Source: Fischerella sp. PCC 9605
GTDB lineage: Bacteria > Cyanobacteriota > Cyanobacteriia > Cyanobacteriales > Nostocaceae
Direction: 5' to 3'
Assembly (NCBI RefSeq): GCF_000517105.1
Contig: NZ_KI912148.1
Span: 1,358,518-1,422,517, forward strand
Length of the DNA: 64,000 nt
The translations under genes and the position numbers were made by a program. Below are positions 1 to 64,000 of the stretch, one piece after another. Below the pieces are notes generated by a model. The model worked only from the letters and a program-made list of their open reading frames with translations, was not told the DNA's origin and did no database searches. The first letter of the stretch is position 1. Every line of letters starts with the position of its first letter.

Positions 1-191
1 CCCGGTCGAAAACTGCCTAAACCTTGGATAATGACGTAGGAAAGCACAGCTACCAAAGGTATAATTGCCAATATTCCACATATAAATGCTATTACTGTCA
101 TTATTGTGTTAAACAGCGATCGCCCAGATGAAGAGCGCTTCAGACTGCCGCGGAGAAATGCACTTTGAGATTGGTCTGGAGTATAAGCCAT
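1..191 (-). CDS. pstA: Phosphate ABC transporter permease PstA (N-terminal part, cut by window edge)
   Basis: Only the first 63 codons lie in the window; the gene runs off the left edge. The ATG is at 191 on the minus strand. A polar N-terminus (MAYTPDQSQ...) is followed by a hydrophobic segment at about residues 30-53, as in the first membrane span of PstA. PstA pairs with PstC to form the inner-membrane channel of the high-affinity phosphate importer. It lies 35 bp downstream of pstC in the same orientation, which makes pstS-pstC-pstA one operon. The family call rests mainly on this context and on the N-terminal pattern, because the diagnostic permease loop is outside the window. Confidence 0.85.
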   Translation of the reverse strand, partial: MAYTPDQSQSAFLRGSLKRSSSGRSLFNTIMTVIAFICGILAIIPLVAVLSYVIIQGLGSFRP

Positions 192-226
192 ATTCAACAA
201 ACTTTAAAACGCGAAAATGTCACAGT

Positions 227-1177
227 CTACAGTCGCTTCACTCGCAGGACTATTAACTCAGCCAAAACGTTTACTATCAGAGTTAAAACAAACAAAATCA
301 AAGCAGCGTACATCAGAGCAGATACTTGCAGGCCACTTGCTTCTGCAAACTGGTTTGCTAGCAAAGAAGAAATCGTATTGGCCGGTGCAAACAATGAAGG
401 GCTAATTCTATTGGAGTTACCAATCAACATGGTTACGGCCATCGTTTCTCCCATCGCCCGACCAAGAGCAAGCATCACAGCACTGACGATGCCAGAAAAA
501 GCGGCAGGTAAAATAACTTTGAAAATTGTTTCCCAACGAGTTGCTCCAAGTCCAAAAGCTGCTTGACGCAAACTGGAGGGTACAGAAATCAGAGCATCAC
601 GAGAAATAGCTGTGATGATCGGTAAGGTCATAATTCCTAGAATTATGCCCGCAGGAAACATCCCTGGCCCTGTGGGAACAGTGCTAAAAATTGGCAGCCA
701 ACCGAAAGAACTATTGAGCCATCTTCCTAAAGCTGTCAGCGGAGGAATCAAAACAAAAATTCCCCAGATGCCATAGACAACACTGGGAATTGCTGCTAGC
801 AGTTCTACCAAAAAGACTAATACTGTCCGTATAGATAGCGGTAGCCAATTTTCGCTCAGTAATATCGCTGTGCCAACACCAATTGGTACAGATATCAGCA
901 GGCCAAGAAAAGAACTAACTAAAGTCCCGTAGACTTGCGGCAGTACACCGTATATGTTATTGACGGGATTCCAAGTACTTTCAGCTAAAAATCTGGCACC
1001 AAACTCTCTAATTGCAGGTGTCGCTTCAATAGCAACCTCAATGGCTATCCATAATAAGACAGCTACGATCGCCAGAGCAAAAACTCGCGTTAGCCAGATA
1101 AAGCTAGTATCCAGAGACTTTTCAAATTCAGAACGCGGCTTGACTATAGATCTATCACTTTGAAATGGTGTATTCAT
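227..1177 (-). CDS. pstC: Phosphate ABC transporter permease PstC
   Basis: Integral membrane subunit of the PstSCAB phosphate importer. I chose the ATG at 1177 (MNTPFQSD...), giving 316 residues. An upstream in-frame start at 1222 would add 15 residues not expected for the family. The protein has a cytoplasmic N-terminus, a first span near residues 29-52, and further spans consistent with a six-helix permease. The cytoplasmic coupling loop (GLGATRWETIFKVILPAA) in the C-terminal third is the ATPase-docking EAA-type motif. It lies between pstS and pstA. The gap to pstS holds a heptamer-repeat hairpin that might affect downstream expression (inference). Family assignment is firm. Confidence 0.95.
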   Translation of the reverse strand: MNTPFQSDRSIVKPRSEFEKSLDTSFIWLTRVFALAIVAVLLWIAIEVAIEATPAIREFGARFLAESTWNPVNNIYGVLPQVYGTLVSSFLGLLISVPIGVGTAILLSENWLPLSIRTVLVFLVELLAAIPSVVYGIWGIFVLIPPLTALGRWLNSSFGWLPIFSTVPTGPGMFPAGIILGIMTLPIITAISRDALISVPSSLRQAAFGLGATRWETIFKVILPAAFSGIVSAVMLALGRAMGETMAVTMLIGNSNRISPSLFAPANTISSLLANQFAEASGLQVSALMYAALILFVLTLIVNVLAELIVLRVKRL

Positions 1178-1238
1178 GAATGAATTTATCCACGAACGCT
1201 TAAAAAAGTGGGAGCGAACCACATTAGTAATGAGCGAC

Positions 1239-1293
1239 TAGTCATTGGTCATTGATTTATTACAAATGACAAATGACAAAGGACAAATGACTA
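1239..1293. repeat. Heptamer-repeat (STRR) hairpin module between pstC and pstS
   Basis: A T/G arm (TAGTCATTGGTCATTG) is followed by an A/C arm of ACAAATG-type units that is largely its reverse complement. It lies inside the pst operon, just after the pstS stop, where a strong RNA hairpin could lower pstC/pstA expression relative to pstS. That role is inferred. Confidence 0.7.
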
Positions 1294-1297
1294 CATG

Positions 1298-2485
1298 CTA
1301 TTTACTCGCGCTTGGTTCATTGCTTTCGCCTACAGCAATTTTGTAATCAGGGCTAATGGCATCAGCAGCCGCAGCTACTTTCTGAACCACGTTTGCAGGT
1401 AAAGGAACGTACCCTAATTCAGCGCTAACTTTCTGACCTTCTGTTAACCCGTACTCAATCATCGCTTCCATTGCTTTGGCTTTTGCCGCATCGGGGTATT
1501 TTTTATAAGCCAAAATCCAAGTGTAGGAAACAACAGGATAAGATTCGTCTCCGTCAGGATCTGCAATAAAGGCGCGAAAATCGTCTGGTAGAGTTACTGC
1601 TTCCAGGGTTTTAGATGCAGATTCCTCAGTAGGTACAACAAATTTACCTGCTTTATTTTCTAAAGCAGCATACTTGAGATTATTTTGTTTGGCGTAGCCG
1701 TACTCTACGTAACCAATCGAGCCTTGATTTTGTGTGATTTGGGCAGTAACACCTTCATTACCCTTAGCACCGACTCCTACAGGCCAGTTGACAGTTTTGC
1801 CTTCGCCAATTTTGCTTTTCCACTCAGGGCTGATAGCGCTGAGGTGTTTTGTAAACACGCCTGTAGTACCGCTACCATCGGAACGATATATTACTGAGAT
1901 TGGCTGGTTGGGGAGGTTGACACCTGGATTAGCAGCAGCAATTTTTGGATCGTTCCAAGTCTTAATTTTGCCAAGCAAGATATCAGTATAAACTGCCCGT
2001 GGTAGCTTTAGCTCTTCAACACCTGGGACATTGTAGGCTAGCACAATGCTTCCAGCAGTCATGGGCAGCATTAGCACGCCTTTGTCTTGTGGCACTTTTT
2101 GGATTTCTTCGTCTTTCATAGCCACATCACTAGCACCAAAATCTACAGTGCCTTTGGTGAATTGCTCAACTCCAGCACCGCTACCAACTGACTGATAGTT
2201 TACTTGCAGGTTGGGATACTTCTTGTTTAAATCGAAAAACCAACGACTGTAAATTGGTGCTGGAAAAGACGCACCAGCCCCAGTTAAGGATACATTTCCA
2301 CCAAGATCCAGTTTGCCTGGGCTAGAGGCAGTAGCATCAGTAGCACCACCAGGAGTTGCATCGCCAGTGGAAGTATTGTTTTGAGCTTCCTGTCCGCCAC
2401 AAGCAGCAAGGCTGACTGTCAGTGCTATTACTGAAATTGCTCTCGTTAAGTGAGATTTATTAATTATTGGTGTACGGGAAAGCAT
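1298..2485 (-). CDS. pstS: Phosphate-binding lipoprotein PstS
   Basis: Substrate-binding protein of the high-affinity phosphate ABC importer, anchored as a lipoprotein. It has 395 residues. The first ~29 form a signal peptide ending in a lipobox (LAAC) with Cys at about residue 29. A Ser/Thr/Gly/Ala linker of about 35 residues precedes the mature fold. Phosphate-site motifs are visible: GAGASFP, then SVGSGAG, FGASD and YRSDGSGTTG. It is the first gene of the leftward pst operon, with a Pho-box-like repeat about 58 bp upstream. Nothing is anomalous. An alternative role as a non-transport phosphate-binding protein is unlikely given pstC and pstA behind it. Confidence 0.96.
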   Translation of the reverse strand: MLSRTPIINKSHLTRAISVIALTVSLAACGGQEAQNNTSTGDATPGGATDATASSPGKLDLGGNVSLTGAGASFPAPIYSRWFFDLNKKYPNLQVNYQSVGSGAGVEQFTKGTVDFGASDVAMKDEEIQKVPQDKGVLMLPMTAGSIVLAYNVPGVEELKLPRAVYTDILLGKIKTWNDPKIAAANPGVNLPNQPISVIYRSDGSGTTGVFTKHLSAISPEWKSKIGEGKTVNWPVGVGAKGNEGVTAQITQNQGSIGYVEYGYAKQNNLKYAALENKAGKFVVPTEESASKTLEAVTLPDDFRAFIADPDGDESYPVVSYTWILAYKKYPDAAKAKAMEAMIEYGLTEGQKVSAELGYVPLPANVVQKVAAAADAISPDYKIAVGESNEPSASK

Positions 2486-2542
2486 GGATTATGATGTGTG
2501 GTGTTAATTGTACAGATTAGCCCCTATAAATATATAACTCTT

Positions 2543-2561
2543 TGGTAAAGAATAGGTTAAG
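2543..2561 (-). promoter_or_regulatory. Pho-box-like direct repeat upstream of pstS
   Basis: On the minus strand the site reads CTTAACCT, three bases, then CTTTACCA: two octamers on an 11-bp period. This matches the cyanobacterial Pho-box form (tandem CTTAACCT-like octamers 3 bp apart, bound by the PhoB-type regulator SphR). It lies about 58 bp before the pstS start, with TATA-like sequence between them. The second octamer is degenerate and I see no clear third copy. Confidence 0.6.
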
Positions 2562-3690
2562 AGACTCGGAGTTATTGTCTTTTTCAAGTGTTAATTGTGT
2601 GAATTTTAATTTTCATTGCTCGGTAGAGCGTTTCAATCATAATCTGCTTGGCTTGAAGAATAAATTTATATTGGTACAAATGTATTAATACACAATTTAA
2701 CAAGTGACTTTATAAAGAAGAAAAAACAATCATATTTTTACGAAAAATGAAATAAAAATGATAATAATATTAGATTACGAAAAGAAAATTTTTAAAAATT
2801 TAATTATTCTATCATCTTATTATTTTTAAAGTTATCAAATGCTGATGCTAGCTGATTTTCAAGCTGACTAAGGATAATAAAGGCATGACTTAAAAAGTGG
2901 CATTATCATAGCCGTAATCGCAAATTATAAGAAATAGTTAGTGCTGTAAAAAAACATCCTATAAAATGCATTATAAATCATTGGCTATATGTATATGATG
3001 TGTTTGAGCAGTCTTATTAAATTTAGTAAGGTAGTGATTGTAACAGAATATTAGTTTCTGCTAATTGACACACATACTTAGGAAAAGAATCAGTTATTTA
3101 CACATTTTGCACTAGCTGTAAGAGTCGAGAGATGATAGCTAACTAAACTCTTATTGGCAAGGTCATGCTGATAGCGAGAATAAAAGCTAGAAACTATTAA
3201 TGGCGATAGTGAAAAACTCAGTTATTGACCATTTCAAGCCTAGAGATAAAATTATGGCGAAATTAGAGAATATATACAAAACAGAATGATTTGGTATCAT
3301 ACTGAGCTTTGTATAATTTACGATGATGTAGCGTCGTGGCAATATCATTGACTATAATTCAAGATTTCTCCGTGTAGGGTGGCTCGTATAAGCAACTAAT
3401 TTAGTAGTAATTATAAGTATTTTTCCGACCACACCATTAGTACAATATTAGTTAGACTATAATGATATTTTTCAATATAAGGATTAAAAGATAAAATGAA
3501 ACACTCCCAAAACAGTTATGAGATTTTTAGTAAAGGTTATTGGTAGTTGTTGGTTAAGGGTTGTTTGTTTTGGCAAGCTTAAGATCAACCAACAACTAGG
3601 AGAAATATCTCACAAATTAAGTCTAAATTGCTTATAATTTTGATTATTTTTTGCTCTTACATGAGAATTATTTGCATGAGTGTATTGTAA
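2562..3690. other. Gene-free AT-rich stretch between pstS and bioY
   Basis: About 1.1 kb, markedly AT-rich, with no convincing coding frame and no tRNA or recognisable RNA. Near 3540-3600 a GTTGTTGG-type run is followed by CCAACAAC-type sequence, so a hairpin is possible. The stretch lies between two divergently transcribed genes, so it should hold both promoters. Its length is unusual compared with the other gaps. Confidence 0.5.
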
Positions 3691-4278
3691 ATGTTAGCTG
3701 CATCCAATCAATTGTTATGGTCTATGATTGGCTTACTGCTAACTATGGGTGGTACCTTCCTAGAAGCTCATATCACCACCTTACCTTGGAGTTGGAGTAA
3801 GCATGGAATTCATTCTTTTTCTCTGGGTGTCACCTTTCAAATTGGCGGGGTGTTGCTTGTTGGTTGTTTAGGGGGTAAAAACGCTGGTGCGCTTTCGCAA
3901 ATCGGCTATTTAGTTATGGGCTTAACTTTATTACCCGTATTTGCCGATGGTGGTGGTATTGGCTATGTCAAGTTGTCCCAATTTGGTTATTTGTTAGGCT
4001 TTATTCCGGGAGCTTGGATTTGTGGCTTTTTTGCCTTTAAAGCTAGACCGCGACTGGAAACATTGGCATTTAGCTGTATTTGTGGCTTGTTAACTGTCCA
4101 CGTCTGCGGTATTAGTTATTTGATTATCAGTTATGTTTTGCAGTGGCAAGGCACAGAAACTCTAAGCTTAATACAAGCAATCCTCAAATACTCTTGGTTT
4201 GCACTACCAGGGCAACTAGCCGTAATCTGTGCCGTCACTGTCATAGCTTATTTGCTACGACACTTAATGTTTTATTAG
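3691..4278 (+). CDS. bioY: Biotin transporter substrate-binding subunit BioY (ECF S component)
   Basis: Membrane protein of 195 residues with about six hydrophobic spans. The motif GGIGYVKLSQFGYLLGF at about residues 89-105 is the BioY signature (Gly-rich turn, then FGYLLGF). BioY captures biotin and either works with an ECF energising module or acts alone. No ECF ATPase or T component is visible nearby. It ends about 95 bp before lspA with a heptamer-repeat hairpin between, and the two may be cotranscribed. The ATG is not preceded by a clear Shine-Dalgarno sequence. The family call is from motif and topology; biotin specificity is not proven. Confidence 0.85.
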   Translation: MLAASNQLLWSMIGLLLTMGGTFLEAHITTLPWSWSKHGIHSFSLGVTFQIGGVLLVGCLGGKNAGALSQIGYLVMGLTLLPVFADGGGIGYVKLSQFGYLLGFIPGAWICGFFAFKARPRLETLAFSCICGLLTVHVCGISYLIISYVLQWQGTETLSLIQAILKYSWFALPGQLAVICAVTVIAYLLRHLMFY

Positions 4279-4366
4279 TCCTTTGTCATTTGTCCTTTGT
4301 CATTTGTCAAAAGCACATGACCAATGACCAATGACTAATGACTAATGACTAATGATCAATGACTAA
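4277..4366. repeat. STRR hairpin module between bioY and lspA
   Basis: The left arm repeats GTCCTTT/GTCATTT heptamers (4277-4308). The right arm repeats ATGACCA/ATGACTA heptamers (4316-4366). The arms are largely complementary. The module runs from the bioY stop codon to just before the lspA start. Confidence 0.85.
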
Positions 4367-4372
4367 TTTGCC

Positions 4373-4843
4373 ATGCGTTTTAAAAATCAACACTTCTGGC
4401 TTGCTGCCTTTATTGCTTTTGTCTTAGATCAACTCACAAAATACTGGGTGGTGCAAACCTTCGACTTGAGAGAGTCACTACCATTATTACCTGGTATATT
4501 TCACCTTACCTATGTCACAAACACGGGTGCAGCTTTTAGCTTGTTTTCAGGGAAAGTAGAGTGGTTGCGCTGGCTATCTTTGGGAGTAAGTTTGGCATTA
4601 ATAGCATTAGCATGGTTTGGCCCGTTATTGAATCGTTGGGAGCAGTTGGGCTATGGCTTGATTTTAGGTGGTGCTATGGGTAATGGTATAGATCGCTTCG
4701 CTTTAGGCTATGTTGTTGATTTTCTCGATTTTCGACTTATTAACTTCCCTGTATTTAATTTCGCAGATGTGTTTATTAATGTTGGTATTGCCTGCCTACT
4801 AATAGCTACCTTCCAAAAAACACCGACATCACATCGCAGGTAA
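4373..4843 (+). CDS. lspA: Lipoprotein signal peptidase II
   Basis: Membrane aspartyl peptidase that removes signal peptides from diacylglyceryl-modified prolipoproteins, such as PstS encoded in this window. The 156 residues have four hydrophobic spans. The catalytic aspartates are D107 in NGIDRF and D132 in FNFADVFIN, both in the canonical family motifs. LDQLTKYW near residue 20 and TNTGAAFSLF near residue 56 are also conserved in the family. The start lies within a few bases of a heptamer array with no obvious ribosome-binding site. It converges on the Thr/Pro-rich protein gene across a strong hairpin. Length and motifs are normal. Confidence 0.97.
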   Translation: MRFKNQHFWLAAFIAFVLDQLTKYWVVQTFDLRESLPLLPGIFHLTYVTNTGAAFSLFSGKVEWLRWLSLGVSLALIALAWFGPLLNRWEQLGYGLILGGAMGNGIDRFALGYVVDFLDFRLINFPVFNFADVFINVGIACLLIATFQKTPTSHRR

Positions 4844-4850
4844 TACCATT

Positions 4851-4935
4851 TTGGATTTTGGATTTTAGATTTTGGAGCCACTGCGTTGCGGAGCCAGTAC
4901 GTTGCGGGGGTACCAAGCGTTGTGGCAAGTAGCGT
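4851..4935. repeat. Short direct repeats after lspA
   Basis: Tandem TTTTGGAT units are followed by two GAGCCA..GCGTTGCGG / GAGCCA..ACGTTGCGG copies. This composition is common for dispersed intergenic repeats in this cyanobacterial group. No coding potential is seen. Confidence 0.5.
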
Positions 4936-5042
4936 GATTGAGAAACCCTCTGGGGAGTAGTAGTATGGGTTATGTAAATCCATCTGTTGCAATCATTTTT
5001 TTTATTGGTATAACAGTGAAAGTTTTATCTATATCAATAAAA

Positions 5043-5081
5043 ATTGAGGAGGCTGTCTAAGACAGCCTCCTTAATTTTTTA
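5043..5081. terminator. Strong intrinsic terminator between lspA and the Thr/Pro-rich protein gene
   Basis: A perfect 11-bp inverted repeat (AGGAGGCTGTC / GACAGCCTCCT) with a 3-base loop, extended by A/T pairs on both sides, gives a U-rich tail on either strand. It sits between convergent genes and should terminate both. Confidence 0.85.
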
Positions 5082-5177
5082 TGCACTAACAGGTTTGCCG
5101 CAAATTGTTAAACAACTCATCAAATACAGTTGATTGATATCAGATTATACTTCAGCTAGTGTGAAGCCATAATCTTT

Positions 5178-6110
5178 TTAATTACCTGTACCAGGCGCAC
5201 TGCTAGGAATTTGAGTAGGACTGTTTGGAGTCATACTGCCAGGATCGCTGGAGCCAGGAGCCGGAGTAATTTGACTGGGGCTGCTGGAATCCGGAGTCAT
5301 GCCACCAGGAGTGCTGGAGTCCGGAGTTGTGCCATCCGGAGATGATGGAGTCATTTGGCTGGGGCTGCTGGAGTCTGGAGTCATGCCACCAGGAGTGCTG
5401 GAGTCTGGAGTTGTGCCACCAGGAGCCGGAGTCATTTGGCTGGGGCTGCTGGAGTCTGGAGTCATGCCACCAGGAGCACTGGAGCCCGGAGTTGTGCCAT
5501 CCGGAGATGATGGAGTCATTTCGCTAGGGCTGCCAGGAGATGATGGAGTTGTTCCATCCGGAGTTGTCGTACCTCCAGGGGTGGTGCTGTCTGGAGTTGT
5601 TGTTCCATCCGGAGTTGTCGTACCTCCAGGGGTGGTGCTGTCTGGAGTTGTTGTTCCATCCGGAGTCGTTGTGCCTTCAGGAGTGGTGCTGTCTGGAGTT
5701 GTTGTTCCATCCGGAGTTGTTGTGCCTCCAGGAGTGGTACTGTCTGGGGTTGTTGTACCTTCAGGAGTTGTCGTGCCATCCGGAGTTGTCGTGTCTCCAG
5801 GAGTGGTACTGTCTGGGGTTGTTGTACCTTCAGGAGTTGTCGTACCTCCAGGAGTGGTGCTGTCTGGAGTTGTTGTACCTTCAGGAGTTGTACCTTCTGG
5901 TGCTTTGCCCTGACACCGGGAATTTAGGGGGAAATTCTTACACAGAATTTCCATCGCATCTTCTGAAAGCTCGATTTCTTGGGATGATTCTGTGGATTCT
6001 TTTTGGTTTTTGACTAATTCAGGAAATTTGGTGGATTGAGCAACAGCAACGTTGCTAGTTAGTGCCAGAATCAGGGCTGTACCTGTCAGGGTGAGAAATT
6101 TCCCCTTCAT
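5178..6110 (-). CDS. Secreted Thr/Pro-rich tandem-repeat protein
   Basis: I use the ATG at 6110 (MKGKFLTL...) with GAGG about 10 bases upstream; a GTG at 6128 is the alternative. Residues 1-25 form a signal peptide ending in VAVAQS. A short acidic segment holds a Cys pair (ILCKNFPLNSRCQG). The rest is low complexity. The first block is built from near-identical 51-bp units encoding 17 residues rich in TTTPDG/TTTPDS/STTP. The second block has three 81-84-bp units containing TPDSSSPSQMTP. No enzyme domain is visible. It is probably an extracellular or periplasmic linker-like or surface protein. Exact unit copy number may vary between strains and is open to assembly error. Confidence 0.75.
   Translation of the reverse strand: MKGKFLTLTGTALILALTSNVAVAQSTKFPELVKNQKESTESSQEIELSEDAMEILCKNFPLNSRCQGKAPEGTTPEGTTTPDSTTPGGTTTPEGTTTPDSTTPGDTTTPDGTTTPEGTTTPDSTTPGGTTTPDGTTTPDSTTPEGTTTPDGTTTPDSTTPGGTTTPDGTTTPDSTTPGGTTTPDGTTPSSPGSPSEMTPSSPDGTTPGSSAPGGMTPDSSSPSQMTPAPGGTTPDSSTPGGMTPDSSSPSQMTPSSPDGTTPDSSTPGGMTPDSSSPSQITPAPGSSDPGSMTPNSPTQIPSSAPGTGN
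5285..5900. repeat. Coding tandem repeats (51-bp and 81-84-bp units)
   Basis: Units of 51 bp repeat from about 5548 to 5900, and three units of 84, 81 and 84 bp lie between about 5285 and 5530. Every unit is a multiple of three, so copy-number change keeps the reading frame. Confidence 0.9.
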
Positions 6111-6143
6111 ATTACTTAACCTCAACACCTTAAAGGAAGCGGT

Positions 6144-6163
6144 ACTCCTTACAAGTAAGGAGT
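6144..6163. repeat. Palindromic hairpin in the leader of the Thr/Pro-rich protein gene
   Basis: ACTCCTTAC, two bases, GTAAGGAGT: a perfect 9-bp inverted repeat 34 bp upstream of the ATG at 6110. In the transcript it holds both a Shine-Dalgarno-like AAGGAG and its complement. Confidence 0.6.
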
Positions 6164-6579
6164 GTCTCCGCTCATTAAATCAGATAATAGGTTTTAGAAA
6201 ATCTTCCTAAAAGAGGATGTATTTTTTCATGTTAAAGTGTTTGGCATTGTTAGCTTGTAAAATTTAAATCATTTATAGTTGATAAATTTGTAGCGAAAAG
6301 AAGCACTACAGCACAAGTATTAGCTATCGTTGGACAAGCAGTTTCCGGTATACAAAGAAAAACATGATAGAACAGCGATCGCATTTTAGACGGAGTCAAG
6401 ATGTGACAAAATTAACCACAAAAGTTATATTGCCATATATTATCTTGGTGTCAAGAAAAATCGGGAACTATTCCTTGCTGCCAACGTCCTCATAGGGTTA
6501 TGAGTACAATGGTGGAATAAAAACATTGAGATAAGCTGTTAGCCCGATTTTTCAGTAATATCCGTGGTCTCTTTAGCCA
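6164..6579. other. Gene-free stretch before the FHA-penicillin-binding protein
   Basis: About 415 bp between divergent genes. It contains one HIP1 site near 6375. I see no coding frame or RNA gene. It should hold the promoter of the downstream penicillin-binding protein gene. Confidence 0.5.
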
Positions 6580-8853
6580 ATGAGTTCCCCCCAACCCCCT
6601 CAAAAGCCACAAACTTTGCTTGGTCAGATAACGCAAGCAGTACAGACAATTCAAGCTAGGGTTGATTTTTCCAAACTGGCGCTTAAGCCTAATGCCAGAG
6701 TACCAGAACTTTGGGTGCAGGATGCGGGGGCGGACAAGGCGGAAGTATATCCGCTGTTGGGCGATCGCTATATACTCGGTCGCAGTTCCAAATCCTCCGA
6801 TATTGTCGTCCGTAACCCAGTTGTCAGCCAAATTCATTTGTCACTGTCGCGGGATTCGACTCAACGGCAACCAGTTTTTATCATCAAAGATGAAAACTCC
6901 ACCAATGGTATTTATCGTGGCAAGCGTCGGATCGCATCCTTAGAATTGCGTCACGGCGATATCCTCACCTTGGGGCCGCCAGAACTTGCTGCTTCAGTGC
7001 GGCTGCAATATGTCGACCCACCCCCTTGGTACATCAAAGCAACAACTTGGGCAGCTTACGGTGTAGGCGGTGTTACTGCCTTAATGGTTCTTGTCATTGG
7101 TGTTGAATGGCTGAAATTTTCCGTAAGACCCCTACCTATAGCCACTCGTGCTCCTGTCATTGTATACGCGGGCGATGGAGAAACACCTCTGCGTGAGCCA
7201 AGGAATACCGCTCATGTAGACATGAAGCGATTGCAAGACTTCGGTCCCTATTTGCCTGCGGCTGTGATTGCTTCTGAGGACAGCCGTTATTACTGGCACT
7301 TTGGAGTTGACCCCTATGGAATTTTACGAGCTGTGCTGATTAACACCCGCAGTGGTGGTGTTCAGCAAGGAGCTAGTACAGTTACCCAGCAAGTCGCTCG
7401 TAGTTTATTTCGCGATTATGTGGGTAGACAGGATTCCCTAGGTCGGAAGGTTCGAGAAGCGATTGTTTCCTTCAAGTTAGAAACGTTTTACAGCAAAGAC
7501 CAGATTTTGCTGACTTACTTAAATCGAGTCTTCTTGGGGGCTGATACTTCTGGCTTTGAGGATGCCGCTCGATATTATTTTGATAAGTCAGCCAAAGAAT
7601 TAACTTTGGCAGAAGCAGCTACTTTGGTGGGAATTTTACCTGCTCCCAACGGTTTTAATTTCTGCGGAGATAACGAAAGTAAAACACGGATTATTGAGTA
7701 CCGCAATCGCGTGATCAGGCGGATGCTGGAGAGGGGCAAAATCAAACAAGATGAGTATAACCGAGCTAGGCGATCGCCCATTGAAATCAGCCCGAAAGTT
7801 TGCGAACAACAAGCAAAGACAATTGCACCGTATTTTTACAGTTACGTTTTCCAAGAACTCGAATCCATCTTGGGAAAAGACTTGGCAGCTGAAGGCAACT
7901 TTATTATTGAAACTAAGCTAGATCGAGAAGTTCAAGATCTGGCAGAAGCAGCCTTGCGTAACCATGTGAACGACGCTGGGAGAAGTTTTAACTTTTCTCA
8001 AGGGGCTATGGTTACGCTTGATTCCAGCACAGGGGCGATCCTAGCGATGGTGGGCGGTACTGATTATAGAACTAGCCAATATAATCGTGCTTTTCAAGCT
8101 CAAAGGCAACCAGGTTCAACCTTCAAAGTTTTTGCTTACACGGCCGCTATGGAACAGGGAATTTCACCAGGAAGGTCGTATTCCTGCGCTCCTTTTCCTT
8201 GGCAGGGTTTTACGTACAAGCCCTGTCGGAGCGGTGCTGGTGGTAGTTTAGATGTTGCTACAGGTCTTGCCCTTTCGGAAAATCCCATTGCTTTACGGCT
8301 TGCCCGAGATGTTGGATTGAATAAAGTGGTGGAGACAGCACGACGTCTGGGAGTGAAGTCAGAACTAGATCCAGTGCCGGGGTTAGTATTGGGTCAAAGC
8401 GTGGTCAATGTTTTGGAGATGACTGGCGCTTTTGGGGCAATTGGCAATCGCGGTGTGTGGAATCGTCCCCATGCGATCACCCGGATTTTAGACAGCAGTG
8501 AATGCCGCGATCGCAATGATTTAAAAACTTGCCGTGTGATCTACTCCTTTGACCAAGATACCGAAGCTAACAGACGCGTGTTGCGTACAGATGTAGCTGA
8601 TACCATGACTCGTTTACTACGCGGAGTAGTTACAAACGGTACTGGTAGTCGTGCTGCCATTGGGGATCTGTCAGTATCTGGAAAAACTGGTACAACTGAC
8701 AAAAACGTAGACTTGTGGTTTATTGGTTTTATTCCTAGCCGTCGGTTGGTAACTGGTGTTTGGCTGGGTAACGATAACAATTCCCCCACATCTGGTAGTA
8801 GCGCTCAAGCTGCTGAACTATGGGGGAATTACATGAGGAGAGTTATAAGGTAA
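6580..8853 (+). CDS. Class A penicillin-binding protein with N-terminal FHA domain
   Basis: Bifunctional peptidoglycan glycosyltransferase/transpeptidase of 757 residues. In order: an FHA domain at about residues 55-140 (YILGRSSKSSDIVV, SQIHLSL, NSTNG), one membrane span at about 150-175, a GT51 domain with catalytic Glu233 in SEDSRYYWHFG and the GASTVTQQVAR motif, and a transpeptidase domain with nucleophile Ser513 in STFK, SEN near 567, and Lys702 in SGKTGTT. The FHA domain faces the cytoplasm and normally reads phosphothreonine, which suggests control of wall synthesis by Ser/Thr kinases (inference). It stands alone. The start lacks a clear ribosome-binding site. Confidence 0.95.
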   Translation: MSSPQPPQKPQTLLGQITQAVQTIQARVDFSKLALKPNARVPELWVQDAGADKAEVYPLLGDRYILGRSSKSSDIVVRNPVVSQIHLSLSRDSTQRQPVFIIKDENSTNGIYRGKRRIASLELRHGDILTLGPPELAASVRLQYVDPPPWYIKATTWAAYGVGGVTALMVLVIGVEWLKFSVRPLPIATRAPVIVYAGDGETPLREPRNTAHVDMKRLQDFGPYLPAAVIASEDSRYYWHFGVDPYGILRAVLINTRSGGVQQGASTVTQQVARSLFRDYVGRQDSLGRKVREAIVSFKLETFYSKDQILLTYLNRVFLGADTSGFEDAARYYFDKSAKELTLAEAATLVGILPAPNGFNFCGDNESKTRIIEYRNRVIRRMLERGKIKQDEYNRARRSPIEISPKVCEQQAKTIAPYFYSYVFQELESILGKDLAAEGNFIIETKLDREVQDLAEAALRNHVNDAGRSFNFSQGAMVTLDSSTGAILAMVGGTDYRTSQYNRAFQAQRQPGSTFKVFAYTAAMEQGISPGRSYSCAPFPWQGFTYKPCRSGAGGSLDVATGLALSENPIALRLARDVGLNKVVETARRLGVKSELDPVPGLVLGQSVVNVLEMTGAFGAIGNRGVWNRPHAITRILDSSECRDRNDLKTCRVIYSFDQDTEANRRVLRTDVADTMTRLLRGVVTNGTGSRAAIGDLSVSGKTGTTDKNVDLWFIGFIPSRRLVTGVWLGNDNNSPTSGSSAQAAELWGNYMRRVIR

Positions 8854-8877
8854 CAACCGAGATTGGTAATGGGGGCT

Positions 8878-8958
8878 GTTAGTGGTTAGTGGTTAGTGGT
8901 TGGTAGTTGGTAGCTGATTATTCACAAGAAATTACTACTATCTACTAACTACTAACTA
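8878..8958. repeat. STRR hairpin module
   Basis: The T/G arm (TTAGTGG/TTGGTAG units) is followed by a complementary A/C arm (ACTACTA/CTAACTA). It lies between convergent genes, after the penicillin-binding protein gene and before the DUF4335 stop. Confidence 0.8.
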
Positions 8959-8960
8959 AA

Positions 8961-10493
8961 TTATTGATACCCCTGCCAAGGCATAACTTCTAGTTTGCCA
9001 TTAGGCTGGAAGATCACCTGGAAGTGAGCGAGAGGCTCTTGATTATTTGGAGCTGCAATATTTGAACCGTAAACAGATTGGAACATTTGAGGAAGCGGTG
9101 TTTCCCGAAAGTAATCAAATGCCATTTGGTTGAGTGGTTCGTAGTCGGCAATGATACCATCTTTGTTAACTGCTACGCGGTACTTTAAATCACGCTGATA
9201 GCTGGGAGTGCTACGCCAATTTTGGCGAATGGTATCGTAAAGTTTTTGATTTAATTGTGTGATTTGGTTGGGGTCAGTAATTTTTGAACCAACAACATCA
9301 GGCGCTTTTGTGTATCCCCGCCAAGGACTAACTTGTAGTACACCAACTTTAGTAAAAACAACTCGGAATTGCGCTATTGGTTCATTAGTGATGGAAGCGC
9401 GGTTAGCAGGATTGTAAAGTAAGTTAGGTAGGGGAGTTTGATCGACTGCCTGATTTGAATCTGAGTTCACAGCCTTATAGCCAACGATCGCCCCATCTGC
9501 TGCCACACCGACGCGAAAGACTAAATCCTGATTTAATCCTTGGCGATTAGACCAAGCGGGATTAATTTGGTTATAAATTTGACGATTTAATGCACGTAGC
9601 TGAGATGCGTCTGTAATTTCAGGAACGGTATTTAAAAGTGCTTCTAAATCTTGAATCGCAGGTGATGTAGTAGATGTAGGATTCGTAGTAGTTGTAGCAA
9701 TTGGCGTCGGAGTAAATGTGGGAGTAGCTGCTAGTTGTTCATTAGCTGTTGGCGTTGGAGTAAATGTGGGAGTAGCTGCTACTTGCTCGTTAGCTGTTGG
9801 TGAAGAAGTGGTAGCAGGTGTAGAAGAACTATTGACGCCAGAGATAGTTGAGCCACTCCGATTTTGTGTTGTTGGTTCTGGTGGACGTACTTCGGGAGGT
9901 GGTATGACGGCAAAAGCGATCGCTGCTGCTGCCAAACTCGTTACCCCTACACTAGCTGGCAGTGCCTGTTTGACCAAGGCTTGACCTGTGTTGCCATAGC
10001 GTCTGGGAACCGGTTGTAATTCTAGTGATAGCTCTGGTAAAGTTTGGGAATCAGCAAAAAATTGGTCAACAGCTTCTACTAGATCGAATAACTGTACTGT
10101 ATTCAAATCAATTTGAAGTGACTGCTTAGCATTGCCGTAGGAATTAACCTGCACAATTTGCCCACCAGGAACTTCCGAATGTACGATCAACCTGTGTCGG
10201 TTATTGTCAATTTTTTGTATCTGTACTAACTCTGATTCAAAATTGTGGGCTTGTGGGTGATAAACATTACTCAAAAATTCTTGGGCATAGGCACTAACAG
10301 CCCTTACCAAGCTTTCAAAAAATTCCCTGCCTCCAGATAGTGGTTGAGTATAGCCAGATAAATAACATTCTGCATTTACCAATATTGACAGTGCTGGGCG
10401 CAGTTCCTGAAACTGTGCAGCCCTGGCGGCATCACTTAAACCCTCTAAAAGTAACGTACAATTCGGTAGACTGTATTTACGTTGAATATTCAT
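8961..10493 (-). CDS. DUF4335 domain protein
   Basis: Conserved cyanobacterial protein of 510 residues with no known biochemical function. The N-terminal ~170 residues match my recollection of the DUF4335 pattern (NIQRKYSLPNCTLLLEGL). A hydrophobic Ala-rich segment near residues 178-198 (SLAAAAIAFAVI) may be a membrane span. It is followed by a Thr/Pro/Ser-rich linker with a short internal duplication (AATPTFTPTPTANEQ twice). The C-terminal half holds two related ~100-residue modules, each with FRV/YRVAV..DG..YEPLN and ending in VSPWRGY or VMPWQGY. The ATG overlaps the stop of the upstream DUF3038 gene by 4 bp (ATGA), so the pair is translationally coupled and probably acts together. Confidence 0.85.
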   Translation of the reverse strand: MNIQRKYSLPNCTLLLEGLSDAARAAQFQELRPALSILVNAECYLSGYTQPLSGGREFFESLVRAVSAYAQEFLSNVYHPQAHNFESELVQIQKIDNNRHRLIVHSEVPGGQIVQVNSYGNAKQSLQIDLNTVQLFDLVEAVDQFFADSQTLPELSLELQPVPRRYGNTGQALVKQALPASVGVTSLAAAAIAFAVIPPPEVRPPEPTTQNRSGSTISGVNSSSTPATTSSPTANEQVAATPTFTPTPTANEQLAATPTFTPTPIATTTTNPTSTTSPAIQDLEALLNTVPEITDASQLRALNRQIYNQINPAWSNRQGLNQDLVFRVGVAADGAIVGYKAVNSDSNQAVDQTPLPNLLYNPANRASITNEPIAQFRVVFTKVGVLQVSPWRGYTKAPDVVGSKITDPNQITQLNQKLYDTIRQNWRSTPSYQRDLKYRVAVNKDGIIADYEPLNQMAFDYFRETPLPQMFQSVYGSNIAAPNNQEPLAHFQVIFQPNGKLEVMPWQGYQ

Positions 10494-11116
10494 TCCACTT
10501 CACCGTCAAAAAGAGAAATCCAGAACCGCTGCATGCCAGCCGTACCTGTACAAAATAGTAATTTTCCTAACAACTCTATAGCCAATTCATCTAATTTTTC
10601 ATCTGAGTTTAACGCTATTAAACCAGAACGTCGCGGGTTCATTCGGCTTTTAAAATGCGCTCTAAATCGCTCTAAATAATTAGATAAGCGCAAATTCTGC
10701 TCTAATGGAATCTGTTTTTCATTCAGTTGCTGATATATCATTAGCAACTGGCGTATTACAACTGTTAATCGCCGCGCTAAATAGCAAGTAATTACCACTA
10801 GGGCTTTTGCCTCCGTTATTGTTAAAGAGCGGCGCATGTGCGCTCGTCTTAGAGGGTTAGTGCTACGCATTCGCCATAAATTCACCCTGTCTTTAATAAT
10901 TCCTTTTAGTTCCAACTCTTGTGCAAATGACAAAATAGCTTCTGAACCACCTAGTTCTAAAGCCTCAATTGCGAGTAAAACCAAGTCAATTTCCACCCGA
11001 GTTTTACGGGGGCAACCCTGTCCTTCAATTGCAGGATCGGGTAAAGTATCCAAAATCATCGGCGGTGACGGGGGGGTTGGACTATTAAAAGGCGTTAAAC
11101 TAGCGGAGACACTCAT
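10490..11116 (-). CDS. DUF3038 domain protein
   Basis: Conserved cyanobacterial protein of 208 residues, function unknown. Recognised by pattern (RVEIDLVLLAIEALELGGSEAIL, NLWRMRSTNPLRRAHMRR) and by its fixed partner, the DUF4335 gene, which begins inside its stop codon. It is mostly helical and basic in the middle, with no membrane span and no catalytic motif that I recognise. AGGA lies about 9 bases before the ATG, supporting this start. A regulatory or nucleic-acid-linked role cannot be told from sequence. Confidence 0.85.
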   Translation of the reverse strand: MSVSASLTPFNSPTPPSPPMILDTLPDPAIEGQGCPRKTRVEIDLVLLAIEALELGGSEAILSFAQELELKGIIKDRVNLWRMRSTNPLRRAHMRRSLTITEAKALVVITCYLARRLTVVIRQLLMIYQQLNEKQIPLEQNLRLSNYLERFRAHFKSRMNPRRSGLIALNSDEKLDELAIELLGKLLFCTGTAGMQRFWISLFDGEVE

Positions 11117-11430
11117 TATAAATATCCTGTACAGCTGCTACGGACTTGGTATAACTAATTTAAGATAGATAGCCAAATTAGAAAAAGTTTACTCGTGGCA
11201 GTGGTGTAGCTGCCCGATATATACATTAACTTACTCGTTCTACTCAAAGTTTTCCGCATATACAAATCAAGGTTTTTAAAGCATAAGTGTTTTATCCTGA
11301 TTTATTTGGTAGCATTTCACCATAGCTTGGTGTAAATTCTAACAATAGTCAATGCATAGTGTCTGGTGCTAATTCCAAGCGTACGACATTATAAAACTTT
11401 ACGGGAAGCGCAAAACTCCCCAATTTGAGC

Positions 11431-11525
11431 CATCTCAAAAATTTGAGATGCTTTAAATGTCTTTCAACAGACAGATGTATTGCTACACAGGAATTAAAAT
11501 TCCTGTCAGGGTATCTCAGTCTGAG
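11431..11525. repeat. Cluster of three short perfect hairpins
   Basis: CATCTCAAA/TTTGAGATG (11431-11450), CAGGAATT/AATTCCTG (11488-11505) and CTCAG/CTGAG (11515-11525) lie within 95 bp of non-coding sequence. They may be parts of a structured RNA or of a decayed repeat. Confidence 0.45.
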
Positions 11526-12005
11526 TAATTTCACGGCAAACAAACAACGTCAAAGATGCAGTAGCTATCTGTGCCGCGTTTACCTCTCTAACTACGATAG
11601 TAGTCTACGAATCCTTAAAACTAACAAACTCGTCGTGGGTAGGGCTAGTACCGCTGTGCGGAATGCAAAAGTCAAAAGTCAAAAGTTAAAAAGCTTCCTG
11701 TTGTAGGCTTTTCGTCAATTTGGAATAGTAGCTTTATTTCCGCTACGTTGTACTAGGTAGGCCCGAATCCACTTTGGGAAGATCGCGCTTCTACTTATAT
11801 AGCTAGAGAAATCCGACTGCAGCAAGCTAGATTGTGAACCAAAAATCCCCCAACTTCAAGTATCTGCTTCCATTTTCCCGATCAATTACCATTGAGAAAA
11901 TGAGAACAAAAATGGGCCGATTGCAGAAGCTGGGAATAGGGAAAATCATTCACCAGAAGAAGTAATACCATTTCTCGAAAAAATGACTACAAATACTCTT
12001 GGCTT

Positions 12006-12032
12006 GTAGTAAGCACAAAGCGTGCTTACTAC
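12006..12032. repeat. Dispersed-type palindrome GTAGTAAGCAC
   Basis: Perfect 11-bp inverted repeat GTAGTAAGCAC / GTGCTTACTAC around a 5-base loop. Its form resembles the GTAGAGACGCGCC palindromes elsewhere in this window, so it is probably a member of a related class of short palindromic repeats. Confidence 0.65.
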
Positions 12033-12197
12033 GAACCATGTATAGTTCTACTTTTGAGAAGTCATATAAAGACTAAGAGGAAAAGAATTGAAAAGCTTTT
12101 TCCCTTTAACTATTCTCCTTTTGCCACAAGAGTACAAAAGTAACTTTTGCAAGATGTATAGTGTGTACTGCTGTACCTTTATCTACCCTATCTTCTT

Positions 12198-12716
12198 ATG
12201 GATCTAAAGTCTCTGATTCGTGATATACCAGATTTTCCTAAACCCGGAATTTTATTTCGGGATATCACTACACTGCTGCGGAATCCGGAGGGATTGCGCT
12301 ATACCATTGACTTGTTTACACAAAAAATTCTGGATGCTGGACTGAAAGCTGATTACGTGGTGGGCATGGAGTCGCGAGGGTTCATGTTTGGCACACCTCT
12401 GGCTTATCAATTAGGAGCAGGTTTTATTCCTGTTCGCAAGCCAGGTAAGCTACCAGCAGCAGTACATTCGATTGAATATGAACTAGAGTATGGTACAGAT
12501 TGTCTAGAAGTACATCAAGACGCTTTGCACCCAGACAGCCGAGTTTTGATTGTAGACGACCTGATCGCTACGGGTGGAACTGCAAGCGCCACAGCGCAGT
12601 TAGTACAGAAAATTGGCTGCGAACTGGTAGGATTTGGGTTTATTATCGAGCTACAGGATTTGCAAGGGCGTAAAAATCTACCAGATGTGCCAATTGTCAC
12701 TCTGGTCGAATACTAG
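12198..12716 (+). CDS. apt: Adenine phosphoribosyltransferase
   Basis: Purine salvage enzyme converting adenine and PRPP to AMP. The 172 residues are the usual length. Typical N-terminal motif [28 protein letters not shown] near residue 56, RKPGKLP near 84, and the PRPP loop [14 protein letters not shown] at about 116-129. No nearby gene is part of the same pathway. The start follows a pyrimidine-rich leader with no strong ribosome-binding site. Identification is secure. Confidence 0.97.
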
Positions 12717-12793
12717 TCATTGGTCATTAGTCATTAGTCATTGGCTAAGGACTAATGACTAAAGATAAAGGACAAAGGACTAATGACAAATGA
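12713..12793. repeat. STRR hairpin module between apt and a permease gene
   Basis: The T/G arm (TAGTCATTGGTCATTAGTCAT) starts at the apt stop. The complementary A/C arm (GGACTAATGACTAA, ACAAATG) runs into the ATG of the next gene, so that start codon itself lies in a heptamer unit. Confidence 0.85.
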
Positions 12794-13836
12794 CTACTAC
12801 GAGAATTTCCTTGGAGACAAGTCGGGATTGGCTGGTGAAGCTAGTCACGAGTGAGACGTTTCTTTATGTGATGAAGCGGGTATTGCAGGCGCTGTTGACT
12901 TTGTTGTTGGCGTCGGCTTTGTCATTTTTCATCATTCAACTTGCTCCCGGGGATTATGTAGACACGCTGCGGCAAAACCCCAAAATATCGCCTGAAAGAA
13001 TTGAAGAACTCAAGCAGCAATTTGGTTTAGATCGATCTTGGCCGGAACAATATCTTCTGTGGTTGTGGCGGATCGTCACTAAGGGTGATTTTGGCACAAG
13101 TTTTGTTTATCAACGCTCGGTGGCGTCACTAATCTGGGAGAGAGTACCAGCAACTTTACTGTTGGCGATCGCTTCTTTGATTGTCACTTGGGCGATCGCT
13201 ATTCCTTTAGGGATAGTTGCCGCCGTGAAACAAAATCGCCCCACTGACCGGATTTTGCAAGTAATTAGCTACGCTGGCCAAGGATTTCCCAGCTTCATCA
13301 CAGCCCTAGTGCTGCTGATTTTTGCTCAAATGACTGCCCCTTTGTTTCCAGTGGGTGGCATGACTAGCATCAATCACGCCGAATTGACGTGGTTTGGCAA
13401 AATCCTTGATGTTGGCTGGCACATGATTTTACCCACCATCGCCTTAAGTATCACTAGCTTTGCTGGCTTACAGCGCATCACTCGCGGTGAATTGCTGGAT
13501 GTACTGCGTCAAGATTACATCCAAACGGCTCGTGCGAAAGGATTACCAGAAAACCGGGTGATATACGTTCACGCTTTGCGTAATGCCATCAACCCCTTAA
13601 TTACTTTGTTGGGTTTTGAGTTAGCTAGTTTATTAAGCGGTGCCTTCATTGCTGAATTTTTCTTCAACTGGCCTGGTTTGGGGAGATTGGCTTTGCAAGC
13701 AGTGCAAGCTCAAGATTTGTATTTACTGATGGCAAGTTTGGTAATGGGTGCGGTACTGCTCATAGTTGGTAACTTAATAGCAGATTTGCTGCTAAAGGTC
13801 GCCGATCCTCGCATCAGCCTGGAAAATCTAAATTAG
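12790..13836 (+). CDS. ABC transporter permease, DppB/OppB family
   Basis: Inner-membrane permease of the dipeptide/oligopeptide/nickel importer family, 348 residues, about six spans. Family hallmarks: VMKRVLQALLTLLLASALSFF first span, LAPGDYVD, the periplasmic PERIEELKQQFGLDR segment, and the cytoplasmic coupling loop with YIQTARAKGLPENRVIYVHALRNA. The ATG falls inside a heptamer repeat. A later Met at about residue 28 could be the true start, but the preceding residues look like a normal N-terminus. No second permease, binding protein or ATPase is next to it. Substrate unknown. Confidence 0.9.
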   Translation: MTTTRISLETSRDWLVKLVTSETFLYVMKRVLQALLTLLLASALSFFIIQLAPGDYVDTLRQNPKISPERIEELKQQFGLDRSWPEQYLLWLWRIVTKGDFGTSFVYQRSVASLIWERVPATLLLAIASLIVTWAIAIPLGIVAAVKQNRPTDRILQVISYAGQGFPSFITALVLLIFAQMTAPLFPVGGMTSINHAELTWFGKILDVGWHMILPTIALSITSFAGLQRITRGELLDVLRQDYIQTARAKGLPENRVIYVHALRNAINPLITLLGFELASLLSGAFIAEFFFNWPGLGRLALQAVQAQDLYLLMASLVMGAVLLIVGNLIADLLLKVADPRISLENLN

Positions 13837-13841
13837 TTCTT

Positions 13842-13926
13842 TGTTAGTAGTTAGTAGTTAGTAGATAGTAGTTGGCTATTAACTACTAACCACTATCTAC
13901 CAACCACTAACCATTGACTATTGACT
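13842..13926. repeat. STRR hairpin module
   Basis: The T/G arm (TTAGTAG units) is followed by a complementary A/C arm (ACTAACCACTATCTACC...). It lies between two genes on the + strand and ends next to the following ATG. Confidence 0.85.
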
Positions 13927-14208
13927 ATGTTTTCTGAAGTTTATTACTTAGTGCGATCAAAAACTGACGGTAGTTATCTGACTGCTCGTCCGAATTCAGA
14001 AGGGCTGGGTTATCTGTTGGTGTTCCGCGAACACTTTGATGCCCTCAGTTATCTCAACACCCATGCTAGAGACTTAGCTAACCGTTTTGCTGTGGAATCT
14101 CTTCCTGGTTCACAGCTGGGAACTTTGCTTAAGCGTTGGGGTTTTAGCGGTTTGGCTATCGTTTCCGATCCATTAGTACCCAAAGTTGAATTTTTACAGC
14201 AAAGTTAG
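13927..14208 (+). CDS. Small conserved cyanobacterial protein
   Basis: 93 residues from the ATG at 13927 (MFSEVYYLVRSKTDG...); an in-frame TTG 6 bases earlier is less likely. It is soluble, with no membrane span, Cys motif or known domain that I recognise. The composition is ordinary, and the pattern (YLVRSKTDGSYL, FREHFDALSYLN) reads as a real folded protein. It follows the permease gene in the same direction across a repeat module. Function unknown. Confidence 0.7.
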   Translation: MFSEVYYLVRSKTDGSYLTARPNSEGLGYLLVFREHFDALSYLNTHARDLANRFAVESLPGSQLGTLLKRWGFSGLAIVSDPLVPKVEFLQQS

Positions 14209-14529
14209 GCAAAGGGATAAGAATTAGGGGTCTATTATTTCTATTTCAGCCTATGCGATTGCCGAATATGAAAATAAATACCCCCTCACCTTTTAATCAA
14301 CTTGGCTTGGGGGATATAAAGTTTCGTTGTCTATATAGTTTCAGTATAAATCTTGATGTTCCTATTATAGAAATCCCGCTTAAATTTTGACTAGCTAACA
14401 AGTTAGATTTTACAGTATTCTTACAGTTTCTTTATCCCTGCTTTATACCAACAATTTTTTTAACAACTCTTATATCATAACAGTATATAACTTACCCAGA
14501 TTCTCAACCAGAGAAATACTGTAAAAAAT
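14209..14529. other. Gene-free stretch before the pentapeptide-repeat protein
   Basis: About 320 bp, AT-rich, with no credible gene and no clear hairpin terminator. It probably holds the promoter of the downstream secreted pentapeptide protein. Confidence 0.4.
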
Positions 14530-15090
14530 ATGAAATTCCGGATTGTCGCTGCTTTCACTTTATTAGCTTGTGTTGGATTTACAGAGCAGGCTTTTGGATT
14601 CAATCAACTAGACGTAGACCAACTGAAAGCATCAGGTGCTTGTCCTCGGTGCGATTTAAGTGGTGCTGATTTAACTAAAATGAATTTGACTGGAGCAAAT
14701 TTGCGAGAAGCTAACTTAAAGGTGGCCATTTTATCTGGTGCTAATCTCGTAAATGCCGATCTTACAAGTGCAAATCTGGAAGGTGCTACATTAACTGGAG
14801 CAAATCTTGCTGGTGCTTCCTTGACAGGTGCGTATTTGAAAGGAGCATCCCTAGAAAATACAAATTTGAGTTTTGCTGGTTTTATTAGCGCTAATCTCGA
14901 AGGTGCTAACCTCAAGGGTGCTAGGGAGCAGTTTACCAATTATCGAGGCGCAAACTTCCGACTGACCATTTTGCCCAATGGTGTTATCTCTTCTAATAAA
15001 CCCTATTGGTGGTCGTTACAGCGCTTGAATCCGAAACAATGTAATAAATTTGAGGGCGATATCAATGGCTCAACCTGTCATGGAGATTAA
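14530..15090 (+). CDS. Secreted pentapeptide-repeat protein
   Basis: 186 residues. The N-terminus is a signal peptide (residues 1-23, ending near EQAFG). FNQLDVDQLKASGACPRCDLSGADL follows, a common N-terminal cap of short cyanobacterial pentapeptide proteins with a CxxC pair. About 15 A(D/N)LxX pentapeptides then run from about residue 42 to 132 and should form a right-handed quadrilateral helix. The tail is not repetitive and has one or two Cys. It is predicted to be periplasmic or luminal. No catalytic function is known for this family. The ATG has an A-rich leader and no strong ribosome-binding site. Confidence 0.88.
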   Translation: MKFRIVAAFTLLACVGFTEQAFGFNQLDVDQLKASGACPRCDLSGADLTKMNLTGANLREANLKVAILSGANLVNADLTSANLEGATLTGANLAGASLTGAYLKGASLENTNLSFAGFISANLEGANLKGAREQFTNYRGANFRLTILPNGVISSNKPYWWSLQRLNPKQCNKFEGDINGSTCHGD

Positions 15091-15167
15091 CATCAGAATT
15101 TTAGACTCGCAGTCAGATACTTAGACTGGTGCAGTCTTTACATTTTAGAAAGAAAAACATTATGGGC

Positions 15168-15206
15168 TTAGAGATGTGCTGTGGTACATCTCTAAAAGGT
15201 TTATTT
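15168..15206 (+). terminator. Probable terminator after the pentapeptide-repeat gene
   Basis: TTAGAGATGT, 8-base loop, ACATCTCTAA, then a T-rich run (GGTTTATTTTT). It lies about 80 bp downstream of the stop codon. Confidence 0.6.
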
Positions 15207-15299
15207 TTAACAAGAGTAAATCAAAATAGTATCAATTTATAGTTATTTGTCGGTTAACACTTCTTTATTATTAAACAAAGTGTTTAAGATAATTGAACA

Positions 15300-16484
15300 A
15301 TGCTTAGCCGTATTAAAGATTTAGCTGCAACATTAGCTCCCCGCTTAATAGAAATTCGCCGTCACATCCATTCTCACCCAGAATTGAGTGGTCAGGAGTA
15401 TCAAACGGCTGCCTTCGTTGCAGGAGTTTTATCTTCTAGTGGACTTCATGTAGAAGAGGGAGTGGGTAAAACAGGCGTGATCGGAGAGCTACAAGGTGTT
15501 GGTGAAGATAACCGCATCTTAGCAATTCGTACTGATATGGATGCTTTGCCTATTCAAGAACGCACTTGTTTAGAGTTCGCCTCTCGTGCAGAAGGCATTA
15601 TGCACGCTTGTGGTCATGATGTTCATACCACAGTGGGTTTAGGAACTGCAATGGTACTTTCTCAGATTGCAGAGGAGCTACCTGGAAAGGTACGATTTTT
15701 ATTTCAGCCAGCAGAGGAAATTGCCCAAGGAGCAAGCTGGATGGTAGCAGATGGAGCGATGGAGCAAGTGAGTGGGATATTGGGTGTTCATGTTTTTCCT
15801 TCTATCCCCGCAGGCTCAATAGGCGTGCGTTACGGCGCATTGACAGCAGCGGCTGATGATTTAGAGATTATCATTCTCGGAGAATCAGGACATGGTGCTC
15901 GTCCCCATGAGGCCATAGATGCGATTTGGATAGCCTCGCAAGTAATTACTACACTACAACAGGCGATTAGCCGCACCCAGAATCCCTTGCGTCCTGTAGT
16001 GTTGAGCATAGGGAAAATTAATGGTGGTAGAGCGCCGAATGTGATTGCCGACAAGGTGCAGTTATTGGGAACAGTGCGATCGCTCCATCCCGAAACTCGT
16101 GCCAATTTACCAAACTGGATTGACCAAATCGTCGCTAGTGTCTGCAATTCCTATGGTGCAAAATATCAAGTAAATTATCGCCAGGGTGTACCCAGCGTGC
16201 AAAATGATTATGTCTTGACGCAGTTGTTGCAATCATCGGCAGAAGAAGCTTGGGGTAGCGATCGCGTGCAAGTCTTACCCGAACCCTCTCTTGGTGCGGA
16301 AGACTTTTCCGTTTATTTAGAACGCACACCTGGCTGCATGTTTCGCTTAGGTGTAGGCTACAGAGACAGAGTGATTAACTTCCCGTTGCACCATCCTCAA
16401 TTTGAAGTCGATGAATCTGCTATTGTCACTGGAGTTGTCACAATGGCATATACTGCTTATAGATTTTGGCAACAAAATAATTGA
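15300..16484 (+). CDS. M20-family amidohydrolase (N-acyl amino acid / IAA-conjugate hydrolase type)
   Basis: Metal-dependent hydrolase of 394 residues that cleaves N-acyl amino acids. Metal-ligand motifs: MHACGHDVHTT near residue 101 (Cys and His ligands), QPAEE near 138, VHVFPSIPAG near 161, and LGAEDFSVYLE near 335 containing the last Glu. The substrate-side motif GHGARPHEAIDAI is at about 197. The length is that of the amidohydrolase/carboxypeptidase M20D branch. Its true substrate cannot be inferred. It is transcribed alone, followed by a dispersed C-rich repeat and a strong terminator. Confidence 0.93.
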   Translation: MLSRIKDLAATLAPRLIEIRRHIHSHPELSGQEYQTAAFVAGVLSSSGLHVEEGVGKTGVIGELQGVGEDNRILAIRTDMDALPIQERTCLEFASRAEGIMHACGHDVHTTVGLGTAMVLSQIAEELPGKVRFLFQPAEEIAQGASWMVADGAMEQVSGILGVHVFPSIPAGSIGVRYGALTAAADDLEIIILGESGHGARPHEAIDAIWIASQVITTLQQAISRTQNPLRPVVLSIGKINGGRAPNVIADKVQLLGTVRSLHPETRANLPNWIDQIVASVCNSYGAKYQVNYRQGVPSVQNDYVLTQLLQSSAEEAWGSDRVQVLPEPSLGAEDFSVYLERTPGCMFRLGVGYRDRVINFPLHHPQFEVDESAIVTGVVTMAYTAYRFWQQNN

Positions 16485-16520
16485 TGATATCAAATCCGGC
16501 TAATTCATGTTCATTAAAAA

Positions 16521-16581
16521 CCCTCACCCCGTCCTGTCGGACACCCCTCTCCCAACTAGGGAGAGGGGAAGGGGGTGAGGG
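16521..16581. repeat. Dispersed CCCTCACCCC / GGGGTGAGGG inverted repeat
   Basis: CCCTCACCCC at 16521 and its complement at about 16572-16581 flank a CCCCTCTCCC/GGGAGAGGGG inner pair, making a long G/C-rich hairpin of about 60 bp. This form is common between genes in cyanobacteria. It is non-coding here. Confidence 0.75.
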
Positions 16582-16636
16582 CAGATACGATAACTAATCC
16601 AACGGATTTGATATGATAAGTCCAAGATATTAAACA

Positions 16637-16672
16637 AAAACTCCCGACACATGTTTGTGTTGGGAGTTTTAA
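16637..16672. terminator. Bidirectional terminator between amidohydrolase and hemerythrin-like genes
   Basis: AAAACTCCCGACACA, 4-base loop, TGTGTTGGGAGTTTT: a 15-bp stem with one G-U pair and A/T-rich ends, between two convergent genes. Confidence 0.85.
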
Positions 16673-16744
16673 ACCTAACCTAGCAAATAGCTTTAAGTAT
16701 CTAAATTACACCCGATATTAAAACTAAGGTGTAAATTAGATAGA

Positions 16745-17794
16745 CTATCGAGCTGCACTTTGTTGACCCATTCTCTCTTGAATTTTCTGCTTAGCAGCTT
16801 TGAATTGGGTAGCCAGTTGCTCGCTTTGATCGCTGCTTAAGTTATTGCGAATAGCAGCGAACATAGTGCTTTCTTCTTGGCGAATATGGTCGCCAACAGC
16901 GTCCATAAGCTGTCTAACTTTATCTTTAAATTGAGATGAAGAGGGGTTAATAGCCTTAATTTCCTCTAGCATCCGCTTCATTTCAGCTTGCTCATCGTAT
17001 AGTTCTTGAGTATCGCTTTCACCGTAGAAAGAACGTACTCTTGGGTAGACAACTTCTTCTTCAGCTTCAGCGTGAGCAGTTAAATCTTTATAAATTTGAC
17101 CGAAGTACTCTTGGATCTTTTGGGGATCGTTGCTTGCCAACAGTTCGGTGAACAGAGTATTCACCTTGTTGTGATCCAGGCGGATAACATCCTGGACATT
17201 CATATCACTTTTATCGCTGGTTTGGGTAACAGTACTGCCGACAACACCACTCAATGCTGCCATAGCATCTTGTACGCGTCCCCAAATACCCTGATCCACT
17301 TCTTGTCCGGTGAGTTCGCGAACACCCAAGATTTCCAGAATACCTTTGAGTTGCTCTTGGTGAGCGCGGTTCTCAAAGTTAACAGTATTTAAAGGTCCGA
17401 TCGCCATCATCACATCAGCACCAACTTTTTGTGCGGCTTTGTGAATTGTCAAGCCGGACATTACTTGCTGGTGCTTCAGCAATTCATGTTGAAATACTTT
17501 TTCATACAAGCTCAATTCGGAGCCTTGCATCAACTGCCGAAGCTTTTGAATCATATCTGTAACTGTTTTTTCGGGCTCGGCTTGGATGCCATATTGAACA
17601 TTAACTGTTTCGAGAATACCCTTGTTTTTTTGGTCATCCTCGAGCATTTTCCGAATGCGATCGGCAATTTCGCTATCAGTTACTTCTCTCAAAAATTGTT
17701 CTTCATTTTGAATGATTAAATCTTGAATTGCTCTCATATCTGCCAATTTCATGGCAATAGCAGAACGCTTAGCATCATCTAAAGCAACAACCAT
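16745..17794 (-). CDS. Hemerythrin HHE-domain protein with helical N-terminal domain
   Basis: I chose the ATG at 17794 (MVVALDDAKRSAIAMK...) because AGGAGA lies 8-9 bases upstream; this gives 349 residues. The N-terminal ~195 residues are all-helical without an assigned domain. The C-terminal ~130 residues carry a hemerythrin-type di-iron pattern: LDHNKVNTLF, HAEAEEEVVYP and DHIRQEESTMFA supply the His/Glu ligands. Hemerythrins bind O2 or sense iron, oxygen or NO. The last ~30 residues are Lys/Gln-rich. It is transcribed alone between two terminator-like regions. The specific role is unknown. Confidence 0.88.
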   Translation of the reverse strand: MVVALDDAKRSAIAMKLADMRAIQDLIIQNEEQFLREVTDSEIADRIRKMLEDDQKNKGILETVNVQYGIQAEPEKTVTDMIQKLRQLMQGSELSLYEKVFQHELLKHQQVMSGLTIHKAAQKVGADVMMAIGPLNTVNFENRAHQEQLKGILEILGVRELTGQEVDQGIWGRVQDAMAALSGVVGSTVTQTSDKSDMNVQDVIRLDHNKVNTLFTELLASNDPQKIQEYFGQIYKDLTAHAEAEEEVVYPRVRSFYGESDTQELYDEQAEMKRMLEEIKAINPSSSQFKDKVRQLMDAVGDHIRQEESTMFAAIRNNLSSDQSEQLATQFKAAKQKIQERMGQQSAAR

Positions 17795-18061
17795 GCTCTG
17801 TTCTCCTCTGAAAATACTTTGTAATTTCAACAACTTCAGGTTGCCATATGATTTTGGACTGTTCCATCTTTCTTTTGAACGATAACTCCAAAACCAAGGA
17901 TATAAAAAATTTAATTTTCAGGATAATTTTAAAAATCAATATATATCTATACTTTGAGATAGATAACTACTAGAGACTACACTCCTTCGCTAGATAGATA
18001 AATTTTTCTGGCCGCTTTTCTAGATTGACTCCAGGGTAATCAAATAGGAGATGAAGTCGTA

Positions 18062-18802
18062 ATGCCCGAGAATCCTGGACTAGGAGAACAGGCACTCAAT
18101 AAAGCCGCAGAAATAGGCTTATCTAGCCAGTTAGATGAAGTAGAAAATTTAGATGTAAATATCAAAGCTGAACCGCTTAATCTAGTTCAGGGACAGGTAG
18201 AATCCGTCTCCATAGAAGGTGAAGGTTTGGTAATGCAGCAAGACCTCCGCATGGAGGAACTAGAAATGGATGTTAGTAGCGTTGCTATTAATCCTCTGAG
18301 TGCGGCTTTTGGCACAATTGAACTGACCAAACCTACACGGGGGAGTGCGCGGGTGACTTTAATCGAAGAGGATATCAACCGCGCTTTTAATTCCGAATAT
18401 ATCCGCTCAAAACTGCAAAGCCAGAAAATTCATGTGAATGGACAATTATTGACGATTGATCCTCAAAACGTAGATTTTCGTCTCCCTGGAAACGGTAAAG
18501 TCGCATTGAATGCCACTGTACTTTTGAAAGAAACCAACGAAACCCATAAAGTAGCTTTTTCAGCATCACCTCGTGTTAGCCAAAATGGACAAGCAGTCAC
18601 TTTGGAAAATGTCGAGTACGGTGACACTCAGGAAGTATCACCAGAACTGACAAAAGCTTTAGTAGATGCAACTAGCGAGATATTGGATTTAAAGAACTTT
18701 GACCTAGACGGAATAGCCCTGCGGGTTAAAAGTATACAGGTGGAAGCAGGTAAACTTATCTTGCAAGCCGAAGCTTATGTTGAAAAAATTCCTTCGGCAT
18801 AA
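18062..18802 (+). CDS. DUF2993 (LmeA-like) lipid-binding-type protein
   Basis: 246 residues with no signal peptide from this start; AGGAGATGAAG upstream supports the ATG. It matches the DUF2993 pattern common in cyanobacteria: EQALNKAAEIGLSSQLDEVENLDV at the N-terminus, VNIKAEPLNLVQGQVESVSIEGEGL, LTKPTRGSARVTLIEEDINRAF, and alternating beta strands to the end. The family is related to mycobacterial LmeA, which binds phospholipid. A role in membrane or lipid handling is inferred only. It is followed on the same strand by the DUF2231 membrane protein gene after about 110 bp. Confidence 0.82.
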   Translation: MPENPGLGEQALNKAAEIGLSSQLDEVENLDVNIKAEPLNLVQGQVESVSIEGEGLVMQQDLRMEELEMDVSSVAINPLSAAFGTIELTKPTRGSARVTLIEEDINRAFNSEYIRSKLQSQKIHVNGQLLTIDPQNVDFRLPGNGKVALNATVLLKETNETHKVAFSASPRVSQNGQAVTLENVEYGDTQEVSPELTKALVDATSEILDLKNFDLDGIALRVKSIQVEAGKLILQAEAYVEKIPSA

Positions 18803-18908
18803 TTTCATTTCATCTTAAGAAGATATCGAAACGCCTACCCTGCTACAACTCTCTACACCTATTTACGGAAAAGTTTTTTCACCTCTTGTTCTTTGGAGCA
18901 TATAAATT

Positions 18909-19451
18909 ATGGCAACTCAAGAGAGAGACACTACGCCCTATCCTAATATTCCAGCTTTTTTGGAAAGTGACGACAGGGAGTTTCGTGACACTGGTGTACC
19001 TAGTACTGTGGCGATCGCAGGCCACCCTATTCACCCAATTCTCGTCCAATTCCCGATCTCTTTTCTCGTCGGGGCGCTGTTAACGGATGCAGCCTTCTGG
19101 TATATTGGCGATACTTTCTGGGCTAGAGCCTCTTTTTGGTTAATAGTCGGCGGCTTGGTAGGAGGTATTGCAGCAGCCCTAACTGGTTTGCTGGACTTTT
19201 TGAGAATAGGAAGAGTCCGCAAGCGCACTGCTGGATGGGCACACTTGATTCTCAACGTCAGTGCCTTGGTGCTGACGATTATCAACCTCGTATTGCGCTG
19301 GAATAACTCTGTAACTGCCGTATTGCCTTGGGGACTAGTACTCTCAGTTATCGTATCCGGGCTTCTCGGCGTTTCCGGCTGGTATGGTGGCGAATTGGTA
19401 TATCGGCATAAAGTTGCTGTGATTGGCAACGGTAATCCAGATCAACCTTAG
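18909..19451 (+). CDS. DUF2231 membrane protein
   Basis: 180 residues. The polar N-terminus (ATQERDTTPYPNIPAF) is followed by GHPIHPILVQFPISFLVGALLTD near residues 37-60, the DUF2231 signature with two conserved His, and then three further spans. The family is sometimes fused to cytochrome or redox modules, but none is present here. Function unknown. It is probably cotranscribed with the upstream DUF2993 gene. Confidence 0.85.
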   Translation: MATQERDTTPYPNIPAFLESDDREFRDTGVPSTVAIAGHPIHPILVQFPISFLVGALLTDAAFWYIGDTFWARASFWLIVGGLVGGIAAALTGLLDFLRIGRVRKRTAGWAHLILNVSALVLTIINLVLRWNNSVTAVLPWGLVLSVIVSGLLGVSGWYGGELVYRHKVAVIGNGNPDQP

Positions 19452-19558
19452 GGTAAAAGAGTTAAAAATTAGAACAGAAAATTAAAAATTGTATATTATA
19501 CATTTTTAATTTTTGATTTTTAATTTTTAATTGATTTGTCCCCAACCCTGAGAAAATT

Positions 19559-19972
19559 GTGTCAAAAAAAACACAAACTCTATATATTTTTATATCCCTG
19601 CTCATCGTTGTGGCGATGGGCTTTTTCTTTAAATACTATAGTGGCCCTGCTCATAAATGGTTTAATGATTACGGAGCGGCTGTATTTTACGAAATATTTT
19701 GGTGCTTGTTCGCTTTTTGGTTTTTCCGCAGTCCGTCAGCAACTATTCAAATTCCTGTATGGGTCTTTATCATCACCTGTATATTAGAATTTTTGCAATT
19801 ATGGCATCCCCTCTTTTTGGAGCAGTTTCGCGCTACGTTGATAGGTAAATGGTTAGTTGGTACTACCTTTGTTTGGTGGGATTTTCCTCATTATGCATTG
19901 GGTAGTGTTTTAGGCTGGTTGTGGCTGCGGCAATTACAAATAAAGGGTTATGCAAAAAAAAGTCAAAGTTAA
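19559..19972 (+). CDS. DUF2809 membrane protein
   Basis: 137 residues from a GTG start ([15 protein letters not shown]...), with no better ATG upstream in frame. Four hydrophobic spans. The family motifs are [33 protein letters not shown] and [16 protein letters not shown]. Function unknown. The stop overlaps the start of the following DUF167 gene by 23 bp, so the two are cotranscribed and perhaps translationally coupled. Confidence 0.85.
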
Positions 19973-20177
19973 ACCAAATTCCAAAGTTCAAAAAATAGAA
20001 GAAGTAGCCGATGGCAGTCTAATTGTTTATTTAAAATCTCCTCCTGTTGACGGTAAGGCGAATGAAGAACTCATTCAGGTTTTAGCAGAAAAATTTGATG
20101 TGCCAAAATCTAGAATCAGAATTAAGTCTGGCTTATCTTCCCGAAACAAGTTGATAGAGATTGACAGTGATATATAG
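19950..20177 (+). CDS. DUF167 / YggU family protein
   Basis: 75 residues, a typical length. Conserved pattern [27 protein letters not shown], then [18 protein letters not shown], and [12 protein letters not shown] near the end. This small mixed alpha/beta fold is widespread and of unknown function. The gene starts inside the end of the DUF2809 gene. It is followed by a hairpin (20222-20255) that may end the transcript. Confidence 0.9.
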
Positions 20178-20221
20178 AGTAAAAGATAATTGCTTAAGTT
20201 GCTTTTGAATCAAACTTTGAC

Positions 20222-20255
20222 TTTGTAGAGATGTCCTATACCAGATCTCTACAAA
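20222..20255 (+). terminator. Possible terminator after the DUF167 gene
   Basis: TTTGTAGAGAT and ATCTCTACAAA form an 11-bp perfect stem around a 12-base loop. There is no long T tract, so it may instead be a dispersed GTAGAGA-type palindrome. Confidence 0.45.
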
Positions 20256-20310
20256 TTCGTTGAAATGGCTCCATGCCTAATTTTCATGAGAACTTAGATA
20301 ACTTAAATAA

Positions 20311-20351
20311 ATAAACTCGTCTCCGAGCATTAGCTTAGAAAACGAGTTTAT
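20311..20351 (-). terminator. Probable terminator of the GST gene
   Basis: ATAAACTCGT / ACGAGTTTAT, a 10-bp perfect inverted repeat with a 21-base loop, directly downstream of the GST stop on the minus strand and followed by A/T-rich sequence. Confidence 0.5.
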
Positions 20352-20373
20352 AGATGCTTTACGTCTGAAAAAG

Positions 20374-20994
20374 TTAATACTGAACTTCTTCCTTAATAGT
20401 GATATATCTTGACTGTGATTTCACTCTATCAATCCATGCTTGGATAGCAGGAAATTGCATCAAATCATACCCACCCTCATCAGCTACATGAGTATAAGCA
20501 AACAAAGCAATATCTGCAATAGTATAACGCTCACCTACAAAAAAATTGCAAGTCTTTAAATGGTTTTCCATCAACTTAAGTGCTGCATAACCAGGCTCGC
20601 GTTTTTGCTCTATAGCTTCCTTATATTCATCTGCTTTACCTAGTATAGAAATCCAAAATCTTGGTGTTGCAATAAAAGGCTCGTGTCTATTTTGTTCAAA
20701 GAATAACCATTGCATCACTTGCGCTCGTAAAAAGCGGTCATAAGGTAAAAATTCTGTTCCTTCACTCAGATAAATTAATATGGCATTTGATTCTGCCAAA
20801 TATCTCCCTGGCTCAACCTCCAATAATGGAATTTTCCCAACAGGATTTTTACTCAAAAACTCTGGCGTTCGAGTCTCACCTTTCAAAATATTCATCTCTA
20901 CCCTCTCAAATGGCATACCAATTTGTGACAATAAAAGTCGGATCTTGTAGCCGTTCCCTGAAGGTAAAAAATCGTACAATCTCAGCGTTTCCAT
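20374..20994 (-). CDS. Glutathione S-transferase family protein
   Basis: 206 residues with a canonical two-domain GST layout. The N-terminal thioredoxin-like domain has LYDFLPSGNGYKIRLLLSQ with the active-site Ser/Gly region, KNPVGKIPLLE with the cis-Pro near residue 55, and LAESNAILIYLSEG near 68, which binds the glutathione gamma-glutamyl group. The C-terminal helical domain carries YTIADIALFAYTHVADEGGYDL. It probably acts in detoxification or stress. Substrate unknown. It is single and convergent with the DUF167 gene. Confidence 0.92.
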   Translation of the reverse strand: METLRLYDFLPSGNGYKIRLLLSQIGMPFERVEMNILKGETRTPEFLSKNPVGKIPLLEVEPGRYLAESNAILIYLSEGTEFLPYDRFLRAQVMQWLFFEQNRHEPFIATPRFWISILGKADEYKEAIEQKREPGYAALKLMENHLKTCNFFVGERYTIADIALFAYTHVADEGGYDLMQFPAIQAWIDRVKSQSRYITIKEEVQY

Positions 20995-21195
20995 GCCAAT
21001 AAATGTTGAGATGAAGGTTACGATTAATAATAATGCAGTAAAATAGAATTAATTTTCAAACTAATAAAGAAACACAATAAAATTTTTATAAATGCAGATC
21101 TTGACCAAGAAAATATATTCTCTAAAAATAAAATTAATCAAGTATTATTTTTATCATTGAGATGTTTAATTTTATGCAGCGAAAGAGAATAAAAA

Positions 21196-21897
21196 ATGTG
21201 TGGAAGATTTAGTTTAAGCGTCACTCAAGAAGTTTTAGCTCGAGCCTTTCATGTCGAAGAAGTTCCGAATTTAGAGCCGCAATATAACATTGCACCTACG
21301 CAAATGGTAGCGACGGTTTTGTATAATTTAGAAAACCACAAACGTGAACTTCAGCAGTTACGTTGGGGTTTAATACCCTCATGGGCAAAAGATCCGAGTA
21401 TGGGAGCGAAGCTCATTAATGCTAGGTCGGAATCTGTAGCCGAAAAACCTGCTTTTCGCTCTGCCTTCAAGCGTCGGCGCTGTTTAGTAGTGGCGGATGG
21501 CTTTTATGAATGGCAGCAGCAAAAGGGCAAAAAACAGCCTTATTATTTTCGCCTCCGGGATAGCCAACCCTTTGGCTTTGCTGGGTTGTGGGAGGAATGG
21601 CAATCTCCCGAAGGAGAACAGATAAAATCTTGCACAATTTTGACAACTCAAGCTAACGAATTACTGCAACCAATTCACGATCGCATGCCAGTAATTCTCC
21701 AACAGCAAGATTACGAGGTGTGGCTAGATCCCCAAATACATGCAGCGAATGTATTACAGCCGTTATTGCACCCCTATCCATCAGAGGCAATGACAAGCTA
21801 CCCCGTTAACACCGTGGTAAACAACCCCAGGCATAATAGCTCAGAGTGTATAATCCCAATCAGCACGGGGAATTCTTCTGCAAATCAGTTAAATTAA
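21196..21897 (+). CDS. SOS response-associated peptidase (SRAP / YedK / HMCES family)
   Basis: 233 residues. After Met removal Cys2 (MCGRF) becomes N-terminal and forms a thiazolidine crosslink to abasic sites in single-stranded DNA. Supporting residues: YNIAPTQ with Asn near 35, RWGLIPSWAKD near 60, NARSES near 76, VVADGFYEW containing the catalytic Glu near 105, and the His in PIHDRMPVIL near 159. The family shields abasic sites during replication. It has no DNA-repair neighbours. The length is typical. Confidence 0.95.
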   Translation: MCGRFSLSVTQEVLARAFHVEEVPNLEPQYNIAPTQMVATVLYNLENHKRELQQLRWGLIPSWAKDPSMGAKLINARSESVAEKPAFRSAFKRRRCLVVADGFYEWQQQKGKKQPYYFRLRDSQPFGFAGLWEEWQSPEGEQIKSCTILTTQANELLQPIHDRMPVILQQQDYEVWLDPQIHAANVLQPLLHPYPSEAMTSYPVNTVVNNPRHNSSECIIPISTGNSSANQLN

Positions 21898-21945
21898 CTA
21901 TTAGTGAAAAAGCCCACTCACTAGCCGAACACCACAGAGGCGTCT

Positions 21946-22467
21946 ATGCCAAGAACTCAGAGAAACGATAACTTTATCGATAAATCCTTTACAGTTATGG
22001 CGGATTTGATCCTGAAGATCCTGCCAGCGAATAAAAGAGCGAAAGAAGCCTTTGTTTATTACCGTGATGGAATGTCGGCGCAGTCAGAAGGAGAATATGC
22101 CGAAGCTTTAGAAAACTACAAGGAAGCTCTAGAACTAGAAGAAGATGCACTGGATCGGGGCTATATACTCTACAACATGGGGCTAATTCATGCCAGCAAC
22201 GGCGAACACGAAACGGCTTTAGATTTATATCACCAAGCACTGGAGTGTAACCCCCGCTTACCTCAAGCTTTGAACAACATCGCGGTAATTTATCACTTCA
22301 TGGGAGAAAAAGCGAAACAAGCAGGAGACGAAGACGGCGGCGAAGCACTGTTTGACAAAGCGGCTGATTATTGGATCAGAGCCATTCGCCTTGCTCCCAA
22401 TAACTACATCGAAGCTCAAAACTGGCTGAAAACTACAGGAAGAATGCAAATTGACGTATTCTTTTAG
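21946..22467 (+). CDS. ycf3: Photosystem I assembly protein Ycf3
   Basis: 173 residues, a chaperone-like TPR protein needed for stable assembly of PSI at the thylakoid. The N-terminus [23 protein letters not shown] is diagnostic. Three TPR units follow: [48 protein letters not shown] and [19 protein letters not shown]. The end [21 protein letters not shown] is conserved down to plastids. It lies 49 bp after the SRAP gene and is followed by a heptamer-repeat module and gatC. Confidence 0.98.
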
Positions 22468-22576
22468 TCATTGGTCATTTGTTGGTTGTTGGTTGTTGGT
22501 TGTTTTTATCACCACTAACTACTAACCACTAACCACTAACTAATGACTAATGACCAATTACCAATTACCAATTACC
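22464..22576. repeat. STRR hairpin module between ycf3 and gatC
   Basis: The left arm begins in the ycf3 stop (TTAGTCATTGGTCAT, then GTTGGTT units). The right arm is ACTAACTACTAACCACT, then ATGACTAATGACCAATTACC. The outer and inner parts of the two arms are each complementary. Confidence 0.85.
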
Positions 22577-22581
22577 ATCCT

Positions 22582-22872
22582 ATGATCGACCGTGAACAAG
22601 TTCGCAAAGTCGCGCATCTTGCTCGCCTAGAATTGACACCAGAAGAGGAAGAACAATTTACTACTCAATTGGGAAGTATTCTGGATTATTTCGAGCAGCT
22701 AAGCGAATTGGATATCACTAACGTACCGCCCACAACACGAGCCATTGATGTCAGTAATGTGACACGCTCCGATGAACTCCAACCTTATGGCGATCGCGAA
22801 GCTATTCTCCAGGGTGCACCCCAACAAGAAGGCGAATTTTTCAAAGTGCCCAAAATTCTTAATGAAGAATAG
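22582..22872 (+). CDS. gatC: Asp-tRNA(Asn)/Glu-tRNA(Gln) amidotransferase subunit C
   Basis: Small subunit of the GatCAB complex that converts misacylated Glu-tRNA(Gln) or Asp-tRNA(Asn). I chose the ATG at 22582 ([18 protein letters not shown]), giving 96 residues. An upstream ATG at 22543 would add 13 residues read from heptamer repeats, which is implausible for the family. Conserved motifs are [28 protein letters not shown] and [16 protein letters not shown]. gatA and gatB are not in the window. Confidence 0.95.
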
Positions 22873-22952
22873 TTAGTAGATAGTAGTTAGTAGATAGTAG
22901 TAATTTTTTGTGAATAATTAACCACTAACTACTAACCACCAACCACTAACCA
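22870..22952. repeat. STRR hairpin module after gatC
   Basis: T/G arm of TTAGTAGATAGTAG units, a short T/A loop, then a complementary A/C arm (ACCACTAACTACTAACCACC). Confidence 0.85.
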
Positions 22953-23029
22953 CGTCCCTAGATTGATGATTTCCTACCCAGGATGTGAGCTAATGAGTTG
23001 TGCATTACCTCAATCAAAAGAAAATAATC

Positions 23030-23998
23030 ATGGGTTTGGGAATTCTTAAGGATGGTAAGTGGCTATCTGAACGGGAGCAAGAAGACTTAGAAGGTAAATT
23101 TATCCGTCCTTCAACCACTTTCCGCAACAAAATTACTGCTGATGGTTCGAGTGGGTTTAAAGCTGAACCAGGGCGCTATCATCTGTATATTTCCTGGGCT
23201 TGTCCTTGGGCGTGTCGCACTGCGATTATGCGCCAGTTAAAGGGGCTGCAAGATGTTATTGGTATGTCTGTGGTTGCTCCGGAAATTGATGATAACGGCT
23301 GGGAATTCTCGGATGAACCAGGCAGCATTCCCGATACAGTCAATGGGGCTAATTATCTTTGGCAAATTTATTTGCAAGCCGATCCCAACTATAGCGGACG
23401 TGTCACAGTTCCAGTTTTATGGAACACACAAACTAAGACAATTGTCAATAACGAATCCCGCGAAATTATGCGGATGTTTGATACTGAATTTAATAGTTTT
23501 GCTAAGAATAACGTAAATTTTTATCCAGAAAGTTTGCAAAAAGTTATTGACGAGACTATCGATGCTATTTACCAACCGATTAACAATGGTGTGTATCGGG
23601 CGGGATTTGCAACGAAGCAAGCAGCATATGATGAAGCGGTAACAGAATTATTTGACGCTCTCGACTACTGGGAAAAAATCTTAGGAGAACAACGCTATCT
23701 CTGTGGAAACCAAATTACTGAAGCAGACTGGTGTATGTTCACAACTTTATTTCGCTTTGATGCAGTTTACTATGTGCATTTTAAATGCAACTTACGCCGA
23801 ATCGTAGATTATTCCAATTTGTGGAATTATCTCAAGGACTTGTACCAACAGCCAGGAGTAAAAGAAACTTGCAACCTAGACCATATCAAACGACATTATT
23901 ACAAAAGCCATCCGAAAGTTAACCCAACTCGTATCGTTCCGAAAGGGCCGCTGATTGATTTTGAGGCTCCGCACAATCGCGATCGCATTTTTGCATGA
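23030..23998 (+). CDS. Glutathionyl-hydroquinone reductase-like GST (YqjG/ECM4 type)
   Basis: 322 residues from the ATG at 23030 (MGLGILKDGKWL...); an in-frame GTG at 23000 would add 10 residues. The active-site motif ISWACPWACRT near residue 55 has the catalytic Cys of the Xi-class GSTs, which reduce glutathionyl-quinones. NESREIMRMFDTEFN, YRAGFATKQAAYDEAV and GNQITEADWCMFTTLFRFDAVYY are family motifs. The C-terminus is typical. Specific quinone substrates are unknown; protection against oxidised quinones would suit a phototroph. Confidence 0.93.
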   Translation: MGLGILKDGKWLSEREQEDLEGKFIRPSTTFRNKITADGSSGFKAEPGRYHLYISWACPWACRTAIMRQLKGLQDVIGMSVVAPEIDDNGWEFSDEPGSIPDTVNGANYLWQIYLQADPNYSGRVTVPVLWNTQTKTIVNNESREIMRMFDTEFNSFAKNNVNFYPESLQKVIDETIDAIYQPINNGVYRAGFATKQAAYDEAVTELFDALDYWEKILGEQRYLCGNQITEADWCMFTTLFRFDAVYYVHFKCNLRRIVDYSNLWNYLKDLYQQPGVKETCNLDHIKRHYYKSHPKVNPTRIVPKGPLIDFEAPHNRDRIFA

Positions 23999-24113
23999 TG
24001 ATACTTGGATAAAGTAAATAGCTTCAGCAAATTTTACTCAAATAACGCCAGAAGCAAGACTAATCGGATTAATTTGTGGGATAGACTAATCTCATGGTGT
24101 GAGGAATGCAAAT

Positions 24114-25286
24114 ATGGCTAATCCACGACCAGGGGGAAAATTAGTCTCGTTAGCTTTTGTAAGCGTATGTTTTTGTTTAGGCATTAGTATCGGATTGAGT
24201 ATCCGCTTTAAGCGATCGCAAGCAACGGATACGAATAACCTACCCAGTGAAATTGTACCAGACCCGAATTATTCCCCAGATTTTAACTCACCCCCGTTTG
24301 TAGATGAGCCAAGTTATACAGACTCCATCACTATCCAAGCAGTAGGAGATGTTATTCCCGGTACAAATTTTCCTAACAAAAGACTACCGCGCGATCGCAA
24401 CCAACTGCTACCAACATCAGTTAGGACATACTTGCAAAGAGCAGATATACTTTTTGGCAACTTTGAAACCAGCTTAACTAACCATCCTTATACTGCTAAA
24501 GATATCACTCGTGGGCAGGTTTTTGCCTTTCGCTCTCCTCCCTCCTATGCTCAGTTATTTGCTGATGCTGGCTTTGATGTGTTCAATATAGCCAACAATC
24601 ATGCCTTAGATTTTGGTACGGTGGGGTTCCGTGACACTATTAAGAATCTCGCTGCTGTTGGGATTGAAACCTTAGGTCATAAAAATCAAATTCTTTTGCT
24701 AGAAGTTAAAAATATTGCGATCGCAATGATTGGGTTTGCACCCTACGAATTTTATAATTCGATTCACGATTTAGAAACAGCCCAAGCTCTTGTAAAAAAA
24801 GCCAAAACCCGAGCAGAGATTGTGATTATATCAATGCACGCAGGAGCAGAAGGAACGGGTGCATTACGAGTTAAAAATCGGACGGAGACTTTTTATGGGG
24901 AAAACCGGGGTAATTCAGTCAAGTTTGCCCGCAAAATGATTGATGCAGGAGCAGATTTAATCCTTGGACATGGCCCGCACGTTCCCAGAGCAATGGAACT
25001 TTATAAAGGAAAACTCATTGCTTATTCCTTGGGAAATTTTCTTGGATACCGGACTCTATCTACACGAGCTCAAACGGCTTACTCAATGATTTTAGAAGTT
25101 AAACTGAATTCAAAGGGAGATTTAGTGGGGGGTAGAATTATTCCCGTACATATGGATAGGCAAGGAATACCCCGCATTGATAAGCGTTTCCGAACTGTAG
25201 GACTTGTGCGTTATCTGATTGCCAGCGATTTTCCTAATACTTCGATAAAGGTTAACAAAAAGGGAGAAATATTATTAACTAATTAA
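24114..25286 (+). CDS. CapA-family (PgsA-like) metallophosphoesterase-fold protein
   Basis: 390 residues from the ATG at 24114 (MANPRPGGKL), with GAGG 9 bases upstream; a GTG at 24099 is in frame but less likely. An N-terminal hydrophobic anchor spans about residues 9-28, then a Pro-rich linker. The CapA domain shows IQAVGDVIPG, FGNFETSLT, NIANNHALDFG, ISMHAGAEG and LGHGPHVPRAMELYKGKLIAYSLGNF, the family's metal-site-like motifs. In other bacteria CapA takes part in poly-gamma-glutamate capsule synthesis, but no capB/capC partner is present here, so the role is open. Confidence 0.92.
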   Translation: MANPRPGGKLVSLAFVSVCFCLGISIGLSIRFKRSQATDTNNLPSEIVPDPNYSPDFNSPPFVDEPSYTDSITIQAVGDVIPGTNFPNKRLPRDRNQLLPTSVRTYLQRADILFGNFETSLTNHPYTAKDITRGQVFAFRSPPSYAQLFADAGFDVFNIANNHALDFGTVGFRDTIKNLAAVGIETLGHKNQILLLEVKNIAIAMIGFAPYEFYNSIHDLETAQALVKKAKTRAEIVIISMHAGAEGTGALRVKNRTETFYGENRGNSVKFARKMIDAGADLILGHGPHVPRAMELYKGKLIAYSLGNFLGYRTLSTRAQTAYSMILEVKLNSKGDLVGGRIIPVHMDRQGIPRIDKRFRTVGLVRYLIASDFPNTSIKVNKKGEILLTN

Positions 25287-25340
25287 GATTAGGCAATTAC
25301 AATTATAAATAATATTTTTTCATAAAAAAATAACTTTATC

Positions 25341-25550
25341 TTAAATTCCTTGTATCTCAGACAACTGACAATCTAACTCTTCCACTGCTAAACCAGTAGC
25401 TTTTTGCCATTCCTCAAAAGTGAAGTTATAGCCATGCGCTTGTGCCATTTGCACAAAGGTTTCTAAATCAGGAGCTGAGTTGAGTGTTTCTCGCAAATTG
25501 GGATCGGTTTGAGCTGTTCTAAATAACCTGATTACTTCCTGTTGTGACAT
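25341..25550 (-). CDS. Lone Nif11-domain (nitrile hydratase/Nif11 leader-like) small protein
   Basis: 69 residues with GGAGAAA about 7 bases before the ATG. The pattern MSQQEVIRLFRTAQTDPNLRETLN...FVQMAQAHGYNFTFEEW is that of Nif11 domains, seen both in a nitrogen-fixation-linked protein and as leaders of ribosomal peptides in cyanobacteria. The protein ends shortly after the domain (EELDCQLSEIQGI), with no Gly-Gly cleavage site followed by a core and only one Cys. No lanthionine synthetase, radical SAM or exporter gene is near. It is probably a stand-alone Nif11 protein or a precursor that has lost its core. Confidence 0.8.
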   Translation of the reverse strand: MSQQEVIRLFRTAQTDPNLRETLNSAPDLETFVQMAQAHGYNFTFEEWQKATGLAVEELDCQLSEIQGI

Positions 25551-25999
25551 AGTTTTTCTCCGAGAATTTCATAAATTTAGCCATTGGTGAAGAGTCAATA
25601 CAGACGCGATTAATCACGTCTGTGTAAGAGTTATTGGTTAATTTCTCCCCATCTCACACTCAGCATTTCATCTCTAAGTCGGTGAGAGGTTTTGTTCTTG
25701 ACTATATGGATTATCAAATATCACGTATCCGTACAGTTTACTGTCACATTTACAACAGTTTAGCGATCGCAGGCTTCTACGTCAATTTGCTGATACAGTT
25801 CTCAACTTTTTTTTATAATTATTACTATAAAAATTTCAGATTTATTTGAAGTCTCTCTAATTTAGCCTAGGCTGAATCAATTATCCATTAGGATTTCGCT
25901 CTAATATTACTGATATGACAATAATAATTAAGTCAAAAATATAACTTTTAAACCCTCAGCTTCAGTAATAGTTGCACTATTGATTTTATGTGATTTAAA
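25551..25999. other. Gene-free stretch
   Basis: About 450 bp, AT-rich, with one HIP1 site near 25763. A 71-codon frame at 25634-25849 has no ribosome-binding site and no recognisable pattern, so I do not call it. Confidence 0.4.
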
Positions 26000-26182
26000 T
26001 CACGTTCTACGCGATTTTGATCGTTTGGGAATATTATTTAACAAATATTCATAAAGTACTCCAATAGGAATAGCGATCGCAAATTCTGTTCCTTGTCCTA
26101 ATTTTGAATTAACCTCGATAGTTCCGCCATGTTTTTCCACAACAATTTGACGAGTAATAGATAATCCTAAACCTGTCCCCGT
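26000..26182 (-). pseudogene. Histidine kinase 3' remnant (ATPase domain end)
   Basis: Read on the minus strand, 60 codons and a stop encode the end of a HATPase domain: GTGLGLSITRQIVVEKHGG (G2 box), then IEVNSKLGQGTEFAIAIPI, the usual terminal strands of sensor kinases, then a basic tail. The rest of the gene is missing. The open frame stops resembling a kinase exactly where the palindromic repeat at 26190-26220 begins. It is a truncated relic, not a functional gene. Confidence 0.85.
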
Positions 26183-26189
26183 AAGATAC

Positions 26190-26220
26190 AGGGTGCGTTA
26201 CGCTAGCGCTAACGCACCCT
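26190..26220. repeat. Palindromic repeat AGGGTGCGTTA / TAACGCACCCT
   Basis: An 11-bp perfect inverted repeat around CGCTAGCGC. It abuts the truncated histidine kinase. It belongs with other palindromes in the window whose ends read ACCCTAC. Confidence 0.75.
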
Positions 26221-26250
26221 ACTAGCTACTTATTGTTTTCTTCCTTCTAC

Positions 26251-26817
26251 TTACTTATCTTGATCTTCATTTCCACCTGTATAACCAGTAGCGACCCATA
26301 CCAAGGATCTAACTCCATCACGGATAGATTTTGCAATTGGTTCAGGGGAATTGTTGGAAGGTACTGAAACTGGTTTAAAATTAATACCCCGACTACCTAA
26401 AACAATTTCACCGATGACGGTAGCGCGTCGCATATGGTAATCGGAAGTTACCAAGTAGACACTTTTAACCCCACTTTTTTCTAAATCATCCACCAGTGTT
26501 GTAAAGTTTTCTACTGTATTGTTTGCCCGATAATCCAAGTGCAACCGCTGAGTATTAATTCCGGCTTTGGCAAATACTTCTCTTGTCACCCTAGGAGGGC
26601 TACCACCAGAAATCCAAATCGGTAGATCGGAATGCTTACGGGCAAAATCTGCTGTAAACTTTTCTCTTTCTAATTTCCTTGTAGAACCACCCAAGACTAA
26701 AATCGCTTGCGGTTGTACTAATTGTCCTTGGATCTCCTTATAACCCCACAACAACATCAGTGGTAGGGCTAGGATCGTTAAATGAGAAGAAATACCTTTT
26801 AATAGTAGCTTTTTCAA
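26251..26817 (-). CDS. YdcF-family (DUF218) protein
   Basis: 188 residues. An N-terminal hydrophobic segment (about residues 11-27) acts as signal or anchor. The DUF218 core has AILVLGGSTRKLERE, PIWISGGSPPRV, DYRANNTVENF and VYLVTSDYHMRRA, the family's conserved Gly, Asn, Ser/Asp and His. The family includes SanA/ElyC-type proteins linked to envelope maintenance in other bacteria; the role here is unknown. The start is an ATG followed by Lys-Lys, typical of exported proteins. Confidence 0.88.
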   Translation of the reverse strand: MKKLLLKGISSHLTILALPLMLLWGYKEIQGQLVQPQAILVLGGSTRKLEREKFTADFARKHSDLPIWISGGSPPRVTREVFAKAGINTQRLHLDYRANNTVENFTTLVDDLEKSGVKSVYLVTSDYHMRRATVIGEIVLGSRGINFKPVSVPSNNSPEPIAKSIRDGVRSLVWVATGYTGGNEDQDK

Positions 26818-27050
26818 GGTTCTATCACTTCGGCTGCTTCAACAGATTTTGCTTGAAAAAGAATAATAATGTAGATTAACGGAAATAGGAAAAATATGCC
26901 CAGATTAATATCTAGGTGATTTTCCTAGTTTGGAAACGGTCATAGGTGACTTACAGCAACAGGCACTTTCTGGCTCGATGCTTGATTGTATCTACTATTG
27001 ACGCAGATGCAAAGTATTCCTGGTATTTTATTTAACTGTTTTTAGACAAC

Positions 27051-27123
27051 GGGACTGGCCAGATTCGAACCGGCGACCTAGCGCTTAGGAGGCGCTCGCT
27101 CTATCCAGCTGAGCTACAGCCCC
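27051..27123 (-). tRNA. tRNA-Arg (anticodon CCU)
   Basis: A full cloverleaf on the minus strand, 73 nt. Acceptor GGGGCTG pairs with CAGTCCC (one G-U). The D-arm is GCTC..GAGC, the anticodon stem AGCGC/GCGCT with loop CTCCTAA (anticodon CCT), and the T-arm GCCGG TTCGAAT CCGGC. CCA is not encoded. Confidence 0.97.
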
Positions 27124-27158
27124 AAATAAAATAGATATCACTTTACATGATATCACTT

Positions 27159-28681
<1,523 letters not shown>

Positions 28682-30814
28682 ATGGCAGTCTACTTGATTA
28701 TGACCAAACTCCACTGGCTAGAAGTTACTGAGTATATTTCCCTGTGTGCCTCCGCAATTGGAACCTTGGTGGCAACAGTAACTCAACAGGTTGTCTACGC
28801 AGCAGCCCCTTTAACTATAGTTCTTGGTTTGAATGCAGTTAATCGATCTCGATTAAAGCGTTTAAACGAACAGCATCAGCAAAATGCGATCGCCCAATTC
28901 GATCAACTCATCGATCCTTTTAGACAACGCCTAGAAAACTTTGATAACTATACCCATAGGTTGAGTCAATCAACTCAAAAACAGATAGAAGAATTACAGC
29001 GAAACCAACAGGAGCAAAGTACTGACTCTGTTCAACAACATTTGGTGCAACTAGATACATTAAGACAGCAATTGGGTAGAACGACTGAACAACAAATAGA
29101 GCCACTCAAACAACAACTTGCCCAACTTGATACCTTCACCCAACAGTTAAATACAACTACTCAACAACAAATAGAGCCACTCAAACAGCAACTTGCCCAA
29201 CTTGATACCTTCACCCAACAGTTAGATACAACTACTCAACAACAAATAGAGCCACTCAAACAACAACTTGCCCAACTTGATACCTTCACCCAACAATTGA
29301 ATACAACTACTCAACAACAAATAGAGCCACTTAAACAACAGCTTGCCCAACTCAATATCTTCACCCAACAGTTAAATACAAGTACTCAGAAGCAATTTGA
29401 GTTTTTAAGACAGCACTTGGGACAAATTGATACCTTTACACAACAAATAAATACGAATGCTCAGCAACACATGGATCAACTTCAACAGTTGCAGCAAGCA
29501 CTTAATATTGACGCTTTCAACCAGCGGCTGGCACAAATCGAGACTTTTACAAAACAGTTAAATACAAATACCCAACAACAAATTCAGCCGATTAGACAGT
29601 ACCTAACTCAACTAAATGCTTATATACAAAATTTAAGTGCAAGTACTCAAAAACAAATAGAAGAATTCAAGTATGCGATCGCTCTATACCAGACTGAAAT
29701 GCAAACATTAACACAGTCCCTCACTAAACAACAAGCGCAAATAAATATCACGCTACCAACATTAGTAACACCTCAAGAGCAAATCAGAATTTTGCAAAAT
29801 CCATCTCCAGTTGAGGAACAAAAAGACTTGCAGCCTCAGCTAAAACCTAAAACAGCAGAAGTTTTAGCACCAGTGGCTGCACCAACATCACACTCAACAC
29901 AAAACATCAAATCTCTACCACCTCTCCAAGGACACTCTGAACGGGTAGTATCTGTTGCTTTCTGTCCGCTTTCCCTTAACTCCTCACAGACAATCTTAGC
30001 AAGTGGCAGCCATGACAAAACCGTTAAAATTTGGCATTTAGATAGTCAGCAAAACCGTACCTTCACAGCCTCAGGAAGAGTGAATTCAGTTGCTTGGAGT
30101 GCTGATGGTAAAACCTTAGCCTGTGGTAATGATGACAAAAATATTCAATTGTGGAATGTGGTTACGGAACAAGAAATTTGTACATTGATAGGGCATAAAG
30201 ATAAAGTTTACTCTGTTGCTTTTAGCCCCAATAACAATATTCTCGCTAGCGGTAGTCAAGATCAAACTATTAAACTGTGGTCTTTAGATAACCAGAAAGA
30301 AATACAGACGCTTACAGGACATATCGATGAAGTGTTATGCATTGCTTTTAGCCCAGATGGCAAAATGCTAGCTAGTGGTAGTGGCGATCGCGATCAAACT
30401 ATTAAAATTTGGTATTTAATACAAAATAAATTTCTGACCCTCAAAAGCAAATCTGGTTTCATGGGAAGAATTTATGCTGTTGCTTTTAGCCCAGATGGCA
30501 AAATTTTAGCCAGTGGTCATCAAGACAAAACAATTAAGTTATGGCAGGTAGAAAGTGGTCAAGAACTTAGTACTCTGACAGGACACTCTGATGAGATTTA
30601 TTCTCTTGCTTTTAGCCCGGATGGCAAAATTTTAGCTAGTGGTGGTTACGATCAAACAATTAAGTTATGGGAGGTAAATACGAGCAAAGAACTAAATAAT
30701 ATTTCCGTTGGTGAGGGTGCGATTTACAGTATTGCCATTAGTCAGGACGGGAAGATCTTGGCTAGTGGAAATGGAGATAAGATAATAACACTGTTGACAC
30801 TTCCCCGACTTTAA
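28682..30814 (+). CDS. Coiled-coil and WD40 beta-propeller protein
   Basis: 710 residues, from the ATG at 28682 or possibly 28700. A hydrophobic segment at about residues 18-50 may be a membrane span. Residues ~60-370 are a Gln/Thr-rich coiled coil with four near-identical 25-residue units (TQQQIEPLKQQLAQLDTFTQ...) and several degenerate ones. From about residue 415 seven WD40 blades follow (for example VYSVAFSPNNNILASGSQDQTIKLW), enough to close a propeller. No kinase, protease or NTPase domain is fused. It is probably a scaffold for protein assembly; partners are unknown. Confidence 0.9.
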   Translation: MAVYLIMTKLHWLEVTEYISLCASAIGTLVATVTQQVVYAAAPLTIVLGLNAVNRSRLKRLNEQHQQNAIAQFDQLIDPFRQRLENFDNYTHRLSQSTQKQIEELQRNQQEQSTDSVQQHLVQLDTLRQQLGRTTEQQIEPLKQQLAQLDTFTQQLNTTTQQQIEPLKQQLAQLDTFTQQLDTTTQQQIEPLKQQLAQLDTFTQQLNTTTQQQIEPLKQQLAQLNIFTQQLNTSTQKQFEFLRQHLGQIDTFTQQINTNAQQHMDQLQQLQQALNIDAFNQRLAQIETFTKQLNTNTQQQIQPIRQYLTQLNAYIQNLSASTQKQIEEFKYAIALYQTEMQTLTQSLTKQQAQINITLPTLVTPQEQIRILQNPSPVEEQKDLQPQLKPKTAEVLAPVAAPTSHSTQNIKSLPPLQGHSERVVSVAFCPLSLNSSQTILASGSHDKTVKIWHLDSQQNRTFTASGRVNSVAWSADGKTLACGNDDKNIQLWNVVTEQEICTLIGHKDKVYSVAFSPNNNILASGSQDQTIKLWSLDNQKEIQTLTGHIDEVLCIAFSPDGKMLASGSGDRDQTIKIWYLIQNKFLTLKSKSGFMGRIYAVAFSPDGKILASGHQDKTIKLWQVESGQELSTLTGHSDEIYSLAFSPDGKILASGGYDQTIKLWEVNTSKELNNISVGEGAIYSIAISQDGKILASGNGDKIITLLTLPRL
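29084..29383. repeat. Four 75-bp coding tandem repeats
   Basis: Units start at 29084, 29159, 29234 and 29309. The first three are almost identical at DNA level, including synonymous sites, which indicates recent duplication or gene conversion. Confidence 0.9.
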
Positions 30815-31211
30815 TATAAGAGGATTCTTTGGCTCTTTGATGAGAAATTTCTCATGAAAAAATCATGAGATTTACATGAGATTTTTCTCATCTTTTTTAG
30901 TATTATCACTTGATGTTATTGTTATATATTTACAGACTTCAGTCCGAATACTTCCAAGATAATACGTTCGCCTAAATTAGCCGCGAAATCACACAAATAA
31001 AAGAAAAAATATTGCAACTATTGCCATCAGACTTACAGTTTTAACAGTGGCGAACAATGTTATATTTATAAATTCTATTATCTCAGATTAAGTTTAAGAG
31101 GAAATTAAAGATGGCTTAAATTATGTATAAGTTTAAGTAAGCAAAAAATTAAATTATGAAAGGTACGGTTCCAGTTTCCTAAATGTATTGATTTGCATTT
31201 ACTGAGAAAAA
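30815..31211. other. Gene-free stretch between the WD40 protein and the SLC13 transporter
   Basis: About 400 bp, AT-rich. Near 30840-30900 the sequences ATGAGAAATTTCTCAT and ATGAGATTTTTCTCAT give overlapping hairpins followed by TTTTTTAG, a plausible terminator for the WD40 gene. The rest should hold the promoter of the next gene. Confidence 0.45.
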
Positions 31212-32726
31212 ATGACAAAAGCAACTCCTGACAAGATAGGCGGTAGCACAGCTAAATCATTAAGTGTGTGGAGAACCTTTGAAGGAGAGGCAAGCAGTAA
31301 AGGCACTCCGGCTAAAGTTGCAAGGACTCACAAAAAAGGATTTGGTTGGGTTGTCAATGCCGTACTACCACTAACGCTGACAACAGTCACTGGTGTGGCT
31401 GTTCTACTGCCAGAATCATTGTCCACAAACGCGCGGTTGTCATTATTTGCGTTCGCGCTGGCGGTAATTTTGTGGTCAACCACGTCTTTCAACGCTGCTT
31501 TTGTTGCTTTAGCAGCAGTGATTTTGCTGGTGTTAACAGGTGGTGTCCCCCAAGAAAAACTGTATGAATCCTTAGCTTCCGATGTGGTATGGCTGATGAT
31601 AGGTGCGTTTATCTTGGGTAATGCGGTGCAGCAAACTGGTTTAGCCGCCAGATTTGCTCAGCTTGTCGTTTCCCGTGCGCGTACTGTTGGTAGTGTCCTC
31701 TGGTTGTTGACAACGATGATAATTCCACTGTCTTTCTTTATTCCTTCAACTTCTGGAAGAGCAGCAGTGGTAATTCCCATCTTTCACAGTATCGCTAATG
31801 CTGCTAATGACAAGCGCGTTACCAAAGCAATAGCGATACTCATGCCGACGGTGATTCTAGTATCCACCATTGGTACGATCATTGCCGCAGGTTCGCATCT
31901 TGTCGCTAATGACTTGCTTTATCAAATCTCTAAACAGCAAATCTCCTTTACTGATTGGGTGCTTTACGGTACACCCTTTGGGATTGTTGCCAGCTATATC
32001 TCCTGCTGGGTAATTATGCGGCTGTTTTTAGACAAAAAGCGCCTGCAACGTCCGATTACACTACCCCAAACCAAAAATAAACCCCTTTCCAAAGCAGAAT
32101 GGGCTACTTTGATGATTGTGGCGGTGATGGTAGTACTGTGGCTAACGGAAAGCTGGCATAAGTTAGAGATAGCCACTGTCACAGTAGTAGGTGCGCTATT
32201 GCTGACTACACCCAATATCGGGGTTTTGAAATGGAAAGACGCACTTAAAGCCGTTTCGTGGAATTTAATTATCTTTGTCGGTGCGGCGTTAGTGTTAGGA
32301 AAAGCGTTAATCGAGACTGGTGCAGCACAGTGGATCATTGATAACCTATTCAGCATCAGCGGTATCGTCAACGCCGAATCTCGCTTGCTGATTTTATTGG
32401 TACTGACGCTCATTTCCCTCACTTCTCACATCTACATGACATCCCATACTGCCCGTGCAGCGGCGTTAGTACCAGCAATTTTGTACCTGGCAACCAGCTT
32501 AAAGCTAAATCCGACGGCGGTTTTATTCATTAGCACCGTGGGAATGGACTACTGTCTCACCTTTCCAGTGAGTTCCAAAGCTTTGTTGATGTTCCAAGAA
32601 CTCGACGGCGAAACCTACAAAGGAGCAGACTTGCTGCGTCTGAGTTCCGTCATGCTACTAGTTCACTTAGCGCTAATTTTAATCTTCTACTACGGTTATT
32701 GGCGCTGGCTGGGCTTGGAATTGTAA
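31212..32726 (+). CDS. SLC13/DASS-family anion transporter
   Basis: 504 residues. A polar N-terminus of about 45 residues is followed by 11-12 hydrophobic spans. Two inverted-repeat substrate motifs are visible: PSTSGRAAVVIPIF near residue 180 and TSHTARAAALVPAIL near 412. These correspond to the paired Ser-Asn/Ser-Thr loops of sodium-coupled dicarboxylate/sulfate carriers. VSWNLIIFVGAALVLGKALIETG is also characteristic. The substrate (sulfate, dicarboxylate or another anion) cannot be set from sequence. It is the first of a group of + strand genes including a sensor kinase, so a sensing link is possible but unproven. Confidence 0.88.
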   Translation: MTKATPDKIGGSTAKSLSVWRTFEGEASSKGTPAKVARTHKKGFGWVVNAVLPLTLTTVTGVAVLLPESLSTNARLSLFAFALAVILWSTTSFNAAFVALAAVILLVLTGGVPQEKLYESLASDVVWLMIGAFILGNAVQQTGLAARFAQLVVSRARTVGSVLWLLTTMIIPLSFFIPSTSGRAAVVIPIFHSIANAANDKRVTKAIAILMPTVILVSTIGTIIAAGSHLVANDLLYQISKQQISFTDWVLYGTPFGIVASYISCWVIMRLFLDKKRLQRPITLPQTKNKPLSKAEWATLMIVAVMVVLWLTESWHKLEIATVTVVGALLLTTPNIGVLKWKDALKAVSWNLIIFVGAALVLGKALIETGAAQWIIDNLFSISGIVNAESRLLILLVLTLISLTSHIYMTSHTARAAALVPAILYLATSLKLNPTAVLFISTVGMDYCLTFPVSSKALLMFQELDGETYKGADLLRLSSVMLLVHLALILIFYYGYWRWLGLEL

Positions 32727-32794
32727 AGAGTTCACACTTAGCAGTTAGGAATTTGGAATCAGGAAGGGGATGGGACATTAATTACGACCAATGC

Positions 32795-32835
32795 CCAATG
32801 CCCAATGACCAATGACTAATGACTAATGACTAATG
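32795..32835. repeat. One-armed STRR array
   Basis: CCAATGC, CCAATGA and CTAATGA heptamers in direct orientation just before the histidine kinase start. No complementary T/G arm is present, unlike the other modules. Confidence 0.75.
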
Positions 32836-32839
32836 CCTT

Positions 32840-34288
32840 ATGAATCTGCGACAAAAACTCCTTACAACCTTTGGTGGTTTGGCGTTACTAACCTTAGTAA
32901 CAGCTGGAATGACTACTTGGACGCTCAACAAGTGGAGAAATAGCGAAAGGCAACTTCAAGAACACTACGAGCGTAGCCTGCTGGTTAAGGAAATTCAAGG
33001 AACAACTTTTCGTGCTTTTAAAGAACTACCAGATTCGGTGACAGGCGGTGATAATGATGCACGAGAAGAGTTTGAGGAATTGATCGCAGCAACCACACCA
33101 GACTTTGAACAGTGGGCAGCGTTAGCCCACAATGACCAAGAACACCAACAGATACAGCAAGTCCGCAATAACTATAAAACGTTACTAAAAGAGGCTCGTA
33201 AAGTTTTCGACTTGGTTGATGCTGGACGTCGCAAGCAGGCTTTAATTCTGCTGGACGAACATGTAGAAGAAGAGGTTCTTGAGAATTTTGAAAAGGTAAC
33301 TGAAGCAGCAATAGAATCTGACCGACAAAACCGCAGAGTGATTAGGACGCAAGTTCAGAATGCTAGGCGAACAGCTCAATTAGCCCTTTCAATTGTTGCT
33401 TTCGGCACAATTTCCCTGGTATTGCTGCTTTTAGGTTATCTCACTTCTGACTTGTTCACACCCTTGCGCGAGGTTAAGCAGGCACTGGATGACGCAAAGC
33501 GGGGTAACTGGCAACGTCGCTTAGACGAAGAACGAACTGATGAGTTTGGTGCGATCGCTCAGGCTTATAACCAGATGCTGGAGGAGATGGCATCCCGTCA
33601 GCAAGTGGTAGAACTTGCCGCCATTCCCGTGAGTGATTTAAAAAAAGATTCACATTGGCAAAAAATGTCGTCGCGGGTAATACTGCATCAGATGGTGTCG
33701 CAGTTGCGATCGCGCGTCGCTAATTTAAGTTCCAACAACACCACTGAAGATAAAAAAGCATTAATCGCCCAACTGGATTTACTTTTACAAGCTGTCTCGC
33801 GCATCGCTGAATTTGGCTTTCCTTTGGATTTAAATTTAGCTCGCACTAACATCCGTACTCTTATCTGCGAAGTTCTCCAGCGTTTTCAACCGGAATTAAT
33901 CGAGCGGGCAGTCAGTATTGAATTTGACATTGATCCAGCAGTAAATTATGCCGTAGTAGACCGTTTGAAATTGCGTTCTGCGCTGGGTGAACTAATACGC
34001 AACGCCTTGAATGCACTACCAGAAGAGGGTGGACGCTTGGGAGTGCGAACCACTGTCAATGAAGATGGTACGGAACTGAAAATCGAAGTTGCCGATAACG
34101 GCAAAGGTATCAAACAACCATTGATTGAGCAAGCTTTTACACCACTAGCCAGCGAAAACGGCAACACACCAGGTGTGGGATTGGCATTAACCAAAGCCAT
34201 CATCCAACAACACGGCGGTGAAATAACTCTCAAAAGCGAACCAGAACAAGGCACATACGTACAAATTTTATTACCACTAGGAGCGTAG
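32840..34288 (+). CDS. HAMP-domain sensor histidine kinase
   Basis: 482 residues. First membrane span at about residues 9-28, a helical extracytoplasmic sensor of about 155 residues, second span at about 183-205, HAMP at about 206-260, then a kinase core. The ATPase boxes are clear: ELIRNALNALPEEGG (N), EVADNGKGI (G1), and TPGVGLALTKAIIQQHGG (G2). The phospho-acceptor helix is atypical: ILHQMVSQLRSRV has His followed by Gln, not the usual H-E/D-L-R-T-P. It may signal weakly, differently or through ATP binding only. A receiver gene lies 330 bp downstream, the likely partner. Confidence 0.9.
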   Translation: MNLRQKLLTTFGGLALLTLVTAGMTTWTLNKWRNSERQLQEHYERSLLVKEIQGTTFRAFKELPDSVTGGDNDAREEFEELIAATTPDFEQWAALAHNDQEHQQIQQVRNNYKTLLKEARKVFDLVDAGRRKQALILLDEHVEEEVLENFEKVTEAAIESDRQNRRVIRTQVQNARRTAQLALSIVAFGTISLVLLLLGYLTSDLFTPLREVKQALDDAKRGNWQRRLDEERTDEFGAIAQAYNQMLEEMASRQQVVELAAIPVSDLKKDSHWQKMSSRVILHQMVSQLRSRVANLSSNNTTEDKKALIAQLDLLLQAVSRIAEFGFPLDLNLARTNIRTLICEVLQRFQPELIERAVSIEFDIDPAVNYAVVDRLKLRSALGELIRNALNALPEEGGRLGVRTTVNEDGTELKIEVADNGKGIKQPLIEQAFTPLASENGNTPGVGLALTKAIIQQHGGEITLKSEPEQGTYVQILLPLGA

Positions 34289-34391
34289 ATAAGTCAAAAG
34301 TCACGCATTCACGCATTCAAAAGTATTAAACCTCCTTCACAACAAATGAAAGAAGCACATTTTTCTGAGAGTTCCAAAACCCTTGCTGTAT

Positions 34392-34484
34392 CAGAATTCT
34401 AAAATGTGCATCTTAGGAGTTAAATCTCCTTCAGGAAGGAAACGCTTCAATGTTTTGGGAGCTTTAGCATTCCCGCAGGAATAA
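34392..34484 (+). pseudogene. Possible IS630-type transposase remnant
   Basis: A short frame encodes VKSPSGRKRFNVLGALAF before a stop. This resembles the SGRKRFNVLGAL segment just before the second catalytic Asp region in IS630-family transposases. Nothing else of the gene remains. The resemblance is from memory of the family, so this is tentative. It lies in the gap between the kinase and the receiver gene. Confidence 0.4.
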
Positions 34485-34526
34485 GGCAGGTCAAGCCGGG
34501 AGCGCTGGATATCTGTCTGGGCAACA

Positions 34527-34546
34527 CGTAACAAGGTTCTGTTACG
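34527..34546. repeat. Short hairpin CGTAACA / TGTTACG
   Basis: A 7-bp perfect inverted repeat around AGGTTC. It lies about 70 bp before the receiver gene, in the same non-coding gap as the transposase-like fragment. Confidence 0.4.
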
Positions 34547-34616
34547 AATCTTGACTTGCTTTATTTTTGCTAAACCCCCTTAAATGCGCTCACCCATGAA
34601 GTCATGATGGTGACTT

Positions 34617-34985
34617 ATGTACAAAATTCTGATTGCCGAAGATGAAACTCGCATCGCAGCCTTCATCGAAAAAGGTTTACGCAAAAATGGCTTTGATACT
34701 GCAATTGCGAACGATGGCGAACAAGTTTTACAAATGCTTGAGAAGGCTGATTTTGATTTATTGTTACTGGATATAAATTTACCTATTAAAGATGGTTGGA
34801 CAGTATTATTTGAACTTAGAATCAACCACAATTATATTCCGATTATTATTGTCAGTGCTTGCCCTGACATTGAATCAAAAATTGGGAAATTGCAAAATGA
34901 AATTAGTGCTTACATCAGAAAGCCTTTTATTTTTGCGGATTTACTAAACAGCATTCGCGCCATTTTGCACCAAAAAATGGGGTGA
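34617..34985 (+). CDS. Single-domain response regulator (CheY-like)
   Basis: 122 residues, a receiver domain only, with no output domain. Acid pocket E8/D9 (LIAEDE), phospho-acceptor D52 (LLLLDINLP), Ser80 (IIVSA) and Lys102 (IRKPF) are all in place, so it should be phosphorylatable. It follows the HAMP histidine kinase on the same strand after about 330 bp, which suggests a two-component pair. How it passes on the signal is not visible. It converges with the porin gene, with only 12 bp between stops. Confidence 0.93.
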   Translation: MYKILIAEDETRIAAFIEKGLRKNGFDTAIANDGEQVLQMLEKADFDLLLLDINLPIKDGWTVLFELRINHNYIPIIIVSACPDIESKIGKLQNEISAYIRKPFIFADLLNSIRAILHQKMG

Positions 34986-34997
34986 AAATAACTATAA

Positions 34998-36572
34998 TTA
35001 AAACTTAAAAGTGGTGCGAATAGTGCCAACAAAAATGCTATCATTATTATCGTTATGTTCGGGATTGGTAATCACAAACATACCTGGGGTGATAGAAATA
35101 TTATCTGTGACTTGAAAACGATAAAAAGCTTCTAGATGTAAAGAGGTATCTTTATCAGCTATTTGGCTACTTTCTGTAACTTTTGGTGGCATCCCAAAAA
35201 CAAAACCTGCTAAATTACCTTGACTTCCCAAATCTGGAAAAGCTAAAGTCACAGCATAATTCAAGATATCTGCTTCAGCATCACTGACTCTAGACTCTGC
35301 TTTTATATAACCAACCCAACCAGAAACAATAAATTTAGGATTAACTCGCCAGCTAGTTTCTAAACCAAATGAATTCGCAGTAGTAGAAACATTTCCAAAT
35401 GGTCTGCGGGCAATTATACTACCTGTACTACCTGTCAAATTCACTCCACTTTCGCCACCTCCTGCATAGTAGGAGTGAAGGTAAGTTAAAGCAATACCTA
35501 AATTATCAACTGGTTGAAAAGTTAAGTTTCCCAGTGCAGCGTAATTTCCATTAAATAGCCCGTTTTTCTCCGTTGGCACTGAGGCATCATTTGTCATGTA
35601 TGCTAAGGCAAGATTGGTATTTTTACTCAATTGATAGTTGATGCCTAACCCTGTTCCTTCAACACTCCGCAAAATTGGGTTATACCTGCCAAATCGGGAA
35701 ATGCCACCGCTACCACTACTTGCTAAGGGATTAAGAGGTTCGGCAATATCATTTAATTCCATTTCCGTTGCAGCAACTGTTATTTTTACCCTATCGCCAA
35801 TGGGGAAAAAATAATACACTTCATTCAAGACGACATCATTATCTGTATCTTCATCAAATCCCAAACGGGTCATTCGCGTTCCTGTAATGCTGTCATCTAA
35901 CTCAGTAATATTTCCCGATTCTAAGCGCACATTTAAACCATCTTTGCCTGTAAAGCTGGTCTCAAAATTTAAACGTACGCGCTGGGCAAATATGACGTTT
36001 TTATCTAATTCTGGATTATTATTTGGATTGTCATCACTATCGGCAGCATTCTCACCAAAAACACTAGCGATTGCAAAAATTGCTTCTCCTGCTAGTTTGG
36101 TAGTGGTAGAAAATTGATTGGCTTCTAATTCAGCGGTTTTACTTTCTAACACATCTACTCGACGGCGTAGTGTTCCCAATTCTGTGGAGAACTCAGCTTG
36201 TAGTTTTTGCAGTAAGGCTAAATCTTCTTTAGTGACTAAATTATTCCTAGCAGTAGCAATCAATTCTTGCACTCTTTGCAGACAAGCATTTAAACTGGCA
36301 GCAAATTCATATCGCGTCATTGCTTGATTACCGCGATACGTACCGTTTGGATAGCCAGCAATACAACCGTAGCGTTCTGTTAGTAGTTGTAAAGCTTGAA
36401 ATGGCCAGTATGTAGGTCTAACGTCAGATAGTTGAGAAACCGATGTTAATTCTGATATCTCTTCTGGAGAAGATTGCGGCTGATTTTCCACGGCTAAAGC
36501 CTGGGTTGAAATAGATAATGTAGTGATGGTAAAGCTGGAAGCAAATATTAAAGAGTTAAACCAATTGTTCAT
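34998..36572 (-). CDS. Iron-uptake porin (SLH + OprB-type outer-membrane protein)
   Basis: 524 residues. Signal peptide at about 1-27, ending ALAVE. An SLH domain at about 45-105 (VSQLSDVRPTYWPFQALQLLTERYGCIAGYPNGTYRGNQAMTRYEFAA) anchors the protein to the wall polymer. A coiled-coil linker at about 110-155 (LVTKEDLALLQKLQAEF) follows, then a beta-barrel of OprB/carbohydrate-selective-porin type ending in a C-terminal Phe (TTFKF). This is the common major porin architecture of cyanobacterial outer membranes, linked to iron and other inorganic ion uptake. No Fur box could be placed with confidence. Confidence 0.92.
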   Translation of the reverse strand: MNNWFNSLIFASSFTITTLSISTQALAVENQPQSSPEEISELTSVSQLSDVRPTYWPFQALQLLTERYGCIAGYPNGTYRGNQAMTRYEFAASLNACLQRVQELIATARNNLVTKEDLALLQKLQAEFSTELGTLRRRVDVLESKTAELEANQFSTTTKLAGEAIFAIASVFGENAADSDDNPNNNPELDKNVIFAQRVRLNFETSFTGKDGLNVRLESGNITELDDSITGTRMTRLGFDEDTDNDVVLNEVYYFFPIGDRVKITVAATEMELNDIAEPLNPLASSGSGGISRFGRYNPILRSVEGTGLGINYQLSKNTNLALAYMTNDASVPTEKNGLFNGNYAALGNLTFQPVDNLGIALTYLHSYYAGGGESGVNLTGSTGSIIARRPFGNVSTTANSFGLETSWRVNPKFIVSGWVGYIKAESRVSDAEADILNYAVTLAFPDLGSQGNLAGFVFGMPPKVTESSQIADKDTSLHLEAFYRFQVTDNISITPGMFVITNPEHNDNNDSIFVGTIRTTFKF

Positions 36573-36858
36573 TTTTTCTAAGAGGGTGTTTATAAACTAT
36601 TTGTTAAGGACTTGAGAACTGACGACTTCGTGCCAATCACTGAATAAATCGCCTTTTTCCACCGAAAACTTATTCGTACTATTCCAGGTGCGCAAGTAAA
36701 ATATTTAACATTAATAATTGTGTATGCACACTTCATCAAATCAACCTTGTGAAATGAAATTGCTTTTTGCAATGGATGAGGAACTTTGTCGATTAATTCT
36801 AAAATAGTCATTGCATTCTAATTTCAGTTCTGAAATTTCGCACAAGCACACACATTCC

Positions 36859-39309
36859 ATGCGTATTTCTCTTAAATGGCTGCGGGAACTAGTCGAGGTC
36901 AAACTTAGCCCGGAAGATTTAGCAGAAACCCTGACGATGGCGGGGTTTGAAGTAGAAGATATTGAAGATCGCCGCACTTGGGCAGATGGTGTTGTGATTG
37001 GGAGAGTGCTTGAGCGGCAACCCCACCCCAATGCTGATAAATTAAGTGTTTGTCAAGTTGATATCGGTACAGGAGAAACTCTAAATATCGTTTGCGGTGC
37101 TGCCAATGTCCGCGCTGATATTTATGTGCCAGTTGCAACAGTAGGTACTTACTTACCAAATATCAATTTAAAGATTAAACCTGCAAAACTGCGCGGTGTC
37201 CCGTCGAACGGCATGATTTGTTCTCTAAAAGAACTGGGTTTGCCTAGCGATGTAGACGGGATTCATATCTTTACCCAGGAAAATCTCCAACTGGGTAGCG
37301 ATGTGCGATCGCTGTTGGGTTTAGATGATGTAATTTTAGATGTGACTGCGACTGCTAACCGCGCTGATGCCTTGAGTATGGTAGGTATAGCGCGGGAAGT
37401 CGCAGCCCTGACAGGCGCAAAACTAACTATTCCCGAACCTGATGAGGTGTCGGTTCCCCAAGGGGCGGGAAATTTAGCGATTAAAGTAGCCGATACACAA
37501 GCTTGCCCTGCTTATATTGGTACGGTAATTGAACAGGTAAAAATTGCACCCTCTCCTGATTGGTTGCAACAGCGCTTGCGAGCCGCAGGAGTGCGACCAA
37601 TAAATAATGTAGTAGATATTACTAACTATGTATTGTTGGAATGGGGACAGCCGCTACACGCCTTCGATCGCGATCGCCTCAAATCAATTGCTGGTGTAGA
37701 GACGCGCCATGGCGCGTCTCTACACATCGGCGTTCGCTTTGCCAACGCGGGAGAAACCCTGAAAACCCTAGACGGACAAACTCGCACTCTCTCTATCCAA
37801 AACCTACTCATCACCGCCAACGATAAACCCGTTGCTCTCGCAGGAGTGATGGGAGGCGAAGAAACCGAAGTCCATGAAGGTACGCAAAACCTTGTATTAG
37901 AAGCAGCATTATTTGATTCCGTTGCCATTCGCCGTTCTTCTCGGAGTGTGGGGTTAAGAAGTGAGTCTTCTGCTCGCTACGAACGCGGTATAAACAGCGC
38001 TGGGTTGGAAATAGCCACACGCCGCGCCTTAAACTTAATTACCGAACTCGCTCAGGGAAATCTTGTCACTCAGGAAATTAGCGATACTCGTCCCGATCCA
38101 TCCACTTGGACACGTTCGATAGAACTACGTTTAGAGCGAGTTAATCAAGTGTTGGGGCCTGTTGATTTGGGAGAAAAAACCGGAGAACTGCAAGCTGAAG
38201 ATGTAGAACGCATCTTAACGGCATTAGGATGTCAGCTTACTTCTTTAGACGAAGGCAAGTGGATGGTGACAGTACCGCCCTACCGTTACCGCGACTTAGA
38301 ACGGGAAATAGATTTAGTTGAAGAAATTGCCCGTCTCTACGGCTACGATAATTTCTGCGACACCCTACCCGAAAAGTCAGGAGCAGGTTATTTACCTTTT
38401 GATGTAGAAATGCTCCGGAAGTTGCGAACTGCTTTCCGGGCAGAAGGTTTGACAGAATTAATGCACTACTCCCTAGTCAAGCCTGGGGAAGACAGACAGA
38501 TAGCGCTAGCAAATCCGTTATTTGTAGAATATTCCGCTCTGCGAACTGATTTGATATCCGGGTTGATAGACGCTTTTGTGTACAACTTAGAACAAGGCAA
38601 TGGCCCCCTCAACGGTTTTGAAATTGGGCGAATTTTCTGGCAGGAAGAAAACGGCTTGCAAGAAGCGGATGCCATAGCTGGAATTATGGGGGGCGATCGC
38701 ACCTCCAGCAAGTGGACAAGGAGCGGACGCGAACAGCCCATGACTTGGTTTGAAGCCAAGGGTTTGTTAGAAAGCGTATTTCAGCAAATGGGCTTGCAAG
38801 TAGAATATCAACCCGATCGCCGTGATGAACGCTTGCATCCAGGACGTACTGCTTCGTTGTGGATCGGAGGAAACAGACTAGGTATCTTTGGGCAACTGCA
38901 TCCCCAACTACGGCACGAAAGAGGTTTACCAGAAGCAGTTTACCTGTTTCAACTGCATCTGGATGTACTGTTGGACGCACTGGATCAAGATGAAATCGTC
39001 GTACCGACATTTAAACCTTATTCCACCTATCCAGCTACTGACAGAGACATCGCCTTTTTCGCACCCGTGAAAGTGACAGTTGCCGAAATAGAAAAAGCAA
39101 TTAACAACGCAGGCAAAAATTTACTAGAGTCTGTGGAATTGTTTGATGAATATCGCGGCGAACATGTACCGCCAGGACAGCGGAGTTTGGCATTCCGCTT
39201 AATCTATCGGGCCAGCGATCGCACTCTTACCGATGCAGAAGTTGAACCAGTACATCAAAAAGTTCGCGATACACTAGTCGAAAAATTTGGTGTTGCCTTG
39301 AGAAGTTAA
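36859..39309 (+). CDS. pheT: Phenylalanyl-tRNA synthetase beta subunit with repeat-derived insertion
   Basis: 816 residues from the ATG at 36859 ([11 protein letters not shown]); upstream in-frame codons from 36811 are not expected. Domain order is normal: EMAP-like tRNA-binding ([19 protein letters not shown]), B3/B4, B5, catalytic-like core and C-terminal anticodon-binding domain ([17 protein letters not shown]). A 30-bp perfect palindrome lies at 37695-37724 in the B3/B4 region, adding [10 protein letters not shown] between [14 protein letters not shown] and [17 protein letters not shown], where homologues continue without it. The frame is kept, so the enzyme is presumably functional and tolerates the loop. 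pheS is not in the window. Confidence 0.97.
37695..37724. repeat. 30-bp perfect palindrome inside pheT
   Basis: Identical in all 30 bases to 28365-28394 (half-site TGTAGAGACGCGCCA). Its length of 30 adds ten codons without a stop or frameshift. Confidence 0.97.
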
Positions 39310-39460
39310 TAGTAGTTGGTTGTTGGTTGTTGGTGAGCCAGCGCGGTCTTGGGGGTTCCCCCCATGAGCGACTGGCGAACCCGGAGGGTTGTTGGTTGTT
39401 GGTTATTTGGAAATTATCAGTAACATCCAAACAACTAAGAACCACCAACAAACAACAAAA
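39308..39460. repeat. STRR hairpin module with nested G/C-rich element
   Basis: A T/G arm (TTGTTGG units) is interrupted at about 39333-39388 by a hairpin-forming element (GCCAGCGC...GGGGGTTCCCCC...GCGACTGGC). The T/G units then resume. A complementary CAACAAC/CCACCAAC arm follows at about 39427-39460. Confidence 0.85.
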
Positions 39461-39493
39461 TAAGACCTTTTGAATTTTGATTATTGATGACCT

Positions 39494-39763
39494 ATGCCCA
39501 AATATATAATGTGGGGAACTTACTGCGAAGATGTCCTCGAAAAACGCGCTCCTTACCGACAAGCGCATTTAGATGGACTGGCAAAACAGAAAGAATCTGG
39601 CGTGTTAATTACTATTGGGCCTACTAAAGATGTGACCAAAGTGTTTGGAATTTATGAAGCGCCAGATGAAGAAACAGTACGCCAGTTAGTAGAAAATGAT
39701 CCCTACTGGCAAAACGGTATTTGGACAGAATACTTTATCAAAGAATGGATTCAGGCATTTTGA
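39494..39763 (+). CDS. YciI-family protein
   Basis: 89 residues, ferredoxin-like YCII fold. Motifs are YIMWGTYCEDVLEKRAPYRQAHLDGL, with the His conserved in the family, and FGIYEAPDEETVRQLVENDPYWQNGIW. YciI proteins are small, probably dimeric, and of uncertain function; some act as dehydrochlorinase-like enzymes. It is the only gene after pheT on this strand before a repeat-containing gap. Confidence 0.9.
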   Translation: MPKYIMWGTYCEDVLEKRAPYRQAHLDGLAKQKESGVLITIGPTKDVTKVFGIYEAPDEETVRQLVENDPYWQNGIWTEYFIKEWIQAF

Positions 39764-40113
39764 TTCACAGCAAGCTAAGCCATTGTCTTACTCAATACAA
39801 AAATTCATAAATTCCTAGCTAGTAAAACTCAGAAAAACTCTGCGTACCTCCGCGCTGACTTTGCGTACCTCTGCGTTTAAAAACGCTCCTATTTTACGCA
39901 AAGCAATAACTAATGACTATGGAGATCCTCACAAACGAACTTCAACGCCTTACAGCTTACTACTGTGTGCCAATAACGAAACTGGCAGCCGAACATACTT
40001 TTTTACGGGTATCATGAAAGATTTTTCATGCAAGAAAAATTACTGTTGCCTAGACTGAAAGTAGAGTCAAACAAATTCAATCATTAAATTAAATCAGTTG
40101 AGAAGGTATTTCT
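39764..40113. other. Gene-free stretch with a dispersed repeat
   Basis: The segment 39835-39885 is built from CTCTGCGTACCTC / CTTTGCGTACCTC units, a form of dispersed repeat common in this cyanobacterial group. The rest is AT-rich and should hold the promoter of the glycine-zipper gene. Confidence 0.5.
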
Positions 40114-40530
40114 ATGAACAAGATATTGAAACGTGCATTTTTACCCAGCCTAATGGCTGCAAGTGTAGCTGGTGCTAGCTTGGTTCCTGCTCAACCTGCG
40201 TCTGCTGATGAATACATCCTCCAAGATACCGCGATCGGAGCAGGTGCTGGCATCCTATCTGGTGCGATCAGAGGACGTGGTTCTGTATTAAACAACGCTG
40301 TTAAGGGTGCTGCTGCTGGTGCTGCTGTCAATGCCGTTCACGGTACTAGAAAGCAACCGCAAAACCGTGTATACCGTAACATCGGTCAAGATGTCGGCGT
40401 CGGTGCGGCTGCTGGTGCAGCAACTGGCACAATTCTTCGTGGCAACACCAGAAATGCCGCTGGCGATGCAATTGATGGCGCAGCCGCAGGTGCAGCTATC
40501 AACATCCTTACCAATGGAAAAAGAAGGTAA
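40114..40530 (+). CDS. Secreted glycine-zipper protein
   Basis: 138 residues. A signal peptide spans about 1-31 (ending PASADE) and AGAAGGT precedes the ATG. Three Gly/Ala-rich glycine-zipper segments follow (AIGAGAGILSGAIRG, VKGAAAGAAVNAV, VGVGAAAGAATGTIL and DGAAAGAAINIL), separated by basic loops. Such helices pack closely in or on the outer membrane. No known enzyme activity. It converges with cobK, with 16 bp between stops and no visible terminator. Confidence 0.82.
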   Translation: MNKILKRAFLPSLMAASVAGASLVPAQPASADEYILQDTAIGAGAGILSGAIRGRGSVLNNAVKGAAAGAAVNAVHGTRKQPQNRVYRNIGQDVGVGAAAGAATGTILRGNTRNAAGDAIDGAAAGAAINILTNGKRR

Positions 40531-40546
40531 TTCGGAAATTACCAGT

Positions 40547-41338
40547 TCAAGCACTAACTACGTGCTGACAGCAAAATTCCAACGCCTCTGATACATCACT
40601 TGTTTGCTGCGGATAGGCAACCTCTGGGCGAGTAATTATTACTAGCTTTACGCCCAACTCCGCTGCAACCCTTCGCTTAACGTCCTCTCCTCCTGCTGTA
40701 CCTGATGCCTTGGTGATAACTAAGGAAATATCCCAGTGACGCCATAGCGCCTTTTCTAAATCAGCTGAGATGGGAGGACGTAAGCAAATAATTCTATCTG
40801 GTGTAAATCCTGCCTTTGATGCAGCCTCTAAAGCTATTTGTGAAGGAAGTAGCCTAGCAAACAAAGTAGCTCGCTCTTGCCAAGGTAAAAATAGGTGCAA
40901 TGGTCTATATCCCACAGTCAAAAGCACCCGTTCCTTAGCTAAGTAATTTCCGCAAATTGCTGTATTAAAACTATCTATATAAACTATTCTCCCCTTCCCC
41001 TCCTCTCCCCTTCCCCCCCTCTCTTCAATAACGGGGCGTTCGTAGCGCAGGTAAGGAATTTGCAACTTTTGACACACTGCGATCGCATTTTTGGAAATTT
41101 CCACTGCGTAAGGGTGAGATGCATCTAAAACAGCGACAACTTGCTGTTGTTGCAAAAATTTATCTAAGTTTACAAAACTTAAATTTCCTACCCAAACCAA
41201 CAACGTCGATGCATTTGGGTAAAGCGATCGCGCTGCTTCTGTGGTGACAGAAACGACGCAAGAAATTTGGGAGTGGGCGAGTGCTTCTGCTAAAAAAACG
41301 CTTTCAGCAGTCCCACCAATTAACCAGATTCGTCCCAC
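40547..41338 (-). CDS. cobK: Precorrin-6A reductase with repeat-derived loop
   Basis: Reduces (cobalt-)precorrin-6A in corrin-ring synthesis (CobK/CbiJ). 263 residues from a GTG start. Family motifs are WLIGGTAESVFLAEAL at the N-terminus, VLDASHPYAVEISKNA near residue 71, YLRYERP near 95, LLTVGYRPL near 140, and SLVITKASGTAGGEDVKRRVAAELG near 208. Between ERP and the next strand there is a Glu/Gly/Arg loop (EERGGRGEEGKG), encoded by a purine-rich CTCCCC/CTTCCCC-type repeat, that is not a normal part of the fold. Other cobalamin genes are not adjacent. Confidence 0.92.
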   Translation of the reverse strand: MGRIWLIGGTAESVFLAEALAHSQISCVVSVTTEAARSLYPNASTLLVWVGNLSFVNLDKFLQQQQVVAVLDASHPYAVEISKNAIAVCQKLQIPYLRYERPVIEERGGRGEEGKGRIVYIDSFNTAICGNYLAKERVLLTVGYRPLHLFLPWQERATLFARLLPSQIALEAASKAGFTPDRIICLRPPISADLEKALWRHWDISLVITKASGTAGGEDVKRRVAAELGVKLVIITRPEVAYPQQTSDVSEALEFCCQHVVSA

Positions 41339-41375
41339 CGCCGAATTCTCATGATTGGAAATTTAACAGTAATCT

Positions 41376-41567
41376 TTAACCCTTAAGCGCCTTTCTAAAG
41401 TTTTGACGATAAGACTTATTTGCAATATACAAAGCTGGCCAAAGCAAAGATAACATCAGGCGATTGCCCAAGCTGCGAGTGAAGTTCGTATTTCTAAATC
41501 CACTCCAAAACTTCCATGCACCACCTACGTAACCTACTAAAAGTACAAAACCAATCAATTCACCCAT
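41376..41567 (-). CDS. Small membrane protein, conserved in cyanobacteria
   Basis: 63 residues (MGELIGFVLLVGYVGGAWKF...). One hydrophobic span at about residues 4-20 and a second weaker one near 38-50 (LMLSLLWPALYIA), then a basic C-terminus. It reads as a real protein, with balanced codon use and a compact layout behind cobK on the same strand (37 bp between the genes). No family name recalled. Function unknown. Confidence 0.6.
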   Translation of the reverse strand: MGELIGFVLLVGYVGGAWKFWSGFRNTNFTRSLGNRLMLSLLWPALYIANKSYRQNFRKALKG

Positions 41568-41979
41568 TCCAATCTACTCCACAAGCACAAGACAGTATCT
41601 ATAAAAATCCTTATATTCCAGTTTAAAGTAGCCTTCCTCATAGCATCCAGTTATAGTTCATCAACAAAGCAATCCAAAACTCGGTGAAAATCAAGTCAAA
41701 AAGCAAAACTAAAAACAAAAACAAAAATATTTTTATTTTTTCTTGTTGATTAGTCATTCGTAAAGACAAAGGACAAATGACTAATAACTCCGCGTAGCGG
41801 CTTGATTTTGTATCGACAAACAAGCTAGTGTGATGAGTAGATGTACTTACGCCTAGCTAGATGCATCTTGCGGAAGTTCCTCAAATTTCAACATCCATAG
41901 GACACTAAAGAAAGGAGACAGAACTTAATCTGATTTAATCTTGATGCAGCAAGTGGTGCAAATAGCCTAAGGAGGATCT
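41568..41979. other. Gene-free stretch upstream of the sugar-nucleotide fusion gene
   Basis: It holds a small STRR module at 41748-41786 and a possible 61-codon frame on the minus strand that starts inside that repeat and that I do not trust. The last 100 bp should contain the promoter of the downstream gene. Confidence 0.45.
41748..41786. repeat. Small STRR hairpin module
   Basis: TTAGTCATTCG followed by ACAAAGGACAAATGACTAAT: a short version of the T/G arm then A/C arm module. Confidence 0.65.
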
Positions 41980-44508
41980 ATGAGAGCAGTACTGATGGCA
42001 GGCGGATCGGGAACGCGACTTCGTCCGTTAACATGCGACCTGCCTAAACCTATGGTACCCATCCTAAATCGACCAATTGCCGAACATATAATTAATCTTC
42101 TCAAACGGCATGACATCACAGAAGTAGTTGCCACACTGCATTATTTACCTGATGCCTTGCGAGATTACTTTCAAGATGGCAGCGATTTTGGTGTACAGAT
42201 TACTTACTCAGTGGAAGAAGACCAGCCCTTGGGTACAGCAGGCTGTGTGAAAAACATTGCTGAACTTCTAGATGAAACCTTTTTAGTAATTAGCGGTGAT
42301 AGTATCACAGATTTTGATCTGTCAGCAGCAATTGAATTTCACAAACAAAAAAAATCGAAAGCAACTTTGATTTTGACTCGTGTTCCCAACCCAATAGAGT
42401 TTGGAGTAGTAATTACTGATGAAGAAGGCCGAATTAAACGATTTTTAGAAAAACCTTCTACTAGTGAAATTTTTTCCGATACTGTTAACACTGGTGCTTA
42501 CATTTTGGAACCAGAGGTTTTGGAATATTTGCCAGCCAACCAGGAATCGGACTTTTCTAAAGATTTATTTCCTTTGTTGCTGGAAGAAGGCGAACCAATG
42601 TTTGGTTACATCGCTAAAGGCTACTGGTGCGATGTCGGTCATTTAGATGCCTATCGTGAAGCTCAGTATGATGCATTAGATCGTAAAGTTAAGCTTGACT
42701 TTCCTTATAAAGAGCAATCTCCTGGTTTATGGGTAGGTCAAAACACTTACATTGACCCCACAGCTGAAATTGAAGCCCCTGCCATTATTGGTGACAATTG
42801 CCGCATCGGTGCCAGAGTTCAGATCGAGGCAGGAACAGTGATTGGGGATAATGTCACCATTGGTGCTGATGCCAACCTCAAGCGCCCGATTCTTTGGAAT
42901 GGTGCAATTATTGGTGAAGAAGCGCACCTATCCGCTTGCGTAATTTCCCGTGGTACTCGTGTAGATCGCCGCGCTCATGTATTAGAAGCTGCCGTAGTCG
43001 GTTCACTTTCAACGGTGGGAGAAGAAGCCCAAATTAGCCCTGGCGTGCGGGTTTGGCCCAGTAAAAAGATTGAGTCAGGGGCGATTTTGAATATTAACCT
43101 GATTTGGGGGAATACCGCCCAGCGCAACTTGTTTGGGCAACGGGGCGTACAAGGATTGGCAAATATTGATATTACCCCTGAATTTGCAGTGAAATTGGGT
43201 GCTGCTTATGGTTCTACTTTGAAACCCGGTTCAAAGGTAACGGTTTCCCGCGACCAACGTAATATCTCGCGCATGGTCACGCGCTCGTTAATCGCCGGTC
43301 TCATGTCCGTTGGTGTGAATATTCAGAACCTAGACGCGACAGCTATCCCGATCGCGCGTACTGTTATACCAACAATGGGTGTAGCTGGCGGTATCCACGT
43401 ACGCGTACATCCAGATCGCCCAGATTATATCCTGATTGAATTCCTCGACGCCAAGGGCATTAATATTTCCAAAGCTAAAGAAAAGAAAATTGAAGGCGCT
43501 TACTTCAAAGAAGATATGCGGCGATCGCTCATTCACGAAATTGGCGATGTTGCCTATCCCAGTGAAGTGGCTGACGAATACTGCACAGCCTTTGAAAAGC
43601 TGTTACACATTGACACAATTCGCAATAGTCGGGCAAAAGTAGTAATTGACTACGTTTATGCCGTATCCGGTGCAGTGTTGCCGCAAATGTTAGACAAGTA
43701 TGCGGTGGATGCGGTAGTACTCAATGCCAGTTTGAATAAAACTGCCATGTCTGCTACTGACCGTGAAACACTACTGACGCAGTTGGGTCATGTAGTAGAG
43801 GCGTTAAAAGCGAACTTTGGCGTCCAGGTATCGGCGAATGGCGAACAGCTAATTTTGGTTGATGAATCTGGCATAGCTATTCGTGGGGAAATGTTAACAG
43901 CACTGATGGTAGACATGATGTTAACCTCCAATCCTAGAGGAACAGTTGTCGTACCAGTACATGCATCCAGTGCGGTAGAACAAATTGCCCGTCGCCACGA
44001 TGGTAAAGTCATTCGCACCAAAGCCAATCCCACGGCGTTGATGGAGGCAAGTTACAAGAATCCGAATGTAGTGTTGGGAGGTAGTGCAGACACAGGCTTT
44101 ATTTTCCCGCAGTTGCATCCGGGTTTTGATGCCATGTTCTGCATTGCTAAATTAATTGAGATGCTGACAATCCAAGAGCGATCGCTTGCCGCCGTCCGGT
44201 CAGAATTGCCGCGCGTGGTACATAAATCTCATGTGATTCGTTGTCCCTGGACTGCCAAAGGAGCGCTAATGCGTCACCTGGTAGAAACTCACCCAGCACA
44301 AAATCTGGAATTAATCGATGGGGTAAAAATTTGCCACCCCTACGATGATAGTTGGGTGTTAGTTTTACCCGATGCCAGCGAACCACTAGTACATTTGTAT
44401 GCCAATAGTAACGATCGCGATTGGGTAGATGAGACTTTAAGACATTACCGCACCCGCGTGCAGACGTTTGTAGAAAAAGAACAGGAACAAGTTGTCGCAG
44501 AAGTGTAG
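41980..44508 (+). CDS. Nucleotidyltransferase (mannose-1-P guanylyltransferase-like) fused to phosphomannomutase-like domain
   Basis: 842 residues with AAGGAGG 6-7 bases before the ATG. Residues 1-235 form an NDP-sugar pyrophosphorylase domain ([31 protein letters not shown]). Residues ~255-375 are left-handed beta-helix hexapeptides ([14 protein letters not shown]). Residues ~385-830 resemble phosphomannomutase, but the usual TASHNP phosphoserine loop reads [12 protein letters not shown] and the metal DGD loop reads VDESG. The mutase half is therefore probably non-catalytic and may be regulatory (inference). The expected role is in polysaccharide precursor synthesis. The gene ends at a strong terminator. 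Confidence 0.9.
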
Positions 44509-44541
44509 CAGCAAATCTGATTTGTAAACGCCTTATTGTAT

Positions 44542-44566
44542 AGCCCGCATACGCGGGCTTTGTTTA
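44542..44566. terminator. Terminator between the fusion gene and the MscS gene
   Basis: AGCCCGC, 4-base loop, GCGGGCT, then TTGTTTA. A compact G/C-rich stem between convergent genes. Confidence 0.85.
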
Positions 44567-45919
44567 TGATGAAGCACTGTCACTATCTTGGATACCCAAT
44601 GCCGCCCGCCACTTTTGGGGATAACGCGGCACTAAAATTCGTACATCTGGGTCTGGTAATCCAATACCTGCTGCTTTCATGGCAGCGACTATTGCCTGCC
44701 TTACCGCTGATGTCGTAGCCACAAAGTCCGAACGCCGCGAGTCAGTCCAGAAGCGGGCTTCAACCACAACATCATCTTGTCCCAAGTCCCGTATTCGCAC
44801 AGAAACTATCGGCTTATCAAGTACACCCTCTGTTGCTTGGACTGCATTTTTTAATATATTAACTACTTGTTGAAGGTCGCTATCATAACCCATAAATAGC
44901 TCGACGCTGCTACGACGGATGGGTGCAGCTGTGTTGTTAATAATACGAGAGGTAAACACTTCACCATTGGGGATAAGTACCACGCGACCGTCATAGGTGC
45001 GAAGTTGGGTAGCACGCAGTTCTATGCGCTCAACATTTCCTTCTGTTTCACCAACAACAATTTGGTCCCCCAACTCAAAGGGACGCAGGATCAGAATTAA
45101 TATACCGCTGATAAAGTTTGAAAGGATGTCTTTGAGGGCAAATCCCAAGGCAAGGCTTGTTAATCCCAGCCCAGTGGCCACTGTTTGCGGGTCAAAACCA
45201 AAAGCATCTAGGGCAACAATAAAACCCAGCGTCCAAACGGCGTAGTAAGCAACCTGCTTAATCAGGTTTTCAACGGTTAAATCTTCAACAATGTGGCGGA
45301 AAATAATTCGCATTATCCAGCGTACAAAGGTGGCTATTGCCCAGAACAGACCAATGACTAAAACAGCAGCGATCGCACGCGGAATAATTGTGATGGCAGA
45401 TTCTATCAATCGCCCAAAAGCAGTCTCTACCGATGCTTGTACTTCTGCTACAAATCGCCCCCAAGGTGAAAGGCGGCGTTGAGTTGCTCGTTTAAGGGCA
45501 GCGTCGATTGCCTGCGACCACTGAATAGCTAGCGCATCAACGGTCGTTAAATTGTCCTGAGCATCTGCCGTAGTAACCGTAACAATCGGTACTCCTGCAC
45601 TAGTAATAATACGTTCTTGATTATCCTTGGAAGTTTCAATGCGGAGTGGAGAAATTGCCGTTGGATTTTCCAATAGCCGATTCATGCGTCGCTCGATTTG
45701 CTTTGCCCGAGCAGATGCATCGGTATTACCTACCGCGCTCACCCGGAACACTGCACGACCATCCAGACGTACCGTTATTCGTTCGTCTTGCGCTCCCACC
45801 GAATTGGGGATAGTTATAATTGTGACAATCAAAAGTACGAACAACAGTAGCAAACTTACAACAGCCCGTACTACTTTACCAAGATGAATTGTGGTTACTC
45901 TCCTGCTTAACAACTTCAC
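44564..45919 (-). CDS. Mechanosensitive ion channel, MscS family
   Basis: 451 residues. A hydrophobic leader at about 17-43 is followed by a periplasmic domain (DERITVRLDGRAVFRVSAVG) and then spans near 177-200 and 217-240. The pore-lining helix TM3 is clear: GLGLTSLALGFALKDILSNFISGILI, followed by RPFELGDQIVVG. The cytoplasmic beta domain (LIPNGEVFTSRIINN) and the alpha/beta domain follow. It opens on osmotic downshock. The long periplasmic extension is seen in many cyanobacterial MscS paralogues. It is convergent with the fusion gene. Confidence 0.93.
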   Translation of the reverse strand: MKLLSRRVTTIHLGKVVRAVVSLLLLFVLLIVTIITIPNSVGAQDERITVRLDGRAVFRVSAVGNTDASARAKQIERRMNRLLENPTAISPLRIETSKDNQERIITSAGVPIVTVTTADAQDNLTTVDALAIQWSQAIDAALKRATQRRLSPWGRFVAEVQASVETAFGRLIESAITIIPRAIAAVLVIGLFWAIATFVRWIMRIIFRHIVEDLTVENLIKQVAYYAVWTLGFIVALDAFGFDPQTVATGLGLTSLALGFALKDILSNFISGILILILRPFELGDQIVVGETEGNVERIELRATQLRTYDGRVVLIPNGEVFTSRIINNTAAPIRRSSVELFMGYDSDLQQVVNILKNAVQATEGVLDKPIVSVRIRDLGQDDVVVEARFWTDSRRSDFVATTSAVRQAIVAAMKAAGIGLPDPDVRILVPRYPQKWRAALGIQDSDSASS

Positions 45920-46226
45920 TTGATGACTGCAATTGGCTAATTACTTTCTTAAGTTTTTGCGGTTATGGCGATTTTTGAGGGTGCTTAACCACAAGATACG
46001 CAAACCTTTGCTGTAGCTGTCTGGGCTGAATAAACCGCTAACCGTAAAAATCGCTTCCAATCGAGGTTTCTTGGAGGCGATAGAATTTCATTGTGATTTC
46101 ATCGTCAAGTGTGATTATGAAAAAGGAATTCGCGTTAATACACTTGAGTATACTTATAATTCCTCTTACAAAAACCAGTTACACGATTTTTTTAGTAAGG
46201 TGGGCAATGCCCACCCTACACAGTAA
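45920..46226. other. Gene-free stretch with a short palindrome
   Basis: GGTGGGCA-A-TGCCCACC (46199-46215), followed by CTACA, lies just past the ndhH stop. It could act as terminator for ndhH on the minus strand or be a member of the ACCCTAC palindrome class. Nothing else is seen. Confidence 0.5.
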
Positions 46227-47411
46227 TTAACGGTCTACCGATCCCATAATTACGTCAATGCTGCCCAGAATCACCACAATATCTGCTACCTTCACGCCTC
46301 TTAGCAAATGAGGCAGAATTTGTAGGTTATTGTAATCCGCCGGACGGATCTTCCATCGCCAAGGGAAAACGTTATCATCGCCTATCAAGTAAATTCCCAA
46401 TTCACCTTTGCCGCTTTCTACACGACTATAAATTTCTCCTTTGGGAATCTTAAAGGTGGGAGCGACTTTTTTAGCAATGTACTGGTAATCAAAGTCATCC
46501 CACTCGGATTTTTTACCTGCCTGCATCCGTTTGGCTTCCAGATTCTCGTAAGGGCCGCCTGGAAGTCCTTTGATGGCTTGTCTAATAATCTTCACGGATT
46601 CGCGCATTTCCCGCATCCGCACCAAGTAACGGGCTAGACAATCTCCGGCTGTTTCCCAGTGTACTTCCCAGTCGAAGTCATCGTAACATTCGTAATGGTC
46701 TACTTTCCGTAAATCCCACTTCACGCCAGATGCCCGTAACATCGGGCCGGAAAGCCCCCAGTTAATTGCTTCTTCGCGCGTGATAGTACCGACACCTTCG
46801 ACGCGACGGCGGAAAATGGGGTTATTAGTAACCAAGCGCTCATACTCGTCTACTTTCGGCAATAAGTAATCGCAAAAGTCTGAGCACTTGTCAACCCAAC
46901 CGTAAGGTAAGTCAACTGCTACTCCCCCAATCCGGAAGTAATTGTTGTTGACCATGCGATAACCTGTGGCTGCTTCCCACAGATCGTAAATCATTTCCCG
47001 TTCGCGGAACTGATAGAAAAAGGGAGTTTGAGCACCCACATCAGCAAGAAAGGGGCCAAACCACAGTAAGTGGTTGGCGATGCGGTTCAACTCCAGCATG
47101 ATGACGCGGATGTAGCTGGCGCGTTTGGGGACGGTAATACCTGCTAACTTTTCTGGGGCGTTAACAGTAACGGCTTCGTTAAACATACCCGCTGCGTAGT
47201 CCCAGCGGCTCACGTAGGGAACATACTGGAGATTGGTGCGGTTTTCCGCGATTTTTTCCATTCCCCGGTGCAGGTAGCCAATTACCGGTTCACAATCAAC
47301 GACATCCTCGCCATCTAGGGTGACAATTAACCGCAGAACCCCGTGCATTGAGGGGTGATGGGGCCCCATGTTCAGCACCATAGGTTCAGTGCGGGTTTCT
47401 ATTCTTGCCAT
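46227..47411 (-). CDS. ndhH: NAD(P)H-quinone oxidoreductase subunit H
   Basis: Subunit of the photosynthetic NDH-1 complex (cyclic electron flow, respiration, CO2 uptake), peripheral arm near the quinone site. I chose the ATG at 47411 ([24 protein letters not shown]), giving 394 residues as in homologues; upstream in-frame codons to 47534 are not conserved. GGGAGA lies about 12 bases upstream. Family motifs are [28 protein letters not shown] and [17 protein letters not shown], and it ends in [18 protein letters not shown]. It is a single gene, as is usual in cyanobacteria. Confidence 0.98.
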
Positions 47412-48140
47412 AGATTCAGTGTTCTCCCGTTTGTGAACGATGAAGCCAGTAACCCCTACTTGGAAATGTGTTTGACGTTCTGATTTCGGGTGGCTTTTTG
47501 AATATACATTTGCTACTAATACGCATAAATTCAACAGATTATTGTTGCCGAATTCATGCGTTTGGCTTGCATTTAACTAATTTAATTATATTGAGATGGG
47601 TGTGGGTAAGCCGATTCTCACTCACAGAACTATCTATAAGCATTCCAGAAGATAGCGATAGGTTATATTGGTGTTTGAACGCACCAAAATGCATAAGTAT
47701 GACTTTAAATCAAGAGCAGTTTGATATATTGATTTAGATACTCACCATTTAACCCCTGAATGTCTAATACCAATTTAATATGAAGCCGCACTAAATGATT
47801 AACCCTCCACTCTTGGCGTTCTTGGCGTTCTTGGCGGTTCGTTTTTTAATATTTGGTAGATTCGACAGAAGTATTTCTATCAGGGGATTAATCTGTCACA
47901 CGTCCATTGTGTGACATTTTTTATGTGTATTCGTTAAATAAGAAAGGGAAAAAGGGAAGGGGCAAGGATGATGGAAGGGAAGACTTTTATATGTGTCACT
48001 TTAAATAGTGTCACTTTGTATATTGACAAATAAATAGATAATTGAGCTTCTATTTGAACATATCAATTAGACAGTCAGGGCTATTTAACACACCTACTGT
48101 GTTTATTTATCGTTAATTGTTCATTTCTGCGCCAGCCCAT
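47412..48140. other. Intergenic region between ndhH and rsmH
   Basis: About 730 bp between divergent genes. It holds tandem GGCGTTCTT units at about 47816-47840, an orphan terminator at 47894-47922 and no credible gene. Both promoters must lie here. Confidence 0.5.
47894..47922 (+). terminator. Orphan intrinsic terminator
   Basis: TGTCACAC, short loop, GTGTGACA, then TTTTTT. No annotated + strand gene ends upstream; the nearest upstream start on either side is the ndhH start on the other strand. It may end a small RNA or be a leader attenuator of rsmH. Confidence 0.6.
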
Positions 48141-49043
48141 ATGAATTCTCATTCCTCACAACCGCTAGATATCGAAGAACTGACTTTTTCCCATATTCCT
48201 GTTTTACCTCAGGAAGTCATTGAAGGCTTGGTGGTACGTCCTGGTGGGCATTATTTAGATGCAACGGTAGGAGGAGGTGGTCACACTCGCTTGATTTTAG
48301 AAGCTGCACCAGATGTGCGAGTCACCGCCATTGACCAGGATGAAGATGCTTTGGCGGCGGCGAGAAAGGAGTTGGCTGAGTTTGAGGAGAAAATCACCTT
48401 TATTCACAGTAATTTTGCTGCCTATAAATACCCATCTAATACTTTTGACGGTATTCTTGCTGATTTAGGCGTGAGTTCTTACCATTTGGATAGGCCAGAA
48501 CGAGGCTTTAGCTTTCGCCACGAAGCAAAATTAGATATGCGGATGGACACAAGCCAATCTCTTACTGCGGCTGATGTCGTGAATGAATGGGATGAAGCGG
48601 AGTTAGCTAATATTTTCTTTACGTACGGCGAAGAGAGACTTTCGCGGCGCATCGCCAAACGCATTGTCGAACAGCGTCCATTTCACAGTACCACTGAGTT
48701 AGCACAGGCGATCGCCTCCTGTGTCTCTCCTAAATATCGTTATGGTAGAATTCACCCCGCCACCCGTGTTTTTCAAGCGCTGCGAATTGTGGTCAATGAC
48801 GAGTTAAAGTCTTTAGAAACCTTTGTTGCTAAAGCACCACAGGCACTTGTACCAAGTGGTAGAATCGCGATTATAAGTTTTCATAGCCTAGAAGACCGCT
48901 TAGTGAAGCACAGTTTTAGAAATTCATCCTTATTGCAGGTTTTGACAAAAAAGCCAATTACCGCACAAGAAGAAGAAATTGTTAATAATCCCCGCGCTCG
49001 TTCTGCCAAACTGAGAATAGCCCAGAGAGTAGCTGCATCCTAG
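48141..49043 (+). CDS. rsmH: 16S rRNA m4C1402 methyltransferase
   Basis: S-adenosylmethionine-dependent methyltransferase (MraW) acting on C1402 of 16S rRNA. I chose the ATG at 48141 ([14 protein letters not shown]), 300 residues; a TTG at 48117 adds eight residues and is unlikely. Motifs are [13 protein letters not shown], the SAM loop [43 protein letters not shown], and [13 protein letters not shown]. It stands apart from any division/cell-wall cluster, as is common in cyanobacteria. Confidence 0.97.
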
Positions 49044-49123
49044 AATAAGAAGTTGGTAGGAATTGGTGATTTTTATTCCGTCGTACGAAATTACCTGCTT
49101 AATTCACATCAGGCATGACTTAA

Positions 49124-51982
49124 TTAGATCAAAGCAGACCGTAAAAACTTTTGTATATCTTTAGCTTGTACATACTCAGGAAAGACAGTCAAAAAATCAT
49201 CCAGATCGCGAATAGCTTCGTGAATGTGCTCTAAAAAAGCACCTTTAGATAAAGCATACTGGTATAACTGCTTCGCTGTTGGGATGTACTGAACAGCCAA
49301 AAAGTAAAGGGCGAGGTTAAAGGTATTGCGCCAGTCTTGGGCATGTTGTTCAAAATGCTGTTTAGCAAGTTGAATTGCCAGAGCAAAATCAGCCTGTGCT
49401 TTGTCTGGTTTGTTAAGAGCTTGGTAAGTTAAAGCTCGAACATACAGACACCAATTATTATTAGATTCCAACTCTAGAGCGTTTTTAAAATCTATCAGAG
49501 CATCATTGTATTGTTTCAGCATGAGATAAATTTCCCCCCGACTGACCAATGCCCAAGCATAGCTAGGGTTAAGTTTAATCGCGCGGTCAAAGTCTTTAAG
49601 TGCTTCTTCATAGCGCTGCATTAAGCGGTAAGTTTCCCCCCGACCTGCCAGCGCCCAAGCGTTATTAGGGTTAAGTTTAATCGCACGATCAAAGTTTTTA
49701 AGTGCTTGCTCGTAACGCTGCATCAAGCAATAATTTTGACCCCGACTAGCTAGCGCCCAAGGGTTATTGGGGTTAAGCATAATGGCGCGGTCAAGGTCTT
49801 TGAGTGCTTGCTCGTAATGCTGCATTGATTGATAAGTTTGACCCCGACTTGCTAGCGCCCAGTCGAAGTTAGGGTTAATTTCAATGGCACAATCAAAGTC
49901 TAGGAGTGCTTCTTCGTAACGCTGCATTAAGCGGTAAGTTTCACCCCGACTTGCTAGCGCTAAGTCGAGGTTGAAGTCAAGTTCAATAGTGCGATTAAAG
50001 TCCTGGAGTGCTTCTTCATAACACTGTATTAAGCGATAAGTTTCACCCCGAATTGCTAGCACCCAGTCTAAGTTAGGGTTGAGTTCAATGGCGCGGTTAA
50101 AATCCTGGAGTGCTTCTTGATAATGCTGGATTGAGCGATAAGTTAGACCCCGAATTGCCAGTACCCAGTCTAAGTTAGGGTTGAGTTCAATGGCGCGGTT
50201 AAAGTCCTGGAGTGCTTCTTCATAACACTGTACTGAGTAATAAGTTTTGCCTCGAACCGCTAAATACTCAGCTTGATAAGGAGCTAAATTAATAGCCTCA
50301 GTCATATCTTCCAAAGCTTTCGAGTATTCGTTAGCTCTAGAGTAGATATATCCACGCCAGTCTAAAGCTACTAAACGCCATTGTGCATCAAGATTGGCAT
50401 GGCTCAACAAAGCTGTGAACATGTCCACAACAACATCGTAGCGATTTTCATTATTAGCTTTTAACCCCTCAACCAGCTTTTCACCCCAGTGCTGAACTTC
50501 AGCTGTATCCGCATCTTTACCAGCCTGCACCATTGTTTCTGCCCAGCTTTGAGCAAAGCTGCGTTGATTTTTAAGAGCAGCTAGGAATCCATTCAGAGCT
50601 AGAGATAAGTTTTTTTGTGGTGATTGACACAAACGATGATATATAAGGTTCAGTGTATGGCTTTGCCAGGTTTGGTCACGCCATTTCTTTTGTTCATCCA
50701 ATTGCAGGTCATTGCGTAGAGTGTCGTAGTAGTCTGCGAACTTACCATGCAACTGTACCCAACTTTGTGGTGATGAAAGACGCTTGTGGTGTAAAATTTG
50801 TGCCTTGATGACATCATGATACACCCAGCCATTGGCACGCTCTTTGACAAAAGGCATTTGTTTGAGCCAGTTAAATAGTCCATCTGCCCCTTGTTTTTCT
50901 CGCAACTTAGCGAGAATATCCCGATTTAAACACTGAGGGATGGCAGCATTCACCACTGCTTGTCGCCGTGTTGGATCTTCCACCCATTTCAAGAAATGTT
51001 CTATTGCTGTACCCTTGGGATCGCCAACCTGACTAAAGTGATGAGGTACTCCAGCTGCTAAGGTAGCTACTAACAGTGGTAAATGTCCAGAAAGGCTGAT
51101 AATTGTATCAATGACGTGACTGTTTGTAATGCCTTTTCGCGTTAAATATTCTTGGGCTTCCTCTTCAGTAAAAGGTTCTAAGGGCAAACGCACTATTGAC
51201 CCTTGGTAAAATGCCCAATGGTTTTTGTCTAACTCCTGGCGACCTGCAATAATCAGTATTATATTGAGCGGTACTTCACCATAACGACCGTCCAAAATAT
51301 CTTTTAGCCAGTTATCTAAAAATTCCTCTGTGCGCTCGTAGGTATCGAAAAATAAAGCGATGTGATAATTATCTGCTAATTTCCCAATCTCTTCTAAAAA
51401 CAAAGGCGTTAGAATTGTTACAGGTTCCAGCACTAGGCGCACTTCGTCCTTATTGGTCAATCTTTTAGTTACAAAGGTTGACCATTCCCGTGCTTGTTCT
51501 ACAAATTTAAATACAACACCAGTACCAGGAACTTGCCGTGCGAAATGCACTCCACCTTGAGCTACAGTTTGCCCTAAAAAAGCCGACAAACCAAGAGGAG
51601 CTTCCGGATCGCTTTCTAATTCTTGCCGCTTCTGGCTGTAAATGTTGTAAAATTCACTAAATTTTGCTAGTTTGTGACCTTGCTGTTCTAACTGCTTGGC
51701 TAAACTAGCCATTACTTCTGGTACGCTTTTTTCTCCTTCGTCTGTGTAAGCAGCGATCGCTTTTGCCTCTTCTGCAATTGTACGAAACTGCCGCAGCAGA
51801 GTAGTTTTGCCAACGCCACCTTGACCCCAGACATTAAATATAAAGCGACGACGTTCATCTTGAAGTAGTAATTCTAAATTGCGGCGAAATAAGGTGATTT
51901 GTTTTTCTCGCCCTACAAAAGTTGACTGCTGCTGTTGCTTGAGAATCTCTTCCTGGCTTTTATGCTTTTTTCGCGGGTTCAT
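49124..51982 (-). CDS. STAND-type NTPase with C-terminal TPR array
   Basis: 952 residues. A short N-terminus (residues 1-22), then TFVGREKQITLFRRNL, Walker A GQGGVGKTT at about residues 53-61 (Lys59), Walker B-like HIALFFDTYE near 210, and a sensor region IILIIAGRQEL. A winged-helix-like segment runs near 380-420 (NWLKQMPFVKERANGWVYHDVIKAQ). From about residue 575, ten 34-residue TPR units follow, several nearly identical (YEEALQDFNRAIELNPN). STAND NTPases switch on ligand binding, and some are immune sensors. No N-terminal effector domain (nuclease, protease, TIR) is present, so this may need a partner or be a signalling scaffold. Confidence 0.9.
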   Translation of the reverse strand: MNPRKKHKSQEEILKQQQQSTFVGREKQITLFRRNLELLLQDERRRFIFNVWGQGGVGKTTLLRQFRTIAEEAKAIAAYTDEGEKSVPEVMASLAKQLEQQGHKLAKFSEFYNIYSQKRQELESDPEAPLGLSAFLGQTVAQGGVHFARQVPGTGVVFKFVEQAREWSTFVTKRLTNKDEVRLVLEPVTILTPLFLEEIGKLADNYHIALFFDTYERTEEFLDNWLKDILDGRYGEVPLNIILIIAGRQELDKNHWAFYQGSIVRLPLEPFTEEEAQEYLTRKGITNSHVIDTIISLSGHLPLLVATLAAGVPHHFSQVGDPKGTAIEHFLKWVEDPTRRQAVVNAAIPQCLNRDILAKLREKQGADGLFNWLKQMPFVKERANGWVYHDVIKAQILHHKRLSSPQSWVQLHGKFADYYDTLRNDLQLDEQKKWRDQTWQSHTLNLIYHRLCQSPQKNLSLALNGFLAALKNQRSFAQSWAETMVQAGKDADTAEVQHWGEKLVEGLKANNENRYDVVVDMFTALLSHANLDAQWRLVALDWRGYIYSRANEYSKALEDMTEAINLAPYQAEYLAVRGKTYYSVQCYEEALQDFNRAIELNPNLDWVLAIRGLTYRSIQHYQEALQDFNRAIELNPNLDWVLAIRGETYRLIQCYEEALQDFNRTIELDFNLDLALASRGETYRLMQRYEEALLDFDCAIEINPNFDWALASRGQTYQSMQHYEQALKDLDRAIMLNPNNPWALASRGQNYCLMQRYEQALKNFDRAIKLNPNNAWALAGRGETYRLMQRYEEALKDFDRAIKLNPSYAWALVSRGEIYLMLKQYNDALIDFKNALELESNNNWCLYVRALTYQALNKPDKAQADFALAIQLAKQHFEQHAQDWRNTFNLALYFLAVQYIPTAKQLYQYALSKGAFLEHIHEAIRDLDDFLTVFPEYVQAKDIQKFLRSALI
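49490..50300. repeat. Tandem 102-bp coding repeats (TPR array)
   Basis: About eight 34-codon units in the STAND protein gene. Adjacent copies share long identical stretches, including synonymous positions (for example around 50040-50110 and 50140-50220). Confidence 0.88.
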
Positions 51983-52319
51983 CGCGAGGTTATATTTTTA
52001 GATGCAAATATAAACAACGATAATTACTAACAGCTTCTTTAATTCCCGCGTTGAATAAATTTTTGAATAATTTTTTTAGTTTTTTTGTTTAAATTTATCT
52101 GGCAGCGATCGCACTCTTAAAACTTCACACTGGGTATTGGTGATTGGGTACTGGGGAGAATGATGAATGCTGAAAATTTCATAATTCATAATTCATAATT
52201 CATAATTTTTTAATTCCTGATATTATGCTTCTCACACCAAAATTAGGTGAATTTTGCTAGTTTAGCTCCAGTTTTCTAGCCTTAGGACTAGTTTTTTACG
52301 CCTTTGTGGGGATAAAAAC
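51983..52319. other. Gene-free stretch with ATTCATA heptamers
   Basis: ATTCATA is repeated in tandem at about 52184-52207. A T/G-rich run near 52133-52157 (GGGTATTGGTGATTGGGTACTGGG) precedes it. There is one HIP1 site near 52105. It lies between divergent genes and holds both promoters. Confidence 0.5.
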
Positions 52320-52805
52320 GTGCTAGTTGAATACCCAGAATATATTATACACCGTTACTGGATGCATCAAGCTCTAGAACTATCACAAATGGCGGGTGAT
52401 GGGGGTGACGTTCCCGTAGGCGCTGTTATTATTGATTCATTTGGGAATTTGATTGCAGAAGGTGAAAATCGCAAAGAACGCGACCAAGATCCAACTGCTC
52501 ATGCGGAGATTCTTGCGCTTAGGGCAGCTGCTAACAAGTTACAAACTTGGCGTCTCAACCAATGTACTCTCTACGTCACTCTTGAACCTTGTCCAATGTG
52601 CGCGGGTGCAATTGTCCAAGCCCGTATTGGACTTCTGGTCTATGGAGTGGATGATCCCAAAACTGGCGCAATTCGTACTGTTGCCAATATCCCCGATAGT
52701 GCGGCTTCTAATCATCGCCTGAGTGTTATTGGAGGCATTCTTGAATCCGCTTGCCGTCAGCAGTTACAAGCCTGGTTTGCTCATCGGCGACATCGCCCTC
52801 ATTAA
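52320..52805 (+). CDS. tadA: tRNA adenosine(34) deaminase
   Basis: Deaminates A34 to inosine in tRNA-Arg(ACG), essential for reading CGU/CGC/CGA. 161 residues from a GTG start, chosen because the residues before the first internal Met (YPEYIIHRYWMHQALEL) look like the normal N-terminus. Zinc and proton-relay motifs are HAE (TAHAEILAL, residue ~61) and PCPMCAGAI. The 3' end overlaps the upstream codons of the acyltransferase frame, but that gene starts further on. Identification is secure. Confidence 0.96.
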   Translation: MLVEYPEYIIHRYWMHQALELSQMAGDGGDVPVGAVIIDSFGNLIAEGENRKERDQDPTAHAEILALRAAANKLQTWRLNQCTLYVTLEPCPMCAGAIVQARIGLLVYGVDDPKTGAIRTVANIPDSAASNHRLSVIGGILESACRQQLQAWFAHRRHRPH

Positions 52806-52924
52806 CGGACAGAGGTGAAACTGTCCAATTAGTGCAACACAACTCTAGGAAGAAAATCTACGGTGTATCTAAATCCTTGTTTTCATTACATTACTTGTTT
52901 AGCCAACAGTCAGCAGCCACCGTC

Positions 52925-53695
52925 ATGATCGAAGTTCAATCTTCCAACCAGACCTGCCACCCAACACTGCCCGAAATTCCAGCCAATCCGAAGTTGGTTT
53001 CTACTACCTCATGGATTTCTCCCTGGTTGACTCCTGTGGCGTATTTCTTAGGACGCCATCTTCTACCTTCATTTTTTGGGCAGATTAAGATCGTCGGACA
53101 AGAAAATATCCCCACAACTGGCCCTGTTCTCCTTGCGCCTACCCATCGGGCGCGTTGGGATTCATTGCTCTTACCTTATGCTACTGGTCGTGGCATCACC
53201 GGCCGAGACTTGCGATTTATGGTAACAATTACTGAATGCCAAGGTTTGCAAGGTTGGTTTGTTCGGCGCTTAGGAGGGTTTCCTGTAGATCCCCAACGCC
53301 CATCAATATCCACTCTCCGCCATACAGTTGAATTACTTCAGCGTGGAGAAATGTTAGTCATTTATCCTGAAGGTGGCATTTTTCGCGATCGCGAAGTTCA
53401 CACTCTCAAGCCAGGAATTGCTCGTTTAGCTTTGACTGCTGAATCTAGCTATCCAGGACTGGGAGTGAAAATTCTGCCTATTGGTATTAATTACAGCGAT
53501 CCTTATCCGCATTGGGGTAGTGATGTTAGCATTCACATCGGCTCTGCTATCAAGGTTGCAGATTATGCTCATGGTAATGTGAAACAAGATGCCAAATGCT
53601 TGACAGCTGATTTAGCAAAAGCACTTCAACATTTAAGCTGTTATGATGAATCGACAATTACGACTCACACATTTGCAGAAATGCCAAATTCGTAA
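52925..53695 (+). CDS. 1-acyl-sn-glycerol-3-phosphate acyltransferase-like protein
   Basis: 256 residues from the ATG at 52925 (MIEVQSSNQ...); an earlier in-frame start at 52751 would overlap tadA and encode a non-conserved leader. PlsC domain: HRARWDS (HX4D catalytic motif, His in APTHRARWD), LGGFPVDPQ, and YPEGGIFRD with KPGIARLAL as acceptor-binding motif. It makes phosphatidic acid in membrane lipid synthesis, or acts on a related acceptor. It lies close behind tadA and is probably cotranscribed. Confidence 0.93.
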   Translation: MIEVQSSNQTCHPTLPEIPANPKLVSTTSWISPWLTPVAYFLGRHLLPSFFGQIKIVGQENIPTTGPVLLAPTHRARWDSLLLPYATGRGITGRDLRFMVTITECQGLQGWFVRRLGGFPVDPQRPSISTLRHTVELLQRGEMLVIYPEGGIFRDREVHTLKPGIARLALTAESSYPGLGVKILPIGINYSDPYPHWGSDVSIHIGSAIKVADYAHGNVKQDAKCLTADLAKALQHLSCYDESTITTHTFAEMPNS

Positions 53696-53699
53696 TTAG

Positions 53700-53758
53700 T
53701 TTGTTGTTTGTTGTTTGTTGTTTGTTCCCAACAACCACCAACCACCAACCAATAACTA
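53700..53758. repeat. STRR hairpin module
   Basis: TTGTTTG units (T/G arm) are followed by CCAACAACCACCAACC (A/C arm). It lies between the convergent acyltransferase and protease genes. Confidence 0.85.
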
Positions 53759-55858
53759 AATTCCTAAAGTTAATTCCCAGCTATTTATTTTCCCTATATC
53801 TTGTGGTGCGTAGTCAATAACCCATAACTGCCAACGTCCTTTGGCTGGTAAAGATAATAACTGCGCCAGTACTGGATGCGATCGCACTGTGTAAGTTGCT
53901 TGTAATTCGCTGCGACGACCTAAGATGCGACTCTGCAATAAAACTAGGTGATTGTTAGGGGCAATTAAATAAATTTCTAAATCACCTAAAAATTCATGGG
54001 TAATGTTGACACTCACCTGAATATCTTTGACTAGGCTAGATTCAGATATGGCGATCGCGCTTTTTATGCCTTGTGGGTCATTATCTGGTATTGATGTTTT
54101 GCTATTGTTCCCTCCTCCTATTTGCCCATTTGTAGAAAGTGTGCTAGGACGCAGCTTTTGGGCTGCTTGTACTGCCCGCAGGGCATTCACTTTCCCGTAA
54201 CCAAACCACTGAGAATGGCCATTCTCATCATAAGTACCATAACGCCTACCCAATTGGAGGTCGGGTTCAAGGTCAACAATCTTATCAGCAGTTTCTTCTA
54301 AGATGCGTTTGACTTGTTTTGCTGTTAAATCGGGATTCACCGACAAAACTAGTGCTGCTACGCCTGCAACTACAGGAGTAGCACTAGAAGTCCCACCAAA
54401 GTTACTGGTAAAATCGCCTGGTTCGTAGCCAGCAGCCCCTACTTGGTCGGTGGTAAACATGCCTCGTCCAGATAGGGCTGTGGCGATCGCTGGTTGGGTG
54501 TATACATAACCCTCCTGTTGGAACCACATTCCCGGTGGGGCATTGTTACTAGGCGCACAAACAGAAATGTTCGCTCCCCAATTGCTGTAGGCAGCTTTTT
54601 TATTCAAACTGGTGGAAGCAGCAACTGTGACTACATCTGGGTGAACCGCAAAACCACTTAGCCATTTAGTCTCACCTTTGACTAAAATTTTCTGCCATCC
54701 CTGCTCGTTCATGCTACCGCTAACCGGACGGTTAGCATTGCCTGCGGCAAACAGGATAATGCAACCTTTGCCATTACGTCCTTTAGTTGCAGCGCGAGTG
54801 ATGGCGGCACGTTGGCGCAAGGAAAGAGGGAAGTAAATTGCCGATGCTCCCCAACTGCATGAAATTATACTTGCTCCCTTTTCGACTGCCCAGTTGAAAA
54901 TCTCTTCTACTGATTCATCATCTAAAAATCCTGTGCTACGAATCGGCATTAAAGCACAACCAGGAGCAACCCCAGCAATTCCCGTACCATTTTCTTCTGC
55001 TACGGCTATTCCCGCACAAGCTGTACCGTGGCTGGCTTCTTTTTCGTTAGGTAAGGGCAAAAAATCATTTTCTTTTAAATCTCTGGGGGCAACAATTTTG
55101 CCGCTACCTTGAAAATCTGGATGATTCAAATCAAAAGAATCATCTACTACCGCTACCACAACAGAACGAACGCCGCGAGTGATATTCCAAGCCTGTTCGG
55201 CCGCAATATGAGAACCATTAGCTAATTGATTACCGCCGTTGTGGTTGAGATACCATTGCTGGGGATAAAGGGGGTCACGGGGTTGGTAATAGGGTTGTTG
55301 ATGCACAACGATGTTTGGTTCGGCAACTACAACCTCTGGGAATGAAATCAACTGGTTAGCGATCTTAATTGGGTTTGCTTGTGCTTGTTCACTGACTAGG
55401 AAAACAAAAGTGTTGGGGAGGCTGGGAACTGGTTTAGATAGCACTAAGCCAAAGGTAGTGGCGATTGAATTAATTTTGGCAGCGTCTACCCAGGATGCAA
55501 ATTGAATTGTAATCTGGTCGGTAAGATAAACTCTGGTGGCAGGACTATCTTTGATTTGGTAAACGTGACTGGCAAATGCCACATTGTCAGAGTCCCGCGC
55601 CTCAGTCATGGCTGACTCCAGCTGCGTAGGCGCAACAGTAAATAATGCTAGTTGCGCGTTGGGAATACTGCGACGCCAACTGCCCCAACTAACTTGGGAT
55701 AATTGTTGGGGTGAAAGGTCATCAGCGGGACGGACGGTGAAGCGATCGCTCACTTTTTCCAAGATCAACTCTTCACCACCGCGTTGTAAAATTAGTCCTT
55801 GGCTGTTTGCTGGTATACCCGTGGCAGGAAAATCAGAGGAATTTAGGCGATCGTTCAT
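53756..55858 (-). CDS. PrcA-like calcium-dependent subtilisin-type protease
   Basis: 700 residues. The N-terminal ~225 residues form a pro-region without a signal peptide. The peptidase S8 domain has catalytic Asp239 (VAVVDDSFD), His277 (SHGTACAG), the oxyanion Asn in AAGNAN, and Ser491 (GGTSSATP). The C-terminal ~120 residues are a proprotein-convertase P domain (VSVNITHEFLGDLEIYLIAPN, ending INSWELTLGI). This layout matches Anabaena PrcA. The absence of a signal peptide fits cytoplasmic or membrane-associated maturation. Its substrate is not known from sequence. Confidence 0.92.
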   Translation of the reverse strand: MNDRLNSSDFPATGIPANSQGLILQRGGEELILEKVSDRFTVRPADDLSPQQLSQVSWGSWRRSIPNAQLALFTVAPTQLESAMTEARDSDNVAFASHVYQIKDSPATRVYLTDQITIQFASWVDAAKINSIATTFGLVLSKPVPSLPNTFVFLVSEQAQANPIKIANQLISFPEVVVAEPNIVVHQQPYYQPRDPLYPQQWYLNHNGGNQLANGSHIAAEQAWNITRGVRSVVVAVVDDSFDLNHPDFQGSGKIVAPRDLKENDFLPLPNEKEASHGTACAGIAVAEENGTGIAGVAPGCALMPIRSTGFLDDESVEEIFNWAVEKGASIISCSWGASAIYFPLSLRQRAAITRAATKGRNGKGCIILFAAGNANRPVSGSMNEQGWQKILVKGETKWLSGFAVHPDVVTVAASTSLNKKAAYSNWGANISVCAPSNNAPPGMWFQQEGYVYTQPAIATALSGRGMFTTDQVGAAGYEPGDFTSNFGGTSSATPVVAGVAALVLSVNPDLTAKQVKRILEETADKIVDLEPDLQLGRRYGTYDENGHSQWFGYGKVNALRAVQAAQKLRPSTLSTNGQIGGGNNSKTSIPDNDPQGIKSAIAISESSLVKDIQVSVNITHEFLGDLEIYLIAPNNHLVLLQSRILGRRSELQATYTVRSHPVLAQLLSLPAKGRWQLWVIDYAPQDIGKINSWELTLGI

Positions 55859-56027
55859 AGCAGTGATTTAAGCTACTGTAAGGAAGCGATGGGAACATGA
55901 TTTCACCGATTATCAGTCTAGATCGGAGAAACTAAGTATGTGGCTTTGTTTTGTCAAAGTCCTAAACAGAGTTAAGATACCCGAAGTTTCCATTCTTTTT
56001 TATTGAGTTGTTGCATAAATTTATCCC

Positions 56028-56633
56028 ATGAAGTCAGTAGCCAATGTTCCCTTGATTCGCTTCACATTCTTATCAGTGATAGCAACCCTAAGCTTGCTAT
56101 CACCAGTTCATGCTCAACAACCACCGATATTCAATAGTCCCAACCAAGCACAACCTATTGACCCCAACAACCCCAACAATCTGCGTCCAACAGCCCAAAG
56201 TGGCAATCTTTTGAGCATTGACGGCGGTAAGCGTTTAATGGCAGAGGCAGGTCAAGCTGTCAATTCCCAAAACTATGAGGTAGCTGCGAAAAAACTCCAA
56301 GAAGCAAGACAGGTTTTTAATCAGCTATCTAATTTTTATCAAGAACTGAATTCTAGCTTTTCTGGAATTGATAATAGAGTTGCCGATTCCCAGCGCAAAA
56401 TGGCACTAGAAACTGCTCAAATGCGGGATGAAGCCACTTATCAGCTAGCACTTGTACATCGAGCCCAAAATAAACCAGAATTAGCAGTGCCGTTGCTAGT
56501 TCAAATTATTAAAAGTCAAAACCCAACGCGACCGCTAGGTCAGAAAGCTTACCAACAATTACAAGAACTGGGCTTTGTCAATGCCCCCAATCCCACAGGG
56601 GGAAATAGTAACTCTTCTTCATCCCAGAAATAA
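56028..56633 (+). CDS. Secreted helical protein of unknown function
   Basis: 201 residues. Signal peptide at about 1-29 (ending PVHAQ), a Pro/Asn-rich linker (PIDPNNPNNLRP), then a helical TPR-like region at about 65-185 (LMAEAGQAVNSQNYEVAAKKLQEARQVFNQLSNFYQEL; ATYQLALVHRAQNKPELAVPLL), and a Gly/Asn/Ser tail. It is probably periplasmic and scaffold-like. I do not recognise a family. No operon partner is visible. Confidence 0.7.
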   Translation: MKSVANVPLIRFTFLSVIATLSLLSPVHAQQPPIFNSPNQAQPIDPNNPNNLRPTAQSGNLLSIDGGKRLMAEAGQAVNSQNYEVAAKKLQEARQVFNQLSNFYQELNSSFSGIDNRVADSQRKMALETAQMRDEATYQLALVHRAQNKPELAVPLLVQIIKSQNPTRPLGQKAYQQLQELGFVNAPNPTGGNSNSSSSQK

Positions 56634-57060
56634 TTAAAAAAACTATATCTATTATCAATTTCTTCAATAGACCGCCGCCAGCAGGTGAGCGGGCTTTTGA
56701 GTGTCTAATGATAGGATGGGACTATACACAATTATGGCGTTGCTGAATCATGGGATGATTTCGCCCAATTTGGGACGAATTTTCAATGGTTTCAACCGCC
56801 AATTCATCCCGCATTTATGCAACGCCACAATTACTTTCCACCTTGAACACTTATATTATCCGTTGAGGTCGGTAATGGGTAATTGGTAATGGGAAGAAAA
56901 CCTACTAGCCGCATCGAGCAGTGAAACATAAACTGATTAAACGGATACGATATAAAAAGTGCATTTATACTCAATCTTGCTGAACCTGCAAGTTGACCAA
57001 TGTAATTTATAATTGCGTAATTATTGATAATAATAGAAAAGAAGTTTTGTAGGAATTGCG
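56634..57060. other. Gene-free stretch containing a MITE-like element
   Basis: It has a short GCCGCCAGCAGGTGAGCGGGC inverted repeat near 56672 (GCCCGCTCACC-type stem), the MITE-like element at 56735-56827, and the promoter region of bolA. No gene is seen. Confidence 0.5.
56735..56827. mobile_element. 93-bp MITE-like element with 6-bp target duplication
   Basis: The ends are TGGCGTTGC and GCAACGCCA, a perfect 9-bp terminal inverted repeat. Similarity between the two halves extends inward about 30 bp (GGGATGATTTCGCC against GGGATGAATTGGCGG read on the other strand). The element is flanked directly by CAATTA at 56729-56734 and CAATTA at 56828-56833. It has no coding capacity, so it must have moved with a transposase from elsewhere. 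Terminal repeats of this kind resemble those of some cyanobacterial insertion sequences, but I cannot name the parent. Confidence 0.85.
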
Positions 57061-57315
57061 ATGATTAGTCCGCAACAGATTGAAGAGATGATCAAGGCGG
57101 AACTGCCAGACGCGCAAGTTCAGGTGCAAGACTTGACTGGTGGCGGCGACCACTATCAAGTGACAGTAGTTTCATCGCAGTTCGCAGGCAAAGGACTGGT
57201 GCAACAACACCAGTTAATCTACGGTGCTTTGCAGCAAGCGATGTCCAGCGAAGCTATCCATGCCTTGGCACTAAAAACCCATACACCCGAAGCTTTTGCT
57301 AATAATAGTCAATAG
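57061..57315 (+). CDS. bolA: BolA-family protein
   Basis: 84 residues. Motifs are [35 protein letters not shown], with the conserved GDHY, and [15 protein letters not shown], which places the invariant His in the RxxxH region. BolA proteins pair with CGFS monothiol glutaredoxins to bind [2Fe-2S] clusters. The next gene is exactly such a glutaredoxin, which supports a joint role in iron-sulfur handling or iron sensing. The 78-bp gap holds a heptamer module. Confidence 0.95.
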
Positions 57316-57367
57316 TCCTTTGTCCAAAATAAATGACTAATGACTAATGACTAATGACTAATGACTA
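57312..57367. repeat. STRR module between bolA and the glutaredoxin gene
   Basis: A short GTCCTTTGTCC arm is followed by five or more ATGACTA units. Confidence 0.85.
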
Positions 57368-57392
57368 ACAAAGAGTAGGAAACACAAAAACT

Positions 57393-57716
57393 ATGACACC
57401 AGAACTCAAAGAGCGAATTGATAATTTAGTCAACACAAACAAGATTTTGGTTTTTATGAAGGGAACCAAATTAATGCCCATGTGTGGCTTCTCCAATAAT
57501 GTAGTGCAGATTTTGAATACATTGGGAGTTCCCTTCGAGACAGTTAATATTCTGGATGACTCAGAACTCCGTCAGGGAATTAAAGAGTATTCTAACTGGC
57601 CGACAATTCCCCAAGTGTATATCAATGGGCAATTCGTTGGCGGTTCAGACATCATGATTGAACTTTACCAAAAAGGCGAATTGCAGCAAATGGTAGAAGT
57701 TGCCCTAGCTTCTTAG
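57393..57716 (+). CDS. Monothiol glutaredoxin (CGFS type, Grx4/GrxD family)
   Basis: 107 residues. The active site MCGFS at residues ~30-34 has a single Cys. KGTKLMP before it is the glutathione-binding Lys motif, and [23 protein letters not shown] has the cis-Pro. This class carries a glutathione-ligated [2Fe-2S] cluster and forms heterodimers with BolA, encoded directly upstream. Its length and motifs are typical. The start is preceded by AGAGTAGGAAACAC, which contains AGGA. Confidence 0.96.
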
Positions 57717-57914
57717 CCCTTTGTCCTTTGTCATTTGTCCTTGGTTGTTCGTTGTTTGTTGTTTGTTCCAATCAACCACTGTACGGGCAGTTTAGCCATG
57801 ATATTCGTAAGTATTGTGAGTCAAACCTGCCCCTACTAACAACCCATGACTAATGACCAATGACTAATGACTAATGACTAATGACTAATGACTAATGACT
57901 AATGACTAATGACA
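57715..57914. repeat. Large STRR module with nested hairpin
   Basis: The T/G arm (GTCCTTT, then TTGTTTG units) is at 57715-57781. A nested GTACGGGCAG / CTGCCCCTAC hairpin is at about 57780-57836. The A/C arm is a long run of ATGACTA units to 57914. Confidence 0.85.
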
Positions 57915-57926
57915 AAATAACCAAAA

Positions 57927-57973
57927 ATCCCCTCTGCCGAAATGTCCAAACGTCACAGAGGGGATGTTTTTTA
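57927..57973. terminator. Intrinsic terminator between the glutaredoxin gene and the conserved 98-residue protein
   Basis: ATCCCCTCTG ... CAGAGGGGAT (10-bp perfect stem) followed by GTTTTTTAG. It lies between convergent genes. Confidence 0.85.
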
Positions 57974-58075
57974 GTAATTTACAAATTTCACGCCGCTGCC
58001 GTGATTGACTCGGGTGGATAACGTGCTATAATTATCTGCGTCGATCAGGCGTGAGCATCAGTGACTATTTCATAG

Positions 58076-58372
58076 TCATCTATAATAGTCTGGCTCCGGC
58101 TCGGTTTGTGTCATTGTGAAATTCGATACATCGTACAAGTAGCGGGTAGCTTCCTCCTCTAAGCGATGAATCAAATATGGCTCAATGGCGTTACCATGTC
58201 GCAGCGCGGCTAGATAACCATCCAAATACATCCGCATATCATCAGTGCGATAACCGCGATTCCACAACTCGACGAAGGCGTCGGTTAGTCTTTGGTAATA
58301 GCGGATGGTTTGCGTGTCTTGGAGCATACTGCTGTAAAAATCTCTTTGGAATGAGAATTGTAAATTATCCAA
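58076..58372 (-). CDS. Small conserved cyanobacterial protein
   Basis: 98 residues, soluble, mostly helical (QTIRYYQRLTDAFVELWNRGYRTDDMRMYLDGYLAALRHG), with an acidic, Thr-rich C-terminal tail. The pattern is familiar from cyanobacterial genomes; I think it belongs to a DUF family (possibly DUF6761), but I am not sure of the number. No membrane span, Cys motif or nucleotide-binding site. Function unknown. Confidence 0.72.
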   Translation of the reverse strand: MDNLQFSFQRDFYSSMLQDTQTIRYYQRLTDAFVELWNRGYRTDDMRMYLDGYLAALRHGNAIEPYLIHRLEEEATRYLYDVSNFTMTQTEPEPDYYR

Positions 58373-58886
58373 GCTGAAATGTGAAGTACATTTCAGTTTG
58401 ACACCAATTTAAAATCCCTATCTTCTGCTGTGGGGAATACCCGCTAGCAGCTACAGTCTGATTCGATCCTATTCCAGAAAAGCAGGAATTTGATGAGTCG
58501 GTAAGTTATTGTTATATTTAGGTCTGCAAACAGCACCTCTGCACTGTACTAATGTGCCTATCAGATTTTTTTTGGGGAATAGTATCTGCTTTCACTATGC
58601 GGACAAAGTATGCCCTTGGCAGTAAAAAATTGCCGTAGTGATTGTTTTTTGGTAAAAGACACCCTTGTGGAAGCAAAAGACTTAACTAGAAAAAGTTTCA
58701 GTAATTATAACAAAAATTTAAAAATAGTACTAATTCGGCTTTGGATAAGACTTTGGGTTAAATGACTTGTTAGGTTTTGCATGAGAAAATTAAAAATTAA
58801 TGGCAATTGAAGTAACAAGGGTTACAAAACCTAGGATAGAGGCTTTGTTACTTTGAAAGTCATGCACGCTAAGGGGTCTTGCCACC
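58373..58886. other. Gene-free stretch upstream of a response regulator
   Basis: About 510 bp between divergent genes with no credible gene and no clear hairpin. It should hold both promoters; I found no confident operator. Confidence 0.4.
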
Positions 58887-59654
58887 GTGGGTTCGGTTTG
58901 TATTGAAATCGTAGAGGGAAATCCCCATCTGAGGTCGTTGCTTGGCTGGCACTTGCAACAACTGGACTATCGGGTGCATCAAGCTGCAAGTATTTACCAG
59001 GCAAGGGAAGTTTTTTTAAGCCACCAGCCAACACTAGTAATCTTAGATGCGGACTTGCCTGATGGAGATGGCATTGAATTTTGCCGATGGTTGCATCGCC
59101 AACAGCAGCCATTAATTTTAATGCTATCTGCTCGCAGTAATGAAGCTGATATTGTTGCTGGTTTGAAAGCGGGGGCGGATGACTACCTCTGTAAACCATT
59201 TGGGATGCAGGAGTTTTTAGCACGGGTAGAGGCGCTAATTCGGCGTAACCGTACACCCGTTGCCCCAGCTTATTTGGATTATGGAACCTTGCAAATTGAT
59301 TTAGTGCAGCGCCGTGTCCGCTTTCAAGGAGAGTTTATTGACTTAACGCCCCAAGAATTCAGTTTGCTGTATGTTTTAGCACAAGCAGGAGGAGTACCTT
59401 TAACTAGAGCGGAATTACTACGTCGTGCTTGGCCCGATGCGATTGATAACCCTCGCACTATTGATACTCACGTTTTATCGCTGCGAAAGAAAGTAGAACT
59501 CGATCCGCGACAACCTAGCTTAATTCAAACAATTCGTAACGTGGGATATCGGTTTAATATGGAAATTTTGAATTCTAATTTGGCACAGTCACCAGCAAAA
59601 TTAACGACAGAAAGATTCAACAATCAACGTTCAACGATTAGTACTCAAAGATAG
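58887..59654 (+). CDS. OmpR/PhoB-type response regulator with atypical receiver
   Basis: 255 residues from a GTG start (MGSVCIEIVEGN), with AAGGGG 10 bases upstream. Receiver domain at about 1-118: phospho-site Asp54 (LVILDADLP), Ser81 and Lys103 (CKPF) are present, but the N-terminal acid pair is replaced by Glu10-Gly11. The winged-helix DNA-binding domain is at about 130-228 (LTPQEFSLLYVLA, TRAELLRRAW, TIDTHVLSLRKKVE, IRNVGYRF), then a short non-conserved tail. Such receivers may work without normal phosphorylation, as described for NblR-type regulators; whether this is an NblR orthologue I cannot say. No kinase gene is adjacent. Confidence 0.9.
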   Translation: MGSVCIEIVEGNPHLRSLLGWHLQQLDYRVHQAASIYQAREVFLSHQPTLVILDADLPDGDGIEFCRWLHRQQQPLILMLSARSNEADIVAGLKAGADDYLCKPFGMQEFLARVEALIRRNRTPVAPAYLDYGTLQIDLVQRRVRFQGEFIDLTPQEFSLLYVLAQAGGVPLTRAELLRRAWPDAIDNPRTIDTHVLSLRKKVELDPRQPSLIQTIRNVGYRFNMEILNSNLAQSPAKLTTERFNNQRSTISTQR

Positions 59655-59791
59655 ATAGTTACTGGATAGTGGATAGTAGATAGTGGATAGTGGTAAAAAA
59701 TCAACTAATAACTACTAACTACTAACTAATAACTACTAACTAATAACTACTAACTACTAACTACCAACTACTAACTACTAACTAATAACTA
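59655..59791. repeat. STRR hairpin module
   Basis: The T/G arm (GATAGTG units) is followed by a long A/C arm (ACTAACTACTAATAACTACT...). It lies between convergent genes and runs into the stop of the ABC ATPase gene. Confidence 0.85.
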
Positions 59792-60556
59792 AATCCATTC
59801 TTCAGCAGTTTGTGCTTCTGCTTGCACCAAGCTTTCTTTTAATTTAAGCCAATCTACGTCAGAGGCTTTTTGATTTGCCAGCAGGCGTCCTTGTTGCAAG
59901 TGCAACAGTCGCGTGCAAAACATTTCAACTATGTCTAGCTGGTGATTTACCATTAGAATCGTAGTCTGATTACTTTGAGCCAACTGAGTAATGACTGCCA
60001 TAACACGGGAAGCAGTACCAGCATCAAGGGCAGAGGTTGGTTCGTCTAATAATAAAATCGATGGTTGGATGACTAATGCACGTGCGATCGCCACTAATTG
60101 GCGCTGTCCAAGAGAAAGTTGCACTTCTGTTCTTCCCAACCAATCATCGGGTATGTGTAGCTGTTCTATCCAATTACTGATTCTTTGCTGAACAGTCTGT
60201 TTGGGCAAACCACGCAAAACCAGAGGGTATGCCAAAGCTTCTTTTACTGTCATTCCCAATAATTTCGACTCTTGGGGAACGAGTGTTACACAGGCGCGTA
60301 ACTGCAAAACAGGGATTTGGCTGTACTCCTGATTTTCCAGATAAATTTTGCCGCTAGTGGGTTCACTCAAACGGTTGAGGAGGCGTAGTAAGTAAGTTTT
60401 TCCAGCACCCGACGGGCCGACAACGGCAAGGCGATCGCCCTCAAATACCTCAAAAGAAATACCCTGTAATATCGGGTACCCTTGCAGGTTTCCTTGCAAA
60501 CTTGTATATAGACTAACTTTTTCTAGTCTGAGTTTTGGTTGCGGGGAAGTTTCCAA
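59789..60556 (-). CDS. ABC transporter ATP-binding protein
   Basis: 255 residues, a single nucleotide-binding domain. Walker A GPSGAGKT near residue 48, Q-loop LVPQESKLLG, signature LSLGQRQLVAIARAL, Walker B ILLLDEPTSALDAG, and the switch His in MVNHQLD. The signature is LSLGQ instead of LSGGQ, a common variant. It is of the importer type, close to phosphate/amino-acid ATPases, but no permease or binding protein is adjacent, so substrate and partners are unknown. It might serve a permease encoded elsewhere. Confidence 0.92.
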   Translation of the reverse strand: METSPQPKLRLEKVSLYTSLQGNLQGYPILQGISFEVFEGDRLAVVGPSGAGKTYLLRLLNRLSEPTSGKIYLENQEYSQIPVLQLRACVTLVPQESKLLGMTVKEALAYPLVLRGLPKQTVQQRISNWIEQLHIPDDWLGRTEVQLSLGQRQLVAIARALVIQPSILLLDEPTSALDAGTASRVMAVITQLAQSNQTTILMVNHQLDIVEMFCTRLLHLQQGRLLANQKASDVDWLKLKESLVQAEAQTAEEWI

Positions 60557-60885
60557 ATTAACCTTTAGTAAATTCCGATTAAGCTTTTTAATTCACATCA
60601 GGCATAAATTACTAAATTTTAGGCAGGCAAGATGCCTACCCTACAGGCATATAATACTCCAGAGCTACGAAATTTTGCTTCTTCACATCACTTTTACGTG
60701 AAGCTTTAACTCCAATTAAGTAAGCCGACGCTAAGATTTCAAACTATGTTAATAAATTTAAATGTAGGGTGTGTTGTCGCGCAGCACAACGCACCGCCAA
60801 CAATTCAAGGTGCGTTAGCCTACGGCATAACACACCCTACGTCAGATTTATATTTCTTAATATACATTGAATTTTTCTCACCGAC
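60557..60885. other. Gene-free stretch with palindromic repeats
   Basis: It contains GGCAGGCAAGATGCCTACCCTACA near 60632-60654 and the nested inverted repeat at 60764-60842. TTAATTCACATCAGGCAT at about 60589 also occurs near 49098. No gene is seen. Confidence 0.5.
60764..60842. repeat. Nested inverted repeat ending in GTAGGGTGTGTT / AACACACCCTAC
   Basis: The outer 12-bp arms pair perfectly. Inside them AACGCACC and GGTGCGTT form a second hairpin. The whole is about 79 bp, non-coding, and shares its end sequence with the palindrome at 26190-26220. Confidence 0.75.
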
Positions 60886-61452
60886 TTACTTACCCTGCGT
60901 TAAGGCTGTGGCAATTGTCCAGCCATCCACCAACAACAGCAACAGCGTCAAACAAAGTAAAATTAAATACATCCAAGGTTGAGCTAAAGGATAGACATCG
61001 CTAGTATCAATGCCAGTCTTTTCTTGCACCAATTTTACCAACTCGGAAAAACCTGCAACACGCATCGGCAGTAAATAAGCTTTTCCATCGTGGGTCAGAA
61101 AATAGTAAACTAGTCCTCCTTGTCCAGTGGTACGAGGTTTTAAGTGTTTCACATCTGACCAAGGTAACGACCAACCTTTACGAAAAAAACGCGGTACCCA
61201 GTTGGGATAAGCTACCTGAATTCCTTGATCGTCTACAATTACACGTTCTGTTAACGCTGCATACAGGGCAACTAAACCAATACTAATTCCTAGCCAAAAT
61301 AGTGTTGGTGGTATGGGTGCATTTGTTACTTCAACTAAAAAAGGTAAAGGTACTGTGAGTGCTACATATAGACTCAAAAGTGCGATCCGAATTAAAGGAG
61401 ATAGGCGAAAAATAGAAATAGAAGGTGAGGTATTGACTGAGTTGGTGGTCAC
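60886..61452 (-). CDS. Conserved membrane protein with PH-like central region
   Basis: 188 residues. Two spans at about 22-42 and 46-66, then a soluble beta-rich region (ERVIVDDQGIQVAYPNWVPRFFRKGWSLPWSDVKHLKPRTTGQGGLVYYFLT) that resembles a bacterial PH-like domain, and a third span at about 160-182. It reads as a conserved cyanobacterial membrane protein of unknown function. I considered Ycf4, but the motifs do not match. Confidence 0.72.
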   Translation of the reverse strand: MTTNSVNTSPSISIFRLSPLIRIALLSLYVALTVPLPFLVEVTNAPIPPTLFWLGISIGLVALYAALTERVIVDDQGIQVAYPNWVPRFFRKGWSLPWSDVKHLKPRTTGQGGLVYYFLTHDGKAYLLPMRVAGFSELVKLVQEKTGIDTSDVYPLAQPWMYLILLCLTLLLLLVDGWTIATALTQGK

Positions 61453-61678
61453 AGCTTTACCATAATTCTTAACTCTAACTATATTAAAGCTCTCGTCCAG
61501 TGACAGTAGAGATATTCTGGATTTTTAATTGGCGATCGCACTCTTATCATTCTATTAAAGATACACTCTTGCACCGTAAGCTCAAGAGCCGATCTTGCTA
61601 AAATCACTAAAACAACCGCCAACTATTACATTTAGTTGGTCTGTTGTTGACCAAGTTTGCTAGCTGAGGTAAAAATTG

Positions 61679-62023
61679 ATGAATCCTCAACCTGAAGAAG
61701 ACTTACAGCAACGCCTCCGAAAACTAGAGGCAGAAATTAATTCCTCTTCTGGGAAAACACCCCAATCACAACGAATAGAGCAACCCTCTCAGTCTGGTTT
61801 TCCAAGTACAAATCCGCAACTACAGCGATTTTTAGGTTGGTTCAACACCTTGTCTGGAACGGGAAAGCTGGTGTTTGTAAGTGTGGGAGTTTTATTAAGC
61901 TTTGCTGTGTTGCAAGCAGTGTTCAGACTAGTAGCTTCTGCGATTAGTTTGGCATTCTTGGCAGGACTAGTGTACTTTGGATACAAATTTATTTTATCTA
62001 GAGCTTCACAACGCAAGCGATAG
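61679..62023 (+). CDS. Small conserved membrane protein
   Basis: 114 residues from the ATG at 61679, with GAGG about 11 bases upstream. The N-terminal half is polar, with a short coiled coil (EEDLQQRLRKLEAEI), then a Ser/Gln-rich linker. Two close hydrophobic segments at about 62-100 follow (GKLVFVSVGVLLSFAVLQAVF, AISLAFLAGLVYFGYKF), then a basic tail. Function unknown. It lies about 55 bp before the RDD/pentapeptide gene in the same direction, which suggests an operon. Confidence 0.72.
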   Translation: MNPQPEEDLQQRLRKLEAEINSSSGKTPQSQRIEQPSQSGFPSTNPQLQRFLGWFNTLSGTGKLVFVSVGVLLSFAVLQAVFRLVASAISLAFLAGLVYFGYKFILSRASQRKR

Positions 62024-62078
62024 CATATCTTAACACGTCGGCACAGGCGAATATATTAAAGTTCAAGGGAAATATGCG

Positions 62079-64000
62079 ATGGCAACCCCAATTGTGAGGA
62101 GAAGTAGCGATCAACCTAGTTCCAGTCAGTCAAATGAACCGGGAAAACTCAACTCACTGCCTCTAGTAACTAGGCGTATTGCTGCTTGGGCAACAGAAAT
62201 GACACTGGTAGTTGTCAGTGGGTTGATTCCTTACAGTCTTGGCACGTATCTGAATACTAGAAGTGATTTGAACCGAGTACCATTAAACCCCGTATTAATA
62301 GTAACAGAAAGAGAAATCGCCCGCCCCTTAGCTCTACCTGTTAGCTATGGCACTCGAAACGTCGCATGGCCGACAAATTTTTTATGGACAGTAGCCATAC
62401 TAGCGCCTCTGACACTCTCTGGTTGGCAATTGCTTCTACTCGCCAAAACAGGTAGCACCTTTCCCAAACGCTGGTTTGGGGTTCGGGTTGTCAACTCTCA
62501 AGGCCAGCCGCCTGGTTTGGGAGCAGTTTTGATGCGAGAAGTAATTGGTCGTTGGACTTTGTCCTTGTCTGTGGCTTACACACTCTGGCGCTACAGCCCA
62601 GCCTTTCCTAACTTGGGTGTTTTGACAGTCTTGGCTGGTTTGATGATACTGGCAGAAGGGACGGGCTTTTCATCACCAAAAGGGCGACGGGCCTTGCATG
62701 ACCGTTTGGCAGGTACTTACGCCATAGATGCGACTAAACCGTTTAAACCTTCACAACTGCGAGAAAAAAAGCCGGAACAATCGCAGTGGAACGAAGAAGG
62801 AGATGAAGATGCAGCGATCGCATCTGTTGTGATCACACCATCACAAACCACTCAACCACCTTCAAATCTGTGGAGGCGATTGCCGCTAAATCCAAGTATG
62901 GCGCTGCTTGGGTTAGCACTGTTGAGTATGGCTGGTGTATTAATAACTTTAGTCGGTACTCAAGTCTACATTCAAACTCAGCAAAATCGACGGGCATTAG
63001 AGCAGCGTAACAGCCAACAATTCCTCACACTCGTCCAACAATTAAGTCCCAACTCTGGCGCTAGCAATGAAGAACGCCGCAGTGCCATTTTGGCTATGGG
63101 TACTCTCAACGATCCACAGGCAACTCAATATCTTGTGGATCTGCTGGCTAAAGAAACTGACCCCAGCTTAGTAGGTACAATTGAGCAGGCTTTAGCAAAT
63201 ATCGGTCTCCCAGCCCTACCCGATTTAAAAAGTATGAATCAGTCTCTGGCTGGCGATTTGGAGTCTATAGGCACTAACCCATCTCCAGAGAGGGAATTGC
63301 GACAAAAGCGGTTGCAAAATAACCAACGGGTAATTAATAAGATTATTGAGGTCAATAGTGGTAAACTCAACAATTTTGATCTCAGCCGCGTCCAATTGTC
63401 TCAAAGCGTTTCCAAAGAACGTCCTTTATTCAACTTAGTATTAGAAAAAGTTGATTTATCGGGAGTCAATTTTAAAGGCGCGAATCTATCCTTTGCTAGT
63501 TTTAAGGGTAGCAGTTTCCGGGGAGTCGGTGAAGATGGACGCTGGGATACCTTCGACGATCAGATAGCAGATTTGAGCGGCGCTCAGATCAAACAAGCCA
63601 ATCTCAACGATACTAATCTCAGTCGCGTTTTAATGGTTCGCACAGACTTGAGCCGCGCTACCCTCAAAGGGGCCAACTTAGCCAATGCACGTCTGGTTAA
63701 TGCTAACCTCAGCAGCGCTCAGTTAATGGGAACCGATGTGCGCGGTGCCATCTTAGAAAATGCTAGCTTGACTGGGGCAGATTTAAGTGAAGCTATATTT
63801 AACGATGCTAACTTGTATGCTGCTCGCTTAGGACGCGTAATTGCGATCGCCACCCAATTGTCCTTTGCCAACTTAAGCAAAACTGACTGGCAAGGGGCAG
63901 ACCTATCAGGAGCAAATTTAGCTCGTGCAGATCTAAGCAATGCTAACCTGAGTGCAACTCGCATGACAAATGCGAATTTGAACTCTGCCAATTTGGAGGG
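62079..64000 (+). CDS. RDD membrane protein fused to a pentapeptide-repeat domain (3' end cut by window)
   Basis: 640 codons with no stop before the edge; AGGGA lies 10-12 bases before the ATG (MATPIVRRSS). An RDD domain at about 28-220 has LVTRRIAAWATEM, KRWFGVRVVNSQG and a downstream GRRALHDRLAGTYAID. A hydrophobic span at about 273-293 follows. An extracytoplasmic helical region (~300-400) has an ILAMGTLNDPQATQYLVDLL HEAT-like unit. From about residue 445 pentapeptides (LSGANLARADLSNANL...) run to the window edge. The combination of transporter-like RDD with a right-handed helix suggests a membrane-anchored assembly. No function is known. Confidence 0.9.
   Translation, partial: MATPIVRRSSDQPSSSQSNEPGKLNSLPLVTRRIAAWATEMTLVVVSGLIPYSLGTYLNTRSDLNRVPLNPVLIVTEREIARPLALPVSYGTRNVAWPTNFLWTVAILAPLTLSGWQLLLLAKTGSTFPKRWFGVRVVNSQGQPPGLGAVLMREVIGRWTLSLSVAYTLWRYSPAFPNLGVLTVLAGLMILAEGTGFSSPKGRRALHDRLAGTYAIDATKPFKPSQLREKKPEQSQWNEEGDEDAAIASVVITPSQTTQPPSNLWRRLPLNPSMALLGLALLSMAGVLITLVGTQVYIQTQQNRRALEQRNSQQFLTLVQQLSPNSGASNEERRSAILAMGTLNDPQATQYLVDLLAKETDPSLVGTIEQALANIGLPALPDLKSMNQSLAGDLESIGTNPSPERELRQKRLQNNQRVINKIIEVNSGKLNNFDLSRVQLSQSVSKERPLFNLVLEKVDLSGVNFKGANLSFASFKGSSFRGVGEDGRWDTFDDQIADLSGAQIKQANLNDTNLSRVLMVRTDLSRATLKGANLANARLVNANLSSAQLMGTDVRGAILENASLTGADLSEAIFNDANLYAARLGRVIAIATQLSFANLSKTDWQGADLSGANLARADLSNANLSATRMTNANLNSANLE

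Follow-up and report, generated by a model that had tools for sequence, protein, structure and literature searches.

A 30-bp palindromic repeat lies in frame in pheT and other protein genes of filamentous cyanobacteria

The best-known protein-coding palindromic elements are those of the obligate intracellular Rickettsia. In cyanobacteria, the small dispersed repeats (SDRs) of Nostoc are reportedly 21–27 nt long, show compensatory changes and are said to be embedded in heptamer repeats and mini-transposons; we know of no account of SDRs inside protein genes. Copies of another cyanobacterial palindrome, HIP1, are far more numerous than those of the repeat described here. The length of the Rickettsia palindromic elements (RPEs) is given as about 150 bp in a passage of a 2024 MITE review (PMC10969869). 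GTAG-tagged REP elements GTAG-12, GTAG-15 and GTAG-16 have been described in cyanobacteria, and some REPs of other bacteria are intragenic, many of them in DNA repair genes, according to sections of another work (Di Nocera, 2013; PMC3733652). Among the matches listed for translated palindromic repeats in cyanobacteria, we found only REP, MITE, HIP or unrelated work, and those listed for the arm sequence of our repeat were likewise unrelated. The peptide VETRHGA was not found in the open-access literature, where Di Nocera (2013) was also the sole match for protein-coding palindromic elements combined with insertion in Nostoc; most subscription papers lie outside the scope of both searches.

The analyzed window (a 64,000-nucleotide stretch of Fischerella sp. 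PCC 9605 DNA) contains two exact copies of the perfect 30-bp palindrome TGTAGAGACGCGCCATGGCGCGTCTCTACA, at positions 28365–28394 and 37695–37724, as the initial annotation of this DNA had reported; in shuffled sequence, this 30-mer was neither expected nor observed (0 in both cases). The second copy is within pheT (36859–39309, + strand), which encodes the 816-aa phenylalanine--tRNA ligase beta subunit (TIGR00472 pheT_bact, 807 bits). It is in frame, and its ten codons, which correspond to PheT residues 280–289, are read through with the ORF intact, as had been claimed. The perfect palindrome extends here to 32 bp (37694–37725), the outer pair being a chance match, and the stretch could form a strong RNA hairpin (z −6.3). 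The first copy is flanked by plausible genes and is indeed intergenic; a minus-strand ORF across it (27980–28414), which shares sequence with a longer ORF, is probably spurious. This copy is inside a MITE-like dispersed repeat, TAATACCGATTT...AAAATGGTATTA, of which the window holds the right half (28395–28435, or 28365–28435 with the palindrome). Five full-length copies of the MITE-like repeat elsewhere in the genome (L002, L006, L008, L010, and L017) have the exact palindrome at this internal position, as does a related repeat in Scytonema NIES-4073 (G057, L288). Directly 3' of pheT are tandem TTGGTTG-type repeats (39314–39400), which are broken by another segment.

The two copies belong to a family in which constant 10-bp arms, TGTAGAGACG and CGTCTCTACA, surround a variable and mostly self-complementary 10-bp core (TGTAGAGACG-N10-CGTCTCTACA). 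The source genome (8.08 Mb in 12 contigs) is the sole genome of its genus in the compared set. It has 116 places within three mismatches of the 28-bp core of the palindrome, compared to 0 for the reversed control, so the description of the palindrome as a dispersed repeat holds; the exact 30-mer was found at 26 genome places among the matches listed. A census of 1.2 Mb of the 8.08 Mb identified 52 distinct copies when the spacing was relaxed. Of these, 48 had a 10-bp core, and all five core pairs were present in 37 of the 48, which points to compensatory variation of the self-complementary core. The commonest cores were TGCCATGGCA (n = 17), CGAAATTTCG (n = 10), and CGCCATGGCG (n = 8). Heptamer-like flanks were found around some copies (e.g., ACCAAT...ACAACCAC), and a crude motif test for such flanks marked 4 of the 48. 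When 156 genomes of the phylum were surveyed for the exact form with a central CATG, it was found in 27, which included 20 of 22 members of the same family (counting the source genome), 4 of 33 other members of the order, 0 of 14 other members of the class and 3 of 87 other members of the phylum. The last three (G528, G540, and G545) are small genomes of a distant family, f50, and have one or two exact copies each, for which contamination is possible. Another palindrome, TGTAGAAGCAATTCATGAATTGCTTCTACA, is found at G000:C6:695764 and 798738 of the source genome, where it is 30 and 28 bp long; it has the TGTAGA end in common with the family described here, differs in the rest and is probably a sister family.

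The repeat is not confined to pheT among protein genes. A strict caller, which required an open frame of at least 100 codons and a coding score on both sides, placed 9 of the 52 copies of the 1.2-Mb census in frame in coding-scored ORFs; a search for further in-frame copies, which the initial annotation had proposed, was thus positive. The palindrome has two open frames, VETxxxxSLQ and CRDxxxxVST. Eight of the nine intragenic copies are in the frame VETxxxxSL, in YifB/ComM, MetH, CbiE/T, RecJ, DndD, PheT and, twice, in an acyltransferase, and one is in the frame CRDxxxxVS. The NCBIfam matches were above cut-off for YifB/ComM, MetH, CbiE/CbiT, RecJ, DndD, and PheT and below it for a ribokinase-like kinase with a copy; the acyltransferase-like protein with two copies had no NCBIfam match, and we take it to be PlsC-like. 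In-frame copies were also found in mutL, sufD and one further gene of related genomes. The 17 exact-copy loci listed represent 16 distinct copies (two loci being the same copy). A rule slightly more permissive than the strict one placed 7 of these 16 within genes; each of the 7 uses the VET frame, and 3 of them were already among the strict nine. Given these open frames, the palindrome is predicted to be translated in its host genes. DNA-related functions recur among the invaded genes: yifB/comM, recJ, and dndD (G000:C6 406239, 962633, and 1058535) and, in relatives, mutL (L289). The RecJ of the source genome (G000:C6:961463–963598) also holds NNQQPTTNNQQP, which resembles a tandem repeat of the heptamer type that is translated.

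It should be noted that the strict caller is insensitive, with 647 of 3000 random positions accepted; its 9 of 52 copies show no clear difference from these positions. By a looser rule, 15 of 52 copies were in genes vs. 1884 of 3000 random positions (p = 8.6e-7), i.e., copies were rarer in genes than chance; some of the 15 are weak, e.g., the one at C6:472299, with three mismatches. Depletion of copies in genes is therefore caller-dependent, and exclusion of copies from genes is rejected.

To place the pheT copy among its relatives, 111 PheT sites were compared (the window plus 110 loci, cross-collection duplicates included), which represented 92 distinct proteins. The ten-residue form was found in 8 of the 92, and the insert is thus not general in cyanobacterial PheT, in line with the initial annotation. 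An exact ten-residue gap had been predicted for the relatives; instead, nearly all have five other residues at this position. Empty PheT proteins mostly carry five residues, such as SEKLA or SENLT; in a few, the sequence is shorter by one residue or a further five are missing. Because the relatives carry five other residues, the 30 bp stand in place of 15 bp, with a net gain of five codons. The statement that the palindrome adds ten residues to PheT is thus right for the residues encoded and wrong for the gain, as ten residues replace five. In the three solved PheT sequences listed by a structure search, a gap was aligned at the insert position. Two structure models, by which the surface loop predicted in the initial annotation was to be judged, were of low confidence (mean pLDDT of 48 and 44) and were set aside.

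Besides the window, the PheT carriers are Tolypothrix campylonemoides (VETYHGTSLQ, a perfect palindrome with a different core), three Rhizonema and one uncultured Scytonema, in which the insert is half decayed, and two MAGs with strongly decayed inserts, which were assigned by position and weak similarity. In the clade of these six Rhizonema, Scytonema and MAG carriers, G044 has a shorter remnant at the site and a further copy, VDTFHETSLQ, in a different PheT loop. The tree requires 4 changes, at least 2 of which are forced by well-supported branches. Alignment and tree together place filled pheT sites in separate lineages, namely the window, T. campylonemoides and the Rhizonema-containing clade. 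In T. campylonemoides pheT is filled, while both near sisters are empty; compared with the empty Scytonema NIES-4073, DNA identity is 98% over 300 bp on each side, and the nearest 60 bp are identical apart from two base changes directly upstream of the insert (L024 vs. L029). The pheT flanks of the window are like those of Hapalosiphonaceae and unlike those of the other carriers. A search of 388 genomes of the order, a set that left out T. campylonemoides, with a pattern of insert plus PheT flank found at pheT only the window and one Rhizonema-type copy among the matches listed. Separate acquisitions at the same spot would mean that a tiny repeat keeps reshaping the loops of conserved proteins.

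The size of the change was measured as the number of residues between conserved anchors in filled and empty relatives. The numbers were 20 filled vs. 15 empty for PheT in both lineages (+5 and +5), 14 vs. 8 for sufD, 20 vs. 14 for the ribokinase-like kinase, 18 vs. 12 for acyltransferase site 2 and 13 vs. 8 for an unnamed gene of T. campylonemoides (G088). At the older mutL site they were 21 vs. 13–15 (+6 or +8), and metH gained three to six residues as judged by eye. A gain of ten residues, as expected if the palindrome had been inserted exactly, was found in 0 of these 8 comparisons, and +5 or +6 codons was the gain in each of the six whose anchors are clear and whose history is short. Empty relatives were found for pheT, sufD, mutL, the kinase and acyltransferase site 2. 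At recJ (12 of 12), yifB/comM (12 of 12), dndD (5 of 5), and cbiE/T (2 of 2), all relatives compared carry a segment almost equal in length, which ranges from a decayed copy to native-looking sequence; as none of these relatives is clearly empty, entry cannot be claimed at these four genes. Family copies at acyltransferase site 1 are also found in Scytonema NIES-4073 and T. campylonemoides. Segments that resemble copies occur at three places in sufD of NIES-4073, which is a fragment and scores below the NCBIfam cut-off; the third place is empty in 6 of 6 relatives. When the flanks of 19 sites were searched in three sister genomes, the sites were mostly filled, rearranged or matched on one side; clearly empty sites were obtained for sufD and one further gene, and differing cores for mutL. 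In 200 kb each of T. campylonemoides and Scytonema NIES-4073, pheT was the sole case.

The mutL copy of NIES-4073 is perfect and has the core CGCCATGGCG. In its two sisters, identity is ~94% across the 60-bp flanks, and the arms agree at 19/20 and 17/20 positions, while the core matches at just 4/10 and 2/10, being of the TTGCATGCAA kind in both. Since TTGCATGCAA-like cores are also found in mutL of G011 and G110, which are of another genus, the core of NIES-4073 looks newer. An intergenic pair (L296/L337) has one conserved flank (upstream, 57/60) and a core match of 4/10. By alignment, cores thus differ between orthologous copies with conserved flanks, and existing copies may have been overwritten by other members of the family. 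Core exchange is not general, as the core was kept in four other filled-filled pairs (10/10, 10/10, 9/10, and 8/10); these counts leave out L281/L308, which were misaligned, and L285/L334, which differ in length.

We suggest that the palindrome is probably a mobile repeat, non-autonomous and very small, of filamentous cyanobacteria that is copied into new sites, survives in genes and replaces target sequence. The palindrome would be copied into new genomic sites, and its two open frames would allow some of the copies that enter a tolerant loop in frame to persist within genes. New copies would replace ~12–15 bp of the target, without clean transposition and target duplication, possibly by patch-like copying, gene conversion or template switching, and old copies would be overwritten by other family members. 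The translated loop would mostly be tolerated rather than functional. Replacement is suggested by only six or so clean filled/empty cases, and secondary deletion could mimic it. A general target duplication was not found, with equal 4-bp flanks in 4 of 48 copies, and these four share one common context, GACTC/GAGTC. Recognition of a similar target sequence by the arms was convincing by eye and failed the within-ORF control (7 entries in 4 genes, p = 0.27–0.88). It is conceivable, though we hold it rather doubtful, that a 30-bp sequence without a protein product of its own spreads by rewriting host DNA in place, by replacing short pieces of the target, entering identical codons of an essential gene in separate lineages and overwriting its decayed copies with new cores. 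If so, conserved proteins would carry standing sites at which the peptide is repeatedly renewed.

Clean insertion by a transposase of the REP/RAYT or IS200/IS605-like type, with surplus codons deleted afterwards under selection for loop length, could draw on the 13 Y1 transposase (Y1_Tnp) matches of the source genome, which may be RAYT or IS200, and would agree with the variable length of the older mutL and metH sites. We consider it unlikely, given that the T. campylonemoides insert already has a net length of +15 bp where the flanks share 98% identity with those of its empty sister, that the short-history comparisons are so uniform, that target duplication is not general and that a palindrome copy was within just 1 of 5 transposase loci examined. 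Inserts begin and end at the identical base relative to the frame in all pheT lineages, and members of the Rhizonema clade have their decayed copies by common descent, as would be expected from a single old pheT insertion that was lost in most lineages, or from a short pheT patch spread by gene transfer. This history is nevertheless improbable: T. campylonemoides has empty sisters whose flanks are nearly identical to its own, the pheT flanks of the window resemble those of Hapalosiphonaceae and not those of other carriers, the perfect palindromes in pheT have different cores, and a transferred patch would need to be shorter than ~60 bp.

At recJ, the same-length segment of relatives is already arm-like (12–18 of 20 matches) and a near-palindrome is found in the source genome, as would follow if hairpin-templated (quasipalindrome) mutation had turned native sequence into palindromes in situ. 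Such an origin is very improbable for a 30-mer found exactly at so many genome places and for a pheT whose length changes by 15 bp; for pheT in particular, the identical dispersed copies already refute it. Identical repeats can also mislead assembly, but an assembly artifact is scarcely credible for a unit of just 30 bp in an intact pheT frame, at a site that is filled, with other cores, in independently assembled genomes.

These results confirm that the in-frame palindromic repeat is real and more general than the single pheT case, as it also affects genes that serve DNA repair, iron-sulfur assembly and the synthesis of cofactors besides translation. Its recurrence at one site, its presence in other genes and its changed cores go beyond the initial annotation. 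With one site entered separately and cores that differ in sisters, the spread of tiny repeats becomes directly testable with close strain pairs. The repeat resembles what is said of the SDRs in its very small size, its occurrence in the same group of organisms, its compensatory self-complementary core and its MITE-like hosts, and differs in the length of the palindrome, which is 30 bp here. HIP1 (GCGATCGC; Elhai, 2015; PMC4390886) is also an over-represented palindrome of cyanobacteria, but it has eight bases and a different sequence. As portrayed in sections of Di Nocera (2013), the GTAG REPs are also small palindromes that start with GTAG; they have GTAG at one end, whereas the repeat described here is palindromic from end to end with a GTAG + CTAC pair at both ends. 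The copies in recJ, mutL, dndD, and yifB/comM parallel the intragenic REPs that the same sections mention in repair genes of other bacteria. Overlap with GTAG-12, GTAG-15, or GTAG-16 is possible, as the two were set apart by these REP descriptions. The likeness to the Rickettsia elements that the initial annotation had drawn is well founded: RPEs are also dispersed palindromic repeats that lie in frame in many unrelated genes, including here genes of conserved proteins, with the frame open in both orientations. Likened by description, the present repeat differs from RPEs in that it is found in free-living cyanobacteria and seems to replace target bases, and at 30 bp it is a far shorter protein-coding palindromic element, now in cyanobacteria with large genomes.
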